Assembly: GCF_036895565.1 (NCBI RefSeq)
Contig: NZ_CP145904.1
Location: forward strand, 2,232,001 to 2,296,000
From: Flavobacterium sp. KS-LB2
Lineage (GTDB): Bacteria; Bacteroidota; Bacteroidia; Flavobacteriales; Flavobacteriaceae
Reading direction: 5' to 3'
Length of the DNA: 64,000 nucleotides
The stretch's first letter is position 1. Each line of letters starts with the position of its first letter. The notes under the pieces were generated by a model that saw nothing but the letters and a program-made list of their open reading frames with translations, was not told the origin of the DNA and did no database searches. Position numbers and translations under genes: made by a program. This document shows positions 1 through 64,000 of this stretch, piece after piece.

Positions 1-1
1 T

Positions 2-1081
2 AAAAAATACTTAGATTTTGTGGCTGGAGTTTCCGCTTGCGCTTTGGGACACCAACACCCGAGAGTCAATCAAGCCATCAAAAATCAGTTAGACAAATAT
101 TCTCACGTAATGGTGTATGGTGAATATTCACAAAGCCCGGCTGTAGAATATTGCAAATTGTTAGCCTCGCTCCTGCCCGCTCCTTTAGATACCACATATT
201 TAGTCAATTCAGGTACAGAAGCTATTGAAGGCGCCTTAAAACTCGCTAGAAGAACCACCGGAAGAAGCCAGTTGATTTCGTGTCATAATGCGTATCATGG
301 CAATACTATGGGTTCTATGAGCGTCATGGGATTTGAAGAGCGCAAACAAATTTTTCGTCCGTTGATTCCTGATGTTGATTTTATAACGTTCAATAATGAG
401 GACGATTTACAAAAAATAACCACAAAAACAGCTGGAATTATTCTAGAAACTATTCAAGGTGGTGCTGGATTTATTCAGCCGCATAATGATTTTCTTAAAA
501 AAGTGCGTCAACGTTGTGATGAAATGGGTGCAATGATGATTCTGGACGAAATCCAACCTGGTTTTGGGAGAACCGGAAAACTTTTCGGATTCCAAAATTA
601 CGATGTCGTTCCTGATATTGTAGTCATGGGGAAAGGAATGGGAGGCGGTATGCCAGTTGGCGCTTTTACGGCTTCATCGGCAATCATGGATTTATTGAGT
701 CATGATCCAAAACTGGGACATATCACCACTTTTGGAGGCCACCCTGTCATTGCGTCAGCCTGTTTGGCGACTTTGCAGGAAATAACTGAAACCAATCTGA
801 TGGCCGAAGCAATGGAGAAAGAAAAGCTTTTCCGATCACTTTTGGTACATCCTTTGATAGAAGAAATAAGAGGAAAAGGATTGATGCTGGCCGCAATGAC
901 AAAAAGTGCCGATATAACTAATGAAGTGATTCTTAAATGTCAAGATAAAGGACTTATTTTATTCTGGCTGCTGTTTGAAGGTTGCGCCATAAGAATAACG
1001 CCACCGCTAACCATATCTGAAGAAGAAATACGTGAAGGTTGCAGCATTATACTGGAAGTAATGGATGAAATGATGATTTAA
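2..1081 (+). CDS. Class III PLP-dependent aminotransferase, 5' end outside window
   Basis: The reading frame is open from base 2, so the gene starts to the left of the window; the GTG at 20 is an internal valine codon. About 359 residues are visible, most of a class III aminotransferase of the acetylornithine/ornithine/4-aminobutyrate group. Visible marks are the NSGTEAIEGALKLAR cofactor-binding segment, LDEIQPGFGRTG with the aspartate that contacts the pyridine nitrogen, and MGKGMGGGMPVGAF, whose lysine (codon 632-634) should form the Schiff base with PLP. The family moves an amino group between an amino acid and a 2-oxo acid in the cytoplasm. The substrate cannot be read from sequence and no arginine or lysine biosynthesis genes are adjacent, so I give no symbol. 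Confidence 0.9.
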   Translation, partial: KKYLDFVAGVSACALGHQHPRVNQAIKNQLDKYSHVMVYGEYSQSPAVEYCKLLASLLPAPLDTTYLVNSGTEAIEGALKLARRTTGRSQLISCHNAYHGNTMGSMSVMGFEERKQIFRPLIPDVDFITFNNEDDLQKITTKTAGIILETIQGGAGFIQPHNDFLKKVRQRCDEMGAMMILDEIQPGFGRTGKLFGFQNYDVVPDIVVMGKGMGGGMPVGAFTASSAIMDLLSHDPKLGHITTFGGHPVIASACLATLQEITETNLMAEAMEKEKLFRSLLVHPLIEEIRGKGLMLAAMTKSADITNEVILKCQDKGLILFWLLFEGCAIRITPPLTISEEEIREGCSIILEVMDEMMI

Positions 1082-1411
1082 GAATGATGATTAACGATTT
1101 TTGATTTTAGAAGTAGAAAGATTTACATATCAAAATACCTATTCAAAACAATGAAAAAAATGAGGAGCTTTTCCCGCTCCTGATCCTTCTGAACATTATA
1201 ATATTTTACTTTTTGCAAGCAAAAAGTAAAAGAATTTTCACTACTATCGAGGCTAAGATCTCCAGTTGATAAGAAAATTAATTATTGAATTTGATTTTTG
1301 CAATTGACATTGAAAATTTGTTAATTAAATTGTTCACAACAATTCTGACTTTCCCTCACAGTACACGCACGATTACCTAAATTTATTTAGGCCAAATTAA
1401 AAACACACAGT
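1082..1411. other. 330-base intergenic stretch with one structured repeat and a palindrome
   Basis: I see no coding frame here. It holds one copy of a structured repeat (1163-1256, minus orientation). A short palindrome, CCTAAATTTATTTAGG (1376-1391), ends 20 bases before the start codon of the TPR gene. The palindrome could be an operator or a 5'-leader hairpin; nothing decides between them. Confidence 0.6.
1163..1256 (-). repeat. Structured intergenic repeat, copy A
   Basis: Read on the minus strand, this copy begins with TTAGCCTCGATAGTAGTG and ends with AGGAGCGGGAAAAGCTCC. The centre (1204-1231 on the plus strand) is a perfect inverted repeat with 13-base arms and a 2-base spacer. The 3' end forms a second hairpin (stems 1163-1168 and 1176-1181, AGGAGC with GCTCCT). 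Both ends match copy B at 3685-3767 while the middle differs, as expected for a structured RNA or a mobile palindromic repeat. It lies just after the aminotransferase gene and may also stop transcription. Confidence 0.65.
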
Positions 1412-2809
1412 ATGCAATTAAGCAACGAAGAAGAAGACTATAACTTATCCTTGTCTAAATTTGAGTCCATGTTGAAAACCAACAAAGTGCTCTTTTTTGA
1501 CTCCGAAGAATTTGAAGAAATCATCCTTCATTATCTCGATATGGGTAAGGCCGCTTTGGCAAAAAAAGCACTTAAACTAGCCTTAGAACAACACCCAAAA
1601 TCTACTGGACTAAAACTAGTGCAAGTAGAAATGCTGGTCTATGACGACAAACTTGAATTAGCCGAAAAGCTATTGAATGAGTTGTATGCCATTGAACCAA
1701 CTAATGAAGAAATTTATATTCAAAAAGCCAATATTTGCTCGAAAAGAGACCAACATGAAAAAGCAGTTGAATTATTAAAAATAGCGTTAAAATACACCGA
1801 TGATTATGCTGATGTCTATAATTTAATAGGCATGGAATACTTATTTATGGACAATCTTGAAATGGCAAAAGAAAGCTTTATCAAGTGTTTAGAAGAAGAT
1901 TTAGAAGACCAGTCTGCATTGTACAACGTAGTCTATTGTTTTGAATTTTTAGATCAAAATCAAGACGCAATTAGTTATCTAAAAAAATACATAGACAAAA
2001 ATCCCTACAGCGAAATTGCTTGGCATCAATTAGGCCGTTTGCATTATGGAGTTAAAGAATACGAGAATGCAATTCGCGCCTTTGATTATGCAACTTTAAT
2101 CGATGATGAATTCCTTGGTGCTTTCATGGAAAAAGCAAAAGCGTATGAACGTTTAAAAAAATACGATGAAGCTATTGAAAGCTACAGCAGAACCATTGAA
2201 TTAGATGATGCGACTTCGTATGCACTACTCCGAATGGGAAAATGTTACGAACGATTAGGCAACAAAGCGCTTGCCTTAAAATATTTCAATCAAACCGTGC
2301 ATGAAGATCCACTTTTAGATAAAGGTTGGATTGCCATCACTGACTTTTACGTCCGCCAGAAAAATTTCCAAAAAGCGCTATTTTTTGTAAATAAAGCATT
2401 AGCAATTGACAATCAAAATCGTTTGTATTGGAAACGTTTTGCAACCATTAACAAACAAATGAACTTCTTTGAAGAAGCGGAGTTTGGCTATAGAAAAGCG
2501 GTAGAATTTGGAGATTATTCATTAGACACCTGGTTGTTTTGGGTGGATATTTTGCAATTTTTAGGTGAATTCGAAAGTGCCATTCAAACATTATTACAAG
2601 CATCGGAATATTTTCCAGAAGAAAATGAAGTGGAGTACCGTTTGGCAGGGCTGTATTTTATGCTAACGGATAATACAAAAGCAAAATTCCATTTGAGCAA
2701 TGCCTTGAGATTGAATTTTGACAATTACATTCTTTTAGAAGATTTATTTCCAGTAGTTTGGGCTAAAAAAATGGTACAGAATTACATTGCAAAACATAAA
2801 AAAGAATAA
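1412..2809 (+). CDS. Tetratricopeptide repeat protein
   Basis: A 465-residue protein built almost wholly of TPR-like helical pairs. Repeats carry the usual small and aromatic positions, for example KYDEAIESYSRTIELDD and EYENAIRAFDYATLIDD. There is no signal peptide or membrane segment, so it should be a cytoplasmic protein-protein interaction scaffold. Its stop codon shares one base with the start of aroE (TAATG at 2807-2811), so the two are co-transcribed and probably translationally coupled. The partner is unknown. This pairing with aroE suggests a housekeeping rather than an accessory role, but that is inference. Confidence 0.85.
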   Translation: MQLSNEEEDYNLSLSKFESMLKTNKVLFFDSEEFEEIILHYLDMGKAALAKKALKLALEQHPKSTGLKLVQVEMLVYDDKLELAEKLLNELYAIEPTNEEIYIQKANICSKRDQHEKAVELLKIALKYTDDYADVYNLIGMEYLFMDNLEMAKESFIKCLEEDLEDQSALYNVVYCFEFLDQNQDAISYLKKYIDKNPYSEIAWHQLGRLHYGVKEYENAIRAFDYATLIDDEFLGAFMEKAKAYERLKKYDEAIESYSRTIELDDATSYALLRMGKCYERLGNKALALKYFNQTVHEDPLLDKGWIAITDFYVRQKNFQKALFFVNKALAIDNQNRLYWKRFATINKQMNFFEEAEFGYRKAVEFGDYSLDTWLFWVDILQFLGEFESAIQTLLQASEYFPEENEVEYRLAGLYFMLTDNTKAKFHLSNALRLNFDNYILLEDLFPVVWAKKMVQNYIAKHKKE

Positions 2810-3558
2810 TGGTTGATACAGTTAGAAAACGCTTTGGATTATTAGGACGCAACATTAGCTATTCTTTTTCTAAAGGCTATTTTACCGATAAATTTAACAA
2901 CGAAAACTTTGCTGGTTGTACCTACGAAAATTTTGATATTTCAGAAATAACTGCCTTTCCAGAAGTAATTAAAAATACTTTGGATTTAAAAGGATTGAAT
3001 GTCACGATTCCGTACAAGGAAACAGTAATTCCGTTTCTGAATAAACTTTCAAAAAAAGCGACAATAATTGGTGCTGTAAATACCATTAAAATCACCAAAA
3101 AAGGAAAGTTAAAAGGCTATAATACTGATTATTATGGTTTCAAAAAATCATTACAACCGTTATTGCAAGCGCACCATAAAAAAGCATTGATTTTAGGAAC
3201 AGGAGGCGCTTCTAAAGGAGTGGCTTTTGCTTTGGATGAACTGGACATACCATATACTTTTGTCTCGAGAGAGGCGAAAGAAAATGGAATTGATTATGAC
3301 CGCATCAATGCCACAACATTTGATAATTACCAAATCATCATAAATGCTACTCCGGTAGGAACCAGTCCTAATGTGGAAGCCTTTCCATTACTCCCGTATG
3401 AGTTTTTCACGGATAAGCACATAGCTTATGATTTGATTTACAATCCCGCTGAAACGCAATTCCTAAAAAAAGCAAAACAACAAGGAGCTCAAATAAAAAA
3501 CGGTTTGGATATGCTAATATTTCAAGCAGAGAAAGCCTGGAAGATTTGGAATAAATAA
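2809..3558 (+). CDS. aroE: Shikimate dehydrogenase
   Basis: Reduces 3-dehydroshikimate to shikimate with NADPH in the aromatic amino acid pathway. The 249-residue length is normal for flavobacterial AroE. The substrate domain begins GLLGRNISYSFSKGYF, where the SxS pair binds shikimate, followed by LNVTIPYKE with the catalytic lysine and GAVNTI, then NTD (YNTDYYGF) with the catalytic aspartate. The nucleotide-binding loop is ILGTGGASKGVAFAL, and INATPVGTSP and NGLDMLIFQAEKAW are family hallmarks. It overlaps the TPR gene by one base and is followed by a strong terminator. The other aro genes are not in this window. Confidence 0.96.
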   Translation: MVDTVRKRFGLLGRNISYSFSKGYFTDKFNNENFAGCTYENFDISEITAFPEVIKNTLDLKGLNVTIPYKETVIPFLNKLSKKATIIGAVNTIKITKKGKLKGYNTDYYGFKKSLQPLLQAHHKKALILGTGGASKGVAFALDELDIPYTFVSREAKENGIDYDRINATTFDNYQIIINATPVGTSPNVEAFPLLPYEFFTDKHIAYDLIYNPAETQFLKKAKQQGAQIKNGLDMLIFQAEKAWKIWNK

Positions 3559-3602
3559 TCTAAACACGAAGTTAACTTCTTACACGTATATGAGTAAGTA
3601 AA

Positions 3603-3628
3603 AAACCACTCTTTTTGAGTGGTTTTTT
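3603..3628 (+). terminator. Rho-independent terminator after aroE
   Basis: A 9-base-pair stem AAACCACTC / GAGTGGTTT with a TTTTT loop is followed by a T run. It lies 45 bases after the aroE stop codon. Confidence 0.9.
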
Positions 3629-3684
3629 GTTTGTGGTAACATATCGAAATTGAGAAAAAAAATTACAATTGAATTTCCAAATCC

Positions 3685-3767
3685 CTAGCCCTGATAGAAG
3701 CGGCATCCTTTTTTAAGAGCCCCTTTGGCGAACAAAAAAGATACAGCGTACAGCAGGAAAATGCTCC
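3685..3767 (+). repeat. Structured intergenic repeat, copy B
   Basis: Begins CTAGCCCTGATAGAAGCGG and ends ACAGCAGGAAAATGCTCC, matching the two ends of copy A (minus strand, 1163-1256). The centre pairs ATCCTTTTTT with AAAAAAGAT around a GCC/GGC hairpin. From memory, flavobacterial intergenic regions often contain elements of this form, and the Flavo-1 RNA motif is a candidate identity, but I cannot run the covariance search. It is placed after a terminator, so it has its own transcription or none. Confidence 0.6.
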
Positions 3768-3884
3768 AAAAAGAAAAATTTTGTAACCTAAAATGACAAT
3801 AAATAAGAGGTTTTATTTTGTATTTTCATACTGCTTTACTACCTTTCGTGTTGAATAGATTTAGAAACCTTACACATTGAAAAA

Positions 3885-5885
3885 ATGTTAGAAGAAAAGA
3901 ATGATAACCTGTCTCGTCAAGAAAACGAAGCAGATGGAAATTTAGAAAACAATTCAGTAGCTACTACTACAGACACTGCGGCAGTTATTGAACCAATAGA
4001 ACCAATCGATTTTCCCGCAGAAGATAATGTTGTAATACCTTCTCCGGAACAAACCGTTTCCCAAACAAAAAATCAAACTGCGCTTGATGCAATAGCGGAA
4101 ACAAATGCAGAAGAGAGCGAGGATGAAACGTTGAAGGAACGTCATGAAATTCCAATGCAGGATTATGATACATTATCACTTGAAGCATTAGTTGACGAAC
4201 TAAAAAGTTTAGTTTCTAATGACAAAATACTATCATTTAAGGATCATATTGAGGAAATCAAAAAAGCATTTCTAGCTAAATACAATCATCTTCTTGAGGA
4301 GAAAAAAGAAGAATTCCTTGCTGAAAATCAAGATCCAAACGAAGATTTTCAATACCATTCTCCACTGAAGACACAATTTGATAAATATTATTCTCTTTTT
4401 AGAGATACAAAAAACAGCCATTTCAAGAGCTTACAAACGAATCTGAAAACAAATTTAGAAAACCGTTTGGCTATTGTTGAGGAATTGAAAGAGTTGATTA
4501 ACCCACAGGAAAACATCAAAGACACTTTAAAACATTTTAATGATTTAAGAGAACGATGGAAAACTGCCGGACCAATTCCGAAAGATAAATACAACCACGT
4601 TTGGAATAACTTCCATTTTCATGTGGAAAACTTCTACGATTATCTACATTTAGATAGAGAGGCTAGAGACTTAGATTTCAAACATAACTTAGAGCAAAAA
4701 CAAAAAATTGTTGCCCGTGTTGAAGAATTGGTAAAAGAAGCTGATATCAACAAAGCATTTAGAGAATTACAGGATTTACATAGAATTTGGAAAGAAGACA
4801 TCGGTCCTGTTTCTAGAGAACATCGTGATGCAATTTGGAACAAGTTTAGTGATTTGACCAAACAAATGCATGATAAAAGAGAAGTTTTATTCGAAAATTT
4901 AAGAGGAACTGAACTTGAGAATTTAGAAAAGAAAAAAGAAATCATTGCCAAAATTGAAGTTTTAGCTACTGAAAAAGTAAATGCTCATTCCCAATGGCTG
5001 GCTCAAATAGAAAAGGTTGAAGCATTGCGAACTGCTTTTTTCTCTGCCGGAAAAGTTCCATCAGATGTAAATGAGGAAACGTGGGCTAGTTTTAAAACTG
5101 CGGTGAGGAATTTTAATTCTTTCAAAAACTCCTTTTATAAAGACATAAAAAAGGATCAAAACGACAATTTAAGCAAGAAAATGGCTCTTGTTGCCAAAGC
5201 CAAAGAGTTACAAGAAAGTCTTGATTTTGCTGTGACTACTCCGATAATGAAACAAATTCAGGATGAGTGGAAACAGATAGGTCACGTACCAAGAAAATAT
5301 TCGGATAAAATCTGGAAAGAGTTTAAAGATGCCTGCAATCATTATTTTGACAAGTTAAAAGAGCAAAAGAATGAGGAAAACAGTGAAGAAGTTGCCGCTT
5401 TTGATCATAAAAAGGCATATTTAGAAACGTTGAGAGAATTTCAATTAACTGGAGATCATAAAACAGATCTGGACGCTATTAAATTGCATATTGAAACTTG
5501 GAAAAACTTCGGAAAAGTACCTTTCCCAAGAAGACATATTGAAGGGAAATTCAATAAAATCCTAGATGCTCTTTTTGAAAAATTGAGTTTGAGTAAAAAA
5601 GATACCGATATGATGCGTTTCGCTAATAGAATGGATCATTTATCTGAAAGCAACGATACTCGAAAACTAGATAACGAAAAGATTTTCTTGATGCGTAAAA
5701 TTGAGGAAGTTCAGAACGAAATTTTCCAATTGGAGAATAATATCCAATTCTTCACCAATACTAGAAATGCAAAAAAAGAAAATTCAATTGTATTAGAAGT
5801 TCGTAAAAACATTGCTATCCACAAAGAAAGTCTAGATGTTTGGAAAGACAAACTAAAACAGCTTAGAAATTTGAAAATAGAGTAA
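3885..5885 (+). CDS. DUF349 domain-containing protein
   Basis: A 666-residue, highly charged, probably coiled protein. The first ~100 residues are acidic and of low complexity. They are followed by five DUF349-like repeats recognisable by W...aGpiP, W.edIGPV, F.SAGKVP, W.qIGHVP and W.nfGKVP, each followed by a W/F..F helix. There is no signal peptide or membrane segment, so it should be cytoplasmic. DUF349 proteins are common in Bacteroidota and their function is not established. It is a single transcription unit with its own leader and a terminator at 5907-5940. Confidence 0.9.
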   Translation: MLEEKNDNLSRQENEADGNLENNSVATTTDTAAVIEPIEPIDFPAEDNVVIPSPEQTVSQTKNQTALDAIAETNAEESEDETLKERHEIPMQDYDTLSLEALVDELKSLVSNDKILSFKDHIEEIKKAFLAKYNHLLEEKKEEFLAENQDPNEDFQYHSPLKTQFDKYYSLFRDTKNSHFKSLQTNLKTNLENRLAIVEELKELINPQENIKDTLKHFNDLRERWKTAGPIPKDKYNHVWNNFHFHVENFYDYLHLDREARDLDFKHNLEQKQKIVARVEELVKEADINKAFRELQDLHRIWKEDIGPVSREHRDAIWNKFSDLTKQMHDKREVLFENLRGTELENLEKKKEIIAKIEVLATEKVNAHSQWLAQIEKVEALRTAFFSAGKVPSDVNEETWASFKTAVRNFNSFKNSFYKDIKKDQNDNLSKKMALVAKAKELQESLDFAVTTPIMKQIQDEWKQIGHVPRKYSDKIWKEFKDACNHYFDKLKEQKNEENSEEVAAFDHKKAYLETLREFQLTGDHKTDLDAIKLHIETWKNFGKVPFPRRHIEGKFNKILDALFEKLSLSKKDTDMMRFANRMDHLSESNDTRKLDNEKIFLMRKIEEVQNEIFQLENNIQFFTNTRNAKKENSIVLEVRKNIAIHKESLDVWKDKLKQLRNLKIE

Positions 5886-5906
5886 AGCTTTATTCGCATT
5901 AAAATA

Positions 5907-5940
5907 AAAACCTCGTTCTTAAATAGTTCGAGGTTTTTTT
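5907..5940 (+). terminator. Terminator after the DUF349 gene
   Basis: Stem AAAACCTCG / CGAGGTTTT with a 13-base loop, followed by a T run, 21 bases after the stop codon. Confidence 0.85.
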
Positions 5941-6022
5941 ATAAAAAGTCTAATTCTAAACTTTAACTTTCATTTATTAGAAAAAATTATATCAACCAAC
6001 TTATAAATTTTAAATTTACAAA

Positions 6023-6370
6023 ATGAATTGGTTTCGAAAAACTCTTATTTTTATTGGGCTTATAGTAGTTTTTTTATTTGCTTTTAGTGCAAATGAAATT
6101 CCTAATCCTATTACTCAATCCGAAAAAACCAGTTCTTCTCTCTCTTTTGACAGTATTCATTCATCTGATTTTATACAACCGCACGTAAATAATCTTTTTA
6201 CTTCTCAGCAAAAAACTCCAGATTATAGTATTTCAAAATATCTAGAAAATTTTCTGATTGCAATTCTAGATTTTAAACGCAACATTTCCTTTATTCGTTT
6301 TGCGAAACAAGACATCAATCGATGTGAGATGGTTTCGCTCCTACTCTTTCCTTTCCATTTTTTTTGGTGA
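6023..6370 (+). CDS. Small membrane-anchored or secreted protein of unknown function
   Basis: A 115-residue frame starting MNWFRKTLIFIGLIVVFLF, a clear N-terminal hydrophobic helix that could be a signal peptide or an anchor, followed by a Ser/Thr-rich polar region. The hydrophobic C-terminal end (SLLLFPFHFFW) is odd for a soluble protein. I do not recognise a family. It lies in the same orientation as, and 114 bases before, the next membrane-anchored unknown (6485-6961). The A/T-rich start region is typical for this genome. It is probably real but could be a fortuitous frame. Confidence 0.5.
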   Translation: MNWFRKTLIFIGLIVVFLFAFSANEIPNPITQSEKTSSSLSFDSIHSSDFIQPHVNNLFTSQQKTPDYSISKYLENFLIAILDFKRNISFIRFAKQDINRCEMVSLLLFPFHFFW

Positions 6371-6484
6371 TTTAAAGCCTTGATTACGTAATTAGAAGAT
6401 CTATTTATCTTCCTTTTAGAATGGATTCCTTTTTGGATTCCAATCCCATTTATCATGCTTTACAAATAACTAAAAAATTAAAAA

Positions 6485-6961
6485 ATGGATACATCCGTAA
6501 CAATAATAGGACTAGCATTAACTTTACTAATTGCTATTCCTCTTTTCTATGTCTTACAATCAAATTCGCTTAACAAAACAAAAATAAAAACTATAAAAAA
6601 CAAGTTCAGTCAAAATAATCGTTTTCATTTTGAAATAACCGAAACACTGAATAAAAAAGTCTTGTCTTTAGATGAAAAAAACAAAGGATTTCTTTTGATT
6701 GATTTTAATACAAAAGATGAAGTAGTTTCTTTCGTAGATTTAAATACAATTCAATCGTGTAAACTGATTCTAACAACTGAGAATAATACTGAAACTATTC
6801 TGAAAATTGAATTTCAATTTCATTTCAAAGAAGATAATAAAGCAACACTGATTTCATTTTATAAAATTGAAAATGATCAAATAGGTCAAGTTTGTTTGTA
6901 TGAAGACCATCAACTAGCCAAAAAATGGGCAAAGAAGATTCAGGATTGTATAACCGTTTAA
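6485..6961 (+). CDS. Membrane-anchored hypothetical protein
   Basis: 158 residues. The first ~25 form a transmembrane helix (TIIGLALTLLIAIPLFYVL), and the rest is a soluble, probably cytoplasmic domain of alternating strands (FLLIDFNTKDEVVSFVDL, TILKIEFQFHF) ending in a helix rich in Lys and Trp (LAKKWAKKIQDCI). The alternation of predicted strands resembles a PH-like or small beta-sandwich fold, but I cannot name the family. It may be co-transcribed with the small membrane protein upstream. A strong terminator follows at 6981-7008. Confidence 0.75.
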   Translation: MDTSVTIIGLALTLLIAIPLFYVLQSNSLNKTKIKTIKNKFSQNNRFHFEITETLNKKVLSLDEKNKGFLLIDFNTKDEVVSFVDLNTIQSCKLILTTENNTETILKIEFQFHFKEDNKATLISFYKIENDQIGQVCLYEDHQLAKKWAKKIQDCITV

Positions 6962-6980
6962 GAAACTGATTTGTTCTGTA

Positions 6981-7008
6981 AAAGAGGCTTTTGAAGCCTC
7001 TTTTTTTT
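6981..7008 (+). terminator. Terminator before hemN
   Basis: A 10-base-pair stem AAAGAGGCTT / AAGCCTCTTT with a 3-base loop, followed by eight T in total. It separates the unknown membrane protein from hemN. Confidence 0.92.
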
Positions 7009-7027
7009 GTTATAGCTTATCCTCTTT

Positions 7028-7071
7028 ATGATAATTATCATTTTAATAGTTGATGAGTCGTTTTACTTTTG
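7028..7071 (+). promoter_or_regulatory. hemN promoter with Crp/Fnr-type operator
   Basis: ATGATAATTATCAT at 7028-7041 is a perfect 14-base palindrome. It is followed by a consensus -7 box TACTTTTG at 7064-7071. The palindrome centre is 29.5 bases upstream of the first base of the -7 box, identical to the spacing at the ccoS and ccoI promoters. No TTG-type -33 element lies at the usual distance, so the promoter probably needs the activator. The start site is predicted near 7076, 18 bases before the hemN ATG. Confidence 0.75.
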
Positions 7072-7093
7072 AGGAACATTAAATGAGTCTGCT

Positions 7094-8458
7094 ATGCAAA
7101 ATTCCTTAATTCAAAAATACAATGTCCCTGGTCCTAGATACACGAGTTATCCTACGGTTCCGTATTGGGATGAAACTGATTTTTCAGATGCCATTTGGGC
7201 CCAAACGCTGAGGAAATCATTTATAGAAAGTAATTCAGCAGAAGGTATCAGTTTGTATATCCATTTGCCTTTTTGCGAAAGCTTGTGCACTTTTTGTGGC
7301 TGCAACAAACGTATTACCAAAAATCACGATGTTGAACATCCATACATAGAATCAGTTTTGAAAGAATGGACCTTGTATTGTAAGATTCTTGGTAAAAAAC
7401 CAACTATAAAAGAGATTCATTTAGGCGGTGGAACTCCCACATTTTTTTCTATCAAAAATTTAGAGGATTTAATAAATGGTATTCTTTCTCATGCTAATAA
7501 AGCCAAAGACCATGAGTTTAGTTTTGAAGGCCATCCTAATAACACGACGCATGCCCATTTGCAAAAGCTGTACGATTTAGGTTTTCGAAGAGTTAGCTTT
7601 GGCGTTCAGGATTATTCAGAAAAAGTTCAAAAAGCAATTCATCGCCTACAACCTTTTCATAATGTAGCAAAAGTTACGTTTTGGGCACGAGAAATAGGTT
7701 ATACTTCTATTGGACATGATATTATTTTTGGATTGCCCTTTCAGGAATTAGAGGATGTTATTGATACGATTGAAAAAACAAAATCATTGCAACCTGACCG
7801 ATTGGCTTTTTACAGTTATGCTCACGTTCCTTGGATCAAAGGAAACGGGCAACGTGGTTTTAATGATGAAGATATTCCAAAAGATGATAAAAAGAGAATA
7901 CTCTATGAAACTGGTAAGAAACTCTTGTATGAGAATGGCTATCATGAAATAGGAATGGATCATTTTGCTTTGGAAAAAGATAGTCTATATGAAGCTTTTC
8001 AAAACGGCAATTTACACCGTAACTTTATGGGATATAGCGCTTCTAAAACACAACTAATGATTGGATTGGGAGTTTCGTCCATTAGTGACAGTTGGTATAG
8101 TTTTGCACAGAATGTAAAAAACTTGGAGGATTATTATCAAATGTTAGAATGGGATAAATTACCCATTTTTAGAGGGCATTTACTCACTGCTGAAGACCTC
8201 ATCATCCGAAAACACATCCTGAATTTAATGTGCCAATTTGAAACTTCTTGGAACAATAATGAAAATTATTTTAACGAAATTCCAGATGTACTTCTTCAAT
8301 TGAAAGAAATGGAAAATGATGGATTACTGATAATTAAAAACAACAGCATTGCCGTTACCGAAAAGGGGAAACCTTATGTACGAAATATTTGCATGGCATT
8401 TGATTTGCGTCTAAAGCGAAAAGCTCCAAAAACCGAATTGTTTTCGATGACAATCTAA
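7094..8458 (+). CDS. hemN: Oxygen-independent coproporphyrinogen III dehydrogenase
   Basis: A radical SAM enzyme that decarboxylates coproporphyrinogen III to protoporphyrinogen IX without oxygen, in the cytoplasm. It is 454 residues long, the normal HemN length. The cluster motif is CESLCTFCGC (Cys61, Cys65, Cys68, with the family's extra Cys70). N-terminal PGPRYTSYPTVPYW and the glycine-rich HLGGGTPTFF SAM-binding segment are typical HemN features that set it apart from the shorter HemW. Its promoter carries the same operator as the cbb3 oxidase genes, which fits haem supply under low oxygen. It converges on the cco cluster with a shared terminator. Confidence 0.96.
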   Translation: MQNSLIQKYNVPGPRYTSYPTVPYWDETDFSDAIWAQTLRKSFIESNSAEGISLYIHLPFCESLCTFCGCNKRITKNHDVEHPYIESVLKEWTLYCKILGKKPTIKEIHLGGGTPTFFSIKNLEDLINGILSHANKAKDHEFSFEGHPNNTTHAHLQKLYDLGFRRVSFGVQDYSEKVQKAIHRLQPFHNVAKVTFWAREIGYTSIGHDIIFGLPFQELEDVIDTIEKTKSLQPDRLAFYSYAHVPWIKGNGQRGFNDEDIPKDDKKRILYETGKKLLYENGYHEIGMDHFALEKDSLYEAFQNGNLHRNFMGYSASKTQLMIGLGVSSISDSWYSFAQNVKNLEDYYQMLEWDKLPIFRGHLLTAEDLIIRKHILNLMCQFETSWNNNENYFNEIPDVLLQLKEMENDGLLIIKNNSIAVTEKGKPYVRNICMAFDLRLKRKAPKTELFSMTI

Positions 8459-8480
8459 TATTTCATCTTTATAAAACACA

Positions 8481-8508
8481 AAAAAGCACGCAAATTCGCG
8501 TGTTTTTT
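8481..8508. terminator. Bidirectional terminator between hemN and the cco cluster
   Basis: Stem AAAAAGCACGC / GCGTGTTTTTT with a 6-base loop. A and T runs on both sides let it work on either strand. It lies 22 bases after hemN and 20 bases after the minus-strand SafE-family gene. Confidence 0.85.
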
Positions 8509-8528
8509 TGTGGGAAACTATTAGCTAA

Positions 8529-9230
8529 TTAATGACAGTTCGGATTGGCTTGAATAAACAAACTCATAGTAGCTGGTGAAATATATGGAATTCCTAATCC
8601 CAATCCTCTTAAAATAAACAAACAACCAATACCTACGGCGACATAAGGAATTGCTTTTTGGATTTGGTTTCGAATAGGAATTGTCAAAAATGAGTTGATG
8701 TATACAACACTACTCATCAAGGGAACGGTTCCTAATCCGAATAAAATCATATACAAAACACCTAAACTTTCACTTTGCATGGCAATGGCGCCAAATAAGG
8801 CGACATAAACCATTCCGCAAGGCAAAAAGCCATTCAGTAAACCAATTGTAAATAGGGATTTGTAGCTTTTGTTTCTAAACTGACTTCCTAAAGCCGTTTT
8901 AATTCTGGAGATTACTTTAAAAACTGGTTTTGAAAAATTGTATTTGGCAAAAAGTTTGTCTGGAATCACCACTACAATAATCATGGCTATACCAATAAAT
9001 AAGGATAAATTCTGTTGCAAACCAGCCATAAAAAAACCTTTACCCAGCAGTCCAAAAACAAAACCGATGGTCGCATACGCCGTTAATCTCCCTAAATGAT
9101 ACGTAATTATTTGAGTTGCTTTTTTAGACTGATTCGTCCTATCTACAGGCAACATCATAGCAATAGGGCCACACATTCCGATGCAGTGAAAACTACTTAT
9201 TAAACCGAAAATAAAGGCAGTGTAAAGCAT
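8529..9230 (-). CDS. TauE/SafE-family membrane protein of the cbb3 cluster
   Basis: A 233-residue polytopic membrane protein with about six helices. It begins with a helix ending HCIGMCGPIAMML and has a second half with LLNGFLPCGMVYVAL. These two paired Cys-Pro/Gly motifs mark the UreH/DsbD-like transmembrane group often labelled sulfite exporter TauE/SafE. Position last in the ccoG-ccoH cluster suggests a role in oxidase maturation, such as thiol or copper handling, and not sulfite export. That role is inference from context. The C-terminus ends NPNCH, a possible metal ligand pair. Confidence 0.85.
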   Translation of the reverse strand: MLYTAFIFGLISSFHCIGMCGPIAMMLPVDRTNQSKKATQIITYHLGRLTAYATIGFVFGLLGKGFFMAGLQQNLSLFIGIAMIIVVVIPDKLFAKYNFSKPVFKVISRIKTALGSQFRNKSYKSLFTIGLLNGFLPCGMVYVALFGAIAMQSESLGVLYMILFGLGTVPLMSSVVYINSFLTIPIRNQIQKAIPYVAVGIGCLFILRGLGLGIPYISPATMSLFIQANPNCH

Positions 9231-9302
9231 TTTTTTAGTCTAATGTCATAAAATTAAAAGTCTTAAAGTCATTTATTAACTTCAAAGCCTCTTGTTTTAA
9301 GA

Positions 9303-9755
9303 CTAATTGAAATAAATCGTTTCTTTGGACAAATAGGATTTCCCTTCATATTGCCATTCCATATTAATGTCCCATCGACCGCCTGCCAAACTTTTTTTAG
9401 GTATGAGCAAAGTAGTAGCATCAGAAAGTGAAATTGGAATTTCAAAATCTAATTTTTTGTTAGACGGTCTGTAAAGGGACACTTTACCTTTAATGTTTTT
9501 TGGAACAAATGTTTTTGGAAAAACTATTTCAATTCCGCTTGAAACAATATTAATTACTGGCTTTTGGGCCAAGTTTGTTGCATTTTGAATTCGAGTCATT
9601 TCATCTCCAAAATGAGCATCATGTTTGTAATATTCTTCTACGACTAACTCATTGTCATATTTTGAATCAGATTGTACCGTAAAAACAAAATACAAAATGA
9701 AGGTCATAAACAAACCAAAAGCGATTACGATTCCTGTTCCCCAGCTAAATTTCAT
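9303..9755 (-). CDS. ccoH: FixH/CcoH-family cbb3 oxidase assembly protein
   Basis: 150 residues with one N-terminal membrane helix (WGTGIVIAFGLFMTFILYF) and a periplasmic beta-rich domain ending in GRWDINMEWQYEGKSYLSKE. The conserved YYKHDAHFGDEM segment right after the helix corresponds to the YY...Y...D region of FixH. FixH/CcoH associates with the cbb3 oxidase or its CcoI copper pump during assembly. It sits between ccoG and the SafE-family gene, with 44- and 72-base gaps, consistent with one transcript from the ccoS promoter. Confidence 0.88.
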   Translation of the reverse strand: MKFSWGTGIVIAFGLFMTFILYFVFTVQSDSKYDNELVVEEYYKHDAHFGDEMTRIQNATNLAQKPVINIVSSGIEIVFPKTFVPKNIKGKVSLYRPSNKKLDFEIPISLSDATTLLIPKKSLAGGRWDINMEWQYEGKSYLSKETIYFN

Positions 9756-9799
9756 GATATTTAATTTATATTTTTTTGTGAATCTCGAACTAGAGCCTT

Positions 9800-11218
9800 T
9801 TAATCAAAACTGCGCGGGCTTAAAAAATTAGTGGTCGCCGTTTCAATTTTTTCATTTCCATTATAGACCTCAATTTTTAATTTTGTTTTGTCGCTGTCCA
9901 ATACGTTTTGATTGATTTCGACAAATAAAGTTCCTCCATTCATCCCCTGTTTGGGCACTTTTAAATCCTGATTTCCAACTACTTTTAAAGTCCCCTTTAT
10001 ACCCACTAATTTAAAATGAATCGCATCAAAATCAGTATTGGTCTTATTGATGATTTTAAAAGTATACACATTGCTAATATTTTCACCTTTATGCTGAAAC
10101 AATTGTCCCGGCAATCTCAAAATACTGGCTTCCACATCGGAACGCAAAAACAACAATCCGATTAAAATTCCTGTCAAAATAAATAATACAGCTGAATAGC
10201 CTTTCATTCTGGGCGTGAACTTGAACTTTTCTTTTTTCTCTATTTCATCTTCTGAAGCGTATCGGATAAGCCCTTTTGGTAAACCAACACTATCCATAAT
10301 CGTATCACATTCATCAATGCAAGCGGTGCAATTAATACATTCCATTTGTGTCCCGTTACGGATGTCAATTCCGGTTGGGCAAACATTTACGCATTGCTTA
10401 CAATCAATACAATCGCCTTTTCCGGTAGTCGCTCTGTCTTCTTGCTTGTTGAATTTAGCTCTACCTACTTCTTTTTCACCACGAACAAAATCATAGGCTA
10501 CATTTATCGATTTGTCGTCTAATAAAACACCTTGCAATCTTCCGTAGGGACAGGCTATAATACAAACTTGTTCTCTAAACCATGCAAAAATAAAATAGAA
10601 AACTCCTGTAAAAATCAATAATGAGATCAAAGTGCTAATGTGATTTTCTGGTCCATCTTCAATCATTAAAAACAACTTATCGCTACTGATCAGATACGCT
10701 AGAAAGACATTGGCAATAAAAAAAGAAATGATTAAGAAAATCGACCATTTGAGGCCTTTTTTTCTAATTTTCTCCGCATTCCATTCTTGCTTTTCTAAAC
10801 GAATTTGAGCACCACGATCGCCTTCTATCCAATATTCTATTCGGCGGAAAACCATTTCTAAAAAGATAGTCTGCGGACAAATCCATCCGCAAAATATACG
10901 TCCAAAAATAACTGTAAAAAGGATGACGAAAACAACGCCAATAATCATAAAAACAACAAATAGATAAAAATCCTGTGGCCAAAAAGGAAATCCGAAAATA
11001 TTAAATCGTCGTTCCAATATATTGAACATCATAAACTGATTGCCATTAATCTTTAAAAAGGGATTTGCAACAAGAACAATCAGTAAAAAGTAGCTCACCC
11101 ATTTCCTATAGTCATAGAACTTTCCCGAAGGTTTTTTAGGGAAAATAAATTTTCTATTTCCCGCTTCGTCAATAGTTCCAATGGTATCTCTAAATGCTTC
11201 GTCCGGTAATTTTGACAT
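9800..11218 (-). CDS. ccoG: Cytochrome c oxidase accessory protein CcoG
   Basis: A 472-residue membrane iron-sulfur protein. The N-terminal half has several helices with RIFCGWICPQTIF and CIIACPYGRLQG. The cytoplasmic ferredoxin-like part has two 4Fe-4S motifs, CIDCKQCVNVCP and CINCTACIDECD. After one more helix near residue 340, a C-terminal immunoglobulin-like domain follows (IG-FAP/FixG type). CcoG is linked to reduction of copper for insertion into cbb3 oxidase. It follows ccoP with a 76-base gap on the same strand. Confidence 0.95.
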   Translation of the reverse strand: MSKLPDEAFRDTIGTIDEAGNRKFIFPKKPSGKFYDYRKWVSYFLLIVLVANPFLKINGNQFMMFNILERRFNIFGFPFWPQDFYLFVVFMIIGVVFVILFTVIFGRIFCGWICPQTIFLEMVFRRIEYWIEGDRGAQIRLEKQEWNAEKIRKKGLKWSIFLIISFFIANVFLAYLISSDKLFLMIEDGPENHISTLISLLIFTGVFYFIFAWFREQVCIIACPYGRLQGVLLDDKSINVAYDFVRGEKEVGRAKFNKQEDRATTGKGDCIDCKQCVNVCPTGIDIRNGTQMECINCTACIDECDTIMDSVGLPKGLIRYASEDEIEKKEKFKFTPRMKGYSAVLFILTGILIGLLFLRSDVEASILRLPGQLFQHKGENISNVYTFKIINKTNTDFDAIHFKLVGIKGTLKVVGNQDLKVPKQGMNGGTLFVEINQNVLDSDKTKLKIEVYNGNEKIETATTNFLSPRSFD

Positions 11219-11294
11219 TTTTTTTTATTTAAAACACAGGTTTGAAATAATTATTAAAATTCTTAAGCTAAATAAAAACGTGTGTTTGTACTTA

Positions 11295-12194
11295 TTATTT
11301 AACAGCAACTGTGGCGTTTTCCTCTACCCAAACTTCCCCTTCTGGAGCTTTAGCATCAGGAGGATTACTTCCTTGTAAGGATAGAATGTAGCTGGCAACT
11401 TTTTGCATTTCTTTAGGTTTCAAGGTACCTTTCCATGAAATCATCCCTTTCCCGTCACGTCCTCCGTTTACCAGCGTATGAAATACATTTTTTATTCCGC
11501 CTCCTAAGATCCATTTTTCATCTGTTAAATTTGGTCCAATCTGTCCTCCAGCATCAGCTCTGTGGCAAGCAGCACAATTTGTGGTAAATATTTCTTTTCC
11601 AGCTGCTAAATCAGCAGGATCTGTTAACAAGGTCACCGTTTTTTCATCCATTAAATCTGGTGCAGTTTTCATATATTCTGCAATATCTATTTTGGCTTGA
11701 GCCACTTCTTTTTTAAGTTCCATTTCTTGATTATCAGCTCCTAAAACTTCGTATCGAACCATATAAACAACCCCAAAAACAATACACGCATAGAATAAAT
11801 ATACCCACCAAGGCGGCAAATTGTTATCTAATTCTTTGATGCCATCGTAATCGTGTTCTAATAATAACTGATTTTCATTTGCTAAAGGCTCTGTTTTAGT
11901 CAATTTTTCCATCAGCTTTTTGTACCATTCGCTATCCTTGAAACTCAACTCATTTGCTTCATTTAATTTGTTTTTTTGTTCCTCGGTCAATAAATGATAG
12001 GTAATATTGTCAACTGCCTTAATCGTAATTTCTATTGCTATCAAAAGGAAAAGGAACACGAATAAGAATACAGAAACCATTGGAAATTTTATAAACGCAG
12101 GTCGATCTCCTGAATCTATGAAGTATTCCATTGCCATCATTACAGCAAAGAAAATAACAGGTACTCTAACGTATACTGGAATTAATTTTTTCAT
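11295..12194 (-). CDS. ccoP: cbb3-type cytochrome c oxidase subunit III
   Basis: 299 residues. Two N-terminal helices are followed by a region with a further helix (PPWWVYLFYACIVFGVVYMV), the N-terminal CcoP domain, then a single cytochrome c domain with the haem motif CAACH and downstream Met ligands (KGMISWKG). Proteobacterial CcoP is usually dihaem; only one CxxCH is present here, which I understand to be common in Bacteroidota. It passes electrons from soluble or membrane cytochrome c to the ccoNO product. The gene starts 27 bases after ccoQ ends. Confidence 0.94.
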   Translation of the reverse strand: MKKLIPVYVRVPVIFFAVMMAMEYFIDSGDRPAFIKFPMVSVFLFVFLFLLIAIEITIKAVDNITYHLLTEEQKNKLNEANELSFKDSEWYKKLMEKLTKTEPLANENQLLLEHDYDGIKELDNNLPPWWVYLFYACIVFGVVYMVRYEVLGADNQEMELKKEVAQAKIDIAEYMKTAPDLMDEKTVTLLTDPADLAAGKEIFTTNCAACHRADAGGQIGPNLTDEKWILGGGIKNVFHTLVNGGRDGKGMISWKGTLKPKEMQKVASYILSLQGSNPPDAKAPEGEVWVEENATVAVK

Positions 12195-12221
12195 TTTCTA
12201 AATTTTAAAAAATTATACTAT

Positions 12222-12392
12222 TTAATTGTCCCTCAATGGAATTTGACTCAATTCATTAATCCTTTCTTTCTTATAGGAGAACACCCATAGACCGAGTCCT
12301 ACAAAAAAGACGAAAAAAATTAATAATGATAGGATGGGATATATTGCCACACCGTCTATCGTTTCCATATTGTGTTTTATTTGTTCGAACAT
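12222..12392 (-). CDS. ccoQ: cbb3-type oxidase small subunit CcoQ
   Basis: A 56-residue frame read on the minus strand between ccoNO and ccoP, starting MFEQIKHNMETIDGVAIYP. It has one membrane helix (LLIFFVFFVGLGLWVF) and a short charged tail ending SQIPLRDN. Size, topology and position match CcoQ/FixQ, which stabilises the oxidase. It starts 5 bases after the ccoNO stop, so translation is probably coupled. It is easily missed because it is so short. Confidence 0.88.
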   Translation of the reverse strand: MFEQIKHNMETIDGVAIYPILSLLIFFVFFVGLGLWVFSYKKERINELSQIPLRDN

Positions 12393-12397
12393 AATTT

Positions 12398-14587
12398 TTA
12401 TTTTTTAGCGACATCTTTTACTTTAATATCCGTTCCCAATCTTTGCATGTAAGCAATCAAAGCAACTATTTCTCTTTCGTTCATTGGAACAAATTTCTCT
12501 CCTCTAGCTTCAGCTTTCTTCTTGCTTTCGTCATAACTTTTTACAAAATCAGGATCGTTTTTCAAGCTCTCTTCAATAGCGACAGCTTGTTTTCTTAAAT
12601 CGTCTAAACCGCTTGCAATCTGAGCTTCTGTATAAGGAACACCCAATGTGACCATAACTTGCATTTTCTTTTGCGTTAAAGAAACGTCCATTGGTTTATT
12701 GTCAAACAGCCATTTGTATCCTGGCATAATAGAACCTGCTGATATACTTTGAGGATTCCAAAAGTGGTTAAAATGCCAATTGTCATTATACTTCGCTCCT
12801 ACTCTTAATAAATCCGGACCGGTACGTTTTGATCCCCAAAGAAATGGATGATCGTATACGAATTCCCCAGCTTTAGATTGTGGTCCGTAACGTTCCACTT
12901 CACTACGGAAAGGACGAACTGACTGTGAGTGACATCCTACGCAACCTTCACGAATGTATAAATCACGACCTTCTAGCTCTAATGGAGAATACGGTTTAAC
13001 ACTGGCAATTGTCGGAATATTCGATTTAACCATAATTGTAGGAACAATTTGGATAACACCTCCAATTAAAATAGCAACAGTTGCCAAAATGGTTAATTGA
13101 ATCGGTTTTCTTTCTAACCAAGGGTGAAATTTTTCTCCTTTTACTCTTCCTGCACTAATTTTTATTAACTCAGGAGCCTCCGCTAATTCGTCTTCAATTT
13201 TAGAACCTAATCGAACCGTTTGAATTACATTATACACTAAGGTGAACATTCCAATTAAATAAAGTGTTCCACCAATAGCTCTCATCCAATACATTGGCAT
13301 AATTTGAGTTACTGTTTCCAGAAAGTTACCATACGTTAAAGTTCCGTCCGGATTAAATTGTTTCCACATAGATGCTTGTAAAAAACCAGCAACATACATT
13401 GGAATGGTATATAAAATAATCCCTAGTGTTCCAATCCAAAAGTGAAAATTAGCCAACTTAACTGAGTACAAATTGCTTTTAGTCATTCTAGGAACCAACC
13501 AATAAATCATACCAAAAGCCATAAATCCATTCCAAGCTAATGCACCTACGTGAACGTGAGCTATAATCCAATCCGTATAATGCGCGATAGCATTTACATT
13601 CTTCAAGGATAACATTGGACCTTCAAAAGTGGCCATTCCGTAACCTGTAATTGCAACTACAAAGAATTTCAAGACTGGCTCTACACGTACTTTATCCCAA
13701 ACTCCTCTTAACGTTAATAGTCCGTTTATCATTCCTCCCCAAGATGGCGCAATCAACATAATCGAGAAAGCTACTCCTAAATTTTGCGCCCAGTTAGGCA
13801 AAGCCGAATATAATAAATGGTGAGGTCCAGCCCAGATATAAATGAAAATCAACGACCAAAAGTGAACAATTGACAATCGGTACGAATATACCGGACGATT
13901 CGCCGCTTTTGGAATAAAATAATACATCAATCCCAAGAAAGGTGTTGTCAAGAAAAACGCAACCGCATTATGACCGTACCACCACTGCACTAAAGCATCT
14001 TGAACTCCTGCGTAAACGGAATAACTTTTCATTCCAGAAACCGGTAATGCTAAACTATTGAATATATGTAAAACTGCCACAGTTACAAATGTTGCCAAGT
14101 AAAACCAAATTGCAACATACAAATGGCGCTCTCTACGTTTTAAAATGGTTCCAATCATGTTGATACCAAAGACAACCCAAATTAATGCAATTGCAATATC
14201 TATTGGCCACTCTAACTCAGCATACTCTTTTGAAGAACTATATCCTAATGGCAATGATATGGCTGCCGCAACGATGATTAATTGCCACCCCCAGAAATTA
14301 AGATTACTTAAAAAATCACTGAACATCCTGGCTTTTAACAGTCGCTGCAAAGAGTAATAAATACCCGCAAACATGGCATTTCCTACGAAAGCAAAAATAA
14401 CCGCATTGGTATGTAATGGTCTCAATCGACCGTAACTCAACCACGATATGCCATCAGTAAGATTTGGAAAAAGGAACATAAAGGCCAATGTAAGACCTAC
14501 TAACATTCCTACTACTCCAAAGACAATGGTAGCGTAAATGAATTTTTTTACAATTTTGTTGTCATAATAAAACTGCTGCATTTCCAT
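12398..14587 (-). CDS. ccoNO: Fused cbb3-type cytochrome c oxidase subunits I and II
   Basis: A 729-residue fusion. Residues ~1-480 are the haem-copper catalytic subunit CcoN with 12 or more helices and conserved histidines, for example RPLHTNAVIF, WWYGHNAVAFFL and IIAHVHVGALAWNG. Residues ~500-729 are CcoO, with one membrane helix and a monohaem cytochrome c motif CVGCH followed by SQSVRPFRSE. The enzyme reduces oxygen to water with high affinity and pumps protons. Fusion of N and O is usual in Bacteroidota. The gene is second in the cco operon, 46 bases after ccoS. Confidence 0.97.
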   Translation of the reverse strand: MEMQQFYYDNKIVKKFIYATIVFGVVGMLVGLTLAFMFLFPNLTDGISWLSYGRLRPLHTNAVIFAFVGNAMFAGIYYSLQRLLKARMFSDFLSNLNFWGWQLIIVAAAISLPLGYSSSKEYAELEWPIDIAIALIWVVFGINMIGTILKRRERHLYVAIWFYLATFVTVAVLHIFNSLALPVSGMKSYSVYAGVQDALVQWWYGHNAVAFFLTTPFLGLMYYFIPKAANRPVYSYRLSIVHFWSLIFIYIWAGPHHLLYSALPNWAQNLGVAFSIMLIAPSWGGMINGLLTLRGVWDKVRVEPVLKFFVVAITGYGMATFEGPMLSLKNVNAIAHYTDWIIAHVHVGALAWNGFMAFGMIYWLVPRMTKSNLYSVKLANFHFWIGTLGIILYTIPMYVAGFLQASMWKQFNPDGTLTYGNFLETVTQIMPMYWMRAIGGTLYLIGMFTLVYNVIQTVRLGSKIEDELAEAPELIKISAGRVKGEKFHPWLERKPIQLTILATVAILIGGVIQIVPTIMVKSNIPTIASVKPYSPLELEGRDLYIREGCVGCHSQSVRPFRSEVERYGPQSKAGEFVYDHPFLWGSKRTGPDLLRVGAKYNDNWHFNHFWNPQSISAGSIMPGYKWLFDNKPMDVSLTQKKMQVMVTLGVPYTEAQIASGLDDLRKQAVAIEESLKNDPDFVKSYDESKKKAEARGEKFVPMNEREIVALIAYMQRLGTDIKVKDVAKK

Positions 14588-14633
14588 ATATATAATTATT
14601 TTTAAAGTTGTTTATTATTTGATTTATTGAAAG

Positions 14634-14825
14634 CTATAGAATACTAGTATCCTTGGATTTCGTTTTTTTAGCTTTCGACTGAATTAGCTCATCGTCAAAA
14701 AGCATTCTGACTGATGGCGTGTAATCATCATCATATTGTCCCGTTTTTACCGCTCGTATAAAAGCAATAAAGAAACCAATAGCAACGATGATACTGATGG
14801 TGATTAATAAATAGATGACACTCAT
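14634..14825 (-). CDS. ccoS: cbb3-type oxidase assembly protein CcoS
   Basis: 63 residues: one N-terminal membrane helix (VIYLLITISIIVAIGFFIAF) and the conserved segment GQYDDDYTPSVRMLFDD, followed by a lysine-rich tail. CcoS is needed for cofactor insertion into cbb3 oxidase. It is the first gene of the oxidase operon. Its start codon lies 13 bases after the predicted transcription start, given the operator and -7 box upstream. Confidence 0.93.
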   Translation of the reverse strand: MSVIYLLITISIIVAIGFFIAFIRAVKTGQYDDDYTPSVRMLFDDELIQSKAKKTKSKDTSIL

Positions 14826-14842
14826 ACCTTAATTTGTGTTAA

Positions 14843-14887
14843 CAAAGTTACTTTGACGTTTTGGAGTAAAATATGACATTTGTCATA
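14843..14887 (-). promoter_or_regulatory. cco operon promoter with Crp/Fnr-type operator
   Basis: TATGACATTTGTCATA (14872-14887) is an inverted repeat with perfect 7-base arms around a TT spacer. On the minus strand it is followed by a consensus -7 box TAACTTTG (14850 down to 14843). The palindrome centre is 29.5 bases from the first base of the box, exactly as at hemN and ccoI. No TTG is present at the usual -33 distance. This promoter should drive ccoS-ccoNO-ccoQ-ccoP and probably ccoG, ccoH and the SafE-family gene. Confidence 0.8.
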
Positions 14888-14942
14888 CTTGTTAATCTAT
14901 GTTAAATTTATGTGAAAGCACAATTCAAAAACTTTTATAATC

Positions 14943-17360
14943 CTATCTTTTGTTTGCATAATAACTACTCATCACCGTTACAAAACTTACAATCGTTATA
15001 GTACTTAAAGGCATTATAATTGCTGCTACCAATGGTAATAAATTCCCCGTAATGGCAAATGATAATCCCACCACATTGTATAATAAAGACAGTCCAAAAC
15101 TCATTTTAATGGTCGTAATAGCGTTCTTAGATAATTTCAAGAAATAGTTTAATTTTTGAAATTCACTAGCATCTAAAATAGCATCACAGGCCGGTGAAAA
15201 AACATTAACATTCTCAGAAATAGATATTCCAACATTGCTTTGCGCCAAAGCCCCGGCATCATTCAGTCCATCGCCTACCATCATTACATTTTTACCTTCA
15301 TCCTGCAATTTTTTTATAAATTCTAATTTTTGCTCTGGTTTCTGGTTGAAAATTAATTCCGTGCCTTTCGGCAAAAGCTGTTCAAGAGTTTCTCGTTCGC
15401 CTTCGTTGTCACCTGATAAAACTTTGATCTGATAGTTAGCACTTAAGTTCCTAAAAAGCGCTTCTAAACCTTCTCTGTACTGATTATTAAAAATGAATTT
15501 CCCGAAATAAACATTATTTATCTTGATGTGAACTGAAGTTTGCTGGACGTTCTTTTCTTCAATTTTTCCAACAAAATCGGCAGAACCAATTTGGATTTGG
15601 TGACCAAAAATCTGTGCTTGAATTCCTTTTCCGGTGATTTCTTCAAAATGATCCACTTTCAACTTTTTAGTATCATTTCCTGATTTACTTTGCAATATTG
15701 GAATAGGTAAATAGTCATATAACATGCGGCTCAACGGATGATTGGAGGCGCGTAGCACATTTTTTATAAGCAATAAATTCTCATCAGATAGAACACTTCC
15801 TTCATAAGAAATATTCGATTTTATGTTAGTTGTAATCGTTCCTGTTTTATCAAAAACTATCGTATCTACTTTCGCTAATTGTTCAATCACTAAAGCATTC
15901 TTGAGATAGAATTTTTGTTTTCCTACTATTCGCAATACATTCCCAAAAGTAAAAGGCGCAGTTAATGCCAAAGCACAAGGACAAGCCACAATAAGTACTG
16001 CTGTAAAGACATTGAAAGCAGTGTTGGCATCAATAAAAATCCAATAGCCAAATCCCGCAAAAGCAATCAGTAATAAAATAGGCGTAAAATAGCGACTAAT
16101 GCTATCGGTAATCGTTTTGTGTTTTTGCGCTACATTTTTTTGGAACACATCATTGCTCCATAATTGTGTCAAGTAACTTTGGGAAACAGAATGTAGCACT
16201 TCCATTTCGATTACTTTCCCTATTTGTTTTCCTCCGGCAAATACTTTATCACCAGATTGTTTTGTGATAGGAATTGCTTCTCCAGTAACAAAACTATAAT
16301 CGATTTCCGCTTTTTCCGAAATTAGAATCCCATCAACAGGAATGAGTTCTTGGTTTCTAATAAGTAGTCTGTCGCCTTTTTCTACTTCGTAAATCGCCAC
16401 ACTTTCTTCTGATAAATCCGAATTTATTTTGGTTATCGCTATTGGAAAATACGATTTAAAATCCCTCTCGAAACTCAAAAAACTATACGTTTTGATTTGG
16501 AACATCTTACCCAAAAGCATAAAGAAAATCAATCCCGTTAAGCTATCAAAAAAACCAGAACCGTAATCCATGACAATATCAAACGTACTTCGAATAAACA
16601 TTACCACAATTCCTAAAGCGATAGGAATATCGATATTGAGCATTTTAGTTTTGATACTTTTGTACGCCGAAACATAATAGCCACTTGCCGAATAAAAGAA
16701 ACTCGGTAATGCTAATGCAAAAATCAACCAACGGAAAAAACCACGATATTGATCCAGCCAATATTCTTTTACCTCAAAATATTCAGGAAAAGAAAGCAAC
16801 ATGATGTTTCCAAAGCAAAAGAAAGCAACACCTAATTTATAGGTTAAACTTCTATCGACAGTGGTAGTTCCCGTTTCATAGTTTTCTAAACTAATGTAGG
16901 GTTCGTATCCAATTGAGTTTAATAAAAAAACGATTGTTTTAACAGAAACTTGTTCGGGATTAAAAGTAATTCGGACTTTCTTCTCTGGGAAATTAACCTG
17001 CGAAGTACTTATTCCTTTTTGAAGACGCTGTAGATTTTCCAAAATCCAAATACACGAACTACAATGAATATGAGGAATGTTAAGTGAAATAATTGCAGTT
17101 GAATTTTCTTGGAATTCCAACAATTTGGATACAATACTTTCATTGTCTAAAAAATCATATTTACCATTATTATCTTGCGGAGTTGCTCCAGGGGATTTTT
17201 CAAAATCATAATAACATGTCAAATCATTCAGACTAAAAATTTCATAGACGGTTTTACAACCGTTACAACAGAAATTTTTAGTATCAAAAATAATTTCGTC
17301 TGCTTTTATAATATCTAAACCACAATGGAAACAGTTTTGTGTGTCCATAACTTTGCTCAT
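14943..17360 (-). CDS. ccoI: Copper-transporting P-type ATPase of the cbb3 system
   Basis: An 805-residue P1B ATPase. It has an N-terminal cysteine-rich domain (CFHCGLDI, FCCNGCKTVYEI), a heavy-metal-associated domain with HCSSC, a transmembrane CPC copper-binding motif (VACPCAL), the phosphorylation site DKTGTIT, the SNHPLS nucleotide motif and GDGLNDAGAL. It delivers copper for the oxidase. The first ATG (17360) lies only ~7 bases after the predicted transcription start; the next ATG, at 17348 (MDTQNCFHC), would give a ~19-base leader like that of hemN and may be the true start. It is transcribed divergently from the crp/fnr gene. Confidence 0.95.
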   Translation of the reverse strand: MSKVMDTQNCFHCGLDIIKADEIIFDTKNFCCNGCKTVYEIFSLNDLTCYYDFEKSPGATPQDNNGKYDFLDNESIVSKLLEFQENSTAIISLNIPHIHCSSCIWILENLQRLQKGISTSQVNFPEKKVRITFNPEQVSVKTIVFLLNSIGYEPYISLENYETGTTTVDRSLTYKLGVAFFCFGNIMLLSFPEYFEVKEYWLDQYRGFFRWLIFALALPSFFYSASGYYVSAYKSIKTKMLNIDIPIALGIVVMFIRSTFDIVMDYGSGFFDSLTGLIFFMLLGKMFQIKTYSFLSFERDFKSYFPIAITKINSDLSEESVAIYEVEKGDRLLIRNQELIPVDGILISEKAEIDYSFVTGEAIPITKQSGDKVFAGGKQIGKVIEMEVLHSVSQSYLTQLWSNDVFQKNVAQKHKTITDSISRYFTPILLLIAFAGFGYWIFIDANTAFNVFTAVLIVACPCALALTAPFTFGNVLRIVGKQKFYLKNALVIEQLAKVDTIVFDKTGTITTNIKSNISYEGSVLSDENLLLIKNVLRASNHPLSRMLYDYLPIPILQSKSGNDTKKLKVDHFEEITGKGIQAQIFGHQIQIGSADFVGKIEEKNVQQTSVHIKINNVYFGKFIFNNQYREGLEALFRNLSANYQIKVLSGDNEGERETLEQLLPKGTELIFNQKPEQKLEFIKKLQDEGKNVMMVGDGLNDAGALAQSNVGISISENVNVFSPACDAILDASEFQKLNYFLKLSKNAITTIKMSFGLSLLYNVVGLSFAITGNLLPLVAAIIMPLSTITIVSFVTVMSSYYANKR

Positions 17361-17371
17361 TTTACCTAGAA

Positions 17372-17433
17372 CAAAGAACTTAAACGATTGTTAATTAAAA
17401 TATGACATTTATCATATTAAAGAGTTAGTTTTG
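17372..17433. promoter_or_regulatory. Divergent ccoI and crp/fnr promoters sharing one operator
   Basis: The operator TATGACATTTATCATA (17401-17416) lies between two divergent -7 boxes. Leftward, towards ccoI, the box is GTTCTTTG (17379 down to 17372, imperfect), 29.5 bases from the operator centre. Rightward, towards the regulator gene, it is TAGTTTTG (17426-17433, consensus), only 17.5 bases from the centre. The leftward geometry fits activation. The rightward one puts the operator over the -33 region and may allow autoregulation. Confidence 0.7.
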
Positions 17434-17458
17434 TATTGTAAATAAATGACAAACAATT

Positions 17459-18139
17459 ATGAGCAAATGCGAACAATGTATCGTCAGAGAATTTAGCTCT
17501 TTAAAAGCACTTACTAAAGACGAATTACTAAAACTTTCAGACTGTAAAACATCCCATACCATTAAAAAAGGAGCGGTTATATTTGAAGAGGGAGAAAATG
17601 TAAATGGTATTTATTGCATAAAAGATGGCATTTGTAAACTGACTAAACTCAGTGCGAATGGTAAAGATCATATTGTAAAATTAGTTACAAAAGGAGAATT
17701 ATTAGGGCAACGCTCTATGATTAGTGATGAACCCGTAAACCTAAGCGCTATAGCTCTCGAAGACATGCAGGTTTGTTTTATTCCAAAGTCAGAGGTGATG
17801 GGATATTTTGACAAAAACAATCAGTTTTCCATGAATGTCATGAAAACGATTTGCGGAGACTTAAAAGAAGCAGATGAACTTATGGTCAAATTAGCCCAAA
17901 AAACAGTCAAAGAAAGATTAGCAGAAACACTTCTTTATTTGCATCATACCTTTGGTGAAAATGAAGATAAATCCTTAAAAATACAACTTTCCAGAGATGA
18001 ATTGGCCAGTATGATTGGTACAGCCACTGAAAGTTGCATTCGTTTATTATCTGATTTCAATAAATTAGGATTGATTGAGTTAACTGGTAAAAAAATAGTT
18101 TTAAAAGATCTTACTCAACTTAAAAAACTAGCAGATTAA
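17459..18139 (+). CDS. Crp/Fnr-family transcriptional regulator
   Basis: 226 residues: an N-terminal cyclic-nucleotide-binding-like beta barrel, dimerisation helix and C-terminal winged helix-turn-helix (LSRDELASMIGTATESCIRLL). Glu191 and Arg195 of the recognition helix match the Glu and Arg that in Crp and FNR contact the TGA half site. The N-terminus has a CxxC pair (Cys4, Cys7), and Cys106 lies at the spacing of E. coli FNR Cys122 relative to that pair. The third FNR cysteine position is a serine, though Cys29 is nearby. An oxygen-sensing cluster is therefore possible but unproven. It probably controls hemN, cco and ccoI through the shared palindromes. Confidence 0.92.
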   Translation: MSKCEQCIVREFSSLKALTKDELLKLSDCKTSHTIKKGAVIFEEGENVNGIYCIKDGICKLTKLSANGKDHIVKLVTKGELLGQRSMISDEPVNLSAIALEDMQVCFIPKSEVMGYFDKNNQFSMNVMKTICGDLKEADELMVKLAQKTVKERLAETLLYLHHTFGENEDKSLKIQLSRDELASMIGTATESCIRLLSDFNKLGLIELTGKKIVLKDLTQLKKLAD

Positions 18140-18150
18140 TCACACTCATA

Positions 18151-19599
18151 TTATTCTTTCTTATTCATAACAAAATAATATACTGGAATTCCAAACGCCA
18201 CAATACACAATCCTAATCCTGTATTGAAGGTATCATAAATCAATAAGGTGAGACAAATTGCCACTGTAACTACAATATAAAGTGCAGGTACAAATGGATA
18301 ACCAAAGGCTTTGTAGGGTCTATCGGCATTAGGTTCTTTTTTTCGAAGGATGAAAACACCCAGAATCGTCAAGATATAAAACAGCAACGACGCAAAAGTA
18401 GCATACGTCAATAAATCACCAAACTTTCCAGATATACAAAGCACACAAGCCCAAATACATTGTACCCACAATGCTTTGGCAGGAACTTGGTTTTTATTTA
18501 ATTCCGTCGCTTGTTTGAAGAACAATCCATCTTTTGCCATAGCAAAAAATAATCGTCCTCCCGAAAGAATCAATCCGCTATTGCAACCAAAGGTAGAAAC
18601 CATAATTAAAGCAGCCATAACAAAAACACTCACATTTCCCATAATCATGCTAGCTGCAGCAGCTCCTACTCTATCATTACTGGCAAACATGATTCCATTG
18701 CTGGCAATATTGGCAGCGTTTGGAGTTCCTTGCATAGGCAGCAAAGCCAAATAAGCAACATTCGCTAAAACATAAATAATGGTTACTATTAAGGTTCCAA
18801 GAAATAAACTTCGCGGAATATTCTTTTTGGGTTCTTTAATTTCACCTGCTATAAAAGTTACATTATTCCAAGCATCACTAGAAAACAAGGAATTGATTAT
18901 TGTGGCTCCAGCAGCGCCAAGAAGTGCCATTCCTGCTAGTTTTGTTACTGTAATTGTTCCGTCAGGATTGACAACCGTTTTACTGGCTTCCCACATATTT
19001 GCAAAATTATTGGACAAAACATTTGTTTGTAAACCAACATACAATCCTAAAACAATCAATGCAAAAAGTGCTATTAATTTAGCCGAAGTAAAGATCAACT
19101 GAACTGTTTTTCCGCTTTCGACACCTTTAGTATTGATGTAAGTAAGCAAAATTATACTAAAAATAGCCAATACTTTTTGGTACGAAAAAACAAAGTTAGA
19201 ACCAACTGTAAACAGTGTTTGGTCTAAAACAGGAAAAAAGATAGCAGCGTAATTAGCAAAAGTAACTGCAATGGCAGCGATGACTCCAGTTTGAATTACC
19301 GTGAAAACAGTCCAACCGTACAGAAAAGAAACTAATCGACCATAAGCGCGTTGAATATAAACAAACTGTCCGCCCGCATTAGGCATCATTCCTGCTAATT
19401 CGCCATAACTCAATGCTGCAGCCACTGTGATTAATCCGGTTACCAACCAAATAACCAATAACCAAGCAGCAGAACCAATATCTCTTGCCATGGCGGAGGT
19501 AACAATGAAAATCCCGGATCCTATCATGGAACCCGCAACTAAACTCGTGGCATCTATTAATCCTAATGAACGTTTTAACTCGGTTTTATTTTCTGACAT
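18151..19599 (-). CDS. APC-family amino acid permease
   Basis: 482 residues with about 12 membrane helices. The start LGLIDATSLVAGSMIGSGIFIV is the APC signature that unwinds helix 1 for substrate binding, and NAGGQFVYIQRAYG is the conserved loop after helix 2. It should move amino acids across the inner membrane, coupled to protons or by exchange. The substrate cannot be deduced. It converges tail to tail with the crp/fnr gene with only 11 bases between stop codons and no room for an intrinsic terminator. Confidence 0.92.
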   Translation of the reverse strand: MSENKTELKRSLGLIDATSLVAGSMIGSGIFIVTSAMARDIGSAAWLLVIWLVTGLITVAAALSYGELAGMMPNAGGQFVYIQRAYGRLVSFLYGWTVFTVIQTGVIAAIAVTFANYAAIFFPVLDQTLFTVGSNFVFSYQKVLAIFSIILLTYINTKGVESGKTVQLIFTSAKLIALFALIVLGLYVGLQTNVLSNNFANMWEASKTVVNPDGTITVTKLAGMALLGAAGATIINSLFSSDAWNNVTFIAGEIKEPKKNIPRSLFLGTLIVTIIYVLANVAYLALLPMQGTPNAANIASNGIMFASNDRVGAAAASMIMGNVSVFVMAALIMVSTFGCNSGLILSGGRLFFAMAKDGLFFKQATELNKNQVPAKALWVQCIWACVLCISGKFGDLLTYATFASLLFYILTILGVFILRKKEPNADRPYKAFGYPFVPALYIVVTVAICLTLLIYDTFNTGLGLCIVAFGIPVYYFVMNKKE

Positions 19600-19632
19600 T
19601 GGATAATTTAATTATTTAAAACTGGATACTAA

Positions 19633-19648
19633 TCCCGAAGTATCGGGA
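19633..19648. repeat. Short hairpin between mazG and the permease
   Basis: TCCCGA / TCGGGA with a 4-base loop, lying 36-51 bases downstream of the mazG stop on the minus strand. There is no T run after it, so it is not a convincing intrinsic terminator. Confidence 0.45.
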
Positions 19649-19683
19649 CTGAAATCTGAGCACTGATTACTAAATACTGAACA

Positions 19684-20457
19684 CTACAACTTCTTCGCTT
19701 CTTCCCAAAAAACATCCATTTCAGCTAAAGTCATGTCCATTAGGGGTTTTCCTAATTCTCCTGCTTTGCTTTCCAAATATTGAAAGCGCTTAATGAATTT
19801 TTTATTGGTACGTTCCAAAGCATCTTCGGGATTTACATTCAGAAATCGGGCATAATTGATCATTGAAAATAAAACATCTCCAAACTCAGCTTCAATTTTA
19901 TCGTGATCTCCCGCTTTAACCTCAACTTGTAACTCTTCTAATTCCTCTTGAACCTTATCCCAAACTTGATGTGATTCCTCCCAATCAAACCCAACACCTT
20001 TCACTTTATCCTGAATGCGACTGGCTTTGACTAATGCTGGCAGACTTCTTGGAACACCTTCTAAAACCGATTTTTTACCTTCTTTCAGTTTTAGTTTTTC
20101 CCAATTCTGTTTTACTTCCTCTTCGTCTTTTACCACAACATCACTGTAAATATGCGGATGACGGTGAATCAGTTTATCACAAATTTCATTACATACATCA
20201 GCCATATCAAAATCATTGGTTTCGCTTCCTATTTTGGCATAAAAAATAATATGCAATAACAAGTCTCCTAATTCCTTTTTGACTTCGTTTAAATCGTTAT
20301 CTAAAATTGCATCTCCTAATTCGTAGGTTTCTTCAATAGTTAAATGACGCAATGTTTGCATGGTTTGCTTCTTGTCCCACGGACATTTTTCACGCAAATC
20401 ATCCATGATGTCTAATAATCTTTCGAAAGCTTGCAATTGGTTTTGTCTTGAATTCAT
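19684..20457 (-). CDS. mazG: Nucleoside triphosphate pyrophosphohydrolase MazG
   Basis: 257 residues with two tandem MazG domains, the length of the E. coli enzyme. Domain 1 has LREKCPWDKKQT and LTIEETYELGDAI, with the EExxE-type magnesium ligands and LGDLLLHIIFYAKIG. Domain 2 repeats EFGDVLFSMINYARFL. It hydrolyses noncanonical or excess NTPs to NMP and pyrophosphate in the cytoplasm. It is followed upstream on the same strand by the DUF5606 gene, but a terminator lies between them. Confidence 0.95.
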   Translation of the reverse strand: MNSRQNQLQAFERLLDIMDDLREKCPWDKKQTMQTLRHLTIEETYELGDAILDNDLNEVKKELGDLLLHIIFYAKIGSETNDFDMADVCNEICDKLIHRHPHIYSDVVVKDEEEVKQNWEKLKLKEGKKSVLEGVPRSLPALVKASRIQDKVKGVGFDWEESHQVWDKVQEELEELQVEVKAGDHDKIEAEFGDVLFSMINYARFLNVNPEDALERTNKKFIKRFQYLESKAGELGKPLMDMTLAEMDVFWEEAKKL

Positions 20458-20485
20458 TAGAAATGGTTTTTGGTAAAAATAAAAA

Positions 20486-20516
20486 AATCCTGTTCAGAAA
20501 ATAGCTGAACAGGATT
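20486..20516 (-). terminator. Terminator after the DUF5606 gene
   Basis: On the minus strand a 12-base-pair perfect stem AATCCTGTTCAG / CTGAACAGGATT with a 7-base loop is followed by a T-rich run. It begins about 21 bases after the DUF5606 stop. Confidence 0.9.
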
Positions 20517-20537
20517 AAATATTATTTTTAAGTAGTA

Positions 20538-21020
20538 TTACTCTTTTTTAGCTTTTGCTTTTTTAGCAGGAGCTACTGTCTCTTCAACAGCAACAAGTGC
20601 TTCATCAGCTGGTTTTTCTTCGCTAGTAGCTGGTGCTTCATCAACAACTAATCCTTTTGCTTGAAGCATATTGTACCAATTTAAAACTTTTTTGATGTCA
20701 GAAGGATATACTCTTTCTTCGTCATAATCAGGTAAAATTTCTTTGAAATAAGCCGTTAATGTAGCATTGTCTTCTTTATGTGAAATTGCTTGCCCTTTAT
20801 TTTCTTTATCAGCAATTTTTTGCATGATTTCAGCTAATGGTTTTTCGCCTTCGTACGTATAAATTGAAATTTCAGACAATAAACTTACATTGCTTTTTAG
20901 GTTTACTGTAATTTTTTTTCCATCTAATAATGATTCAGCAACAAACCCAGTGCGTGTTTGTACTCTTAATACATATAAACCTGGTTTCCCAGAAATGGCT
21001 AATATTTTTTCTAAATTCAT
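20538..21020 (-). CDS. DUF5606 domain-containing protein
   Basis: 160 residues. The N-terminal ~130 form the DUF5606 domain, starting MNLEKILAISGKPGLYVLR with an SH3-like beta rich first half (FVAESLLDGKKITV) and ending LNWYNMLQAKGLV. The last ~30 residues are an acidic, then lysine-rich tail (APAKKAKAKKE) that could bind nucleic acid. There is no signal peptide. The family is widespread in Bacteroidota and has no established function that I know of. It lies directly downstream of def and probably shares its transcript. Confidence 0.88.
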   Translation of the reverse strand: MNLEKILAISGKPGLYVLRVQTRTGFVAESLLDGKKITVNLKSNVSLLSEISIYTYEGEKPLAEIMQKIADKENKGQAISHKEDNATLTAYFKEILPDYDEERVYPSDIKKVLNWYNMLQAKGLVVDEAPATSEEKPADEALVAVEETVAPAKKAKAKKE

Positions 21021-21109
21021 GTTTTGTGTAATTATTATTAAGAATTTGACTTATTTTTTTTTCAATTAGAACCAAAAATCATACCAAGATAAAGTTGTTA
21101 AAAACGTTC

Positions 21110-21697
21110 TTATCTTCCTTTTTTAGCAAAAAATTTCATTCGGTAGTCTTGAAATGTTTTTCCTTCTAAAATATTTTTTAACTTCTTTTGAATTAATCGT
21201 TTTTTTAATGACGAAATTTTATCGGTGAATAAAACTCCTTCAATGTGATCGTATTCATGTTGAATTACTCTAGCAATCAATCCGTCAAACACTTCGGTTT
21301 TCATAACAAAATCCTCTTCGCAATATTCAAGTGTTATAGTTGGATTTCTATAAACATCTTCTCTAACATCCGGAATACTCAGACAACCTTCGTTAAAACT
21401 CCATTCTTCACCTTCTTCTTTTATCATTTTAGCATTGATAAAAGTTCTTTTGAATCCATTTAATTCTTTTTGTTTTGTATCGTCTAATTCCTCATCATCA
21501 CTAAAAGGGGTTGTATCAATTACAAATAAACGAAGTGCCAATCCTACTTGAGGTGCGGCAAGACCAACACCATAGGCATTATACATTGTTTCGTACATAT
21601 TAGCAATTGTTTCTTTCAAATTAGGATGTTCTGGTGAAAGAACCTCGCCTACTTTTCTTAAAACTGGATCACCGTATCCTATAATTGGTAAAATCAT
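21110..21697 (-). CDS. def: Peptide deformylase
   Basis: 195 residues. All three catalytic motifs are present: GVGLAAPQ (residues 43-50), EGCLSIP with metal ligand Cys105, and QHEYDH with metal ligands His147 and His151 and catalytic Glu148. It removes the formyl group from nascent protein N-termini in the cytoplasm using a ferrous ion. A 10-residue insertion around DDEELDDTKQ between motifs 1 and 2 is typical of Bacteroidota. It heads the def-DUF5606 unit. Confidence 0.97.
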   Translation of the reverse strand: MILPIIGYGDPVLRKVGEVLSPEHPNLKETIANMYETMYNAYGVGLAAPQVGLALRLFVIDTTPFSDDEELDDTKQKELNGFKRTFINAKMIKEEGEEWSFNEGCLSIPDVREDVYRNPTITLEYCEEDFVMKTEVFDGLIARVIQHEYDHIEGVLFTDKISSLKKRLIQKKLKNILEGKTFQDYRMKFFAKKGR

Positions 21698-21894
21698 TGT
21701 TTTTATATTAAGTATTATCTACTGGAAATTAGGAATAAGTTGTCCTTAAATTCAGTCTGCAAAAATAGTAAAAAAATAGACAATGAATAATCCTGAATTG
21801 ATTATTAGTATTTTTTTACCATTTAGACAAAAACAGCACTATTTATTCTTTTAATGAGTCGCTCAATTCTTACCTTTGCTTGTAATCCAATTAT

Positions 21895-24108
21895 ATGATT
21901 TACAAAATCCGAAAATTTACCGATAGTACTTACTTTACTAATGCTTTAAAAGTAACCATAGCAGCAGTTATTCCGGTTATAGTGCTTTCTTTTTTGGGCA
22001 ATTTCGAAATAGGTTTTACTATAGCTTTAGGTGCATTTTTTACTTATCCGAGTGATATTCCTAGTAATCTAAAACATAAAATAAATGGTATTCTGGTTAC
22101 AGCTTTACTTGTTGCAGGTGTCAATATAGTAGTGAATATTATTTATCCCTATTCCTTTATCTTCTATCCGTTTTTGGCGGTGTTACTGTTTTTAATAGCA
22201 CTGATTTCTGTTTATGGACAACGGGCTACAATGGTATCTTTCTCCGCCTTAATATCGGTTTCATTGGCCTTTGCCAATATCAATACTGGCTGGGCAATGG
22301 TTCAACATGCTCTTTTACTATTATCTGGAGGATTATTCTATCTCCTAATTTCCCTTATTTTTAATTATGTAAGACCCCATCGCTACATTGAACTACAAAT
22401 TGCAGAATGCATCAAACTTACCGCAAAATATTTAAAACTAAGAGGTGATTTATGGACGATTGATGCCGATAAAAAAGCCATTATTGAAAAACAATTACAC
22501 CTTCAGGTAGCCCTAAACACTATTCGGCAAAACATTAGAGAGGTATTGATTAGTAGTCATACTTCATCTGGTTCTTCTAATCAAAACCGAAAGATGCTGA
22601 TTGTTTTTATTTCATTGATGGAAATCCTGGAACTCGCATTAGCCACTTCATTCGACCATGATAAATTACATCAAAAATTTGACGATCATCCAAAGGTATT
22701 ATTGACCTATCAAAAACTAGCCTACAATCTTGCCTCAAGTTTAAAAAAACTATCTAAAAGCGTACAAAACCAAACTAAATACATTTCTAAGCATACTTTA
22801 CAAAGTGACTTGTATCATTTACAACTGGCCATTACTGATTATGAAAATGATTTAGGAAAAATTCCTGCTTCTGAAGGTGTTTTTATGCTAACCACTATGC
22901 TACAATATGCAGAAAAACAAGTGGAGAAAATAAAAATTGTTGAGCGTTCTTTTACGCTAGCCTATAATTCACAGGATTTTAAAGAAAAGGACAAAGACTT
23001 AGAAAAATTCCTCACGCCCCAATATTATCCTTTGAGTACTTTGACTGAAAACCTCAGTTTCTCTTCCACCATTTTCAGGCATTCGCTGCGACTAACCTTA
23101 ACATTATTGATTGGTTTTATCATTGGAAACATACTGCCTTTTCATAATGTCTATTGGATTTTATTGACAATTATAGTAATTATGCGCCCTGGATATGGCC
23201 TAACGAAACAACGGTCTTTTCATCGAATTTTTGGCACAATACTAGGTGGATTAATCGCTTTTGGGATTCTTTCATTCCTACACGACAACATCGCCATCAG
23301 TGTACTTGCTATTATCAGCATGCTTTTAGGGTTTTCATTCACCCAAATAAATTATAAAGTCAGTGCCACATTTGTAACCATGTATGTTGTTTTCATTTAC
23401 GGAATATTAACTCCCAATATTGGTGATGTCGTTCAATATAGAATACTCGATACCATTGTAGGTTCCGCATTAGCTTTTCTTGCCAATCACTTTTTATGGC
23501 CTTCCTGGGAATTTTTAAATATTCCGTCGCATATAGAAAAAGCGATTGTTGCAAATCAAAATTACCTAAAGGAAATCTCTTTTTTTTACAATAAAAAAGG
23601 AACTGTTTCTACCTCGTATCGTTTAGCTCGAAAAAATGCTTTTATCGAAATTGGTAATTTAATGGCTTCTTTCCAAAGAATGGTTCAGGAACCAAAATCA
23701 AAACAAAAGCAGTTGCCACAAGTCTATAAACTAGCTGTACTGAATCATTCCTTGCTATCCTCATCAGCTTCGCTAGGAACTTACATCCAATCACACAAAA
23801 CCACATCTGCTTCTGAAGCGTTTAATGTTGTAGTAGACACCGTTATTAGAAATCTAGATAACGCGATTTCACTTTTGAAAGTAAACGATTTACACCTAAA
23901 AAAAGATCTTCCAAAAGAAGATTTAGCCATGCGTTTTTCAGAATTAAAAAACAGTATAGAAAAAGAATTAAAAGCAGGAATTGCTATTGATGAAGAAGCG
24001 TTTAAATTGAAAATGCAAGAAGCACAATTAGTTATTGAGCAATTAATCTGGTTGACTAATCTCTCTGAAAATATTTTCAAAACGACAAAAGAATTAATGG
24101 AATCGTAA
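21895..24108 (+). CDS. FUSC/YccS-family inner membrane protein
   Basis: 737 residues in the duplicated YccS/YhfK layout: six or so helices at ~15-165, a long cytoplasmic helical domain at ~170-390, a second block of helices at ~395-535, and a C-terminal helical domain. The second block starts with FRHSLRLTLTLLIGFIIG and contains WILLTIIVIMRPGYGLT, the fusaric-acid-resistance-like signature. Relatives are thought to export aromatic or other organic acids, but the substrate here is unknown. A consensus -7 box TACCTTTG (21871-21878) precedes it. It interrupts the otherwise minus-strand run from def to ruvX. Confidence 0.88.
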   Translation: MIYKIRKFTDSTYFTNALKVTIAAVIPVIVLSFLGNFEIGFTIALGAFFTYPSDIPSNLKHKINGILVTALLVAGVNIVVNIIYPYSFIFYPFLAVLLFLIALISVYGQRATMVSFSALISVSLAFANINTGWAMVQHALLLLSGGLFYLLISLIFNYVRPHRYIELQIAECIKLTAKYLKLRGDLWTIDADKKAIIEKQLHLQVALNTIRQNIREVLISSHTSSGSSNQNRKMLIVFISLMEILELALATSFDHDKLHQKFDDHPKVLLTYQKLAYNLASSLKKLSKSVQNQTKYISKHTLQSDLYHLQLAITDYENDLGKIPASEGVFMLTTMLQYAEKQVEKIKIVERSFTLAYNSQDFKEKDKDLEKFLTPQYYPLSTLTENLSFSSTIFRHSLRLTLTLLIGFIIGNILPFHNVYWILLTIIVIMRPGYGLTKQRSFHRIFGTILGGLIAFGILSFLHDNIAISVLAIISMLLGFSFTQINYKVSATFVTMYVVFIYGILTPNIGDVVQYRILDTIVGSALAFLANHFLWPSWEFLNIPSHIEKAIVANQNYLKEISFFYNKKGTVSTSYRLARKNAFIEIGNLMASFQRMVQEPKSKQKQLPQVYKLAVLNHSLLSSSASLGTYIQSHKTTSASEAFNVVVDTVIRNLDNAISLLKVNDLHLKKDLPKEDLAMRFSELKNSIEKELKAGIAIDEEAFKLKMQEAQLVIEQLIWLTNLSENIFKTTKELMES

Positions 24109-24112
24109 AGAA

Positions 24113-24156
24113 AAAAGCGCCAGAATTAGAGAAAATCTAAAATCTAGCGCCTTTTG
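24113..24156. terminator. Bidirectional terminator between the FUSC gene and mqo
   Basis: Imperfect stem pairing AAAAAGCGCCAGA with TCTAGCGCCTTTT through two G-T pairs, extended by ATTAGA with TCTAAAAT. A and T runs flank both sides. The two convergent genes end at 24108 and 24174. Confidence 0.75.
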
Positions 24157-24173
24157 TTACAAAGTTACTTTTA

Positions 24174-25670
24174 CTAATTTTTCAGTTTCAAAACTGAAGA
24201 GGTATTTTTTCTTACTTCTTCTAATAAATCTGGATTATCATTCAAAGTCTGACCATATGAAGGAATCATAGCTTTTAATTTATCCTGCCATTCTGGAGTT
24301 TCTATTTCGTCTTTAAAACACCTTCCTATTAAATCCACCATAATAGAAACAGCAGTTGAAGCGCCTGGAGATGCTCCTAACAAAACAGCTAAAGATCCAT
24401 CTGCAGTTGTGATTACTTCGGTTCCAAACTCTAATATTCCACCTTCTTTTTCATCCTTTTTTATGACTTGAACACGTTGTCCTGCACGTTCTAAAACCCA
24501 ATCTTTAGACCTTGCACCAGGAACATATTCTCTCAATGCATTAATTCTGTCTTTAGGAGACTGACGCACTTGCTCAATCAAGTATTTTGTAAGTGGGATA
24601 TTTTTAATACCAGCAGCAATCATGGGAATGATATTATCAGGTTTTATGGATAATGGCAAATCAGAATAAGAACCATTTTTTAAAAATCGAGTAGAAAAAC
24701 CTGCAAAAGGTCCAAAAAGTAGTTGCTTTTCACCATTTATCATTCGGGAATCAATATGTGGAACTGACATAGGGGGCGCACCCACACTCGCTTTTCCATA
24801 TACTTTTGCTTGATGTTTAGCAATCACCTCAGGATTGGTACATTTTAACCACTGTCCGCTCACAGGGAAACCGCCATAGCCTTTTCCTTCTGGAACGTTT
24901 GCTTTTTCTAATAATGGCAATGAACCGCCACCAGCTCCAATAAAAACAAATTTAGTGTATGCTTTTCTTTTTTGGCCTGTAGCCAAATCAGTAATTTTTA
25001 TTCTCCACGATTTATCTTCACGTTGTCTCAATTTTTGAACTTCATGATTAAAATACATCGTAACTCCATCCAATTTAGCCAAATAATTAAAAATATTTCG
25101 GGTTAATTCTCCAAAATTCACATCAGTTCCAATAGCCATTGACGTTGCAGCAACTTTTTCAGATTCATTTCTACCTTCCATAACAAGAGGCATCCATTCT
25201 TTTAATTGAGCAAAATCAGTACTGAAAACCATTTGTTTAAAAAGAGGATTCGAATGTAAAGCCTCAAATCTTGTTTTAAGGTATTCTACATTTTTTTCTC
25301 CCCAAACAAAACTCATGTGAGGAATACTTTTAATGAAATTTTCAGGTGATGAAACTTTATTTTGTTGCACTAAATAGGCCCAAAACTGTCTGGAAACCTC
25401 GAAAGATTCTGCAATACTTATTGCTTTTTTTGGATTGATGCTTCCATCTTCACTTTCTGGAGTATAATTAAGCTCACAAAAAGCAGAATGTCCCGTTCCT
25501 GCATTATTCCATGCATCAGAACTTTCGGCAGCAGCAATATCTAATCTTTCGTAAATTTCAATCTTTATATCTGGTTGTAACTCTTTTAGGATTAAGCCAA
25601 GAGTGGCGCTCATTATTCCAGCTCCTATAAGAACTACATCACTTTGCGAACGAATGGTTGTATCGGGCAT
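24174..25670 (-). CDS. mqo: Malate:quinone oxidoreductase
   Basis: A 498-residue FAD enzyme that oxidises malate to oxaloacetate and passes electrons to the quinone pool at the inner membrane. The N-terminal FAD loop is VVLIGAGIMSATLGLIL. It is followed by NNAGTGHSAFCELNYTP, a strong Mqo signature, and later FIGAGGGSLPLLEKA, GFPVSGQWLKC and LGASPGASTAV. Length is typical. It is monocistronic on the minus strand and bounded by the bidirectional terminator. Confidence 0.97.
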   Translation of the reverse strand: MPDTTIRSQSDVVLIGAGIMSATLGLILKELQPDIKIEIYERLDIAAAESSDAWNNAGTGHSAFCELNYTPESEDGSINPKKAISIAESFEVSRQFWAYLVQQNKVSSPENFIKSIPHMSFVWGEKNVEYLKTRFEALHSNPLFKQMVFSTDFAQLKEWMPLVMEGRNESEKVAATSMAIGTDVNFGELTRNIFNYLAKLDGVTMYFNHEVQKLRQREDKSWRIKITDLATGQKRKAYTKFVFIGAGGGSLPLLEKANVPEGKGYGGFPVSGQWLKCTNPEVIAKHQAKVYGKASVGAPPMSVPHIDSRMINGEKQLLFGPFAGFSTRFLKNGSYSDLPLSIKPDNIIPMIAAGIKNIPLTKYLIEQVRQSPKDRINALREYVPGARSKDWVLERAGQRVQVIKKDEKEGGILEFGTEVITTADGSLAVLLGASPGASTAVSIMVDLIGRCFKDEIETPEWQDKLKAMIPSYGQTLNDNPDLLEEVRKNTSSVLKLKN

Positions 25671-25790
25671 AACAAAATTTTAAAGTGCAAATATACTTTA
25701 TATATGTAAAAAAAATGTAACAAATTATTGTTAAAAAGTAAGGAATTACAAATCTACTTTAGAGTATTGCTATGGAATTCGAGTTGGGTT

Positions 25791-26207
25791 TTAAAACAAT
25801 TTTCGAGTTAAATAATCCTGAAGCATTATCGTTGCCGAAATCTCATCAATAAGCCCTTTGTTTTGTCGCTGTTTCTTGCTAAGACCACTGTCAATCATGG
25901 TTTGAAAAGCCATTTTTGAAGTAAAACGTTCATCTACCCGAATTACTTTCATATCTGGAAAATGATTGGTAAAATGAGTTACAAAACCTTTGATGATAGA
26001 AGCACTTTCTGAAGGTTCTCCATTCATTTGTTTGGGTTCACCAATGAGTACGGCCTCAACTTTTTCTTTAGCAAAATAATCTTTCAAAAAAGCAATTGCA
26101 GTTGGTGATGGAATAGTAGTTAAACCTGAAGCTATGATTTGCATTTCATCAGTAACGGCTATTCCTGTACGTTTTTGACCGTAATCTATGGACAGAATTC
26201 TTGGCAT
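25791..26207 (-). CDS. ruvX: RuvX/YqgF Holliday junction resolvase-like protein
   Basis: 138 residues with an RNase H-like fold: ILSIDYGQKRTGIAVTD carries the first acidic residue, GEPKQMNGEPS follows, then VIRVDERFTSKMAF and DEISATIMLQDYL with the remaining acidic residues. The family acts in pre-16S rRNA 5'-end maturation and is related to RuvC. Length is standard. It has its own upstream region shared with the divergent dapD gene. Confidence 0.94.
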   Translation of the reverse strand: MPRILSIDYGQKRTGIAVTDEMQIIASGLTTIPSPTAIAFLKDYFAKEKVEAVLIGEPKQMNGEPSESASIIKGFVTHFTNHFPDMKVIRVDERFTSKMAFQTMIDSGLSKKQRQNKGLIDEISATIMLQDYLTRKLF

Positions 26208-26405
26208 TTTATGTGGGTTGAAATTCTAATCTAATTATCTCTAGAACTAATGTATGTCTTATGCAAAGATAAAATATTTTAGACTTGAAAAACAATGCTT
26301 AATCATTTATGATAATTACAAATTTCACTCCTTTAGTTTTAATCGTTACAAAAAGAAAACACTACGAAGTTAAATATGTAACATTATTCAAATCAATTTG
26401 CATTT

Positions 26406-26433
26406 TTGATTTTAGTTAAAAAACATATCTTTG
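26406..26433 (+). promoter_or_regulatory. dapD promoter
   Basis: TTG at 26406-26408 and a consensus -7 box TATCTTTG at 26426-26433, 17 bases apart, the classic Bacteroidota -33/-7 arrangement. It lies 18 bases before the ATG at 26451 and rules out a longer dapD frame starting at 26406. Confidence 0.75.
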
Positions 26434-26450
26434 CTAAAAATCTAACTAAA

Positions 26451-27266
26451 ATGAATCCATTACAAACAATTATAGAACAAGCTTGGGAAAACCGTGCATT
26501 GTTGCAAGAAACTACAACAACTGATGCTATCAGAGAAGTTATCGAATTATTAGACACTGGAAAATTACGTGTGGCTGAACCAGTTGATGAGGGATGGCAA
26601 GTAAACGAATGGGTTAAAAAAGCGGTAGTGATGTATTTCCCTATTCAAAAAATGGAAACATTAGAATCTGGAATTTTCGAATACCATGACAAAATGTTAT
26701 TGAAAAGAGGCTATGCCGAAAAAGGAATTCGTGTAGTACCAAATGCGGTAGCACGTTATGGCGCCTATATTTCAAGTGGTGTAATTTTGATGCCTAGCTA
26801 TGTAAACATTGGTGCCTATGTAGACGAGGGAACAATGGTGGACACATGGGCAACCGTAGGAAGTTGTGCTCAAATTGGTAAAAACGTACATTTAAGCGGC
26901 GGTGTTGGTATTGGTGGTGTTCTAGAACCTTTGCAAGCAGCTCCGGTAATTATTGAAGACGGTGCTTTTATTGGTTCCCGTTGTATCGTAGTGGAAGGCG
27001 TTCACGTTGGGAAAGAAGCGGTTCTTGGTGCCAATGTTTGTTTGACTGCATCCACAAAAATAATTGATGTTACAGGTGAAACTCCAGTTGAAATGAAAGG
27101 TTATGTTCCTGCTCGTTCCGTTGTAATTCCAGGAAGCTATACTAAAAAATTCGCTGCAGGTGAATTCCAAGTGCCTTGCGCTTTAATCATTGGAACTCGT
27201 AAACCTTCAACAGATTTGAAAACGTCGTTGAATAATGCTTTACGCGAATATGATGTAGCGGTATAA
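26451..27266 (+). CDS. dapD: 2,3,4,5-tetrahydropyridine-2,6-dicarboxylate N-succinyltransferase
   Basis: 271 residues from MNPLQTIIEQAWENR. A start 45 bases further upstream is possible in frame but would begin inside the promoter. The N-terminal helical domain is followed by left-handed hexapeptide repeats (MPSYVNIGAYVDEGTMVD, WATVGSCAQIGKNVHLSGG), the GGVGIGGVLEP loop and the C-terminal substrate segment. It transfers succinyl from succinyl-CoA in the lysine and diaminopimelate pathway. Length and motifs match DapD closely. It stands alone, divergent from ruvX. Confidence 0.96.
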   Translation: MNPLQTIIEQAWENRALLQETTTTDAIREVIELLDTGKLRVAEPVDEGWQVNEWVKKAVVMYFPIQKMETLESGIFEYHDKMLLKRGYAEKGIRVVPNAVARYGAYISSGVILMPSYVNIGAYVDEGTMVDTWATVGSCAQIGKNVHLSGGVGIGGVLEPLQAAPVIIEDGAFIGSRCIVVEGVHVGKEAVLGANVCLTASTKIIDVTGETPVEMKGYVPARSVVIPGSYTKKFAAGEFQVPCALIIGTRKPSTDLKTSLNNALREYDVAV

Positions 27267-27352
27267 TAAGAATTTAAATTAGTAGCATTTTATTTTTTTG
27301 CCATAAATCAGATTCCCAAAAAACGAGGGAATATCTTAAACTAAGCTACCCT

Positions 27353-28330
27353 ATGAGTGAAAAAACTTCGACTTTTCAGCTTGATGCAGTTATTCCATGG
27401 GTTAATGGTAACGACAAAAAATGGCAAGAACAATTAAATAACTACTTAACCGTTAAAATAGATTTTACTAATAAGAAAGAAAGTGTTCGGTTTAATTCTA
27501 TAGGTGAGATCGATATTGCTATCAAATCCATTATAAAATACGCTCCTTTTTTTAAAAACATATACTTAATTACTGATGATCAACAACCTGAAGCTTTTGA
27601 ATCGCTAAAAGCTTTGGGTAAATCATCAGGAATTAATTTGGAATTAATTGATCATAAAGTGTTATTTAAAGGGTATGAGGAATTTTTACCGTGTTTCAAT
27701 TCCTGCTCTATAGAATCTTTACTTTTTAATATTCCAAAATTATCAGAACATTTCGTTCTTTTTAATGATGATTTCTTTATCATGAGAGATGCAAATGTTT
27801 CTGATTTTTTTACCAACGGAAAACCAATAATCAGAGGGAACTGGAAAACATTTAACGAGGACAGAATGTACAGAAAAATGTATCATAATCTACTCGCATC
27901 AATGGGGAAATATGTACCTAAAAAAGGCATTAGCTATAAAGAATTGCAACAAAATGGTGCGAAATTAGCTGGAACCGACAAATACATCAGAAGATTTCAC
28001 TCTCCATACCCTATAAGAAAATCGACTATAGCTGCTTTTTTTAAAAATTACGATGTAAAAAACAATATACAATATAGATTTCGAGATAAAAACCAATTTA
28101 TAATATGCTCATTATCCGATCATCTAGAAATTAAAAACAATACTTACGATTTTCAAAAGAATACTAAATTATCTTATTTTCGATCCTACAAAAACCACTT
28201 AGTGGTGATGCTTAAATTATTTTGGTTTGACATTAATAAAAACAAAGTATTCATGACATTTCAAAGTTTAGAAATGGCAGATAACAAAACACAATCTTAT
28301 ATTTTAAATTGGTTGCATAAAAAACTTTAA
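27353..28330 (+). CDS. Stealth-family sugar-phosphate transferase
   Basis: 325 residues with the conserved Stealth regions. CR1 is LDAVIPWVNGNDKKW (residues ~10-25), CR2 is FNSIGEIDIAIKSIIKYAPF through FVLFNDDFFIMRD, and CR3-like segments follow around the histidine of RRFHSPYPI. Stealth proteins transfer hexose-1-phosphate units to build phosphodiester-linked surface polysaccharides. There is no signal peptide or membrane helix. It is separated from the next surface-polysaccharide gene by 362 bases. Confidence 0.88.
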   Translation: MSEKTSTFQLDAVIPWVNGNDKKWQEQLNNYLTVKIDFTNKKESVRFNSIGEIDIAIKSIIKYAPFFKNIYLITDDQQPEAFESLKALGKSSGINLELIDHKVLFKGYEEFLPCFNSCSIESLLFNIPKLSEHFVLFNDDFFIMRDANVSDFFTNGKPIIRGNWKTFNEDRMYRKMYHNLLASMGKYVPKKGISYKELQQNGAKLAGTDKYIRRFHSPYPIRKSTIAAFFKNYDVKNNIQYRFRDKNQFIICSLSDHLEIKNNTYDFQKNTKLSYFRSYKNHLVVMLKLFWFDINKNKVFMTFQSLEMADNKTQSYILNWLHKKL

Positions 28331-28692
28331 GGATTAAATACCAAAACCGTAAGCAAACAAAAAAATTGTTTAAATCCTTAACTTGTTCTTCAAGTAAACA
28401 AATTGTACTACAAATTCAACAAAAATTTAAATACATTTTAGCAACTATAGAAAACGAGTGTTATAGATATTTAAAGAATATTTTTTACAAGCATTACTAT
28501 TAGTCAAAAAAAGCGTTAGTATTATTGGCTATTGCCATTTCCATAAGAGTATGTAAACTGATATTAAACCGAATAATAGCATTATAACATCAGACATTTT
28601 TGGTATTAAAAATTTAACAATTCTATAAAATTGTTTTTATCCTACATCATTTTCTTTACCTTTGAAAAATTACAATTATTTAAAAATAAATC
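28331..28692. other. 362-base intergenic stretch before the nucleotidyltransferase gene
   Basis: No coding frame of note. An imperfect inverted repeat starts at the Stealth stop codon (GGATTAAA at 28331 with TTTAAATCC about 35 bases on) and might weakly terminate. Near the right end a -7 box TACCTTTG (28657-28664) with TTG at 28631-28633 marks a likely promoter for the operon starting at 28693. The rest is very AT-rich with no recognised feature. Confidence 0.5.
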
Positions 28693-29373
28693 ATGAAGAT
28701 CATTATTCTTGCTGCTGGTATGGGCTCTAGACTTGGAAACCCATTTCCAAAACCGCTAACCCCTTTGAAAAACGGAAAAAGCATTATGGAAACCCAACTT
28801 GAAAATATAACTTCAAAATACAATATTGACAATATCAATGTGGTTGTAGGGTTTAAAAAAGACCTCATTATGGAGCGTTTTCCTGAATTAACCTACATCT
28901 ACAATCCGTTTTTTGACAGAACCAATACCTCAAAAAGCCTACTAAAAGCATTAAAGAAAAACATTGACAAATCGGTTTTATGGATGAATGGAGATGTTGT
29001 TTTTGACAAATTACTCTTAAACATACTAAAACCATACATTAAGTCAAATCAATCTTTTGTTGCTGTAAACACTAGTAAAGTTGCTGATGAAGAAGTAAAA
29101 TATACCTTAAAAGACGACTACATCGACCAACTTTCTAAAACGGTAGAAAATGGTCTTGGAGAAGCCGTAGGAATCAATTTTATCTCATCAAATGATATAA
29201 AAAGCTTCATCAACAGACTTGAAGAATGTGATGACAATGATTATTTTGAAAGAGGATTAGAACTAGCAATTGAAAAGGACAATCTTAAAATTAAAGCTGT
29301 AGATATTTCAGCCTATAATTGTATGGAAATTGACTTTATAGAAGATTTAGAAAATGTCAATAATATGTTGTAA
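28693..29373 (+). CDS. Sugar-phosphate/choline-phosphate nucleotidyltransferase-like protein
   Basis: 226 residues of the NTP-transferase fold. It opens IIILAAGMGSRLGNPFPKPL, the nucleotide-binding GxGxRL...PKPL loop, and has LWMNGDVVFDK with the metal-binding aspartate. The length and lack of C-terminal repeats fit LicC-like cytidylyltransferases more than glucose-1-phosphate enzymes. It should activate a phosphorylated sugar or alcohol as an NDP or CDP derivative. The neighbour 2 bases downstream resembles CDP-glycerol transferases, so a CDP-activated donor is plausible. Confidence 0.82.
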   Translation: MKIIILAAGMGSRLGNPFPKPLTPLKNGKSIMETQLENITSKYNIDNINVVVGFKKDLIMERFPELTYIYNPFFDRTNTSKSLLKALKKNIDKSVLWMNGDVVFDKLLLNILKPYIKSNQSFVAVNTSKVADEEVKYTLKDDYIDQLSKTVENGLGEAVGINFISSNDIKSFINRLEECDDNDYFERGLELAIEKDNLKIKAVDISAYNCMEIDFIEDLENVNNML

Positions 29374-29375
29374 AC

Positions 29376-30410
29376 ATGAAGTGTATTCTTTTTTGTCAAA
29401 ATAATTATGCTTTTGGAATTCTTGAACCTATAAAAACCTATTGTGAAAATAATGGTCATGAGTATATTTGGTATATTAATGACAAAATAATTCATGATTT
29501 TCCGTTTAAAGAGGAGAAACACACTTCGTCTATTACTGAATTAAAAAACTTTGAAAGTGATGTACTATTTGTACCAGGCAACGAAGTTCCTTATTATTTA
29601 AGAGGACTGAAAGTTCAAATATTTCATGGATTAGCTGGTGAGAAAAAAGGACATTTTAGAATTCGTCATTATTTTGACTTATACTTAACTCAAGGACCTT
29701 ACTTCACAGAACGATTTAAGAAATTAAAATCGATTCATAAAGACTTTGATATTATTGAAACTGGCTGGCCCAAATTAGATATTTACGGGACAGACAAATC
29801 AGCTTTTGAACAAGAAAAAAAAGAATTACTAGAAAAGCATAACGCAAAAAAAATCCTGCTTTACGCTCCTACATTTTCTCCTAAACTGACTTCCGCGCCA
29901 TTTTTAAAGGAGCAAATAAAGGCGTTATCAGAGCATAAAGACTATTTGATTTTATTAAAGTTTCATCCTTTAATGGACGAATCGTGGATTCAAATCTATA
30001 CCGATTTAGCCCGTGAAATTACTAATATAATTTTTGAAACAGAAAAAAATATTATCAAATTTTTATTAATTTCTGATCTACTCATTAGCGATACATCTTC
30101 TGTAATCTATGAATTTTTATTGCTCGACAAGCCTGTTATAACATTCAATAACATATCAGAACAAATACTTTGGCAAAATAGTTCCCACTATGATGAACTC
30201 TTATCATTAGTGGAGAAAAACCTTAATGAAGATCCATATTCAAAAGAGCGCAAATTTATTTTTGAAAATTACCATCCTTATAATGATGGACAATCAGCAA
30301 AAAGAATGGTAGAGGCAGTTGCCGATTATATCCAAAAAAATGGAGTACCCGAAAAACGCAAAATTTCAATATTAAGAAGATTTAAAATCAACTCCATTTT
30401 CAAAAAATAG
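29376..30410 (+). CDS. CDP-glycerol glycerophosphotransferase-family protein
   Basis: 344 residues of GT-B-like organisation. Motifs of the TagB/TagF family are FHGLAGEKKGHF, TGWPKLD, LYAPTFSPKL, LKFHPL and SDTSSVIYEFLLLDKPVI. The family transfers glycerol-phosphate or similar units from a CDP donor to a growing surface polymer. There is no membrane segment, so it acts on the cytoplasmic face. It follows the nucleotidyltransferase by 2 bases and precedes a glycosyltransferase by 33, forming an operon that would make and attach a phosphoalcohol decoration. Confidence 0.88.
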   Translation: MKCILFCQNNYAFGILEPIKTYCENNGHEYIWYINDKIIHDFPFKEEKHTSSITELKNFESDVLFVPGNEVPYYLRGLKVQIFHGLAGEKKGHFRIRHYFDLYLTQGPYFTERFKKLKSIHKDFDIIETGWPKLDIYGTDKSAFEQEKKELLEKHNAKKILLYAPTFSPKLTSAPFLKEQIKALSEHKDYLILLKFHPLMDESWIQIYTDLAREITNIIFETEKNIIKFLLISDLLISDTSSVIYEFLLLDKPVITFNNISEQILWQNSSHYDELLSLVEKNLNEDPYSKERKFIFENYHPYNDGQSAKRMVEAVADYIQKNGVPEKRKISILRRFKINSIFKK

Positions 30411-30443
30411 AGCTATACTAATAGAAAAACGGTCTAAAAGAAC

Positions 30444-31193
30444 ATGCCATTAAGCGCCTTGATTATAACGAAGAACGAAGAACATAATATTGCATCCGTT
30501 ATAGAAAATTTGAATATTGCAGATGAAATTATCGTCGTGGATTCTTTTAGCACAGACAAGACCATAGCCATTGCGTCTAGTTACAATAATGTGAAGATCG
30601 TCCAACATCATTTTGAAAATTATGCCACACAACGCAACTATGCCGTTAGATTAGCTAAGAATTCTTGGATTCTTTTTTTAGATGCTGACGAAAGGTTAAC
30701 TCCAGAACTAAAAGAGGAAATACTGAAAACAATTCAATCAAAAGAGGCGTTTTCAGCCTATTATTTCTACAGAACTTTTATGTTTAAAAACACAAGAATA
30801 CGATTTTGCGGTTCCCAAACAGATAAAATTTTCAGGCTTTTCAAGAAAGAAAATGCCCATTATAATTTAGAAAAAATTGTTCATGAAAAATTAATTGTAA
30901 CAGGAAAAACTGGCACGTTAAAGAATAAACTAATCCATTATTCCTATAGAAATTATTCTGATTACAAGCAAAAAATGATTTTTTACGGAAAACTAAAGGC
31001 TAAAGAAGCATTCAAAAATGGAATCAAGCCTACTTTTTTTCATTTTTACATTCGCCCTATGTACCTATTCCTAAATAAATACCTCTTTAGATTGGGTTTT
31101 TTAGATGGTAAAAATGGAATTATTATTTGTTATTTGAAAGCCTTCAGTGTGTACACTCGCTTTCAGGAATTAAAAAAAATGAATTCAAATTAA
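30444..31193 (+). CDS. Glycosyltransferase family 2, WaaE-like
   Basis: 249 residues. The start LSALIITKNEEHNIASVIENL and DEIIVVDSFSTDKT form the GT2 nucleotide-binding part, and LFLDADERLTPEL holds the DxD-type metal site. HYSYRNYSDYKQKM further on is typical of the WaaE/KdtX group that adds sugars to the LPS core. Its stop codon overlaps that of the convergent LPS kinase-like gene by 4 bases. Acceptor and donor are unknown. Confidence 0.88.
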   Translation: MPLSALIITKNEEHNIASVIENLNIADEIIVVDSFSTDKTIAIASSYNNVKIVQHHFENYATQRNYAVRLAKNSWILFLDADERLTPELKEEILKTIQSKEAFSAYYFYRTFMFKNTRIRFCGSQTDKIFRLFKKENAHYNLEKIVHEKLIVTGKTGTLKNKLIHYSYRNYSDYKQKMIFYGKLKAKEAFKNGIKPTFFHFYIRPMYLFLNKYLFRLGFLDGKNGIIICYLKAFSVYTRFQELKKMNSN

Positions 31194-31954
31194 GATTTCC
31201 AAAACTTGAGCTTCTTTTTCAATCTCTTTTTGCGGGCAAATTTATAGTGAAACTCATTAGTAGCTTGCCACATTTTTTCAAAAATTAAACTACTGGACTC
31301 TGAATAATATTTAGAATATTCATCACTCATTATCGCAATCATTTCTTTCTTTGGTGTAAGCCTGCTTAAATTTTTCATTCGTTGATCAAAATCCATAGAT
31401 TTATGAAAATTCATTCTATTTAAATCTACCAAAAAGAAATCATATTGATTTTCATTGCCTTTTTTAATCAATGTATTTCCTGGGGAATGGTCTAAAAACT
31501 CAATGCCTTTTTGATGTAAATCGAATGAAAACTTAGAAAACTGACGCAAAATATTTTCAAAATCAGGATAATTGGGGTCATTTACCAATTCTCTAAAAGT
31601 CAAATCCGCTTGAAGGTGTTCGCTGCAATAATAACTATCCATCAAACCTAGCCAATCATAATTTTCAAAATACGCTATGGGTTGTGGAGTCCCAATTTCA
31701 TTTTCGAGCAATTTATTTGCATACTCATAAGAACGTCTGGCTTTAGATTTTCTAAAATATTTATAGGCTATTTTATTAATTAAATGTGGTTTTTTGAATG
31801 ATTTAATATTCATCATTTTACCTTCTAATTCAAATAACTTTATAGTATTGCGCTTACCATCTCCAAAAAGAGTTCCTTTTTGATAAAAACTACTAACATC
31901 ATTACTAATTTCTTTTTCAAACGTTTTAAAAGATGGATTCAAAATATATTTCAT
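31190..31954 (-). CDS. Lipopolysaccharide kinase-like (InaA/Kdo kinase family) protein
   Basis: 254 residues with a protein-kinase-like fold. FLDHSPGNTLI (Asp155, Asn160) is the catalytic loop and FFLVDLNRM (Asp177) is the metal-binding DFG equivalent. A lysine near residue 51 in NIKSFKKP may be the ATP-binding one. Relatives phosphorylate Kdo or heptose in LPS inner core, so it should act at the inner face of the inner membrane. It converges on the glycosyltransferase gene and belongs to the surface polysaccharide block. Confidence 0.85.
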   Translation of the reverse strand: MKYILNPSFKTFEKEISNDVSSFYQKGTLFGDGKRNTIKLFELEGKMMNIKSFKKPHLINKIAYKYFRKSKARRSYEYANKLLENEIGTPQPIAYFENYDWLGLMDSYYCSEHLQADLTFRELVNDPNYPDFENILRQFSKFSFDLHQKGIEFLDHSPGNTLIKKGNENQYDFFLVDLNRMNFHKSMDFDQRMKNLSRLTPKKEMIAIMSDEYSKYYSESSSLIFEKMWQATNEFHYKFARKKRLKKKLKFWKS

Positions 31955-32193
31955 AAAGACTCGAATTAAACTACTACAAAAGTAAGTATTGCGGTTCAGA
32001 CTTCAAATTTTAAAAGTGATTTACTCAAAACGATTGTTTACATGACAAAAACTATTTTCTTTATATCATATCCAAAATTCAAAAAAGTAAACCTTTAAAT
32101 ATATTTGGATTACAAACCACAAATGAAGTATTTTTACACTCTGGAAATTACATTAGTTTTAGGAAATTAAAACTTATCCACAAAAATAAAAAT

Positions 32194-32763
32194 ATGGAAA
32201 ACATCAACGAAGAAGTACACAAAGCCTACGAAATCATAAAAGAAGGCGGAATCATTCTCTATCCTACTGACACTGTTTGGGGAATTGGTTGTGACGCCAC
32301 AAATGCTGAGGCTGTTGCCAAAATATACAAACTCAAACAAAGAGCCGAAACCCAAAGTATGATTGTTTTGATGAATGGCGAAAAAATGATGTATAATGTT
32401 TTCAAAGACATTCCTGAAGTAGCATGGCAAATTATCGACTTGTCTGAAAATCCAACCACTCTAATTTTAGATAATCCTAGAAATGTAGCACCAAATATTA
32501 TATCAGCAGATAAATCTCTTGGAATTCGTATTGTAAAAGAACCGTTTTGCTTTAAACTAATGGAAAAGATGAAAAAACCATTGGTTTCAACCTCGGCAAA
32601 CATCTCTGGACAGCCAACTCCTATTGCCTTCAAAGATATTAATCCCGAAATTATAAAAGGTGTAGACTATGTTGTAAATTTACATCGCGAAAAAATTGGA
32701 GGAAAACCTTCAACAATAATAAAATTAACGAATGATTCTCAGGTGAAAGTGATTCGAAAGTAA
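32194..32763 (+). CDS. tsaC: L-threonylcarbamoyladenylate synthase
   Basis: 189 residues of the Sua5/YciO/YrdC family. GGIILYPTDTVWGIGCDA and LKQRAETQSMIVLM form the substrate site, and PLVSTSANISGQPTP is the conserved C-terminal part. It makes threonylcarbamoyl-AMP from threonine, bicarbonate and ATP for the t6A modification of ANN-decoding tRNAs. It lacks the extra Sua5 domain, so the short TsaC form. The tRNA theme continues with cca, from which it is now separated by the inverted-repeat element at 32770-33200. Confidence 0.94.
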   Translation: MENINEEVHKAYEIIKEGGIILYPTDTVWGIGCDATNAEAVAKIYKLKQRAETQSMIVLMNGEKMMYNVFKDIPEVAWQIIDLSENPTTLILDNPRNVAPNIISADKSLGIRIVKEPFCFKLMEKMKKPLVSTSANISGQPTPIAFKDINPEIIKGVDYVVNLHREKIGGKPSTIIKLTNDSQVKVIRK

Positions 32764-32769
32764 AATTTT

Positions 32770-33200
32770 ACCGCAAATTCGCAAATTTTTTTTAGTCTAC
32801 ATGGAAGAATACATTTATAAAGATGAAAATTACACAATAGTAGGCATTCTGTTTGAAGTGCATAAAAATCTCGGAAAAGGTTTTTCTGAAATAGTGTATA
32901 AAGATGCTATTGAATATGAATTTCAGCAACAAATTATTCCATACCAAAGAGAAAAAGAGTTTTCTGTTTATTACAAAGACACTATTTTAAAACATAAATT
33001 TTATGCAGATTTTGTGGTTTACGATAAAAATATTCTCGAAATAAAAACCGTTGATTGTTTCAACAACAATCATTATAACCAATGTTTAAACTATTTAAAA
33101 GTCTCTAAAAGTAAACTTGCAATACTTGCCAATTTTAACTTAACATCATTAGAATACAAACGCATCATAGATTCAAAAAAATAATTTGCGAATTTGCGGT
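32770..33200. mobile_element. Inverted-repeat-bounded unit carrying a GxxExxY gene
   Basis: Perfect 18-base inverted repeats, ACCGCAAATTCGCAAATT at 32770-32787 and its exact reverse complement at 33183-33200, frame one gene with almost nothing else inside. The left arm lies 6 bases after the tsaC stop, and the right arm ends 10 bases before the cca start. I see no clear target-site duplication and no transposase. It looks like a non-autonomous insertion cassette, but the arms could also be a structure belonging to the gene. Confidence 0.6.
32801..33184 (+). CDS. GxxExxY protein
   Basis: 127 residues with the defining motif [13 protein letters not shown] (G-F-S-E-I-V-Y) and a PD-(D/E)xK nuclease-like core: [21 protein letters not shown], with Asp, Glu and Lys in the usual order. 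The family is common in Bacteroidota, often as an isolated gene or within rRNA intervening sequences; its function is unproven. The start codon is 13 bases inside the left inverted repeat and the stop codon overlaps the right one by two bases. The tight fit suggests gene and repeats move or evolve as one unit. Confidence 0.88.
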
Positions 33201-33210
33201 CATCAAAAAT

Positions 33211-34632
33211 ATGAATTACAAATCAGCCTTAAATAATAAGATATTCGAAGTCATTTCTCAAGCTTCCCAAGAACTTAACGTTGAAAGTTACGTGATTGGA
33301 GGTTTCGTGCGAGATTTGCTTTTGAAAAGAGACTTCAAAAAAGACATTGATATTGTTGCCGTGGGCAGCGGAATCGAATTGGCTTTGCACGTTTCAAAAC
33401 TACTTCCTAACAAACCAAAAGTTCAAGTTTTCAAAACCTATGGAACAGCGATGTTGCGTTTTGAAGATACTGAAATTGAGTTTGTAGGTGCTAGAAAAGA
33501 ATCGTATCATTTTGAAAGTCGGAATCCAGTAGTAGAAAACGGGACGCTTGAAGACGACCAAAATCGCCGTGATTTTACGATAAATGCATTGGCTTTATCT
33601 TTAAATAAAGAAAATTTTGGAGCGCTTTCAGACCCTTTTAATGGCTTAGCCGATTTAAAAAATAAAATAATAAAAACACCGTTGGATCCAGATCTGACTT
33701 TTTCTGATGATCCGTTGCGCATGTTGCGAGGCATTCGTTTTGCGAATCAATTAGGGTTTGAAATCGAAGAAAATTCGTTGAATTCTATAACCAAAAACGC
33801 AGAACGAATCAAAATTATTTCTGGAGAGCGCATTGTGGATGAACTGAACAAAATCCTTTCTACCGATAAACCTTCAGTAGGATTTTTGCTTTTGTTCAAA
33901 ACAGGCCTTTTGGATATTATTTTACCAGAATTGACCGCTTTGAATCAAGTTGAAGAAATTGAAGGACACACACATAAAAACAATTTTTATCACACGCTTG
34001 AAGTTGTTGACAATATTTGCCCACATACTGATGATGTTTGGTTGCGCTGGTCTGCATTATTGCACGACATTGGAAAAGCACCCACAAAACGTTTTAATAA
34101 AAAACAAGGCTGGACTTTTCACGGACATGAATTTCTGGGTGGAAAAATGGCAAAAAAAATATTTGAACGCTTACACATGCCATTGAATCACAAAATGAAA
34201 TTTGTGCAAAAAATGGTCATGATGAGTTCGCGCCCGATAGTTTTATCGCAAGATACCGTTACAGATTCTGCTGTACGTCGTTTGGTTTTTGACGCTGGTG
34301 AAGATGTTGAAAATTTAATGACACTTTGTGAGGCTGATATTACAACCAAAAACCCTAATAAATTCAAAAAATACCACAATAACTTTATAATTGTTCGAAA
34401 GAAAATTGTAGAAGTAGAAGAACGCGATCAAGTACGTAATTTTCAACCGCCAATATCAGGTGAAGAGATTATGGAAAAATTCAATTTAAAGCCTTCAAAA
34501 GAAATAGGAATGCTAAAAGAAGCCATAAAAGAAGCTATTCTGGAAGGAGAAATTCCAAATGAATATGAAGCAGCCTATGAATTCATGCTAAAAAGAGCAG
34601 CGAAAATTGGATTAAAGATTAACGCTTGTTGA
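33211..34632 (+). CDS. cca: CCA tRNA nucleotidyltransferase with HD domain
   Basis: 473 residues. The head domain has [12 protein letters not shown] and [10 protein letters not shown] with the catalytic aspartates, then [11 protein letters not shown] and the neck region [20 protein letters not shown]-terminal HD domain ([13 protein letters not shown]) adds a predicted phosphohydrolase. It adds or repairs the CCA end of tRNAs. Length fits the HD-containing bacterial form. Probably transcribed with tsaC before the insertion between them, and possibly still so. Confidence 0.95.
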
Positions 34633-34683
34633 ATTAACAATTAATTACATTTCAAATATCTTTGCATAAATTAATTTCAAATA

Positions 34684-35706
34684 ATGAAAAAAGAGAATAA
34701 TTACGTTATCATTTGGTTGTTATCAGGATGCTTATTATTGTTTATGATGGTTGTAGTGGGAGGAATTACCCGATTGACCAATTCTGGTTTATCAATGACC
34801 GATTGGCATTTAGTAACCGATACTTTTCCGCCTTTAACTGAAGAAAAATGGTCTCACGCTTTTGAAGAGTATAAAAAATTTCCAGAATATCAAAAAATCA
34901 ACATACACAACGATTTTACACTCAGTGACTATAAATTTATTTATTTCTGGGAATGGTTTCACCGTTTTATAGGAAGAATAATTGGGTTAGCATTTATTGT
35001 ACCATTCATCTATTTCTTATTCAAGAAACGTCTTTCTAGCGGAACCATCAAAAAATGTGTTGTTTTACTTTTAATGGGTGGTTTCCAAGGATTTTTAGGC
35101 TGGTTTATGGTACGAAGCGGATTAATTGACAATCCAGATGTAAGTCATTTTAGATTGGCATTACACCTGACATTCGCCTTTATAACCTTTGCCTATACGC
35201 TGTGGGTAGCTTTGGACTTAATCTATCCAAACAAAGTAGCTGTCATACTACCCTTGCGGAAATTAGCACGTATTTCGTTAGTATTTTTACTATTACAAAT
35301 AATCTACGGTGGGTTTGTTGCCGGATTAAATGCAGGTTTAATTCACAATCACTGGCCATTAATGAGCGACGGACAATTCATTCACGACAGTGTGTTTATT
35401 GAAAAAAGCACTTTGTTCTTGAATCTCGTTGAAGGAAAAAGTGGCGTTCAGTTTGTACATCGAACTATGGCATATGTTGTTGTAGGATTAATTCTTGCGC
35501 TCTATTTCAGTAGTAAAAAATACGCACTTTCTTTGTTGCAGAAAAAAGGAATCAATATCCTAGTATTAATTGTATTTTTACAATTCACATTAGGTGTTTT
35601 CACATTACTTTACCATGTTCCACTTTGGCTGGGATTAGTACACCAAGTAATGGCTTTCTTTTTATTGACAGCAATGACATTTACTTTACATCGATTATCA
35701 AAATAA
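34684..35706 (+). CDS. ctaA: Heme A synthase, COX15/CtaA family
   Basis: 340 residues with about eight membrane helices in two similar halves. Hallmarks are VVGGITRLTNSGLSMTDWH, EYQKINI, FIYFWEWFHRFIGR with haem-ligand histidine, and the second-half histidines QFVHRTMAYVVVG and LVHQVMAFF. It converts haem O to haem A for aa3-type oxidases, so the organism probably has such an oxidase besides cbb3. A -7 box TATCTTTG (34657-34664) precedes it. Confidence 0.95.
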   Translation: MKKENNYVIIWLLSGCLLLFMMVVVGGITRLTNSGLSMTDWHLVTDTFPPLTEEKWSHAFEEYKKFPEYQKINIHNDFTLSDYKFIYFWEWFHRFIGRIIGLAFIVPFIYFLFKKRLSSGTIKKCVVLLLMGGFQGFLGWFMVRSGLIDNPDVSHFRLALHLTFAFITFAYTLWVALDLIYPNKVAVILPLRKLARISLVFLLLQIIYGGFVAGLNAGLIHNHWPLMSDGQFIHDSVFIEKSTLFLNLVEGKSGVQFVHRTMAYVVVGLILALYFSSKKYALSLLQKKGINILVLIVFLQFTLGVFTLLYHVPLWLGLVHQVMAFFLLTAMTFTLHRLSK

Positions 35707-35711
35707 ACCAC

Positions 35712-35753
35712 GGACTGAAAGTCCATAAATTTGGTTAGCAGACTGAAATCTGC
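35712..35753. repeat. Two small tandem hairpins after ctaA
   Basis: GGACT-GAA-AGTCC (35712-35724) and GCAGA-CTGAAA-TCTGC (35738-35753) share the core GACTGAAA. They start just after the ctaA stop and lack strong T runs, so they are probably RNA structure or decayed repeats and not classic terminators. Confidence 0.45.
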
Positions 35754-35775
35754 AAGTTTGAATTACGATTTTTTT

Positions 35776-35832
35776 ACTGCAGATTTGCAAATTTTAAACT
35801 ATTACAATTGGAATAATTTGCGAATCTGTAGT
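35776..35832. repeat. Empty relative of the GxxExxY inverted-repeat unit
   Basis: The arms ACTGCAGATTTGCAAATT (35776-35793) and AATTTGCGAATCTGTAGT (35815-35832) are imperfect inverted repeats of each other. Each matches the 18-base arms at 32770/33183 at 15 of 18 positions. Only 21 bases separate them, so no gene is carried. GATTTTTTT on both outer sides could be a target duplication but is low-complexity. Confidence 0.5.
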
Positions 35833-35964
35833 TTGATTTTTTTTTAGAAGTTAAAGCGAGATGTGTACTGAAAATGCATAGTTTTAAACGATATTTGAAA
35901 TCAATAAAACACAACAATTATTACACCTGACTATATTGTCACATTTCTTTGTTCATCAACATAA

Positions 35965-36738
35965 ATGTCTAAACTTGCCGCTCAAGATAAATTTTTAGAT
36001 TTATCAGATTATGGAAGACCATTTGGGAAATTTCTAGCCAATACACTAAAAAATACTCGGTTCACTCCCATCCATGTTACCCTACTTTTTGGAGTTTCAG
36101 GATTACTTGCAATTTACTTTATCCTAGAAGGAAGTTATTATTTTGCCGGTTTTTTTATCATTTTAAAATCAATGATCGATGCTGCTGATGGTGAATTGGC
36201 AAGAATAAAAAACACGCCTTCTTACACCGGAAGATACTTAGACAGCGTGTTTGATATCATTCTGAATTTTCTTTTTTTGATGACAATTTGTTACGTTTCA
36301 AAAACATCATTTTGGCTTACTATTTTAGCTTTTATTGGCATCCAATTACAAGGTACTTTATACAATTATTACTATGTTATTTTAAGAAATAAATCAGTAG
36401 GTGGAGATACAACCAGCAAAATTTTCGAATACAAATCCCCTCGTGCTTTACCTGGCGAAACACAAAAATCAGTTGATATTTTATTCCGAATATATACAAT
36501 TGTCTACGGAACTTTTGACAAAATAATCCACACACTTGACCAAGAAGCGTACAAAGTAAAAACGTTTCCAAACTGGTTCATGACGGTACTTTCAATTTAC
36601 GGATTGGGTTTTCAACTATTGATAATTGCCGTAATGCTACCAATGGGTTTAATAGAATATATCATTCCATTTTTCATTATTTACACCGCATTAATTTTTG
36701 TAATTATTGGCATCCGAAAAGTGTTTTTTAAGGCTTAA
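35965..36738 (+). CDS. CDP-alcohol phosphatidyltransferase family protein
   Basis: 257 residues with about six membrane helices. The full family signature is present: Asp72-x2-Asp75-Gly76-x2-Ala79-Arg80-x8-Gly89-x3-Asp93-x3-Asp97, in DAADGELARIKNTPSYTGR and the following YLDSVFD. It transfers a phosphatidyl or similar group from a CDP-alcohol to a second alcohol in the membrane. The second substrate (inositol, glycerol-phosphate, serine or other) cannot be told from the motif. It is monocistronic. Confidence 0.9.
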   Translation: MSKLAAQDKFLDLSDYGRPFGKFLANTLKNTRFTPIHVTLLFGVSGLLAIYFILEGSYYFAGFFIILKSMIDAADGELARIKNTPSYTGRYLDSVFDIILNFLFLMTICYVSKTSFWLTILAFIGIQLQGTLYNYYYVILRNKSVGGDTTSKIFEYKSPRALPGETQKSVDILFRIYTIVYGTFDKIIHTLDQEAYKVKTFPNWFMTVLSIYGLGFQLLIIAVMLPMGLIEYIIPFFIIYTALIFVIIGIRKVFFKA

Positions 36739-36976
36739 AACCTCCATAGATATAATCTATATTAAAAACACAAGTTACACGTTACCATTATTTTAAATAG
36801 GAACACTTACAGTAATTATTCAAGACTTGATTTGATTTATTTTATTAACTAAACTCAAAACAAAACTGAATAATGCAATGGGATTTCGCAACAGTTTCTC
36901 AAAATTATATAATATTTTTGAAGTTTAAAATAGTCAAATTTGTAATCAACAAATAGTAATTTTAAACTTAGATATT

Positions 36977-37159
36977 ATGCCAAATTCAAAAGAGATTGAA
37001 GGAAACTAGAATGAACTAAAAGGCAAACTTAAACAGAAATTTGCCGATTTGACGGATGATAATTTATTATACGATGAAGGAAAAGAAGATGAAATGTGGG
37101 GTAAATTACAACAAAAATTAGGCAAGACAGAAAAAGAAATCAAATCATTATTTGATTAA
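36977..37159 (+). pseudogene. csbD-like gene interrupted by a TAG codon
   Basis: The frame gives MPNSKEIEGN, then TAG (37007-37009), then [18 protein letters not shown] and on to a normal TAA at 37157-37159, 61 codons in all. CsbD-family stress proteins have Trp at this exact place ([14 protein letters not shown]), so TGG has become TAG. The rest is intact, so the change is recent, a sequencing error, or read through. No in-frame start codon follows soon enough to rescue it. CsbD proteins are small, hydrophilic and stress-induced. A near-consensus -7 box CAAATTTG at about 36935-36942 suggests it still has a promoter. Confidence 0.8.
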
Positions 37160-37265
37160 TTTCTAAGTTCTAAACGTACTTAAACTGTTTCAATTGCTAG
37201 CGTCCAATTTTTCCTTTTTAGTTTTTTTTGAATGCGCTTTGAAACAGTTTTTTTATGCTCTAAAA

Positions 37266-38033
37266 CTACCCAATCCACGTCTTAAAATCGGATACTTTTT
37301 CTCTACTCACAATCACCTCTTCCTCTTTATAAGATGGCAAAATAACTTTCAAACGAGAGTTACTGTAGACAACAATTTCTTTGATTGCTTTCAGCGGAAT
37401 TATAAATTTTCTACTGATTCGAAAGAAATCAGCGGGATCTAATTCCTGTTCCAAAAGTTCCAGCGTGCACTCCATTAAATAATTTCTATTGTCAAAAGTA
37501 TGCAAATAGGTTCCTTTATTTTCACTAAAAAAACACTCAATTTCATCGGTAGCAATCACCTTTAAATGTTGGCCTATTTTTACCGTAAATCGTTTTTTAT
37601 AGTTTTTCTCAAATGGATTGGTCAACATCTTTTTAATTTGCTCAAAATCGATTCCAAGGTTTTGAGATTGTAATTCTTGCTTTGGCAAAAGCGACTTGAA
37701 TTTAGCAACTGCAATTTCAAGATCATCTTCGTCAATGGGTTTCAAAAGATAATCGATGCTATTCAATTTGAAAGCACGAAGCGCATATTCATCATAAGCT
37801 GTTGTGAAGATTACGGCACTTTTAATTTCAACTTTCTCGAAAATTTCAAAAGACAATCCATCCGATAATTGAATGTCTAAAAAAATCAAATCCGGATGCT
37901 CATTTGTGGAAAACCAATCAATCGCTTCTGCAACAGAATGCAATAGTACCCCCACTTGAATGTTTAGCTTTTCTAATTTTCGTTGCAGTAATCTTGCTGC
38001 CGGTTTTTCGTCTTCGATTATGATTGTGGTCAT
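37266..38033 (-). CDS. LytTR-family response regulator
   Basis: 255 residues. The receiver domain (1-120) has IIIEDEK, the phospho-acceptor Asp53 in LIFLDIQLSDG and Lys in YLLKPIDE. The C-terminal LytTR DNA-binding domain (~150-255) begins RFTVKIGQHLKVI and includes ADFFRISRKFIIPLKAI. It should be phosphorylated by the histidine kinase encoded upstream on the same strand, with two 2TM proteins between, and then bind promoter repeats. Targets are unknown. Confidence 0.94.
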   Translation of the reverse strand: MTTIIIEDEKPAARLLQRKLEKLNIQVGVLLHSVAEAIDWFSTNEHPDLIFLDIQLSDGLSFEIFEKVEIKSAVIFTTAYDEYALRAFKLNSIDYLLKPIDEDDLEIAVAKFKSLLPKQELQSQNLGIDFEQIKKMLTNPFEKNYKKRFTVKIGQHLKVIATDEIECFFSENKGTYLHTFDNRNYLMECTLELLEQELDPADFFRISRKFIIPLKAIKEIVVYSNSRLKVILPSYKEEEVIVSREKVSDFKTWIG

Positions 38034-38090
38034 TTACTATTGAATCGTTTATTGGGTTGTTTAATTAAATTAGTACTGAATCCTTGGGTT

Positions 38091-38426
38091 TTATTCCCAT
38101 TTTTCACTTTTTTCCTTGTCCATGAATTCCTTTATTTTTTTCTCTTCCCAATTTCTTCCAAAAATAAAATTAGGAATAAAAGTCGAAAGAGCATGTGCTA
38201 ACAATCCAATTCCCCAAAAGAAAGCCGTAAAGAAATTCTCTATTTTAAAATAACTTTCTCCCGCATCTAAATCTCTAAAGTTAATGAATACGATTAGTAA
38301 ATTTACCGTTATATACACTATTAAATGCGTATAAAAACCTTTCAATCGTTTAACTTCCCGTTGGGCGGCTGCGTACTTATCTTCCGGCTGGAATTCTCCA
38401 AACTCAGAATTATTATTTCTTTTCAT
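38091..38426 (-). CDS. 2TM domain-containing protein
   Basis: 111 residues, nearly all 2TM domain: an N-terminal basic helix (AQREVKRLKGFYTHLIVYI), two membrane helices (~32-48 and ~65-88) and the family tail WEEKKIKEFMDKEKSEKWE. The function is unknown. It is one of three homologous 2TM domains encoded within 2.1 kb of a LytS/LytTR operon; the others are the next gene and the C-terminus of the kinase. Confidence 0.88.
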   Translation of the reverse strand: MKRNNNSEFGEFQPEDKYAAAQREVKRLKGFYTHLIVYITVNLLIVFINFRDLDAGESYFKIENFFTAFFWGIGLLAHALSTFIPNFIFGRNWEEKKIKEFMDKEKSEKWE

Positions 38427-38486
38427 TTTGATGTTATTATGTATTTATTATTAAAACAAATTCTATTTTGAGATAAAACTACAGCA

Positions 38487-38792
38487 TTAAGTCCAATTGT
38501 CTTTTCTTAAATTTTCCTTATCCATGAACTCTTTGATTTTTTGCTGCTCCCAATTTTCTCCAAAAAACGGCATATAGTTAAAGACTTTCATACCATGAAA
38601 AATCACTCCAATTCCCCACCCCAACATAGGCCAAAAAAACCATAAATGCTCCGGAGATGTTACTAAATTTATTACTAGGAGAGCAATATTAAAGACAATA
38701 TAGGCTGTCAAGTTCCCGTAGAACCCTTTAATTTCTTCCACTTGTTTTTTCGCTTTATAATAGCGTTCATCATTTTTATAAGTATTTTCCAT
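38487..38792 (-). CDS. 2TM domain-containing protein
   Basis: 101 residues with the same layout as the neighbour: DERYYKAKKQVEEIKGFYG, two membrane helices, and WEQQKIKEFMDKENLRKDN. It lies between the kinase (44-base gap) and the second 2TM gene (60-base gap). The three copies probably arose by local duplication. It may form a membrane complex with the kinase, which carries the same domain; that is inference. Confidence 0.88.
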   Translation of the reverse strand: MENTYKNDERYYKAKKQVEEIKGFYGNLTAYIVFNIALLVINLVTSPEHLWFFWPMLGWGIGVIFHGMKVFNYMPFFGENWEQQKIKEFMDKENLRKDNWT

Positions 38793-38836
38793 GATTTTTT
38801 ATTTAAATTTTTAAGCGTTTAAAATTCATTTGATTT

Positions 38837-40171
38837 CTATTTCCAAGTTTGTCTTTGCTCATCTTTGCGCAAAATCTCTTGGATTTTTCTTTCTTCCCAA
38901 TTCGAACTGTAACCAAAAACCTTGAAAGCATGCATCGTTAATCCAAATCCCCAACCGGCTGCAGAAAACCAAAACCATTGAAAATGTGGCGAAAACGTTA
39001 AATTAATAAAGATTAAAAACGGAATTACGCAACAATAAGAAATCAAGTTTGTGTAAAATCCTTTAAGTGCATCCACTCTTTTTTTGGCGTTGTAATACGC
39101 ACTATTTTCGTTAATATTTGAAGTTGTTTCCATAACTGTAATTTGTTTTGTCAAAAGCGGTATTTTGACTGTGAATGTTTTCTCATTTTGTACAATCAAG
39201 ACTTTCCTGTTCGTTATGATTGCATATCTGTTGACAATATTTTGCAACCCAACACCTTGTCTTTCCTGTAAAACTTCTTTCTTCTGATAATCATTTTGAA
39301 TGGCTAAATAATCGCCTTCCACATAAATTCTAATATGCAAAGGCCTTTGCTCACTAACCACATTGTGTTTAACGGTATTCTCCAATAAAAGCTGCAAAGA
39401 AAGTGGTACTACTTTGGCTTCGGCCGAAATGATAGTTGTTGGCAATTCATAAAACAAGCTGTTCTCAAAACGCATTTTCAATAAATTCATATATGTTTTG
39501 GCGAAAGCTAATTCTTCTTCAACAGAAACCAGTTCTTTGTCTTTTTGTTCTAATACATAACGGTAAATTTTTGATAGTGAAATTGTAAATCGCTGTGCAT
39601 TATCTGGATTTTCTTCGATCAAAGAACTCAATACATTCAAACTATTAAACAAAAAATGAGGATCAATTTGATTTTTTAAACTCTCAAACTTAGCGTTAGC
39701 GGTTCCCGCTATAATTTTTTGCTCTTTGACTTTGTTCTCATTATAAGCCTTGTAGAAAGCAATGGCGTGTACTGACAACGTCACAAAAAAAGTAATTATG
39801 ATCGACGCTAAATAATTCGAAGGCTTTTCGTTTGCTAAAAAGTTTTCAAAAGAGTTATTACCGTAAACTACTTCTTCAAAAACATGCAGTAAAAAAATCA
39901 CTGCTAATGAGACTCCAAAAGAACCTATAAAACCCGTTACCAATCTTTTAATTGAAAATCGATCTACAAAAAAGGCATCTAATTTTACAAAAAGCAACGC
40001 ATTAGCTCCATAAAGGGAAAACGTGTACAATGCTGTAAAGAAAAAATGTACCAAAAGCCTCTTGTCAAAATGAATTTCACTACCCATAATCACATTAATA
40101 ACTTCAATTACAATAAATATAATCAGGGTTAGTTTTATTACTTTTTGAAGTTGTTTGTATAGTATATTCAT
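38837..40171 (-). CDS. LytS-type sensor histidine kinase with C-terminal 2TM domain
   Basis: 444 residues. Four N-terminal membrane helices lie in ~1-140, then a His-kinase domain with the phosphorylated histidine in NQIDPHFLFNSLNVL (His172) and a HATPase region (LLLENTVKHNVV, GVGLQNIVNRY). Residues ~353-444 are a 2TM domain with WEERKIQEILRK. It begins at an internal ATG (39133, METTSN) that resembles the start of the neighbouring free-standing 2TM protein, which suggests gene fusion. It heads the operon with two 2TM genes and the LytTR regulator. Confidence 0.9.
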   Translation of the reverse strand: MNILYKQLQKVIKLTLIIFIVIEVINVIMGSEIHFDKRLLVHFFFTALYTFSLYGANALLFVKLDAFFVDRFSIKRLVTGFIGSFGVSLAVIFLLHVFEEVVYGNNSFENFLANEKPSNYLASIIITFFVTLSVHAIAFYKAYNENKVKEQKIIAGTANAKFESLKNQIDPHFLFNSLNVLSSLIEENPDNAQRFTISLSKIYRYVLEQKDKELVSVEEELAFAKTYMNLLKMRFENSLFYELPTTIISAEAKVVPLSLQLLLENTVKHNVVSEQRPLHIRIYVEGDYLAIQNDYQKKEVLQERQGVGLQNIVNRYAIITNRKVLIVQNEKTFTVKIPLLTKQITVMETTSNINENSAYYNAKKRVDALKGFYTNLISYCCVIPFLIFINLTFSPHFQWFWFSAAGWGFGLTMHAFKVFGYSSNWEERKIQEILRKDEQRQTWK

Positions 40172-40219
40172 TTCTTTGCTGTTTATTCCGATGCTACAAT
40201 CCAGAAAAAAAAAATTCTC

Positions 40220-40840
40220 TTATTTACAATTTTTTTGTGCTGCTAAAGCTCTGTCCAATCCCCATTTTGGAGAGAAAGGTGTTTCCGGTCTAAAAGTAGC
40301 AAAAAGTCCAATAGCTTTTTCAATTTGCACACACATTGGTTTAGTGTCTGTACCCCAAAATTTAGCACCGCCTATTTCAAATTCGGCTTTGCCAAAAACA
40401 ACTCTTGGATTTTCTGGAGCAATTGCTTCTGCTTTTCCGTACAATTCCATAACCGTTCCAGATAATTTTTGTCCGTTTGTCATTGGATCAAAAGCAATCC
40501 AAGCGGTGTGAATCATAGCTTGTATAACTAATAATTCGGCATTACTTGGATTTTTATCCATTTCAATATTCAATGCGTTTTGTGCTTTCGAAAGCAATAA
40601 ATTCATTTGCTCTTTATCTTTTGTTCTAAAAGCAGTCGTCGTATTTACTAATGCCACGTAATAATTAGGCAACCAACTTGTTTTTTCCGCAGCAGCAATT
40701 CTTTCAAATAAATCCGAAGCTTCGGTGTTTTTTCCTTCGCCCCATAACTGGAAGGCTTTTCCCATTCCTTGCTCAAATTGCCCTTGAGCAGATACTAAAC
40801 TACAGATAAAAAATACGATTGTGGTGATAACTTTTGTCAT
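40220..40840 (-). CDS. Secreted TPR-like protein of unknown function
   Basis: 206 residues. A signal peptide (MTKVITTIVFFICSLVSAQG) indicates export to the periplasm or outside. The mature part is helical with TPR-like spacing (AFQLWGEGKNTEASDLFERI, AELLVIQAMIHTAW) and ends FSPKWGLDRALAAQKNCK. I do not recognise a named family beyond a conserved Bacteroidota hypothetical. It lies 48 bases before the histidine kinase start on the same strand and could be co-transcribed with the kinase operon. Confidence 0.8.
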   Translation of the reverse strand: MTKVITTIVFFICSLVSAQGQFEQGMGKAFQLWGEGKNTEASDLFERIAAAEKTSWLPNYYVALVNTTTAFRTKDKEQMNLLLSKAQNALNIEMDKNPSNAELLVIQAMIHTAWIAFDPMTNGQKLSGTVMELYGKAEAIAPENPRVVFGKAEFEIGGAKFWGTDTKPMCVQIEKAIGLFATFRPETPFSPKWGLDRALAAQKNCK

Positions 40841-40987
40841 GATTTCTTGGTTTTAAATGGTTATTTTTTTGATGATTGAAACGTTGTGTTATTTATACTT
40901 CAAAAGTATCTCAGTTTATATTGGTATAAAATTTAAAAATACTGAACTGTCAATTTTGAAGGATGAATTGTGATTAAGTTGAAAGTC

Positions 40988-43192
40988 TTAAAGATTTCTC
41001 AACTGATTGTCTTTTTTATCGTTGCTGATGGTCCAAAAGAATCCTACAAAGAAAAAACGATCAGCAGTAGGTATAATTTCTTTTCTCTTGTAAAAACCTG
41101 TATTATCTGGATTGTTAGCATATTCATAACCAAATACATTCTGAGAACCTAAAACATTAGAAACTGAGAAGTACAAAATCTTTTGTTGGCTCAATAAATA
41201 CGCCCAATTGAAACTTAAACTGTTGTACGATTTAGTTTTTCCATTCATAAATTTCGTTTCGTTAGGATTGTTATATGGTCGTCCTGAACTGTAGGAATTC
41301 GTAAAACCTATTTGAGATTTCCAGTCGTTTATCCAGTATTTCGTAACGATAGACAAGCTGTGATCTGCAACAAAACTTGGTGTGACTTGGGAACTGAAAT
41401 TTTTATAATCTCTTTCCGTATCGATGTACGAATAGGAAACCCAATATTCTAAGTTTTTAATTGATTTTCCATCTCTCCAAAACAAATCCAAACCTTTCGC
41501 ATAACCCGAACCAGAATTATTGTAAATGGAATTGTACGCTGCCATTTTAGTGTCAAATTTCACTAAATTACTGTAGTATTTATAATAGGTTTCTGCACGA
41601 AACGTTTTTCCATTTTTATTGTATTGGAAATTCAAAATGTAATGTGAAGCTTTTTCACTTTCAAACTGATTGTTGTTAGAATACTTAATATATTCATCGT
41701 TTGGAGTTTGGGTAAAATCGCCATAAGCAAATGAAAACTGACTGTTTTTAGCCATTTTATACGCAAATGAAATTCGGGGAGAAATAGCGGTTTCGTTCAG
41801 CAAATCATTATTTGAAGCCCTTATTCCAACTTTTGCGGCCCACTTTTTAGAGAAGAAAATATCAGCTTCGGTATAAATAGCTGCAATGTTCGAATCGTAC
41901 CCATTGGTGAAAACCGAACCTGAATTTTCGTTGAAATCTTCCTTAAATTGAGTCACAAAATAATCCGCTCCAAAGGAAAGTTTCAATCGGTCAGAAAAGC
42001 TTTTTTTTAATTTTAATTTCAAATGGGCCGCATTTTCATCATTCGCCACTTTATCTGAATCTAAATTTATTTTGTTGTTGCTGTAGCCATAACTCAATCC
42101 AGAAGTAATTTGCCAATTGTTACCAAAAACGCCTTTGTAAGACGAATTCAAATAGAAATTATTGTTATTCAAATCAACTCTGATTTTCTCCGCTGAATTG
42201 ATGCTTTCCTGATTAATATCAAATTTTGAAGAGTCAAAAGCAGCGTACACTTTCAAAATCCCATTATTGAAGTTATAGCGATACACCGTTTCTCCAGACA
42301 ACGATTGAAAAGGACTATTCCAATCCACGTTTTGAGAAATTACGGCTTGATAAGGAGCTAAATTAATATAATTCGCATTGACGCTCAGTGAACTTTTTTT
42401 CCATTTTTGAGTGTTCCCAATACCCAATCCTACAGTCATTAAAGAAATTTCCGTCTTATTTTGGTCTGGGTCATCTTGTGTATTCAACAATAAAACACTA
42501 GATAACGCTTCGCCATATTCCGCTGAATATCCACCTGTAGAAAAAGAAATTCCGCTGAACAGAAAAGGAGAAAACCTACCTCGTGTAGGCAAATTATTTG
42601 TGGTTGCGCCATACGGTTGCGCTACCCGAATGCCATCTACAAAAGTCTGTGTTTCATTGGCCTCGCCGCCACGAACAAACAATCGCCCGTCCTCGCCTAC
42701 CGTTTGTGTTCCTGGCAACGTTTGCAAAGCCGCAATAATATTCCCCGCAGAACCAGCTGTAGTCACAATATCCAATGGTTTTAGCATCGAAACTCTGGCT
42801 TTGTCGCCCGCTTCTAATGTTCCAGCTGTAATCACAACTGCATCAAGCGAAGTCACGCTTTCTCGTAGTTTGATGGTTTTATTTTGAAAATTAGCTACAT
42901 CAATTATCGTTTTTGAAGTTTCATAAATCAAGAAACTCACTACTAATGTTTGATTGCCCGCGGTTGTAGTCGTAAAACTAAAACTTCCTGTTTCAGTAGT
43001 GGACGAACCATCATAAGTTCCTTCGATAAAAACATTTGCCCCCGAAACGGGTTTCCCTTTTTCATCTACTACTTTTCCTGAAATCGTATTTTGCGAAAAA
43101 ATAGTCAAGTTGAAGAATAAAATGGCAAAAGTAAAAATCGATTTAAGAATTTTCTTTGAATGATTTGATAGTTCTACACGTCTTGGTTTCAT
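40988..43192 (-). CDS. TonB-dependent outer membrane receptor
   Basis: 734 residues from MKPRRVELSNHSKK; an in-frame ATG 36 bases upstream is unlikely because a -7-like box (GATATTTG) lies between the two. Order: signal peptide ending IFSQ, carboxypeptidase-regulatory-like domain (TISGKVVDEKGKPVSGANV), plug domain (TLPGTQTVGEDGRLFVRGGE), then a 22-strand barrel. It imports a ligand across the outer membrane with TonB energy. No SusD-like partner is adjacent, so it is not a typical polysaccharide utilisation pair; the ligand is unknown. Confidence 0.92.
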   Translation of the reverse strand: MKPRRVELSNHSKKILKSIFTFAILFFNLTIFSQNTISGKVVDEKGKPVSGANVFIEGTYDGSSTTETGSFSFTTTTAGNQTLVVSFLIYETSKTIIDVANFQNKTIKLRESVTSLDAVVITAGTLEAGDKARVSMLKPLDIVTTAGSAGNIIAALQTLPGTQTVGEDGRLFVRGGEANETQTFVDGIRVAQPYGATTNNLPTRGRFSPFLFSGISFSTGGYSAEYGEALSSVLLLNTQDDPDQNKTEISLMTVGLGIGNTQKWKKSSLSVNANYINLAPYQAVISQNVDWNSPFQSLSGETVYRYNFNNGILKVYAAFDSSKFDINQESINSAEKIRVDLNNNNFYLNSSYKGVFGNNWQITSGLSYGYSNNKINLDSDKVANDENAAHLKLKLKKSFSDRLKLSFGADYFVTQFKEDFNENSGSVFTNGYDSNIAAIYTEADIFFSKKWAAKVGIRASNNDLLNETAISPRISFAYKMAKNSQFSFAYGDFTQTPNDEYIKYSNNNQFESEKASHYILNFQYNKNGKTFRAETYYKYYSNLVKFDTKMAAYNSIYNNSGSGYAKGLDLFWRDGKSIKNLEYWVSYSYIDTERDYKNFSSQVTPSFVADHSLSIVTKYWINDWKSQIGFTNSYSSGRPYNNPNETKFMNGKTKSYNSLSFNWAYLLSQQKILYFSVSNVLGSQNVFGYEYANNPDNTGFYKRKEIIPTADRFFFVGFFWTISNDKKDNQLRNL

Positions 43193-43369
43193 GATATTTG
43201 ATTTTGATGAAGCAAATATCTCCCGCAAAAATCAGAACCAGAAAAAGTTATTACTGAACTGTTGAAATTACAGGATGAGTTGTTTTACACTATCCATTTC
43301 GAATTTGAATCCTACATTTTTTATATTATAATGAAAACCTTAAATTTGTGTACAATCAAATCTAAAAAG

Positions 43370-43828
43370 ATGAAAAAATCAATAATATTCCTTTTACTGT
43401 TCTCTTTTAGTACTGCACTATTTTCTCAGGAAACTGCATCTACATTTGATGAAAAATTAGCAAAATCGCTACAAGCAGATGATTACGGAATGAAACAATA
43501 TGTTTTTTGTTTACTAAAAACAGGAAGCAACACTAACGCTACCAAAGAAGAAACTCAAAAACTATTTGAAGGTCATATGAATAACATCAATCGATTAGCC
43601 AAAGAAGGAAAACTGGTTGTAGCAGGGCCTTTTATGAAAAATGATAAAAATTATCGAGGGATTTATATTTTTAATGCTAGCAGTCTCGAAGAAGCGAAAA
43701 CATTTGTGGCGACAGACCCTGCGGTGCAATCGAAACTTTTAGAAGCGGAACTGACGCTGTGGTACGGAAGTGCAGCATTGCAAGAAACACTGAAAATTCA
43801 TTATAAAGTAGCAAAAATTAAAATGTAA
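43370..43828 (+). CDS. Secreted YciI-family protein
   Basis: 152 residues from MKKSIIFLLLFSFSTALFS, a clear signal peptide. A longer frame from 43262 is rejected because a consensus -7 box TAAATTTG (43341-43348) lies inside it. The mature part is a YCII domain: MKQYVFCLLKTGSNTNA, EGHMNNINRLAKEGKLVVAG, YRGIYIFNASSLEEAKTFV and DPAVQSKLLEAELTLWYG, with the conserved histidine. YciI proteins are ferredoxin-like and usually cytoplasmic; an exported form is less usual. Activity is unknown. Confidence 0.87.
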   Translation: MKKSIIFLLLFSFSTALFSQETASTFDEKLAKSLQADDYGMKQYVFCLLKTGSNTNATKEETQKLFEGHMNNINRLAKEGKLVVAGPFMKNDKNYRGIYIFNASSLEEAKTFVATDPAVQSKLLEAELTLWYGSAALQETLKIHYKVAKIKM

Positions 43829-43870
43829 TAGCAAAAAATACCTTCTTGCTTTGCTCCAATTAAAAAAACT

Positions 43871-44428
43871 ATGATAACCGAAAAAGAAAAAATGATTGCC
43901 GGAGAATATTATTTAGCAGGCGATCCTGTTTTAGTAAAAGACCGTCGAAGAGCTAAAAACTTACTTCACCGATTGAATGTCACAGAATATCGAATGACCA
44001 AGAAAGCGAAGGAAATTATAAAAGAACTGATTCCTAATGCAGGAGCGAATCTTTATATTGAACCGCCATTTCATTGTGATTACGGATACAATATCAGTTG
44101 TGGCAAAAATGTTTATTTTAATGTAAACTGTGTTGTTTTAGATTGTGCCAAAGTCACTATTGGTTCTAATGTTTTTTTTGCACCGGGAGTACAATTGTAT
44201 ACCGCCACACACCCGCTGGATGCTGAATTGAGAAAAACCTTGGAAAACGCCTTAACCATAACCATCGGTAATGATTGCTGGATTGGCGGAAATTCAGTTA
44301 TTTGTCCGGGTATTACCATTGGAAATGGCTGTGTCATTGGTACTGGTTCAGTAGTTACCAAAGACATTCCTGACAATTCATTGGCGGTTGGAAATCCGGC
44401 AAAAGTGATTCGGAAATTGAATGAATGA
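43871..44428 (+). CDS. maa: Sugar O-acetyltransferase, maltose acetyltransferase type
   Basis: 185 residues. The N-terminal helix-rich part (MIAGEYYLAGDPVLVKDRRRA) is the Maa domain. It is followed by left-handed beta-helix repeats, with catalytic histidine in YTATHPLDAELR and the CoA-binding loop WIGGNSVICPGITIGNG. It transfers acetyl from acetyl-CoA to a sugar hydroxyl in the cytoplasm. The length matches Maa/NodL/LacA. The acceptor is not certain from sequence. Confidence 0.92.
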   Translation: MITEKEKMIAGEYYLAGDPVLVKDRRRAKNLLHRLNVTEYRMTKKAKEIIKELIPNAGANLYIEPPFHCDYGYNISCGKNVYFNVNCVVLDCAKVTIGSNVFFAPGVQLYTATHPLDAELRKTLENALTITIGNDCWIGGNSVICPGITIGNGCVIGTGSVVTKDIPDNSLAVGNPAKVIRKLNE

Positions 44429-44499
44429 TGAATATTGGAATTGCAATTTCTCAAAACTAAATTTCCCTATCTTTGTTATAATAACTTAAACAAATCATA

Positions 44500-44895
44500 A
44501 TGAAACATCTAAAAACATTTTTAGTCTTGGCACTTATCGTTGTCGCAAACTCTGTTTCGGCACAATCTACTTTTGATAAGTGGCCTGCCATAAAAGAATT
44601 TCACGAAGTAATGTCGCAAACTTTCCATCCAGCAGAAGAAGGAAATCTGGCTCCAATAAAAGCACGTTCGGAAGAAATGATGAACAAAGCAGCGATGTTA
44701 TTAAAATCAGATATTCCAACAGAATTTAGAACAAACGCTATTTTAGCTTCAGCGGAACGACTGCAACTTAAAAGCAAAGCACTTCACAAATTAGTAAAGT
44801 CAAATGGAACTGATGCCGAAATTGTGAAATCAATTACGGATTTGCACGACACTTTTCATGAAATTGTAGGACTTTGCTCTGACACAAAAAAATAA
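44500..44895 (+). CDS. Small secreted hypothetical protein
   Basis: 131 residues. A signal peptide (MKHLKTFLVLALIVVANSVSAQ) precedes an all-helical domain with scattered methionines and histidines (FHEVMSQTFHPAEEGN, LHDTFHEIVGLC). The pattern resembles four-helix-bundle proteins, possibly metal or haem binding, but no clear motif is complete. A -7 box TATCTTTG (44468-44475) lies 24 bases before the ATG and a strong terminator follows, so it is a single-gene unit. Confidence 0.8.
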   Translation: MKHLKTFLVLALIVVANSVSAQSTFDKWPAIKEFHEVMSQTFHPAEEGNLAPIKARSEEMMNKAAMLLKSDIPTEFRTNAILASAERLQLKSKALHKLVKSNGTDAEIVKSITDLHDTFHEIVGLCSDTKK

Positions 44896-44901
44896 AAACC
44901 T

Positions 44902-44930
44902 AAAGCCTAATCAACCGATTAGGCTTTTTT
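44902..44930 (+). terminator. Terminator after the small secreted protein gene
   Basis: An 11-base-pair stem AAAGCCTAATC / GATTAGGCTTT with an AACC loop, followed by a T run. It ends 12 bases before the next start codon. Confidence 0.9.
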
Positions 44931-44941
44931 GAACAACAGCC

Positions 44942-45331
44942 ATGCTTGAACTCAATAAAATCCACCACATTGCCATTATTTGTTCCGATTATCAGAAATC
45001 TAAAACGTTCTATACAACTATTTTAGGGCTTACAATTATTCATGAAATTTATCGCGAAGAAAGACAATCGTATAAACTAGATTTGGCGCTTAACGGAGAA
45101 TATGTGATTGAATTATTCTCATTTCCAAACCCGCCACAACGACCTTCAAAGCCAGAAGCAACGGGGTTACGCCATTTAGCTTTTGAAGTTAACAACATTC
45201 AACTAACCCGCGATTTTTTAATCAATCAAAATATAACTTCAGAGGAAATTCGTATTGATGAGTACACTAAAAAACGTTTTTTCTTTATTGCAGATCCAGA
45301 TGATTTACCGGTAGAGTTTTATGAAAAATAA
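44942..45331 (+). CDS. VOC-family (glyoxalase-like) protein, YaeR type
   Basis: 129 residues with two beta-alpha-beta-beta-beta halves. IHHIAIICSDYQKSKTFYT supplies the first metal-ligand histidine, YVIELFSFPNPP a glutamate, GLRHLAFEV the second histidine and PDDLPVEFYE the final glutamate. These four ligands match glyoxalase I-like metalloenzymes. YaeR and its relatives have no settled substrate. The short 12-base distance from the preceding terminator leaves little room for a promoter, so transcription may read through. Confidence 0.9.
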   Translation: MLELNKIHHIAIICSDYQKSKTFYTTILGLTIIHEIYREERQSYKLDLALNGEYVIELFSFPNPPQRPSKPEATGLRHLAFEVNNIQLTRDFLINQNITSEEIRIDEYTKKRFFFIADPDDLPVEFYEK

Positions 45332-45460
45332 GGCGTTTTTACTTGTAAAAAAGTGAAAATAATATCTAAATCACAAAAGAAAATAGTCTATCCATTTTCT
45401 TTATTCGATTCCCATTATGTTTCTTTAATTTTGTAGTAATCAGACACATTCCTTTTACAA

Positions 45461-46741
45461 ATGAACAATACCACACAAATCAAAAAAAATTATCGCTTCA
45501 TTAAAGTTCAAAAACTAGTAATTGTATCCATATTAATTGGTTTTCTTTCTGCTTTTTTAGGTGTTATTTTAAAAAATACAACTGAATATTATGAAGAAAT
45601 CTTTTTTCATAAAACGGTAGTTAACCCAATATTTTTAGTTGTTTTCCCCGTTTTTGGATTGTCAATAATTTATTTTCTACGAGAAAATGTATTCAAGAAA
45701 AAGGAAAACAAAGGCATAAAAGAAGTCTTTGAAAGCACTAATTCCAATTCGAATAATTTACCCAGTTATAAAATTCCTTCCCATTTCATTAACGGTTTAT
45801 TGACTGTAGTTTTTGGTGGCTCTACTGGAATAGAGGTCTCGACAGTTGTTGCTTCGGCTACTATCGGTTCTGTGGCACAAAGAAAACAAAATGTATTCCG
45901 ACAATACAAAACCGAGTTAATCTGTGCGGGAGTTGCTGCCGGAATTACCGCATTATTCAGCAGTCCTATTGCCGGTCTTTTATTTTCATTGGAAGTAATT
46001 TCAAAAAAAGTAACTCGGGCATTTATACTAACCAATCTAATCGCTGTTTCAATCGCTTTTGGACTCATTCATTTATTGGACGAAAAACCTTTGTTTGCAG
46101 TACATAATATGACTTGGCATTTAAGAGCTATTCCTTACTTTATACTGCTTGGAATTATGGCAGGAATAAATTCGGTTTATTTGACCCGTTGTGTGTTGTT
46201 TTTTAAAGCACAATTTTCAAAAATAAAGGTACCCTATTACAAAATCATCCTCGGATCTGTAATTTTAAGCGTTTGCCTTTTTGTATTTCCACAGCTGTAT
46301 GGCGAAGGCTATCATGCCATCAAAACTATTTTCATCAATCCAAATGAAATGGTACTTTCGCTTTCATTGGTACTCACTTGCATTGGAATTTTAGTTTTGA
46401 AACCTATTGTTACATCAGCCACTTTAGCTTCAGGAGGCGATGGCGGCGTTTTTGCACCAAGTTTATTTATTGGTGCTTTTTTAGGATTACTGCTTGCTTT
46501 AATTTTAAATCAGTTTTTCAATGCCAATGTAATTCCAATAAATTTCATGATAATAGGAATGGCAGCCGTTTTGAGCGCCAGTATTCATGCGCCTTTTACT
46601 GCCCTATTTTTAGTTTGTGGTTTAACCAATGATTATACATTGTTTCTGCCAATTCTGGTGGTGTGTATAATTTCGAAATACACTTCTAAAATGATTTATC
46701 CGTTCACCGTTTACTCTTATTCTCCCAGTTTAGCAAAATAA
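45461..46741 (+). CDS. ClC-family chloride channel/transporter
   Basis: 426 residues, about ten helical segments, no C-terminal CBS domains. Filter motif GxFxP is intact (SGGDGGVFAPSLFIGAFLG). The usual GSGIPE appears as NKGIKE (residues 83-88) and GREGP as GIEVS (123-127), keeping the gating Glu125 but replacing the anion-coordinating Ser by Lys84. This degenerate form may alter ion selectivity. A -7 box TAATTTTG (45426-45433) precedes it, and it is followed after 6 bases by the HPP protein gene. Confidence 0.9.
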   Translation: MNNTTQIKKNYRFIKVQKLVIVSILIGFLSAFLGVILKNTTEYYEEIFFHKTVVNPIFLVVFPVFGLSIIYFLRENVFKKKENKGIKEVFESTNSNSNNLPSYKIPSHFINGLLTVVFGGSTGIEVSTVVASATIGSVAQRKQNVFRQYKTELICAGVAAGITALFSSPIAGLLFSLEVISKKVTRAFILTNLIAVSIAFGLIHLLDEKPLFAVHNMTWHLRAIPYFILLGIMAGINSVYLTRCVLFFKAQFSKIKVPYYKIILGSVILSVCLFVFPQLYGEGYHAIKTIFINPNEMVLSLSLVLTCIGILVLKPIVTSATLASGGDGGVFAPSLFIGAFLGLLLALILNQFFNANVIPINFMIIGMAAVLSASIHAPFTALFLVCGLTNDYTLFLPILVVCIISKYTSKMIYPFTVYSYSPSLAK

Positions 46742-46747
46742 TTATCG

Positions 46748-47356
46748 ATGGCAGTTCAAAAAATAAAAAGGAGTTACCGCAAAACCAAATATATTCTCTA
46801 CAAAGAAACATTGGTTGACTTCAAAGAACATTTCTGGGCATTTCTCGGTTCTTTTATAGGCATTGGAATACTCGCTTATTTGCAATCCCAAACGTTACCA
46901 CAATCTGATGTTGTTTATTTAATTGGTTCCTTTGGCGCATCCAGTGTGCTAGTTTATGGCGTAATCCAAAGTCCATTGGCGCAACCGAGAAACCTTATTG
47001 GAGGACACTTAATTTCTGCAATTATAGGAGTTACCGTGTATCAATTCGTTCCAGATATACTGTGGTTAACTGCTCCACTTTCTGTTTCTCTATCTATCGT
47101 TTTTATGCAAATAACGAAAACGCTACATCCTCCAGGCGGGGCAACCGCTCTTATAGCAGTTACTGGTTCAAATGAAATTAAAAATATGGGCTATTGGTAT
47201 GTACTTTCTCCAGTATTAAGCGGCGTACTAATTTTGCTTGCTGTAGCTTTAGTTTTTAATAATATGACATCAAACAGGTCTTATCCAAATCATAAAAAAT
47301 ACCATAAATTTAGAAAAAGAGTTGCAACCATCTTTAAAAATAAAACTGAAGTCTAA
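46748..47356 (+). CDS. HPP-family integral membrane protein
   Basis: 202 residues with four to five membrane helices. The family motif is TLHPPGGATALIAV near residue 125, and GSFGASSVLVYGVIQSPLAQPRN is the other conserved stretch. HPP proteins are linked to nitrite or other anion transport in some organisms, but the substrate here is not known. The start lies 6 bases after the ClC gene, so the two are very likely one operon and may work on related anions. Confidence 0.9.
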   Translation: MAVQKIKRSYRKTKYILYKETLVDFKEHFWAFLGSFIGIGILAYLQSQTLPQSDVVYLIGSFGASSVLVYGVIQSPLAQPRNLIGGHLISAIIGVTVYQFVPDILWLTAPLSVSLSIVFMQITKTLHPPGGATALIAVTGSNEIKNMGYWYVLSPVLSGVLILLAVALVFNNMTSNRSYPNHKKYHKFRKRVATIFKNKTEV

Positions 47357-47490
47357 AAAAACAATTAAAATGAAATCCTTCGAATGAAAATTCTAATTCA
47401 CAACTCTCGTTTTCTATTAAGACCTTGACTTAGATAAACTTCGAATTACCATTATTGATAAATGAATCTATACACAAAAATCTTATCAAC

Positions 47491-47517
47491 AAATCTAAAA
47501 TCTAAAATCTAAATCTA
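47491..47517. repeat. Four tandem AAATCT(A) units
   Basis: AAATCTA repeats four times with one 6-base unit, just before the -7 box TACCTTTG (47530-47537) of the next gene. It is probably low-complexity promoter sequence, possibly phase-variable in length. Confidence 0.6.
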
Positions 47518-47560
47518 AAAATTAAATTTTACCTTTGAGCTTTCAATAAAAACAAAGATT

Positions 47561-48100
47561 ATGGTTTATAAATTTAGAGTAATTCTAGACGCGGAAGAAG
47601 ATGTTTTTAGAGACATTGCAATACTTGAAGACGATACTTTAGAAGATTTGCACAATGCAATTTTCAATTCTTTTGGATTTGACGGAATGGAAGTAGCTTC
47701 GTTTTACACTTGCGATGAAACTTGGAATCAAGAAGAAGAAATTTCACTTTTTGATACCGGTGATGTTTTAGGTGAACAAAAAATAATGAGCGATTACCAA
47801 TTATCTGATATTTTAAACAAGGAAAACACTAAAATCCTCTATGTTTATGATTTCATCAATATGTGGACATTCCTTGTGGAACTCGCTGCTATAGAAGATC
47901 AAGTTGCTGGTAATTTATATCCGGAAACTATTTTTTCTCATGGTGAAATGCCAGATGAAGCGATGGAGAAAAACTTTGAATCTGATAATGCAGATGACTA
48001 CAATGATGAATTTGAAGACGGCTTAGACGAAGATGATTTAGACATGTTTGAAGGTGACGATAGTTTTGAAGACTTTGGATTTGAGGAGAACTGGAATTAA
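47561..48100 (+). CDS. Plasmid pRiA4b ORF-3-like protein
   Basis: 179 residues. The N-terminal ~120 match the pRiA4b ORF-3/IS1096 TnpR-like fold: MVYKFRVILDAEEDVFRDI, LEDLHNAIFNSFGFDG and ILYVYDFINMWTFLVELAAI. The C-terminal ~50 residues are strongly acidic (DEFEDGLDEDDLDMFEGDD). Despite the plasmid and IS names, this is a common chromosomal family of unknown role in Bacteroidota; no transposase is nearby. Confidence 0.88.
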   Translation: MVYKFRVILDAEEDVFRDIAILEDDTLEDLHNAIFNSFGFDGMEVASFYTCDETWNQEEEISLFDTGDVLGEQKIMSDYQLSDILNKENTKILYVYDFINMWTFLVELAAIEDQVAGNLYPETIFSHGEMPDEAMEKNFESDNADDYNDEFEDGLDEDDLDMFEGDDSFEDFGFEENWN

Positions 48101-48122
48101 AAAAATTAGAAGATTAAGAATC

Positions 48123-48175
48123 AAGAGCCAAGATAAAAGACCTTTTTTAACTGTCTTTCATCTTGGTTCTTTTAT
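48123..48175. repeat. Long imperfect hairpin between two genes
   Basis: AAGAGCCAAGATAAAAGAC (48123-48141) pairs imperfectly with GTCTTTCATCTTGGTTCTT (48153-48171), followed by TT. It could be a terminator for the upstream gene, or a relic of the repeated word AACCAAGAT common near such hairpins. Confidence 0.55.
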
Positions 48176-48191
48176 CTAAAAAACATACAAA

Positions 48192-49250
48192 ATGATCAAC
48201 TTATACAATACACACATTGAAAATTTATCCATTCACAGAGTGGGGAATAAAAGTAGAAACGAAGCGATTTTTTTATCAGAGCAACCTTTTAATCTGAATG
48301 ATGAAATTGTGCCTTTGATGAAAGAATTTTTCTTTAAACCTTTTAGAGAAAAAGAAGAAAACTATTTTCAGTTTGCCCATGAAATTGATTTGGATTACAA
48401 TGATATGTTCAAATTTGCAACGGAAGTTTTTGATAATCCAAGTACAATTCATGACGTTTCTAAAAAAATCACCTCACACTTATTTGAGCAGTCGAATCAC
48501 CCGCACATCAAGAATGGTGAGGTGTATGTTACCTATTTAACCAATGTAAGTATTGATAATAATGTCGTGGATGCTATAGGGATTTTCAAAAGTGAAATTC
48601 AAGCAGACTTTTTGCAGTTTGAAGAAAAAGCTTCGCATTTAGAGATGATTTTGCAACATGGTGTGAGTTTGAATAAACTAGACAAAGGATGTATTATCTT
48701 TAATTATAAAAAAGAAGAAGGTTACAAAATCCTAACTGTTGACAGCAATCGTTATGATGCCAGATATTGGTTGGAACATTTCTTATCTGTAGATGCTTTT
48801 GAAGATGAAAACTTTATCACTAAAAAGTATTTAAAATTCTGTCAAAACTTTGCTAAAGATGTAGTTTTCCCTGCCGAGGACAAAAAAGAAGAGGTGATGT
48901 TTATGAACCGCTCCGTAAATTATTTTGCGAAAAATGATCAGTTCGAGGAAACAAATTTCTTAAACGAAGTATTAGACAATCCCGACTTAATTCCTGAGTT
49001 TAAGAACTATAAAGTTGACAAAGGAGAGAAATATAGTATTGAAGATGTCACGTCATTTCCTATTGCAAATGCAGCAGTTTCTGATGCTCGAAAATCAATC
49101 AAAAACGTAATCAATTTAGATACGCACATCCAAATTAAAATGGATTTCATCAATCCTGAAAGTGCAGAAAAATTTGTAGAAAAAGGTTGGGATGAAGAAA
49201 AACAGATGTATTATTACTTGGTTTATTTTAATAAAGAAGAAAAAAGTTAG
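48192..49250 (+). CDS. Nucleoid-associated protein, NdpA/YejK family
   Basis: 352 residues. MINLYNTHIENLSIHRVGNK starts the domain, and VYVTYLTNVSIDNNVVDAIG is the conserved central strand pair. The C-terminal part (SFPIANAAVSDARKSIKNVI) completes it. The 37-kDa nucleoid-associated family binds DNA; a function beyond that is not established. It has no signal peptide. The length matches the family. A strong terminator follows. Confidence 0.88.
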   Translation: MINLYNTHIENLSIHRVGNKSRNEAIFLSEQPFNLNDEIVPLMKEFFFKPFREKEENYFQFAHEIDLDYNDMFKFATEVFDNPSTIHDVSKKITSHLFEQSNHPHIKNGEVYVTYLTNVSIDNNVVDAIGIFKSEIQADFLQFEEKASHLEMILQHGVSLNKLDKGCIIFNYKKEEGYKILTVDSNRYDARYWLEHFLSVDAFEDENFITKKYLKFCQNFAKDVVFPAEDKKEEVMFMNRSVNYFAKNDQFEETNFLNEVLDNPDLIPEFKNYKVDKGEKYSIEDVTSFPIANAAVSDARKSIKNVINLDTHIQIKMDFINPESAEKFVEKGWDEEKQMYYYLVYFNKEEKS

Positions 49251-49277
49251 TAAGTAATTTTTATCGTTATAAATTTT

Positions 49278-49313
49278 AATCCTCAACTGCTTAAGTAGTT
49301 GAGGATTTTTTTT
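49278..49313 (+). terminator. Terminator after the nucleoid-associated protein gene
   Basis: An 11-base-pair stem AATCCTCAACT / AGTTGAGGATT with an 8-base loop and an eight-T tail in the TTTTTTTT run. Confidence 0.92.
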
Positions 49314-49482
49314 GCTCTCCCATTTTTTTATGTGGGGTGACAAATTTTTCCTTCGTTTAATTTATAAGAATTTTATTGTTTTTATTAAATTAAAATGCTT
49401 TTAATCGATTTTATTTTGTATTTAAACGACAATTAATTAAGTTTAATCCCCTTTTAACCCCAAATCTAAATGACCAAATAGT

Positions 49483-49722
49483 ATGAATGCAATCCAAATC
49501 ATAGAAAAATTTCTAAGTAAAAAGATTCTATGCACTCTATTTGGTCATAAAATAATTACTACTAGAAATGTAACAAATCATTTCAAGGAATTTAAATGCA
49601 CTGTTTGTCAACTCGAATTAACAAACGATGAAAAAGGTAGAAAAACATATCTTACACCTGAACTAAAAGAAATAAATGAAACACTCTTAGGTTTCTATAA
49701 TAAAAGGATTCATTCTGTATAA
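49483..49722 (+). CDS. Small zinc-ribbon-like hypothetical protein
   Basis: 79 residues. LCTLFGHK and CTVCQLEL put Cys17, His22 and a CxxC pair at spacing typical of a small metal site, as in DUF1660-like phage and chromosomal proteins. The rest is helical (LTPELKEINETLLGFYNKR). There is no signal peptide. It stands alone between a terminator and a 190-base gap. Probably real because the metal-site cysteines and the basic tail look selected. Confidence 0.7.
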   Translation: MNAIQIIEKFLSKKILCTLFGHKIITTRNVTNHFKEFKCTVCQLELTNDEKGRKTYLTPELKEINETLLGFYNKRIHSV

Positions 49723-49912
49723 AAGTAATAGCTATTAAAACATAATGCCATTTCTATCGCATAATTAGCCTGTTTTTTTTAAGGACGAATCAGATTCACT
49801 ATTATAAAAAATTCATTAATACGATTTAATCCTATTAATTCTAAAAAAGAGCCAAAAATGTGACTATCCAATTTCGTTTATTAGTAATTTTGTATTCTAA
49901 ATAAACTATCAG

Positions 49913-52282
49913 ATGGATTATCATTTGTTTAAAGAAAGCCCGTTCAAAACGCTTATATCATTTCATAAACTCATTGAAGCTTTAGAGGAAATCGAAGACA
50001 GTACTATCGATTATCGATCGAATTATGCCAAGGCTTTATTGAAAGAAATCGAACCTTTTCCTGAGTTCAGAACTGGAATCGAGAATTTGAATTTAATTCC
50101 TGAAAACGAAACACTGATACAGTACCTATTAGCTGATCTTTTCCCTACAGCCCTAACAAAAAATGAAATTAAAGCGGTAACAATTCCGTTTCAAAACTTC
50201 ACGTTTAATTATAGTGAAAGATTCAAAAAAATACTCCTAAATGCTGGAACAACATTTGACATGACCATTAGGGATTTTGATCAAAATCAATTTTACATCA
50301 TGAATTGTCTTTTGATTCTAAATACCTTTTATAATCAGCATTTTGATTTCAACAAACCTTTATTTTATGATATTCCAGATGAAAATGGTGTAATGAAACA
50401 TTATAGGATTCTATACAATGCTGATTTTATGGAAATCATCCCCACGGATAAATCAATAACCTTAACTAATGAAGATATTGATTTATTAATGGACAATTAT
50501 GATAATATTGAGCTCTGGAAAGAAAAATTTCCTTCTGAAAGTTGGATTTTAAAAGGCTTTGGAATTGTATCCTTATTTGATGCTTCCATAGAGAGTGCCG
50601 TTTCAAACTTGAAAAGCAATCTCTTGAAATCAAAAACGGACACTACTGGAAATGGTGGTGATTTTGAAACTATTTTCCGTTCTATTTTTAAAATAGCTAA
50701 TTTAAAAGTAGGTTTCATTATTTACAATGAAGAAGAAGAAAAGTTTGTAAAACCTCCATATGATGATAAAAAAATAGACAGTTTTATTCTGCATGATATC
50801 CAAGAAGTAGACTGTAAAAATGCACTTTTTGGTTGTTCATTAGAAAATATTTTGGAACAAAATAAACCTTTTGTAATTTCAAATGTTGAGAAATTTGCCA
50901 AAATTGAAGGAAATGAAAAACTAGGAGCACATTTTTTAAAACTAAATATTAAAAGCTGTATTCTCGCCCCAGTAATAAAAAACGATAAGCTATTAGGTAT
51001 TATTGAATTGGTTTCGGGAGAATCAAGAGAACTTAACAGCATTAATGCAAACAAACTTGATTTGATTTTGCCCTATTTGGTAGACACATTAGAGCGCTAT
51101 AATAATGATATGCGACACCAAATTGAAGCTATCATACAAAGAGAATATACCGCCATTCACCCAAGTGTGTATTGGAAATTTAGAAGAGAAGCGCTTAAAT
51201 ATTTTCAAACTAATAATCCGAATAAAGATTATATTTTCAAGGAAATTGTATTCAAGGAAGTATATCCTTTATATGGGCAAATAGACATTAAAGGCTCTTC
51301 AAGTCACAGAAATGAAACGGTGAAAGAAGATTTAAAAAATCAACTCGAATCACTTATTGAAATTTTTGAAAATCAGAATTCAAATACGAATTTGGTTTTA
51401 TTAGAACAACGAAAATTTGAATTACAATCGTTTTCTAACCAGTTGGAATTTCCATTGAAAGCGGATACCGAGCAACAAATTCAGCTTTATATTGAAAATG
51501 AAATTCATCCAATTTTAAGAAATACCAAAACGGACGCTACCGGAGAAACTTTGGAAAAAAAATATTTTGAAAGTTTGGATGAAAAAACAGGCATGTTTTA
51601 TCATTCGAGAAAGAAATTTGACAATGCCATGTCAATCATTAATAAAAAACTCGCTTCTATTCTCGATAAAAAACAAGCGGAAGCACAAAACATATACCCC
51701 CATTATTATGAACGCTTTAAAACTGATGGTGTAGAACACAATCTTTATATTGGATCTTCAATTGCTCCATCAAAACCTTTTGACACGTTGTATCTTCATA
51801 ATTTGAGATTATGGCAATTGCAAACGCTTTGCGAAATGGAGCTAGAACACCATCAACTCAAATCTACGTTGCCTTATGAACTTGATGTAACATCATTGAT
51901 TTTGGTGTTTAGTTCTGCTATTTCAATCCGATTTAGAATGGATGAAAAACGTTTTGATGTTGACGGAACTTATAATGCGCGTTATGAAGTAGTCAAAAAA
52001 CGCATCGACAAAGCAAATATCAAGGGAACCCAAGAGAGAATTACCGAAAAAGAAAAAATCACAATAGTCTATTCCCATAATAATGAGGAAACAGAATATT
52101 TGAATTATATCAAGTTTTTACAATTTAAAAAAGTATTAGAACCAACGATCGAACAATTTGAAGTGGAAGAATTACAAGGAGTTTCCGGTTTGAGAGCCAT
52201 TAGGGTAAAAGTGATTAACGACACTAAAGAACAAAATCCAAAAAACTATTCTTACCAGGATCTATTGGATGAATTGAATTAA
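49913..52282 (+). CDS. GAF domain-containing protein
   Basis: 789 residues, no signal peptide or membrane helix. A GAF domain lies at about residues 245-400 (FETIFRSIFKIANLKVGFII, FGCSLENILEQNKPFVIS, SCILAPVIKNDKLLGIIELVS). The large flanking regions are helical and unassigned. No kinase, cyclase or HTH domain follows the GAF. It converges on the HD-PycTM gene with a 4-base overlap of stop codons. A -7 box TAATTTTG (49885-49892) precedes it. Confidence 0.85.
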   Translation: MDYHLFKESPFKTLISFHKLIEALEEIEDSTIDYRSNYAKALLKEIEPFPEFRTGIENLNLIPENETLIQYLLADLFPTALTKNEIKAVTIPFQNFTFNYSERFKKILLNAGTTFDMTIRDFDQNQFYIMNCLLILNTFYNQHFDFNKPLFYDIPDENGVMKHYRILYNADFMEIIPTDKSITLTNEDIDLLMDNYDNIELWKEKFPSESWILKGFGIVSLFDASIESAVSNLKSNLLKSKTDTTGNGGDFETIFRSIFKIANLKVGFIIYNEEEEKFVKPPYDDKKIDSFILHDIQEVDCKNALFGCSLENILEQNKPFVISNVEKFAKIEGNEKLGAHFLKLNIKSCILAPVIKNDKLLGIIELVSGESRELNSINANKLDLILPYLVDTLERYNNDMRHQIEAIIQREYTAIHPSVYWKFRREALKYFQTNNPNKDYIFKEIVFKEVYPLYGQIDIKGSSSHRNETVKEDLKNQLESLIEIFENQNSNTNLVLLEQRKFELQSFSNQLEFPLKADTEQQIQLYIENEIHPILRNTKTDATGETLEKKYFESLDEKTGMFYHSRKKFDNAMSIINKKLASILDKKQAEAQNIYPHYYERFKTDGVEHNLYIGSSIAPSKPFDTLYLHNLRLWQLQTLCEMELEHHQLKSTLPYELDVTSLILVFSSAISIRFRMDEKRFDVDGTYNARYEVVKKRIDKANIKGTQERITEKEKITIVYSHNNEETEYLNYIKFLQFKKVLEPTIEQFEVEELQGVSGLRAIRVKVINDTKEQNPKNYSYQDLLDELN

Positions 52283-53463
52283 GAACCAACCATTTTAAAA
52301 GCAATTACAAAAGCAATTACTGAAATTATAATTCCTAGCATGAAAAAATTATAGGCAATTCTTAATAAACGGTATTTTTTCTCGAGAACTAATCCTAGAA
52401 AATATAAATCCTTAATCATCGAATTATAAAGATACTCTCTGTCTTTCATCATTTCATTCATTGCCCATTGGTATTCATCCAAAGGCATTTTATAGAAGTT
52501 CCCGAAGAAAAGTAAATTTACTTTTTTATTTTCAATATCTTGTCGAGTAAAAACGCCTTTTGTGACTTTTGGTCGTGTGGAAAGTATGGCAAAAATAATA
52601 GTAATCACACTAGACATCAGCATTATAAAAGTAGGCACCATGAGATGAACATTTTTTGGACTGTCTAATTTTGGAATCAATGTAGAAAGCGCAATAGAAA
52701 TAATAATAGCGTTTACGGAGAGTAAAATATTGGCTTTACTATCAGCAATACCGCTTAAACTAGTATGATTATTTAACGTTACCCTAAATAAAGTATCAAC
52801 AGCTCGCTCTGGTTTGTCTTCTTTTTCTCTTTTTTTATATTCTTTTTCAGCTTCGTTGTTTGCTTTTATGCTCATTTTTTTTATTTTTTTTTGCAACCGT
52901 TTTATATTTTTCTCCTTTAAAGGCTGCCAATTTGCCAAAGCATAATCTGTATAAAACCGATGAATGTTCGTTAAAAAATTATAATTTTCTAAAGCCCAAT
53001 CTTTATCTGTAAACGATTTCCCTTCTACGTTTTTCCATTCATTTCTTAAACCTTCACAACTAAAAATGTAATCATCACTCAAAATATGGTAATAATCTGC
53101 ATCTTTTATTATTTTTTCAGAAAGGGTTTGGGGAACACATTGCTTTTCAGTCACTTTAATTAATCCGGCCACTTTCTCAATATAATCATCAGATTTTCCC
53201 ATTTTTGTTAAAAAATCAGAGGCTATAACAATGCTTGAAGCTTCATGATTATTACAATGCTGTATATATCCCGTATCATGAAACCAAGCGGCGATAAGTA
53301 AAATTTCTTTTTCAGAAGCACTACTATTTTCGTTGTCAGCAAGAGTATTTACGGCAGCTACTACTTCTAGAGTATGGTTAAAATTATGATAGGTATATGA
53401 ATTAGAAAGTTTATCTTTGAGTAATTTACTAACAAAATTTTCGGATTGTTCTATAAGATTCAT
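52279..53463 (-). CDS. HD domain fused to a Pycsar-type membrane effector domain
   Basis: 394 residues. The N-terminal HD domain has the metal ligands FNHTLEV (His30), WFHDTGY (His62, Asp63) and KDADYYH (Asp121 or 123), so it should be a phosphohydrolase. After a charged linker (residues ~200-225), the C-terminal part is the PycTM/DUF5706 domain: TLFRVTLNNHTSLSGIADSK and two helices at ~241-292, with a third near 370-392. PycTM is the membrane effector of Pycsar antiphage systems that sense cCMP or cUMP. No uridylate or cytidylate cyclase is in the window, so any defence role is uncertain. Confidence 0.88.
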   Translation of the reverse strand: MNLIEQSENFVSKLLKDKLSNSYTYHNFNHTLEVVAAVNTLADNENSSASEKEILLIAAWFHDTGYIQHCNNHEASSIVIASDFLTKMGKSDDYIEKVAGLIKVTEKQCVPQTLSEKIIKDADYYHILSDDYIFSCEGLRNEWKNVEGKSFTDKDWALENYNFLTNIHRFYTDYALANWQPLKEKNIKRLQKKIKKMSIKANNEAEKEYKKREKEDKPERAVDTLFRVTLNNHTSLSGIADSKANILLSVNAIIISIALSTLIPKLDSPKNVHLMVPTFIMLMSSVITIIFAILSTRPKVTKGVFTRQDIENKKVNLLFFGNFYKMPLDEYQWAMNEMMKDREYLYNSMIKDLYFLGLVLEKKYRLLRIAYNFFMLGIIISVIAFVIAFKMVGS

Positions 53464-53488
53464 AAAGAAATTTTTACACTACTAAATT

Positions 53489-56400
53489 ATGAAATTGTTT
53501 TCGGATAATTGTTTTATTACTTCGAATAAAGTAGCATTAATGTTATTTGTTTCGGCCTTGATTTTTCAATCGTGTGCTACTCACCACGCACAATTTGGTA
53601 AAAAAACCAAGAATCCGGTAGTTGTAAACGGTATAGATAGCTCAAAAATTGTGCATACTTTTTATTTAATTGGCGATGCTGGAAATGCCAATGAAGAAAA
53701 AGCGCAACAAACAATTGGTTTACTGAAAGATCAATTAGAAAAAGCAAATAAAAATGCGACACTTTTATTTCTTGGCGACAATATCTATCCAAAAGGATTA
53801 CCAAATACTGATAAAGCAAATGAGCGAATTATTGCCGAAAGTAAGCTTACCAATCAACTAAAATTATCTAAAAACTTCAAAGGCCAGACTCTTTTTATTC
53901 TAGGAAATCACGATTGGTATAGCGGTATAAAAGGTGTAGAACGCCAAGCAAAATTTGTATCGGAATATTTAAACGATAAAAAATCATTCTTACCCCGAAA
54001 AGGTTGTGGAATTGACGATATAGAAATCAATAAAAACCTGATTTTAATAACCATAGACAGTCAATGGTTTCTGGAAGACTGGGACAAAAGCCCTACTATA
54101 AATGATGATTGTAACATCAAATCAAGAGAAGCTTTTTTTAATGAGTTCGAATCTATTCTGAATAAAAATCAAGAAAAAACAATAATTCTAGCATTGCATC
54201 ATCCATTAATGAGTAATGGAACACATGGTGGCCAGTTTTCATTAAAAAAACAATTTTTCCCTCTAGAACAAAAAATTCCACTTCCAGTTTTGGGTTCTGT
54301 TATTAACCTCATCAGAAAAACATCTGGTATAAGTCCGCAAGACATTCAAAACAAACAATATACATTTTTTACCAAACGCATAAAAGCGCTCTTACAAAGT
54401 CAGGATAATGTGATAGTGGTTTCTGGCCATGACCACAATTTACAATACATTGAAAAAGACAATATCAAGCAAATTATAAGTGGTGCCGGATCAAAATCAG
54501 AGGCAGCAAAAGCCGTTTACCCAAATGATTTTTCTTATGGTGGCAATGGCTACGCTACATTAAATTTTTATGAAAATGGAGCCGCAAAGGTTTCTTTTTA
54601 CGGGAAGGAAAACAACAAAGAAAAACTGATTTTCGAACAATTTATAGTGGCTAAAAAAGATGATTTCAGCACCAAAAATTTTCCGACTTCATTTGATAAA
54701 ACGACCACGGCAACAATCTATTCTACAAAGCAAACCGATAAAAATGCATTTTATAGATTCCTTTTCGGAAAGCATTATCGAAAATATTATAGCTTACCGA
54801 TAGAAGTAAAAACAACAACGATTGACACTCTTTTTGGTGGTTTAAAACCAAAACGTGCTGGTGGCGGTCACCAATCCAGATCATTACAAATTGTTGACAA
54901 AAACGGAAAAGAATATGTAATGCGTGCCTTGAAAAAAAGCGCTTCTCGCTTTCTACAAGCGGTAGCATTTAAAGATCAATTTATTGAAAATGAATTTAAA
55001 GACACCTATGCGGAGAATTTTTTACTTGATTTTTACACCACTTCACATCCATATACTCCTTTCGCAATTGGGAATTTAGCCGAAAAAATTGGCGTTTCGC
55101 ATTCAAATCCTGAATTGTATTATGTTCCTAAACATAAAGCTCTAAAAAATTTCAATACTGATTTTGGGGATGAATTGTACATGGTGGAAGAGCGCCCCAC
55201 AGATAGCCAAATTGAAGTAAAAAGCTTTGGAAACCCTACCGCAATAATCAGCACCGAAGACCTATTCAAGAATCTTCATAAAGATGAAAAATATAGTATT
55301 GATGAAGGTGAATATATCAAAGCACGCTTATTTGATATGCTCATTGGAGATTGGGACAGACATGAAGATCAATGGCGCTGGGGCGAATATAAAGTAGGTA
55401 ATAAAATAATTTACAAACCCATTCCAAGAGATCGGGATCAGGCCTTTACAAAATATGATGGAGCATTGCTGAAACTAGTGATGAATATGCCTGCATTGCG
55501 ACACATGCAAACTTTTAATGAGAAAATTAAAAATGTAAAATGGCTCAATCGCGAACCTTATCCTTTAGACCTTGCCTTTCTTAAAACATCTGACGAAAAG
55601 GAGTGGCTTAAACAAGCTAAATTCATTCAGGAAAACCTTTCGGATAGTGCTATAGAAAATGCCTTTGATAATCTGCCAAAAGAAGTTCAGGATGTAACTA
55701 TAGCAGACATAAAACGTAAATTAAAAATACGAAAAACACAATTACAGCACTATGCATCTGACTATTATAGAGTGCTGCAAAAAACAGTTTTAATTGTTGG
55801 TACCGATAAAAAAGACAAATTTATAATTCGTCAGGCAACAAAAAACAAGATTGTAATCGAAGTATATCGTTCTAAAAAAGAGGGAGATGAATTGCTCTAC
55901 ACAAAAGATTTTTTTGCCGGAAAAACAAAAAACATTTGGATTTACGGATTAGATGAAGACGATATTTTTGAAGTAAAAGGAAATGCGAAATCAAATATAA
56001 ACATACGATTAATAGGAGGTCAAAATGAAGATTCTTATACCGTAGAAAACGGAAAAAAGGTAAAAATTCATGATTTTAAATCCAAAACAAATACTTACGC
56101 TGTAGATCCAAAAACCAGAGTTCTTTTATCTGATGATTATGAAGCGAGTTTGTATGATTATGAAAAGCCAAAATACAATGCTTTTTCAGGATTACCAAAT
56201 ATTGGTTTTAATCCAGATGACGGAGTGAAAATAGGTTTTATTACCAACTATACCATCAATAAATTCAATCAAAATCCATATACGCAAAAACACATTTTAA
56301 TAGCAAATTACTTTTTTGCTACAAGTGGATACGAACTGATTTACAATGCCCATTTCCCGAAATCAGTTGGCAAATGGGATTTGGACTTAGAGAGCCAATT

Positions 56401-57223
56401 TACGAGTCCGAATTTCACTATCAATTATTTTGGTACTGGAAATGAAACCGCAAATAATGATGAAATTTTCGGAATGGATTACAATCGTGTCCGGATCAGA
56501 ATGTTGAAAGTTTTACCATCCATCAAAAAGGTGGGTAAATATGGTAGTGCAATCCATTTTCAAACTTCATTTGAACAAATTAGCGTGGAGGAAACCAATA
56601 ATCGATTCATAAACATTCCTGGCATTGTAAATCCTGATATTTTTGATAGCCAACAATTTGCAGGGGCAACATTGAAATATAGTTTTGAAAATTACGATAT
56701 CCCTTCATTTCCCTCTATGGGAATGGGATTTTCTATTGCTGGAACATGGAAAATGAATTTGAATGAGTCAAAAAGAAATTTTCCATCAGTAGAAACTAAA
56801 TTGAATTTTAACCATAAAATTGATGCTAATGGAAAAGTAGTTTTGGCAACTATTCTCAAAGCAAAAATGCTATTGAATAACAATTTCGAATTTTATCAAG
56901 GAGCAACTTTGGGTGGTGATTATGACTTAAGAGGCTTTAGAAACGAGCGCTTTTTAGGCAATCAATCGTTCTATCAAAGTAGTGATATCCGTTGGAATTT
57001 AGGAAAAATTAGAAAGAGCATTTTGCCTATGACTTACGGAATTCTAGGTGGTTTTGATTATGGAAGAGTTTGGCAAAAAGGAGAGAATTCAGACAAATGG
57101 CATCAGTCTTTTGGGGGAGGATTATGGCTCAACGGACTAAACGTCATTACTGCAAGAATTACTTATTTTAAAACTGCCACTGAGGAAGCCCGAATTTCTT
57201 TTGGATTAGGATTTGGATTTTAA
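53489..57223 (+). CDS. Lipoprotein phosphoesterase, kinase-like domain and outer-membrane barrel fusion
   Basis: 1244 residues. The signal ends in lipobox FQSC (Cys29). A calcineurin-like phosphoesterase follows with GDAG (Asp63), LGDNIYP, GNHDWY, LHHPL and GHDHN, a complete dimetal site. The middle (~440-690) has a kinase-like pattern: YVMRALKK (Lys482/483), GDWDRH (residues 620-625), then YKPIPRDRDQAF (Asp648, Asp650). The last ~330 residues are an Omp85/surface-antigen-like beta barrel with GGDYDLRGFRNERFLG. The whole is likely anchored in the outer membrane. NCBI-style naming would call it only metallophosphoesterase. It starts 25 bases from the divergent HD-PycTM gene. Confidence 0.88.
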   Translation: MKLFSDNCFITSNKVALMLFVSALIFQSCATHHAQFGKKTKNPVVVNGIDSSKIVHTFYLIGDAGNANEEKAQQTIGLLKDQLEKANKNATLLFLGDNIYPKGLPNTDKANERIIAESKLTNQLKLSKNFKGQTLFILGNHDWYSGIKGVERQAKFVSEYLNDKKSFLPRKGCGIDDIEINKNLILITIDSQWFLEDWDKSPTINDDCNIKSREAFFNEFESILNKNQEKTIILALHHPLMSNGTHGGQFSLKKQFFPLEQKIPLPVLGSVINLIRKTSGISPQDIQNKQYTFFTKRIKALLQSQDNVIVVSGHDHNLQYIEKDNIKQIISGAGSKSEAAKAVYPNDFSYGGNGYATLNFYENGAAKVSFYGKENNKEKLIFEQFIVAKKDDFSTKNFPTSFDKTTTATIYSTKQTDKNAFYRFLFGKHYRKYYSLPIEVKTTTIDTLFGGLKPKRAGGGHQSRSLQIVDKNGKEYVMRALKKSASRFLQAVAFKDQFIENEFKDTYAENFLLDFYTTSHPYTPFAIGNLAEKIGVSHSNPELYYVPKHKALKNFNTDFGDELYMVEERPTDSQIEVKSFGNPTAIISTEDLFKNLHKDEKYSIDEGEYIKARLFDMLIGDWDRHEDQWRWGEYKVGNKIIYKPIPRDRDQAFTKYDGALLKLVMNMPALRHMQTFNEKIKNVKWLNREPYPLDLAFLKTSDEKEWLKQAKFIQENLSDSAIENAFDNLPKEVQDVTIADIKRKLKIRKTQLQHYASDYYRVLQKTVLIVGTDKKDKFIIRQATKNKIVIEVYRSKKEGDELLYTKDFFAGKTKNIWIYGLDEDDIFEVKGNAKSNINIRLIGGQNEDSYTVENGKKVKIHDFKSKTNTYAVDPKTRVLLSDDYEASLYDYEKPKYNAFSGLPNIGFNPDDGVKIGFITNYTINKFNQNPYTQKHILIANYFFATSGYELIYNAHFPKSVGKWDLDLESQFTSPNFTINYFGTGNETANNDEIFGMDYNRVRIRMLKVLPSIKKVGKYGSAIHFQTSFEQISVEETNNRFINIPGIVNPDIFDSQQFAGATLKYSFENYDIPSFPSMGMGFSIAGTWKMNLNESKRNFPSVETKLNFNHKIDANGKVVLATILKAKMLLNNNFEFYQGATLGGDYDLRGFRNERFLGNQSFYQSSDIRWNLGKIRKSILPMTYGILGGFDYGRVWQKGENSDKWHQSFGGGLWLNGLNVITARITYFKTATEEARISFGLGFGF

Positions 57224-58084
57224 TTTTTTGATATTTACCTCATAAACATTCCCTCCTACGCTTTTGGTTTTTTCATCGGCAATAAAAAGCCTGTCGTTAT
57301 CAATAAAAGACACTGCTTCTTTTTGAGAGAAATGATTTAATTCGAGAGTGCTTTTTATTCCTTTTAAAAAATTATCACCTTCGAAATTTTCGAATAAAAA
57401 AACCGTGTCATGGGTTAAAACAGCAACTTTGGTCTCATCAGGACTTATCGTGGCGGCCGTGATTGCGCAATGATTGTAATTGTCACAGGTTTTAAATTCT
57501 CCCATCAAAACTGCTTGATGAAAACCGGGTGTGTTTGGAATTTTGTATAAAAAAGCAGTACCGTCAAAACCTTTACTTCGGTTTTTAGTAAAGAGATAGA
57601 AATTATTTTTGAATTCGAAAAAACCTTCAACATCATAAAACATTGCTGTTTTTTTTGGAGGAAAATCTTTTTGTTCTGGATATGCAAATGAAACTTTATA
57701 AGTAGGCATTGCACTCTCAGTAGCTAAAGACTTTTTATCCATTTTGTAGATACACAAATCCTTTCTTTCATTGTCATTGTTCCCAAAATCTCCAATATAA
57801 AGATTTCCTTCTTTGTCTTTTGTAATATCTTCCCAATCGATATTCTCCGTGTTTTCGATGGTAAGCGTTTTTTCAATTGCACCATTTTCAAAATTGAGCC
57901 CATAAATTTCATTTGCATTACCGCTGTCTTCTAGTGTCCAAATCAAATTACTAGAGACCAAATAGGTGATTCCCGAAACTTCTTTTAGTTTTTTTGGTAG
58001 CGAAAAAACCGTTGTTAAATTTCCTGATTCTTGCTGACAAGATAAAAAGGTGAACGCTGATAAAATGAAAATGTAGTTTCTCAT
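57206..58084 (-). CDS. Lipoprotein with SdiA-regulated-like beta-propeller fold
   Basis: 292 residues. It begins MRNYIFILSAFTFLSCQQES, where LSC is a lipobox, so a lipoprotein. The rest has repeated YWTD/propeller-like segments: LIWTLEDSGNANEIYGLNFE, NIDWEDITKDKEGNLYIGD, TAMFYDVEGFFEF and AVSFIDNDRLFIADE, resembling SdiA-regulated or phytase-like propellers. It overlaps the convergent phosphoesterase-barrel gene by 18 bases. A role next to that surface enzyme is only suggested by position. Confidence 0.82.
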   Translation of the reverse strand: MRNYIFILSAFTFLSCQQESGNLTTVFSLPKKLKEVSGITYLVSSNLIWTLEDSGNANEIYGLNFENGAIEKTLTIENTENIDWEDITKDKEGNLYIGDFGNNDNERKDLCIYKMDKKSLATESAMPTYKVSFAYPEQKDFPPKKTAMFYDVEGFFEFKNNFYLFTKNRSKGFDGTAFLYKIPNTPGFHQAVLMGEFKTCDNYNHCAITAATISPDETKVAVLTHDTVFLFENFEGDNFLKGIKSTLELNHFSQKEAVSFIDNDRLFIADEKTKSVGGNVYEVNIKKLKSKS

Positions 58085-58160
58085 AATTGAAGTAATGTAA
58101 ATAAATTGTGGGTATTCGTATTGAAAGTTAAATGATTATTTCAGCCACAAATTATAAAGA

Positions 58161-59228
58161 CTAAAATCCGGTGTTAAATAAATTCGTGTTTTTAAAATTT
58201 CTTGTAATAAATCCAAAAGCTGCACTCATGATATTACCCATAGATTTGGCTTTTTTAAAATTCAAATCATTGGTATAACGGTACAATTCTAATTGCAATT
58301 GTTTCAAATGTTCTTCGGGAGCGATAACATCATCTCCCATAATTTGTAATAATCTTTTAATACGATTTTCGGCTGAATGAATTCTTTTTGCAAGAACCGC
58401 TCTTTCTTCATCTTTATATTGCTCAATAGAACTGTTTTGAAGTTTGTCTTTAACCAATTTTACCATAGGATAATTTTCTTTAAAAAATTGAGGACGGTAA
58501 ACTTTAAAATTCCCTTCATAGCACTGCTGGTCAAAATCGATAGCACGAATTTTATAAACAACATGGTCAAAATCATGTGTAGGAACTATTACATAATTAT
58601 AGGAACGCATGTCGCCAAGTAATCGTATCATGCAACGTTCATTGAATTTTACAAACTCTTTAGCAATTTGTGCTTTCTCAGTTTCGGTACAATCTGACAA
58701 AAGTGTTTTTATAAAAACATCTCCTGGAATTCCCATGATATGTTCCTCTATCAGAGTATCATTATACACTAGAAAATTGATTTTATCTGGAGATAAAATA
58801 TGCTCTAATTCTAGTCCGTAAATACGGGAAGCATCGGCTTTCTTGATGTAAAAATGAGTATAATTATCATTCAATATGTTTCTGACTTTTATTCGAAAAG
58901 GTTTCGAGTTCCCAAAAGTACAGTAATCAATGGAATCCACATTCAAAAATTTTAGAATTCCCAGATTACCATCAGAATGCAATAACGAATAGATTTTTTT
59001 TAGCGTTAAATCAATTTCTTGTCTTTCAAATTCAGTATAATAGACTCTAACCCATAAAGTATCCTCTTCATTTTTATCATAAACATTTACAGATCCTGAA
59101 AAGCGCAATAAATCATCATAAAAAATAGGCACTTTTGACAGACGATCAAAACGCCCCAAGTATTCCAAAAGTGATTTATTTATTGGATACGATGGTTTTT
59201 TAAACAGCATTACTGGCTCACTACTCAT
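58161..59228 (-). CDS. Predicted kinase-like protein of unknown substrate
   Basis: 355 residues, no signal peptide. It carries a kinase-like core: HFYIKKADASRIYGLELE (Lys129/130 and a possible helix-C Glu), a hinge (LIEEHIMGIPGD), RLLGDMRSYNYVIV (Asp206, Asn211) as catalytic loop and YKIRAIDFDQQC (Asp231, Asp233) as the metal-binding motif. The same spacing, L-[LI]-G-D ... YK ... D-x-D-Q, is found in the 1244-residue neighbour. It should bind ATP, if the fold is right, but the substrate is unknown. Conserved hypothetical in Bacteroidota, as far as I can tell. Confidence 0.75.
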   Translation of the reverse strand: MSSEPVMLFKKPSYPINKSLLEYLGRFDRLSKVPIFYDDLLRFSGSVNVYDKNEEDTLWVRVYYTEFERQEIDLTLKKIYSLLHSDGNLGILKFLNVDSIDYCTFGNSKPFRIKVRNILNDNYTHFYIKKADASRIYGLELEHILSPDKINFLVYNDTLIEEHIMGIPGDVFIKTLLSDCTETEKAQIAKEFVKFNERCMIRLLGDMRSYNYVIVPTHDFDHVVYKIRAIDFDQQCYEGNFKVYRPQFFKENYPMVKLVKDKLQNSSIEQYKDEERAVLAKRIHSAENRIKRLLQIMGDDVIAPEEHLKQLQLELYRYTNDLNFKKAKSMGNIMSAAFGFITRNFKNTNLFNTGF

Positions 59229-59614
59229 TAGAAAAAGAATTTAATACAAAATTACAATAAATTAAGCCGTTGAAGGCTACTCTTTTTTAAATATATACTT
59301 TCAACATAAGTCTAGTTACAAGCATTAAATGGTTTTTATTTTTATGTAAGTTAAATGTTTTTATCAGACAGAAGTAACGAAATTATAATGAGTTACAAAT
59401 TTCAAATCCTTAATTATTAGATAAAACCTGACTTTTTATTTTAAATGAATTAAAACACAAAAAACACAAAAACCACTAAATACAAGCACTTTAACTATTA
59501 CCCCATGAAAATAAAATTATTTCTAATTATTTTTTTTGTTAAAAAAGGATGGCACCAAAATATAAACTTTATATTTGGTTGTCCCCAAGACAATTAAAAA
59601 TTTAAACCCTACTA
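59229..59614. other. 386-base intergenic stretch before the PAS kinase
   Basis: No convincing coding frame. Near the right end an inverted repeat (CCAAAATATAAA at 59555-59566 with TTTATATTTGG at 59568-59578) holds a -7 box TATATTTG (59570-59577) in its right arm. A small leader hairpin TTGTC-CCCAA-GACAA (59579-59593) follows. The left 300 bases show nothing I recognise. Confidence 0.5.
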
Positions 59615-61444
59615 ATGACAAATAAGCTTGAACTTTATTTCAAGGCTGCACAATCAGCTAAAATTGGAATATGGAAAATGAACATTTTAACTAATGAGGT
59701 ATTTTGGGACGCTGTTACAAAATGTATCCTTGAAGTTCCTGAAGATTTTGAGCCTATAAATGGAAGTGGTATAAACTTTTATTCACCAGGCGAAAATAGA
59801 GATCGAATTAAATTACTTGTCGAAAGAGCCATCAATGAAGGCGTTTCATTTGATGATAAATTTCAGATTACCACAGCAAAAAATAATATTAAATACATTG
59901 AATGTATCTGTCAGGTAGAAGTTGTAGACGGAAAGCCAATGAATTTATTGGGCACATTTCAAGACATTACAAATGAGCAAAATTTAATAAATGAATTACA
60001 ATTAAGCGTTGAGAAATTTTCTTCTATTTTTTCCAGTGCCAATGATGCCATTTTTATTATTGACACTTCAAATGGATTAATTACAGACTGTAATCCCAGA
60101 TCATCAGAGCTTACAGGATATAATAACTTTGAATTGAAAGGTTCACATAATTCAAAATTATTTCCAGAGGAATTTAGAAGAGAACTTCGGTTTTTTCTGA
60201 AATACAATCTAGACCGAAACGAATATACCATCAATGAAACGTATATCAAGACAAAATCTGGAGAAACAATACCCGTAGAAATAGCCTCAGGAAAAAAATT
60301 TGTAGTGGATAATATAACCTACTTGGTTTGTTTCATAAGAGATATTAGCGAAAGAAAAAATGTTGAAGCTAAATTGAGTTTATTATCACTTGCAGCCTCT
60401 GAAACTACAGATACCATTGTTATTGCAAATGAAAATGGAGAAGCAGTGTGGGCAAATCAAGCTTATTTAGATCTAACCGGTTTGAGTATGGGAGAAGTTA
60501 TAGGACAAAAACCAGGCTATTTATCCATAGGTCCTGAAACTGATTTAAATGCTTCCTCATTAATGAGAAAAGCAATTAAAAATAAAGAAAGCATCAAAAT
60601 CACAATTTTAAATTATAATAAAAACAAGGAAAAATATTGGTTTGAACTCAATATAACTACCGTATTTGATAGTAATAACAACTTCATTAACTTCATTGGT
60701 GTGGGTCGAAACGTAACTCACAGAATTGAAAAAGAGTTTGAACTTAAACGATTATTGGATGTAACTAGTAGTCAAAATAATAAACTATATAATTTTACCC
60801 ATATCGTTTCCCACAATATACGCTCCCATACGAGTAATTTATCAATGGTAGTGGACGTGATTGAAAATACAGATGATATTGAAGAGAAACTTTCTTATTT
60901 TGATTTATTTAAAGAAGGAACTGAAAAACTTTCCGAATCCATCGAATATTTGAATGAAATTATCACAATTCAACAAAAAACAAATATTGAAAAGACTAAG
61001 ATTCAATTAAAGAATGAAATAGAAAAAACAAAAATGGCATTGAGCTTGGCCATTAAGGATAGTGAAATAAAGATTACACATACCATTCCAGAAGATCTTG
61101 TTGTTACTGCAATTCCAGCTTACTTAGATAGTATTTTGTTGAATTTATTCACAAATGCCATTAAATATAAATCACCCGAACGGAAAGCTACTTTAGAGAT
61201 TAGTCACGAAATTATTGACAACTACACCGTTATCAACTTTAAAGATAACGGATTAGGATTGAATTTAAAAAAAAATGGGCATAAAATTTTTGGAATGTAC
61301 AAAACCTTTCATGGCAATGAAGACGCAAAAGGAATTGGATTATTTATAACCAAAAACCAACTCGAAGCTATGAATGGTAAAATTGAAATAGAAAGCGAAG
61401 TCGGACAAGGTTCTAATTTTAAAATTTATTTAAATGAAAAATAA
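59615..61444 (+). CDS. PAS-domain sensor histidine kinase
   Basis: 609 residues, soluble. Three PAS domains at about 5-120, 128-250 (KFSSIFSSANDAIFIIDTSN) and 260-380 (DTIVIANENGEAVWANQAYL) precede a dimerisation helix with the phosphorylated histidine in FTHIVSHNIRSHTSNL (His400), a flavobacterial variant of the H-box. The ATPase domain has LNLFTNAIKYKSPERKA, NGLGLNLKKNGHKIFG and GIGLFITKNQLEAM. It probably senses an internal cue and passes phosphate to the next gene's product. The two frames overlap by 11 bases. Confidence 0.95.
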   Translation: MTNKLELYFKAAQSAKIGIWKMNILTNEVFWDAVTKCILEVPEDFEPINGSGINFYSPGENRDRIKLLVERAINEGVSFDDKFQITTAKNNIKYIECICQVEVVDGKPMNLLGTFQDITNEQNLINELQLSVEKFSSIFSSANDAIFIIDTSNGLITDCNPRSSELTGYNNFELKGSHNSKLFPEEFRRELRFFLKYNLDRNEYTINETYIKTKSGETIPVEIASGKKFVVDNITYLVCFIRDISERKNVEAKLSLLSLAASETTDTIVIANENGEAVWANQAYLDLTGLSMGEVIGQKPGYLSIGPETDLNASSLMRKAIKNKESIKITILNYNKNKEKYWFELNITTVFDSNNNFINFIGVGRNVTHRIEKEFELKRLLDVTSSQNNKLYNFTHIVSHNIRSHTSNLSMVVDVIENTDDIEEKLSYFDLFKEGTEKLSESIEYLNEIITIQQKTNIEKTKIQLKNEIEKTKMALSLAIKDSEIKITHTIPEDLVVTAIPAYLDSILLNLFTNAIKYKSPERKATLEISHEIIDNYTVINFKDNGLGLNLKKNGHKIFGMYKTFHGNEDAKGIGLFITKNQLEAMNGKIEIESEVGQGSNFKIYLNEK

Positions 61445-61835
61445 ATTAACATACATTATTGATGATGACAAATTAACCGTAAAATTGATGAGCATTCTTA
61501 TCTCTAAAAGTAAGTTTTGCGAAGAAATTCATTCCTTTAATAATGCTCAATTTGCCATTGATAAATTAAAAGAAAATTGGAATGAAACTGATATACTTCC
61601 AGATGCCATTTTACTTGATTTAAACATGCCAGTAATGGATGGGTGGCAGTTTTTGGACGAATTTATTCATTTACCCATAAAAAAAGAAATTTCAATTTTT
61701 ATTATGACCTCTTCTATTGATCCTGCAGATATAGAAATGGCGAAAAAATATGATGTCATAAAAGATTATATAATGAAACCTATTACTGCAAACAAATTAG
61801 ATATGCTATGCAAATTGATGTCTAAAATAAACTAA
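61434..61835 (+). CDS. Single-domain response regulator
   Basis: 133 residues, a receiver domain alone: YIIDDDKLTVKLM with the acidic pair, the phospho-acceptor Asp62 in ILLDLNMPVMDGW, Thr/Ser in FIMTSSID and Lys in YIMKPITANK. No output domain, so it acts by protein contact or relays phosphate, as in CheY. The start overlaps the kinase end by 11 bases, so they are translationally coupled and a cognate pair. Confidence 0.95.
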   Translation: MKNKLTYIIDDDKLTVKLMSILISKSKFCEEIHSFNNAQFAIDKLKENWNETDILPDAILLDLNMPVMDGWQFLDEFIHLPIKKEISIFIMTSSIDPADIEMAKKYDVIKDYIMKPITANKLDMLCKLMSKIN

Positions 61836-61900
61836 TTTAATTTCAGCGGTAACAATTTCCTGTCTTGTTCGTCCTATAGTAAACCAAAAAGACGAACCCA

Positions 61901-62812
61901 TTGGAAACGATACTTTCTATCAAAAATCTCAACAAACGTTATGGCTCACTTCAAGCCCTTAAAAACGTTTCTTTCGACATACATAAAGGCAATGTATACG
62001 GAATTCTAGGTCCTAACGGAAGCGGAAAATCAACAACTTTAGGAATCGTTTTAAACGTGGTCAATAAAACCTCCGGTGAATATAGCTGGTTTAATGGTTC
62101 AATGGAAACTCATGAAGCGCTAAAAAAAGTAGGAGCAATTATAGAAAGACCTAATTTCTATCCTTACATGACTGCCAAAGAAAATCTAGAACTAGTTTGT
62201 AAGATTAAAGGAATCAACTATACAAAAGTTGATGAAAAACTAGAATTAGTAGGTTTAGTAGACAGACAAAACAGTAAATTCAGTACGTTTTCATTGGGAA
62301 TGAAACAGCGGTTGGCCATTGCTTCTGCCCTACTGAATGATCCAGAAATTTTAATTCTTGATGAACCCACCAATGGTTTAGATCCTCAAGGGATTCATCA
62401 AATTAGAGATATCATTAAACAAATTGCCTCAAAAGGAACTACTATTTTACTCGCTTCTCATTTATTGGACGAAGTAGAAAAAGTATGTACTCATGTTTTG
62501 GTTTTAAGAAAAGGAGAAATTTTATACACTGGTTTAGTTGATGGAATGTCAGCTAATGAAGGATTTTTTGAATTACAAGCTGATGACACTGAACATTTAA
62601 TCCTAACTGTTAAAACGCATCCTGCCATTAAAAATGTGGTAAATGAGGATGGGAAAGTTTTGGTTTACCTGAAAAATGATTTAGACGCAAAAGAATTGAA
62701 TCAATTTCTTTTTGAAAAAAACATCATACTCAATCATTTAGTAAAACGTAAAAACAGCTTAGAAGAACAATTTTTAGAACTGACTAATGGCAACCCAACT
62801 TTCAAAAACTAA
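61901..62812 (+). CDS. ABC transporter ATP-binding protein
   Basis: 303 residues. Walker A GPNGSGKST, Q-loop region, signature FSLGMKQRL and Walker B ILILDEPTNGLDP are all complete. A C-terminal ~70-residue extension follows (after LDEVEKVCTHVLVLRKGE), as in ABC-2 drug and lipid exporters such as NatA or CcmA-like proteins. It lies 3 bases before the permease gene. Its substrate is unknown. Confidence 0.95.
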   Translation: METILSIKNLNKRYGSLQALKNVSFDIHKGNVYGILGPNGSGKSTTLGIVLNVVNKTSGEYSWFNGSMETHEALKKVGAIIERPNFYPYMTAKENLELVCKIKGINYTKVDEKLELVGLVDRQNSKFSTFSLGMKQRLAIASALLNDPEILILDEPTNGLDPQGIHQIRDIIKQIASKGTTILLASHLLDEVEKVCTHVLVLRKGEILYTGLVDGMSANEGFFELQADDTEHLILTVKTHPAIKNVVNEDGKVLVYLKNDLDAKELNQFLFEKNIILNHLVKRKNSLEEQFLELTNGNPTFKN

Positions 62813-62815
62813 ATC

Positions 62816-63652
62816 ATGAAAAGATTACTCTCCATAGAACTGCAAAAAATTTGGAAAAATAAAGCTAGCCGTGTTTTAACATTGTCCTATTTTATTCTTT
62901 TAACCTTTATAGCTTTAATAGCCTCCATAAAATTTGATCTTGGTATTTTTAAATTCCATCTTGCTGAGATGGGAATTTTTAATTTCCCTTTCATCTGGCA
63001 TTTCAACACATATATTGCAGCAATACTAAAACTATTTTTAGCAATAGTAATAGTCTCCATGATGGCAAACGAGTATAGTTATGGAACACTAAAACAAAAC
63101 TTAATAGACGGAATGAGTAAAAAGGAATTTATACAATCTAAATTCCTAACTGTCGTTCTATTTGCAACAGTATCAACTGTTTTTATTTTTATAATGTCAC
63201 TCATTTTAGGAATAAGTTACTCTTCCTATACGGAGTTTAGTATTGTCTTCTCTGATTTAGAATACCTTTTAGCTTATTTTGTTAAACTAGTTGGTTTTTT
63301 CTCTTTCTGTTTATTTTTAGGAATATTAGTAAAACGCTCTGCTTTTGCATTAGGATTTCTTTTGGTTTGGAATATCATCGAAGGAATCATTAATGGAGTT
63401 TTAACTTTTAAAGTATTCCCTAACAGCGATACGGCAGCATCTATTACTCAGTTTTTACCGTTACAATCCATGTCTAATTTGATAGTAGAACCTTTTAGTA
63501 GATTGTCTGTGGTGAAAAACTTGGGAACTCAAATTGGTTTGGATAATATTAAAGAATACAATGTTTCAATATTCTCAATTACTATCGTGTTACTTTGGAC
63601 CGTAATTTTTATTTTCCTTTCGTATCGATTATTAAAAAATAGAGATTTGTAG
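62816..63652 (+). CDS. ABC-2 type transporter permease
   Basis: 278 residues with six membrane helices. It starts MKRLLSIELQKIWKNKASRV, the usual ABC-2 N-terminal amphipathic segment, and has EYSYGTLKQNLIDGMSKKEF, a permease loop that contacts the ATPase. Together with the preceding ATPase it makes a two-gene exporter. The substrate is unknown. Confidence 0.93.
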   Translation: MKRLLSIELQKIWKNKASRVLTLSYFILLTFIALIASIKFDLGIFKFHLAEMGIFNFPFIWHFNTYIAAILKLFLAIVIVSMMANEYSYGTLKQNLIDGMSKKEFIQSKFLTVVLFATVSTVFIFIMSLILGISYSSYTEFSIVFSDLEYLLAYFVKLVGFFSFCLFLGILVKRSAFALGFLLVWNIIEGIINGVLTFKVFPNSDTAASITQFLPLQSMSNLIVEPFSRLSVVKNLGTQIGLDNIKEYNVSIFSITIVLLWTVIFIFLSYRLLKNRDL

Positions 63653-63663
63653 TATCTTTACAC

Positions 63664-64000
63664 ATGATGAAATGTGTAAAAATACTATTATTTTATATTT
63701 TTATTAGTTGCACTACATTTAATGTGACTGCACAATCTATTTCCGTAAATGACTCTTACACAGCGCAGCAACTTATTGAAAACATCTTAGTAAATAGTTC
63801 CTGCGCCAATGTTTCTAATTTCGTTGTAAAAGGAGATCCTTTTTCTGGCAGTCAAAATAGCTACGGATATTTTAATAATCAAGGTGGTAGTTTTCCTTTT
63901 ACAGAAGGTGTTCTTTTGAGCACTTGGAGCAGTAATAAATCTGAAGGGCCTTTTATAAGAAACCTCGGAGGAGGAAATTCTTCTTGGTCAGGAGATAGCG
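63664..64000 (+). CDS. Choice-of-anchor L domain protein, 3' end outside window
   Basis: The frame runs open to the window's right edge. It begins MMKCVKILLFYIFISCTTFN with a signal peptide, then ISVNDSYTAQQLIENILVN and SNFVVKGDPFSGSQNSYGYF, the choice-of-anchor L domain found at the N-terminus of large flavobacterial surface or secreted proteins, many with a type IX secretion C-terminal domain. That C-terminal part is outside the window. At 63664 and 63667 there are two adjacent ATG codons; I chose the first. Confidence 0.85.
   Translation, partial: MMKCVKILLFYIFISCTTFNVTAQSISVNDSYTAQQLIENILVNSSCANVSNFVVKGDPFSGSQNSYGYFNNQGGSFPFTEGVLLSTWSSNKSEGPFIRNLGGGNSSWSGDS

Follow-up and report, generated by a model that had tools for sequence, protein, structure and literature searches.

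In Proteobacteria, FixK, FnrN, and Anr regulate ccoNOQP (the cbb3 oxidase), its assembly genes, and hemN. For E. coli FNR, the cluster ligands are described as Cys20, 23, 29, and 122 (PMC4601167), and 19 of 23 activated promoters are reported to have a site within 4 nt of −41.5 (PMC3688515). The cluster of B. subtilis Fnr, in the account of PMC3520743, is held by three C-terminal cysteines and Asp141. Among Bacteroidota, P. gingivalis PgRsp and HcpR are Crp/Fnr regulators that are reported to be haem-based; HcpR and DNR proteins are portrayed in PMC1274295 as being without the FNR cysteine motif, and HcpR2 as having a genomic link to hcp and the motif GTAACnnnnGTTAC. MalR-like Crp/Fnr homologues from bins of Flavobacteriales (the order of the genus considered here) and Saprospiraceae are summarized in PMC8510549 as predicted carbon sensors with the Bacteroides MalR motif.

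The Flavobacterium locus described below shares its targets with FixK, FnrN, and Anr (cbb3 oxidase, assembly genes, and hemN), but belongs to another phylum and differs in its sigma factor box and sensor cysteines. The MalR-like homologues differ from it in their predicted role, which is carbon sensing rather than an oxygen regulon. Among the papers listed by full-text searches, judged by title and the opening of the abstract, no earlier account of this regulon or its regulator was found.

Organization of the locus

The window analyzed is a 64,000-nt stretch of Flavobacterium sp. KS-LB2 (NZ_CP145904.1, assembly GCF_036895565.1, positions 2,232,001–2,296,000, forward strand), in which a Crp/Fnr mini-regulon had been proposed from three palindromes at hemN, ccoS, and the ccoI/regulator intergenic region. 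All three are present, and their 14-mers, each consisting of a core 12-mer plus flanking A/T, fall inside the intervals originally assigned to them. On the plus strand, hemN (7094..8458; oxygen-independent coproporphyrinogen III oxidase, TIGR00538 at 428 bits, cut-off 325) is preceded by the operator ATGATAATTATCAT at 7028..7041, read in the sequence with its core TGATAATTATCA at 7029–7040, and by the −7 box TACTTTTG at 7064..7071. The cco operon lies on the minus strand. It begins with ccoS (14634..14825; TIGR00847) and continues with a ccoNO fusion of cbb3 oxidase subunits I and II (12398..14587; NF011053, 1332 bits), ccoQ (FixQ; 12222..12392; PF05545), ccoP (11295..12194; assigned by position in the cluster, with TIGR00782 at 112 bits, below the cut-off of 180), ccoG (9800..11218; TIGR02745), and ccoH (FixH; 9303..9755; PF05751); a DsbD_2 transmembrane protein is the final gene in the cluster (8529..9230; PF13386). 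Its operator is ATGACATTTGTCAT at 14873..14886 (core TGACATTTGTCA at 14874–14885), and its minus-strand −7 box is TAACTTTG at 14843..14850.

The gene assigned as ccoI (14943..17360, minus strand), for a heavy-metal (copper) P-type ATPase, is clustered with the cco genes and matches TIGR01525 and TIGR01511, both below their cut-offs. Its −7 box, GTTCTTTG at 17372..17379 on the minus strand, faces the operator ATGACATTTATCAT at 17402..17415 (core TGACATTTATCA at 17403–17414). A sequence reading confirms the predicted distance of exactly 29.5 bases between palindrome center and first box base at hemN, ccoS, and ccoI alike. The TAnnTTTG-like box that had been attributed to all three promoters holds for hemN and ccoS; at ccoI, the TTTG is there but the TA is not. 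The third palindrome, at the predicted 29.5 bases for ccoI, also serves the promoter of the Crp/Fnr-family regulator gene (17459..18139, plus strand; 226 aa; PF00027, PF13545), whose −7 box TAGTTTTG at 17426..17433 on the plus strand starts 17.5 bases from the operator center, placing the shared operator near −29.5.

Palindrome frequency and spacing in the window and genome

The palindromes by themselves are not rare; it is the spacing that is distinctive. The window holds 13 matches to the originally proposed motif with at most one mismatch, a number reached by 7 of 100 shuffled windows; the four exact matches are all at the three sites. The genome contains 13 TGAYAWWTRTCA sites, versus 7 for the reversed pattern. 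Seven TGAYNNNNRTCA palindromes in the window provide 14 orientations, over which TAnnTTTG at one offset is observed twice against 0.012 expected, and TTTG at the same offset three times against 0.15 expected; these expectations derive from window-wide frequencies, without correction for the choice of offset, and the sampled upstream regions are about 2.5-fold richer in TAnnTTTG. None of the remaining 11 orientations in the window has TTTG at the 29.5 offset. Genome-wide, 12 palindrome/box pairs are distributed across 31 spacings, with 29.5 occurring three times and any other spacing at most once; the reversed pattern gives 8 pairs. Several palindromes elsewhere in the genome sit within reading frames and have no box at 29.5.

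Conservation across relatives

At ccoS, all 71 of the related loci reaching the gene have a palindrome and TAnnTTTG exactly 29.5 bases apart; they comprise 69 distinct 43-mers, which form 13 spacer groups at less than 60% identity. Upstream of hemN, a site with TAnnTTTG at this spacing is present in 28 Flavobacterium genomes (28 sites, that of KS-LB2 included). At ccoI, the palindrome is absent in 1 of 58 loci, and 48 of the 57 palindrome-bearing loci have TTTG at 29.5 (9 do not); T at −12 of the box occurs in 0 of these 48. A scan of 41 Flavobacterium genomes returned 196 palindrome/box pairs, of which 114 are at 29.5, 23 at 28.5, and 6 at 30.5; spacings from 31.5 to 44.5 account for 6 altogether, and the reversed-pattern control gave 13 pairs in all. 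Palindromes were found in 6 of 414 control upstream regions, 274 of which lie inside the cco operon, and in 1 of 140 regions upstream of mazG, pdf, and permease genes. The palindromes are kept in orthologous promoters, at the regulator gene as well as at ccoS, and chance, originally considered hard to reconcile with the agreement in sequence and spacing, is untenable. Comparative genomics strongly supports the proposed mini-regulon with class II operators and extends it past three promoters; the predicted targets comprise, among others, hemN, ccoI, the operon headed by ccoS, universal stress proteins, and a membrane protein of 42–47 aa.

The −7 box is placed at −12 to −5 by published start-site mapping in F. 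psychrophilum, a species in which cbb3 and haem genes are reported to be raised when oxygen is limited, and the operator center would therefore fall at −41.5, the class II position that had been predicted for it, fixed against the box at 29.5 bases from the box start. The upstream core element, weak or absent in such promoters, is missing here: a logo of 93 sites is T-rich past the operator, with G at 2–10% from −33 to −28 and no TTG at −33. The outer operator base of these sites is mostly A (83%) and rarely T (1%). Four sites have a spacing of 21.5 (L231–L234). Class I positions were also considered and rejected; N39–69 spacings in the 41 genomes gave 27 matches versus 22 for the reversed pattern, judged to show no clear peak, the commonest distance (55.5, 6 of 27) including three near-copies of one sequence (G022, G027).

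Outside Flavobacterium, the layout is kept in part only. Of 32 loci retrieved from outside the genus, 18 contain ccoI and 11 contain ccoS; the layout is present at 29.5 in 11 of the former and 4 of the latter. Six loci from other families retain the divergent ccoI/regulator operator with nAnnTTTG at 29.5, and their regulators are 43–46% identical.

The regulator and its own promoter

Membership of the regulator in the Crp/Fnr superfamily is supported by PF00027 (71.5 bits) and PF13545 (63 bits), both above cut-off, whereas the E. coli-type FNR model PRK11161 (NCBIfam) gives 89 bits against a cut-off of 228. Residues 4–225 align with chains of FNR, among them 9qlt and 5cvr (E ~1e−18); among solved structures, the best sequence match is to the Crp/Fnr protein 2gau and is limited to residues 32–225. 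Of 53 proteins aligned from the phylum, 45 share Cys4, Cys7, Cys53, and Cys106, and 7 of the remaining 8 lack them as a set. (In a separate homologue listing, the top 120 of 6887 are all at least ~90% identical and, being uninformative on cysteine conservation, were not used.) Cys4, Cys7, and Cys106 are equivalents of FNR Cys20, Cys23, and Cys122, but the Cys29 equivalent is Ser13, a position that is never Cys in 30 proteins compared, and Cys53 is conserved instead. The protein is therefore FNR-like but not canonical. A rearranged ligand set, predicted here, is also found in Bacillus Fnr, although the present protein has its cysteines near the N terminus and within the cNMP-type domain. HcpR2 features were not recovered: a profile search found no hcp among the neighbors scanned, and the motif differs from GTAACnnnnGTTAC.

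Further comparison with E. coli FNR shows the same Crp/Fnr fold and the same predicted −41.5 operator center. The TGAY....RTCA core is common to the TTGATnnnnATCAA operator of E. coli FNR and the sites described here, but was part of the search pattern; the outer base is A here and T in E. coli FNR. Ser212 of FNR corresponds to Ile194, and the promoter carries the TAnnTTTG box of Bacteroidota, with no TTG at −33.

The regulator co-occurs with its putative targets. ccoNO is present in 34 of 35 regulator-bearing Flavobacterium genomes, the exception being a 60% complete genome, and all six Flavobacterium genomes without the regulator are also without ccoNO and hemN; missing sites in these six were rejected as an independent test on that ground.

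In 79 of 80 loci, the regulator gene is preceded by a perfect palindrome. The distance of this palindrome from the regulator box varies (16.5 in 37 occurrences, 17.5 in 22, and 15.5 in 9) and is never 29.5. In two Flavobacterium loci (L239, L240), the palindrome is ~150 bases before the regulator start codon, far from the box. Loci of other families show distances of 6.5, 18.5, or 37.5, or have no visible palindrome. The variable position at 15.5–17.5, which is not kept everywhere, suggests autorepression of the regulator gene.

Discussion

Considering the observed sequences, fixed spacing, conservation, target set, and cysteine pattern, it is very probable that the neighboring FNR-type regulator activates hemN, ccoS-ccoNOQPGH, and ccoI from a class II position at −41.5, with probable autorepression. 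The 226-aa protein would be an FNR-type oxygen sensor that dimerizes at low oxygen, probably around a [4Fe-4S] cluster on Cys4, Cys7, Cys53, and Cys106. The dimer would bind ATGAYAWWTRTCAT and activate the three transcription units, substituting for the missing −33 element; ccoI should be weak and activator-dependent because its box is without T at −12. On the shared operator, the dimer would cover approximately −36 to −23 of the regulator promoter and probably repress it, establishing negative feedback.

Chance agreement between AT-rich palindromes and boxes might be entertained, given that such palindromes are not rare and that several in this genome lie in reading frames with no box at 29.5, but it is refuted by the comparison: the unbroken ccoS series, with its diverse spacers, and the sharp 29.5 peak over 41 genomes make it almost certainly wrong. 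The operators could also be genuine class II sites chiefly bound by another Crp/Fnr protein or by a REC-Crp/Fnr response regulator, with the neighbor as one of several inputs. In one genome (G112), genes for a PAS histidine kinase and a REC-Crp/Fnr fusion lie upstream of ccoI, and both ccoI and ccoS are preceded by palindromes at 29.5; another (G079) has hemN and ccoS sites at 29.5, and no regulator was found in the stretches examined; and G037 and G039, without a close regulator copy, have one 29.5 site each. The 29.5 sites are thus retained in G112 and G079 although neither genome has a close copy of the regulator, and other Crp/Fnr proteins may therefore use the same layout. However, the cores in these two genomes (TGACCAATATCA, TGATTAATATCA, TGATTTATATCA, TGATTAAGATCA) deviate from TGAYAWWTRTCA, the KS-LB2 genome has just one other match to the regulator at E up to 1e−10 (21% identical), and the regulator gene itself nearly always has an upstream palindrome, leaving a different principal binder very unlikely.

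The nature of the signal and the role of the third palindrome allow for further alternatives. A haem or nitric-oxide sensor, like the reported P. gingivalis Crp/Fnr relatives, would be compatible with 2gau as the closest solved relative and with the reported haem binding of PgRsp. That match omits the N-terminal residues, however, while the CxxC and two further cysteines recur in most aligned proteins and the targets suit low oxygen. Sensing of haem or nitric oxide rather than oxygen is accordingly quite unlikely. It is somewhat less improbable, but still unlikely, that the third palindrome is an activating site for the regulator gene as well or is inert there: its near-universal presence would be expected for ccoI alone, and L239 and L240 place it far from the regulator box, but its distance from that box varies and is never 29.5, while activating sites are fixed, and its position covers the −33 region.

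The E. coli FNR operator likewise lies 29.5 bases from its −10 box. A slightly favored broader reading is that Bacteroidota have their own branch of oxygen-sensing FNR, with an Fe-S cluster on an N-terminal CxxC plus Cys53 and Cys106 of the sensor domain, acting at 29.5 on TAnnTTTG as E. coli FNR does on the −10 box, so that class II geometry would be independent of −10/−7 sequence, and that some relatives swapped the sensor for a PAS kinase and REC-Crp/Fnr protein while keeping operators and spacing.

Activators of Bacteroidota promoters, which are unlike the textbook form, have been poorly mapped. With the 29.5-base rule, class II targets can usefully be predicted in Flavobacterium and partly beyond it, and the cysteine pattern suggests a change, open to testing, in the way FNR-like proteins bind their oxygen-sensing cluster. 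One regulator would link microaerobic respiration, haem, and copper supply.

Operator and promoter layout

NCBIfam and Pfam models recover hemN, ccoS, ccoNO, ccoQ, ccoP, ccoG, ccoH, a DsbD_2 protein, ccoI and a 226-residue Crp/Fnr regulator (17459..18139, + strand); ccoP and ccoI score under the model cut-offs, and their names rest on position as well. The original prediction placed palindromic operators, each with a −7 box, upstream of hemN (7028–7041), ccoS (14872–14887) and ccoI (17401–17416, between ccoI and the regulator gene), at an identical 29.5 bases from palindrome centre to first box base; the sequence bears out both the positions and the spacing, with 14-base palindromes at 7028–7041, 14873–14886 and 17402–17415. 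Its further claim of a TAnnTTTG-like box at all three promoters applies to hemN and ccoS, whereas the ccoI box, GTTCTTTG, keeps TTTG and lacks TA. The regulator gene has its own box, TAGTTTTG, at 17426–17433, 17.5 bases from the third palindrome.

The palindromes alone are not unusual, since the 13 one-mismatch matches in the window are reached by 7 of 100 shuffles, and the reversed pattern gives 7 genome matches, versus 13 strict palindromes. When a box is included, the same genome yields 12 matches over 31 spacings: three at 29.5, upstream of hemN, ccoS and the gene for a 43-residue membrane protein outside the window, and at most one at each other spacing. Seven TGAYNNNNRTCA palindromes lie in the window; apart from the hemN, ccoS and ccoI orientations, TTTG at 29.5 is absent from all of their orientations. 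Two further palindromes in this genome may mark weaker targets: one (locus L013), with the box TTCATTTG at 29.5, precedes a gene whose product looks like the Pyr_redox protein of locus L181, and the other (L007), with TAAATTTA at 28.5, precedes one whose product looks like the universal stress protein of L140; both similarities were assessed visually over the opening residues.

For Flavobacterium psychrophilum, one report places the sigma-A box TAnnTTTG at −12 to −5, in comparison with SM5, and describes increases in the cbb3 oxidase and haem enzymes under oxygen limitation (PMC9723704). That box position, together with the 29.5 spacing, puts the operator centre at −41.5, and supports the class II reading of the mini-regulon. 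The site falls within 4 nt of −41.5 at 19 of 23 promoters activated by FNR in E. coli (PMC3688515). A −33 TTG element is absent from the logo of 93 sites, which is T-rich after the operator, with G at 2–10% from −33 to −28. The ccoI box lies 19 bases from the ATG in the window and in six of the eight rows inspected, for a predicted leader of roughly 7 bases.

Conservation among relatives

The best 80 of 392 relatives were compared, labelled Flavobacterium or only Flavobacteriaceae, Flavobacteriales, Flavobacteria or Bacteroidetes. Genes were placed by tblastn and up to 300 bases upstream inspected; exclusion of loci with a truncated gene or upstream region left 71 of 71 hits for ccoS, 58 of 79 for ccoI, and 80 for the regulator. 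The predicted ccoS layout, a palindrome with TAnnTTTG at exactly 29.5, recurs in all 71 loci, among which the 43-mers comprise 69 distinct sequences and 13 spacer groups under 60% identity. Upstream of ccoI, 57 of 58 loci have the palindrome (56 perfect, one with one mismatch), with TTTG at 29.5 in 48 of the 57 and TAnnTTTG at 28.5 in four. Within those 48, T is avoided at −12 (G 35, C 7, A 6, T 0), and at −11 there is A in 42 loci and T in the other 6. As a control, upstream regions of seven other genes contained the palindrome in 6 of 414 cases, 274 of these regions being inside the cco operon. The flanks reach hemN in only one of the 80 loci, so this gene was tested by the genus scan.

The third operator is likely used both ways, for ccoI and for the regulator gene. 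On the regulator side, the palindrome is perfect in 79 of 80 loci and has one mismatch in the other; TAnnTTTG occurs at 16.5 (37 occurrences), 17.5 (22), 15.5 (9) and, in a few cases, at other distances, and at 29.5 in none of the 80. It is improbable, in our estimation, that this palindrome activates the regulator gene too, or has no role there, instead of repressing it; this alternative is nevertheless given more weight, and the main reading slightly less, since some of the loci compared depart from the usual distance on the regulator side.

Extent of the regulon

Scanning 41 Flavobacterium genomes with TGAYAWWTRTCA N8-38 TAnnTTTG gave 196 matches (13 for the reversed pattern), and the fixed distance expected in related genomes was recovered: 114 of the 196 pairs lie at 29.5, with others at 28.5 (23), 30.5 (6), 14.5–17.5 (28), and 20.5–21.5 (11). 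Gene annotation covers 93 of the 114, each target cluster taking its name from the one or two members that were scanned; 28 precede hemN, in 28 genomes, and 21 ccoS (18 via the following ccoNO frame, 3 via position beside ccoNO). The regulon is wider than three promoters. Further annotated sites precede genes for a 42–47-residue membrane protein (8), a universal stress protein (6), a metallo-beta-lactamase/rhodanese protein (5), cytochrome c or copper-oxidase/cytochrome c proteins (3), a 78-residue YdcH-like protein (3), PAS proteins (2), MFS transporters (2), and a 445–446-residue protein (2), leaving twelve single cases and one site without a convincing gene.

The membrane protein family, behind a 29.5 promoter in eight genomes (L006:1567–1698, in the own genome outside the window; L145, L154, L155, L168, L176, L187, L210), may supply a small partner protein to the respiratory chain used at low oxygen; its own-genome member has no Pfam match. 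At 28.5, six of 23 sites are annotated (L225–L230), all before FeoB with room for feoA (FeoB Pfam-confirmed in L225), such that 28.5 replaces 29.5 at the FeoAB promoters of six annotated genomes. A second Crp/Fnr paralogue with its own 29.5-spaced site (L222) suggests a regulatory cascade in genome G002. Six of 27 long-range pairs, three of them near-copies, lie at 55.5 (G022, G027, G032, G008, G030), possibly an upstream, class I-like position, although the evidence is too thin to judge.

Distribution beyond the genus

Beyond the genus, 44 of 79 genomes were scanned. The 20 with a four-cysteine regulator have 22 of 47 pairs at 29.5, across 12 genomes; the seven of family f5 (G045, G059, G071, G080, G089, G097, G105), whose homologues are without the four cysteines (six of seven checked), have 0 of 29; and the 17 without a regulator hit have 3 of 11, all in G112. 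In our reading, a TTTAGAA or TCTAAATAA element separates the palindrome from the box in 13 of the 29 f5 pairs, which are more widely spaced.

A further sample of 32 loci beyond the genus contained ccoI in 18 and ccoS in 11. The ccoI palindrome has TTTG at 29.5 in 11 of the 18, and at 28.5 in one more; six of the 11 belong to other families, with regulator identity of 43–46% and the sequences CACTTTTG (twice), CACCTTTG, GACCTTTG, GAGGTTTG, and CATTTTTG. TAnnTTTG at ccoS lies at 29.5 in 4 of 11 loci and at 30.5 in one. The most distant loci (L305, L306, L308–L313, L315–L317) have at most weak cco gene matches within the stretch.

G112, from a related genus of the same family, may be a case of regulator replacement: it retains the palindromes at 29.5 at ccoI and ccoS, with no regulator homologue reaching 1e-30. 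Upstream of its ccoI (L324:6487–8780) are genes for a PAS-HisKA-HATPase histidine kinase, an overlapping REC-cNMP-HTH_Crp (Crp/Fnr) fusion, and a DUF3298-like protein. In genome G079 both hemN and ccoS retain their sites at 29.5, and the regulator was not found within its fetched stretches. Sites kept without a close regulator support conservation of the layout, and warn that layout alone does not identify its regulator.

The regulator

All eight regulator cysteines are invariant in 81 close relatives, which says little. A broader set comprised 53 proteins of the phylum, the regulator and 52 homologues with fetched loci at E ≤1e-30, a threshold that favours similar ones. Cys at positions 4, 7, 53 and 106 occurs in 45 of these, down to 32% identity, and accounts for four of only 17 positions invariant among the 45; positions 29, 59, 132 and 193 vary across the 53. 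Seven of the remaining eight have none of the four cysteines, and one has two. In f5, four of six aligned proteins have a Cys at position 105, just before 106, so the loss there does not include every nearby cysteine.

In a HMMER alignment to FNR chains, Cys4, Cys7 and Cys106 align with FNR Cys20, Cys23 and Cys122, which are among the ligands listed in PMC4601167; the FNR Cys29 position is Ser in the regulator, and Cys53 aligns with the Ala of YAIRSG. Bacillus Fnr has a differing ligand set (PMC3520743), and ligand sets can therefore differ. The protein is probably a sensor in which the set of cysteines has been altered. All 45 have Glu191 and Arg195 in the recognition helix, and Ile194 is invariant in 30 aligned proteins. 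We take Ile194 to occupy the position of FNR Ser212; the outer operator base is T for FNR and A here, and the two may be linked.

A regulatory module

The finding is real, and its interpretation very probably holds, with an FNR-type oxygen sensor as class II activator of hemN, the ccoS operon and ccoI. A literature search, covering few subscription papers, found no earlier description of the regulon or regulator. Each of 35 Flavobacterium genomes with a close regulator copy has at least one site at 29.5 (mean 3.2), versus 0, 0, 0, 0, 1 and 1 in the six without (Mann–Whitney p 8e-5 across the 41, relatedness uncorrected); background spacings per genome are alike, at 0.6 and 0.5, respectively. 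G021 (86% complete) was scored as without the regulator because its good match is only to a 59-residue fragment. Both hemN and ccoNO are absent from all six regulator-less genomes, and ccoNO is present in 34 of the other 35 (hemN was scored in part of the 35). Loss of 29.5 sites is therefore partly target loss, and the regulator, oxidase and hemN behave as a single module that is acquired or lost as a whole.
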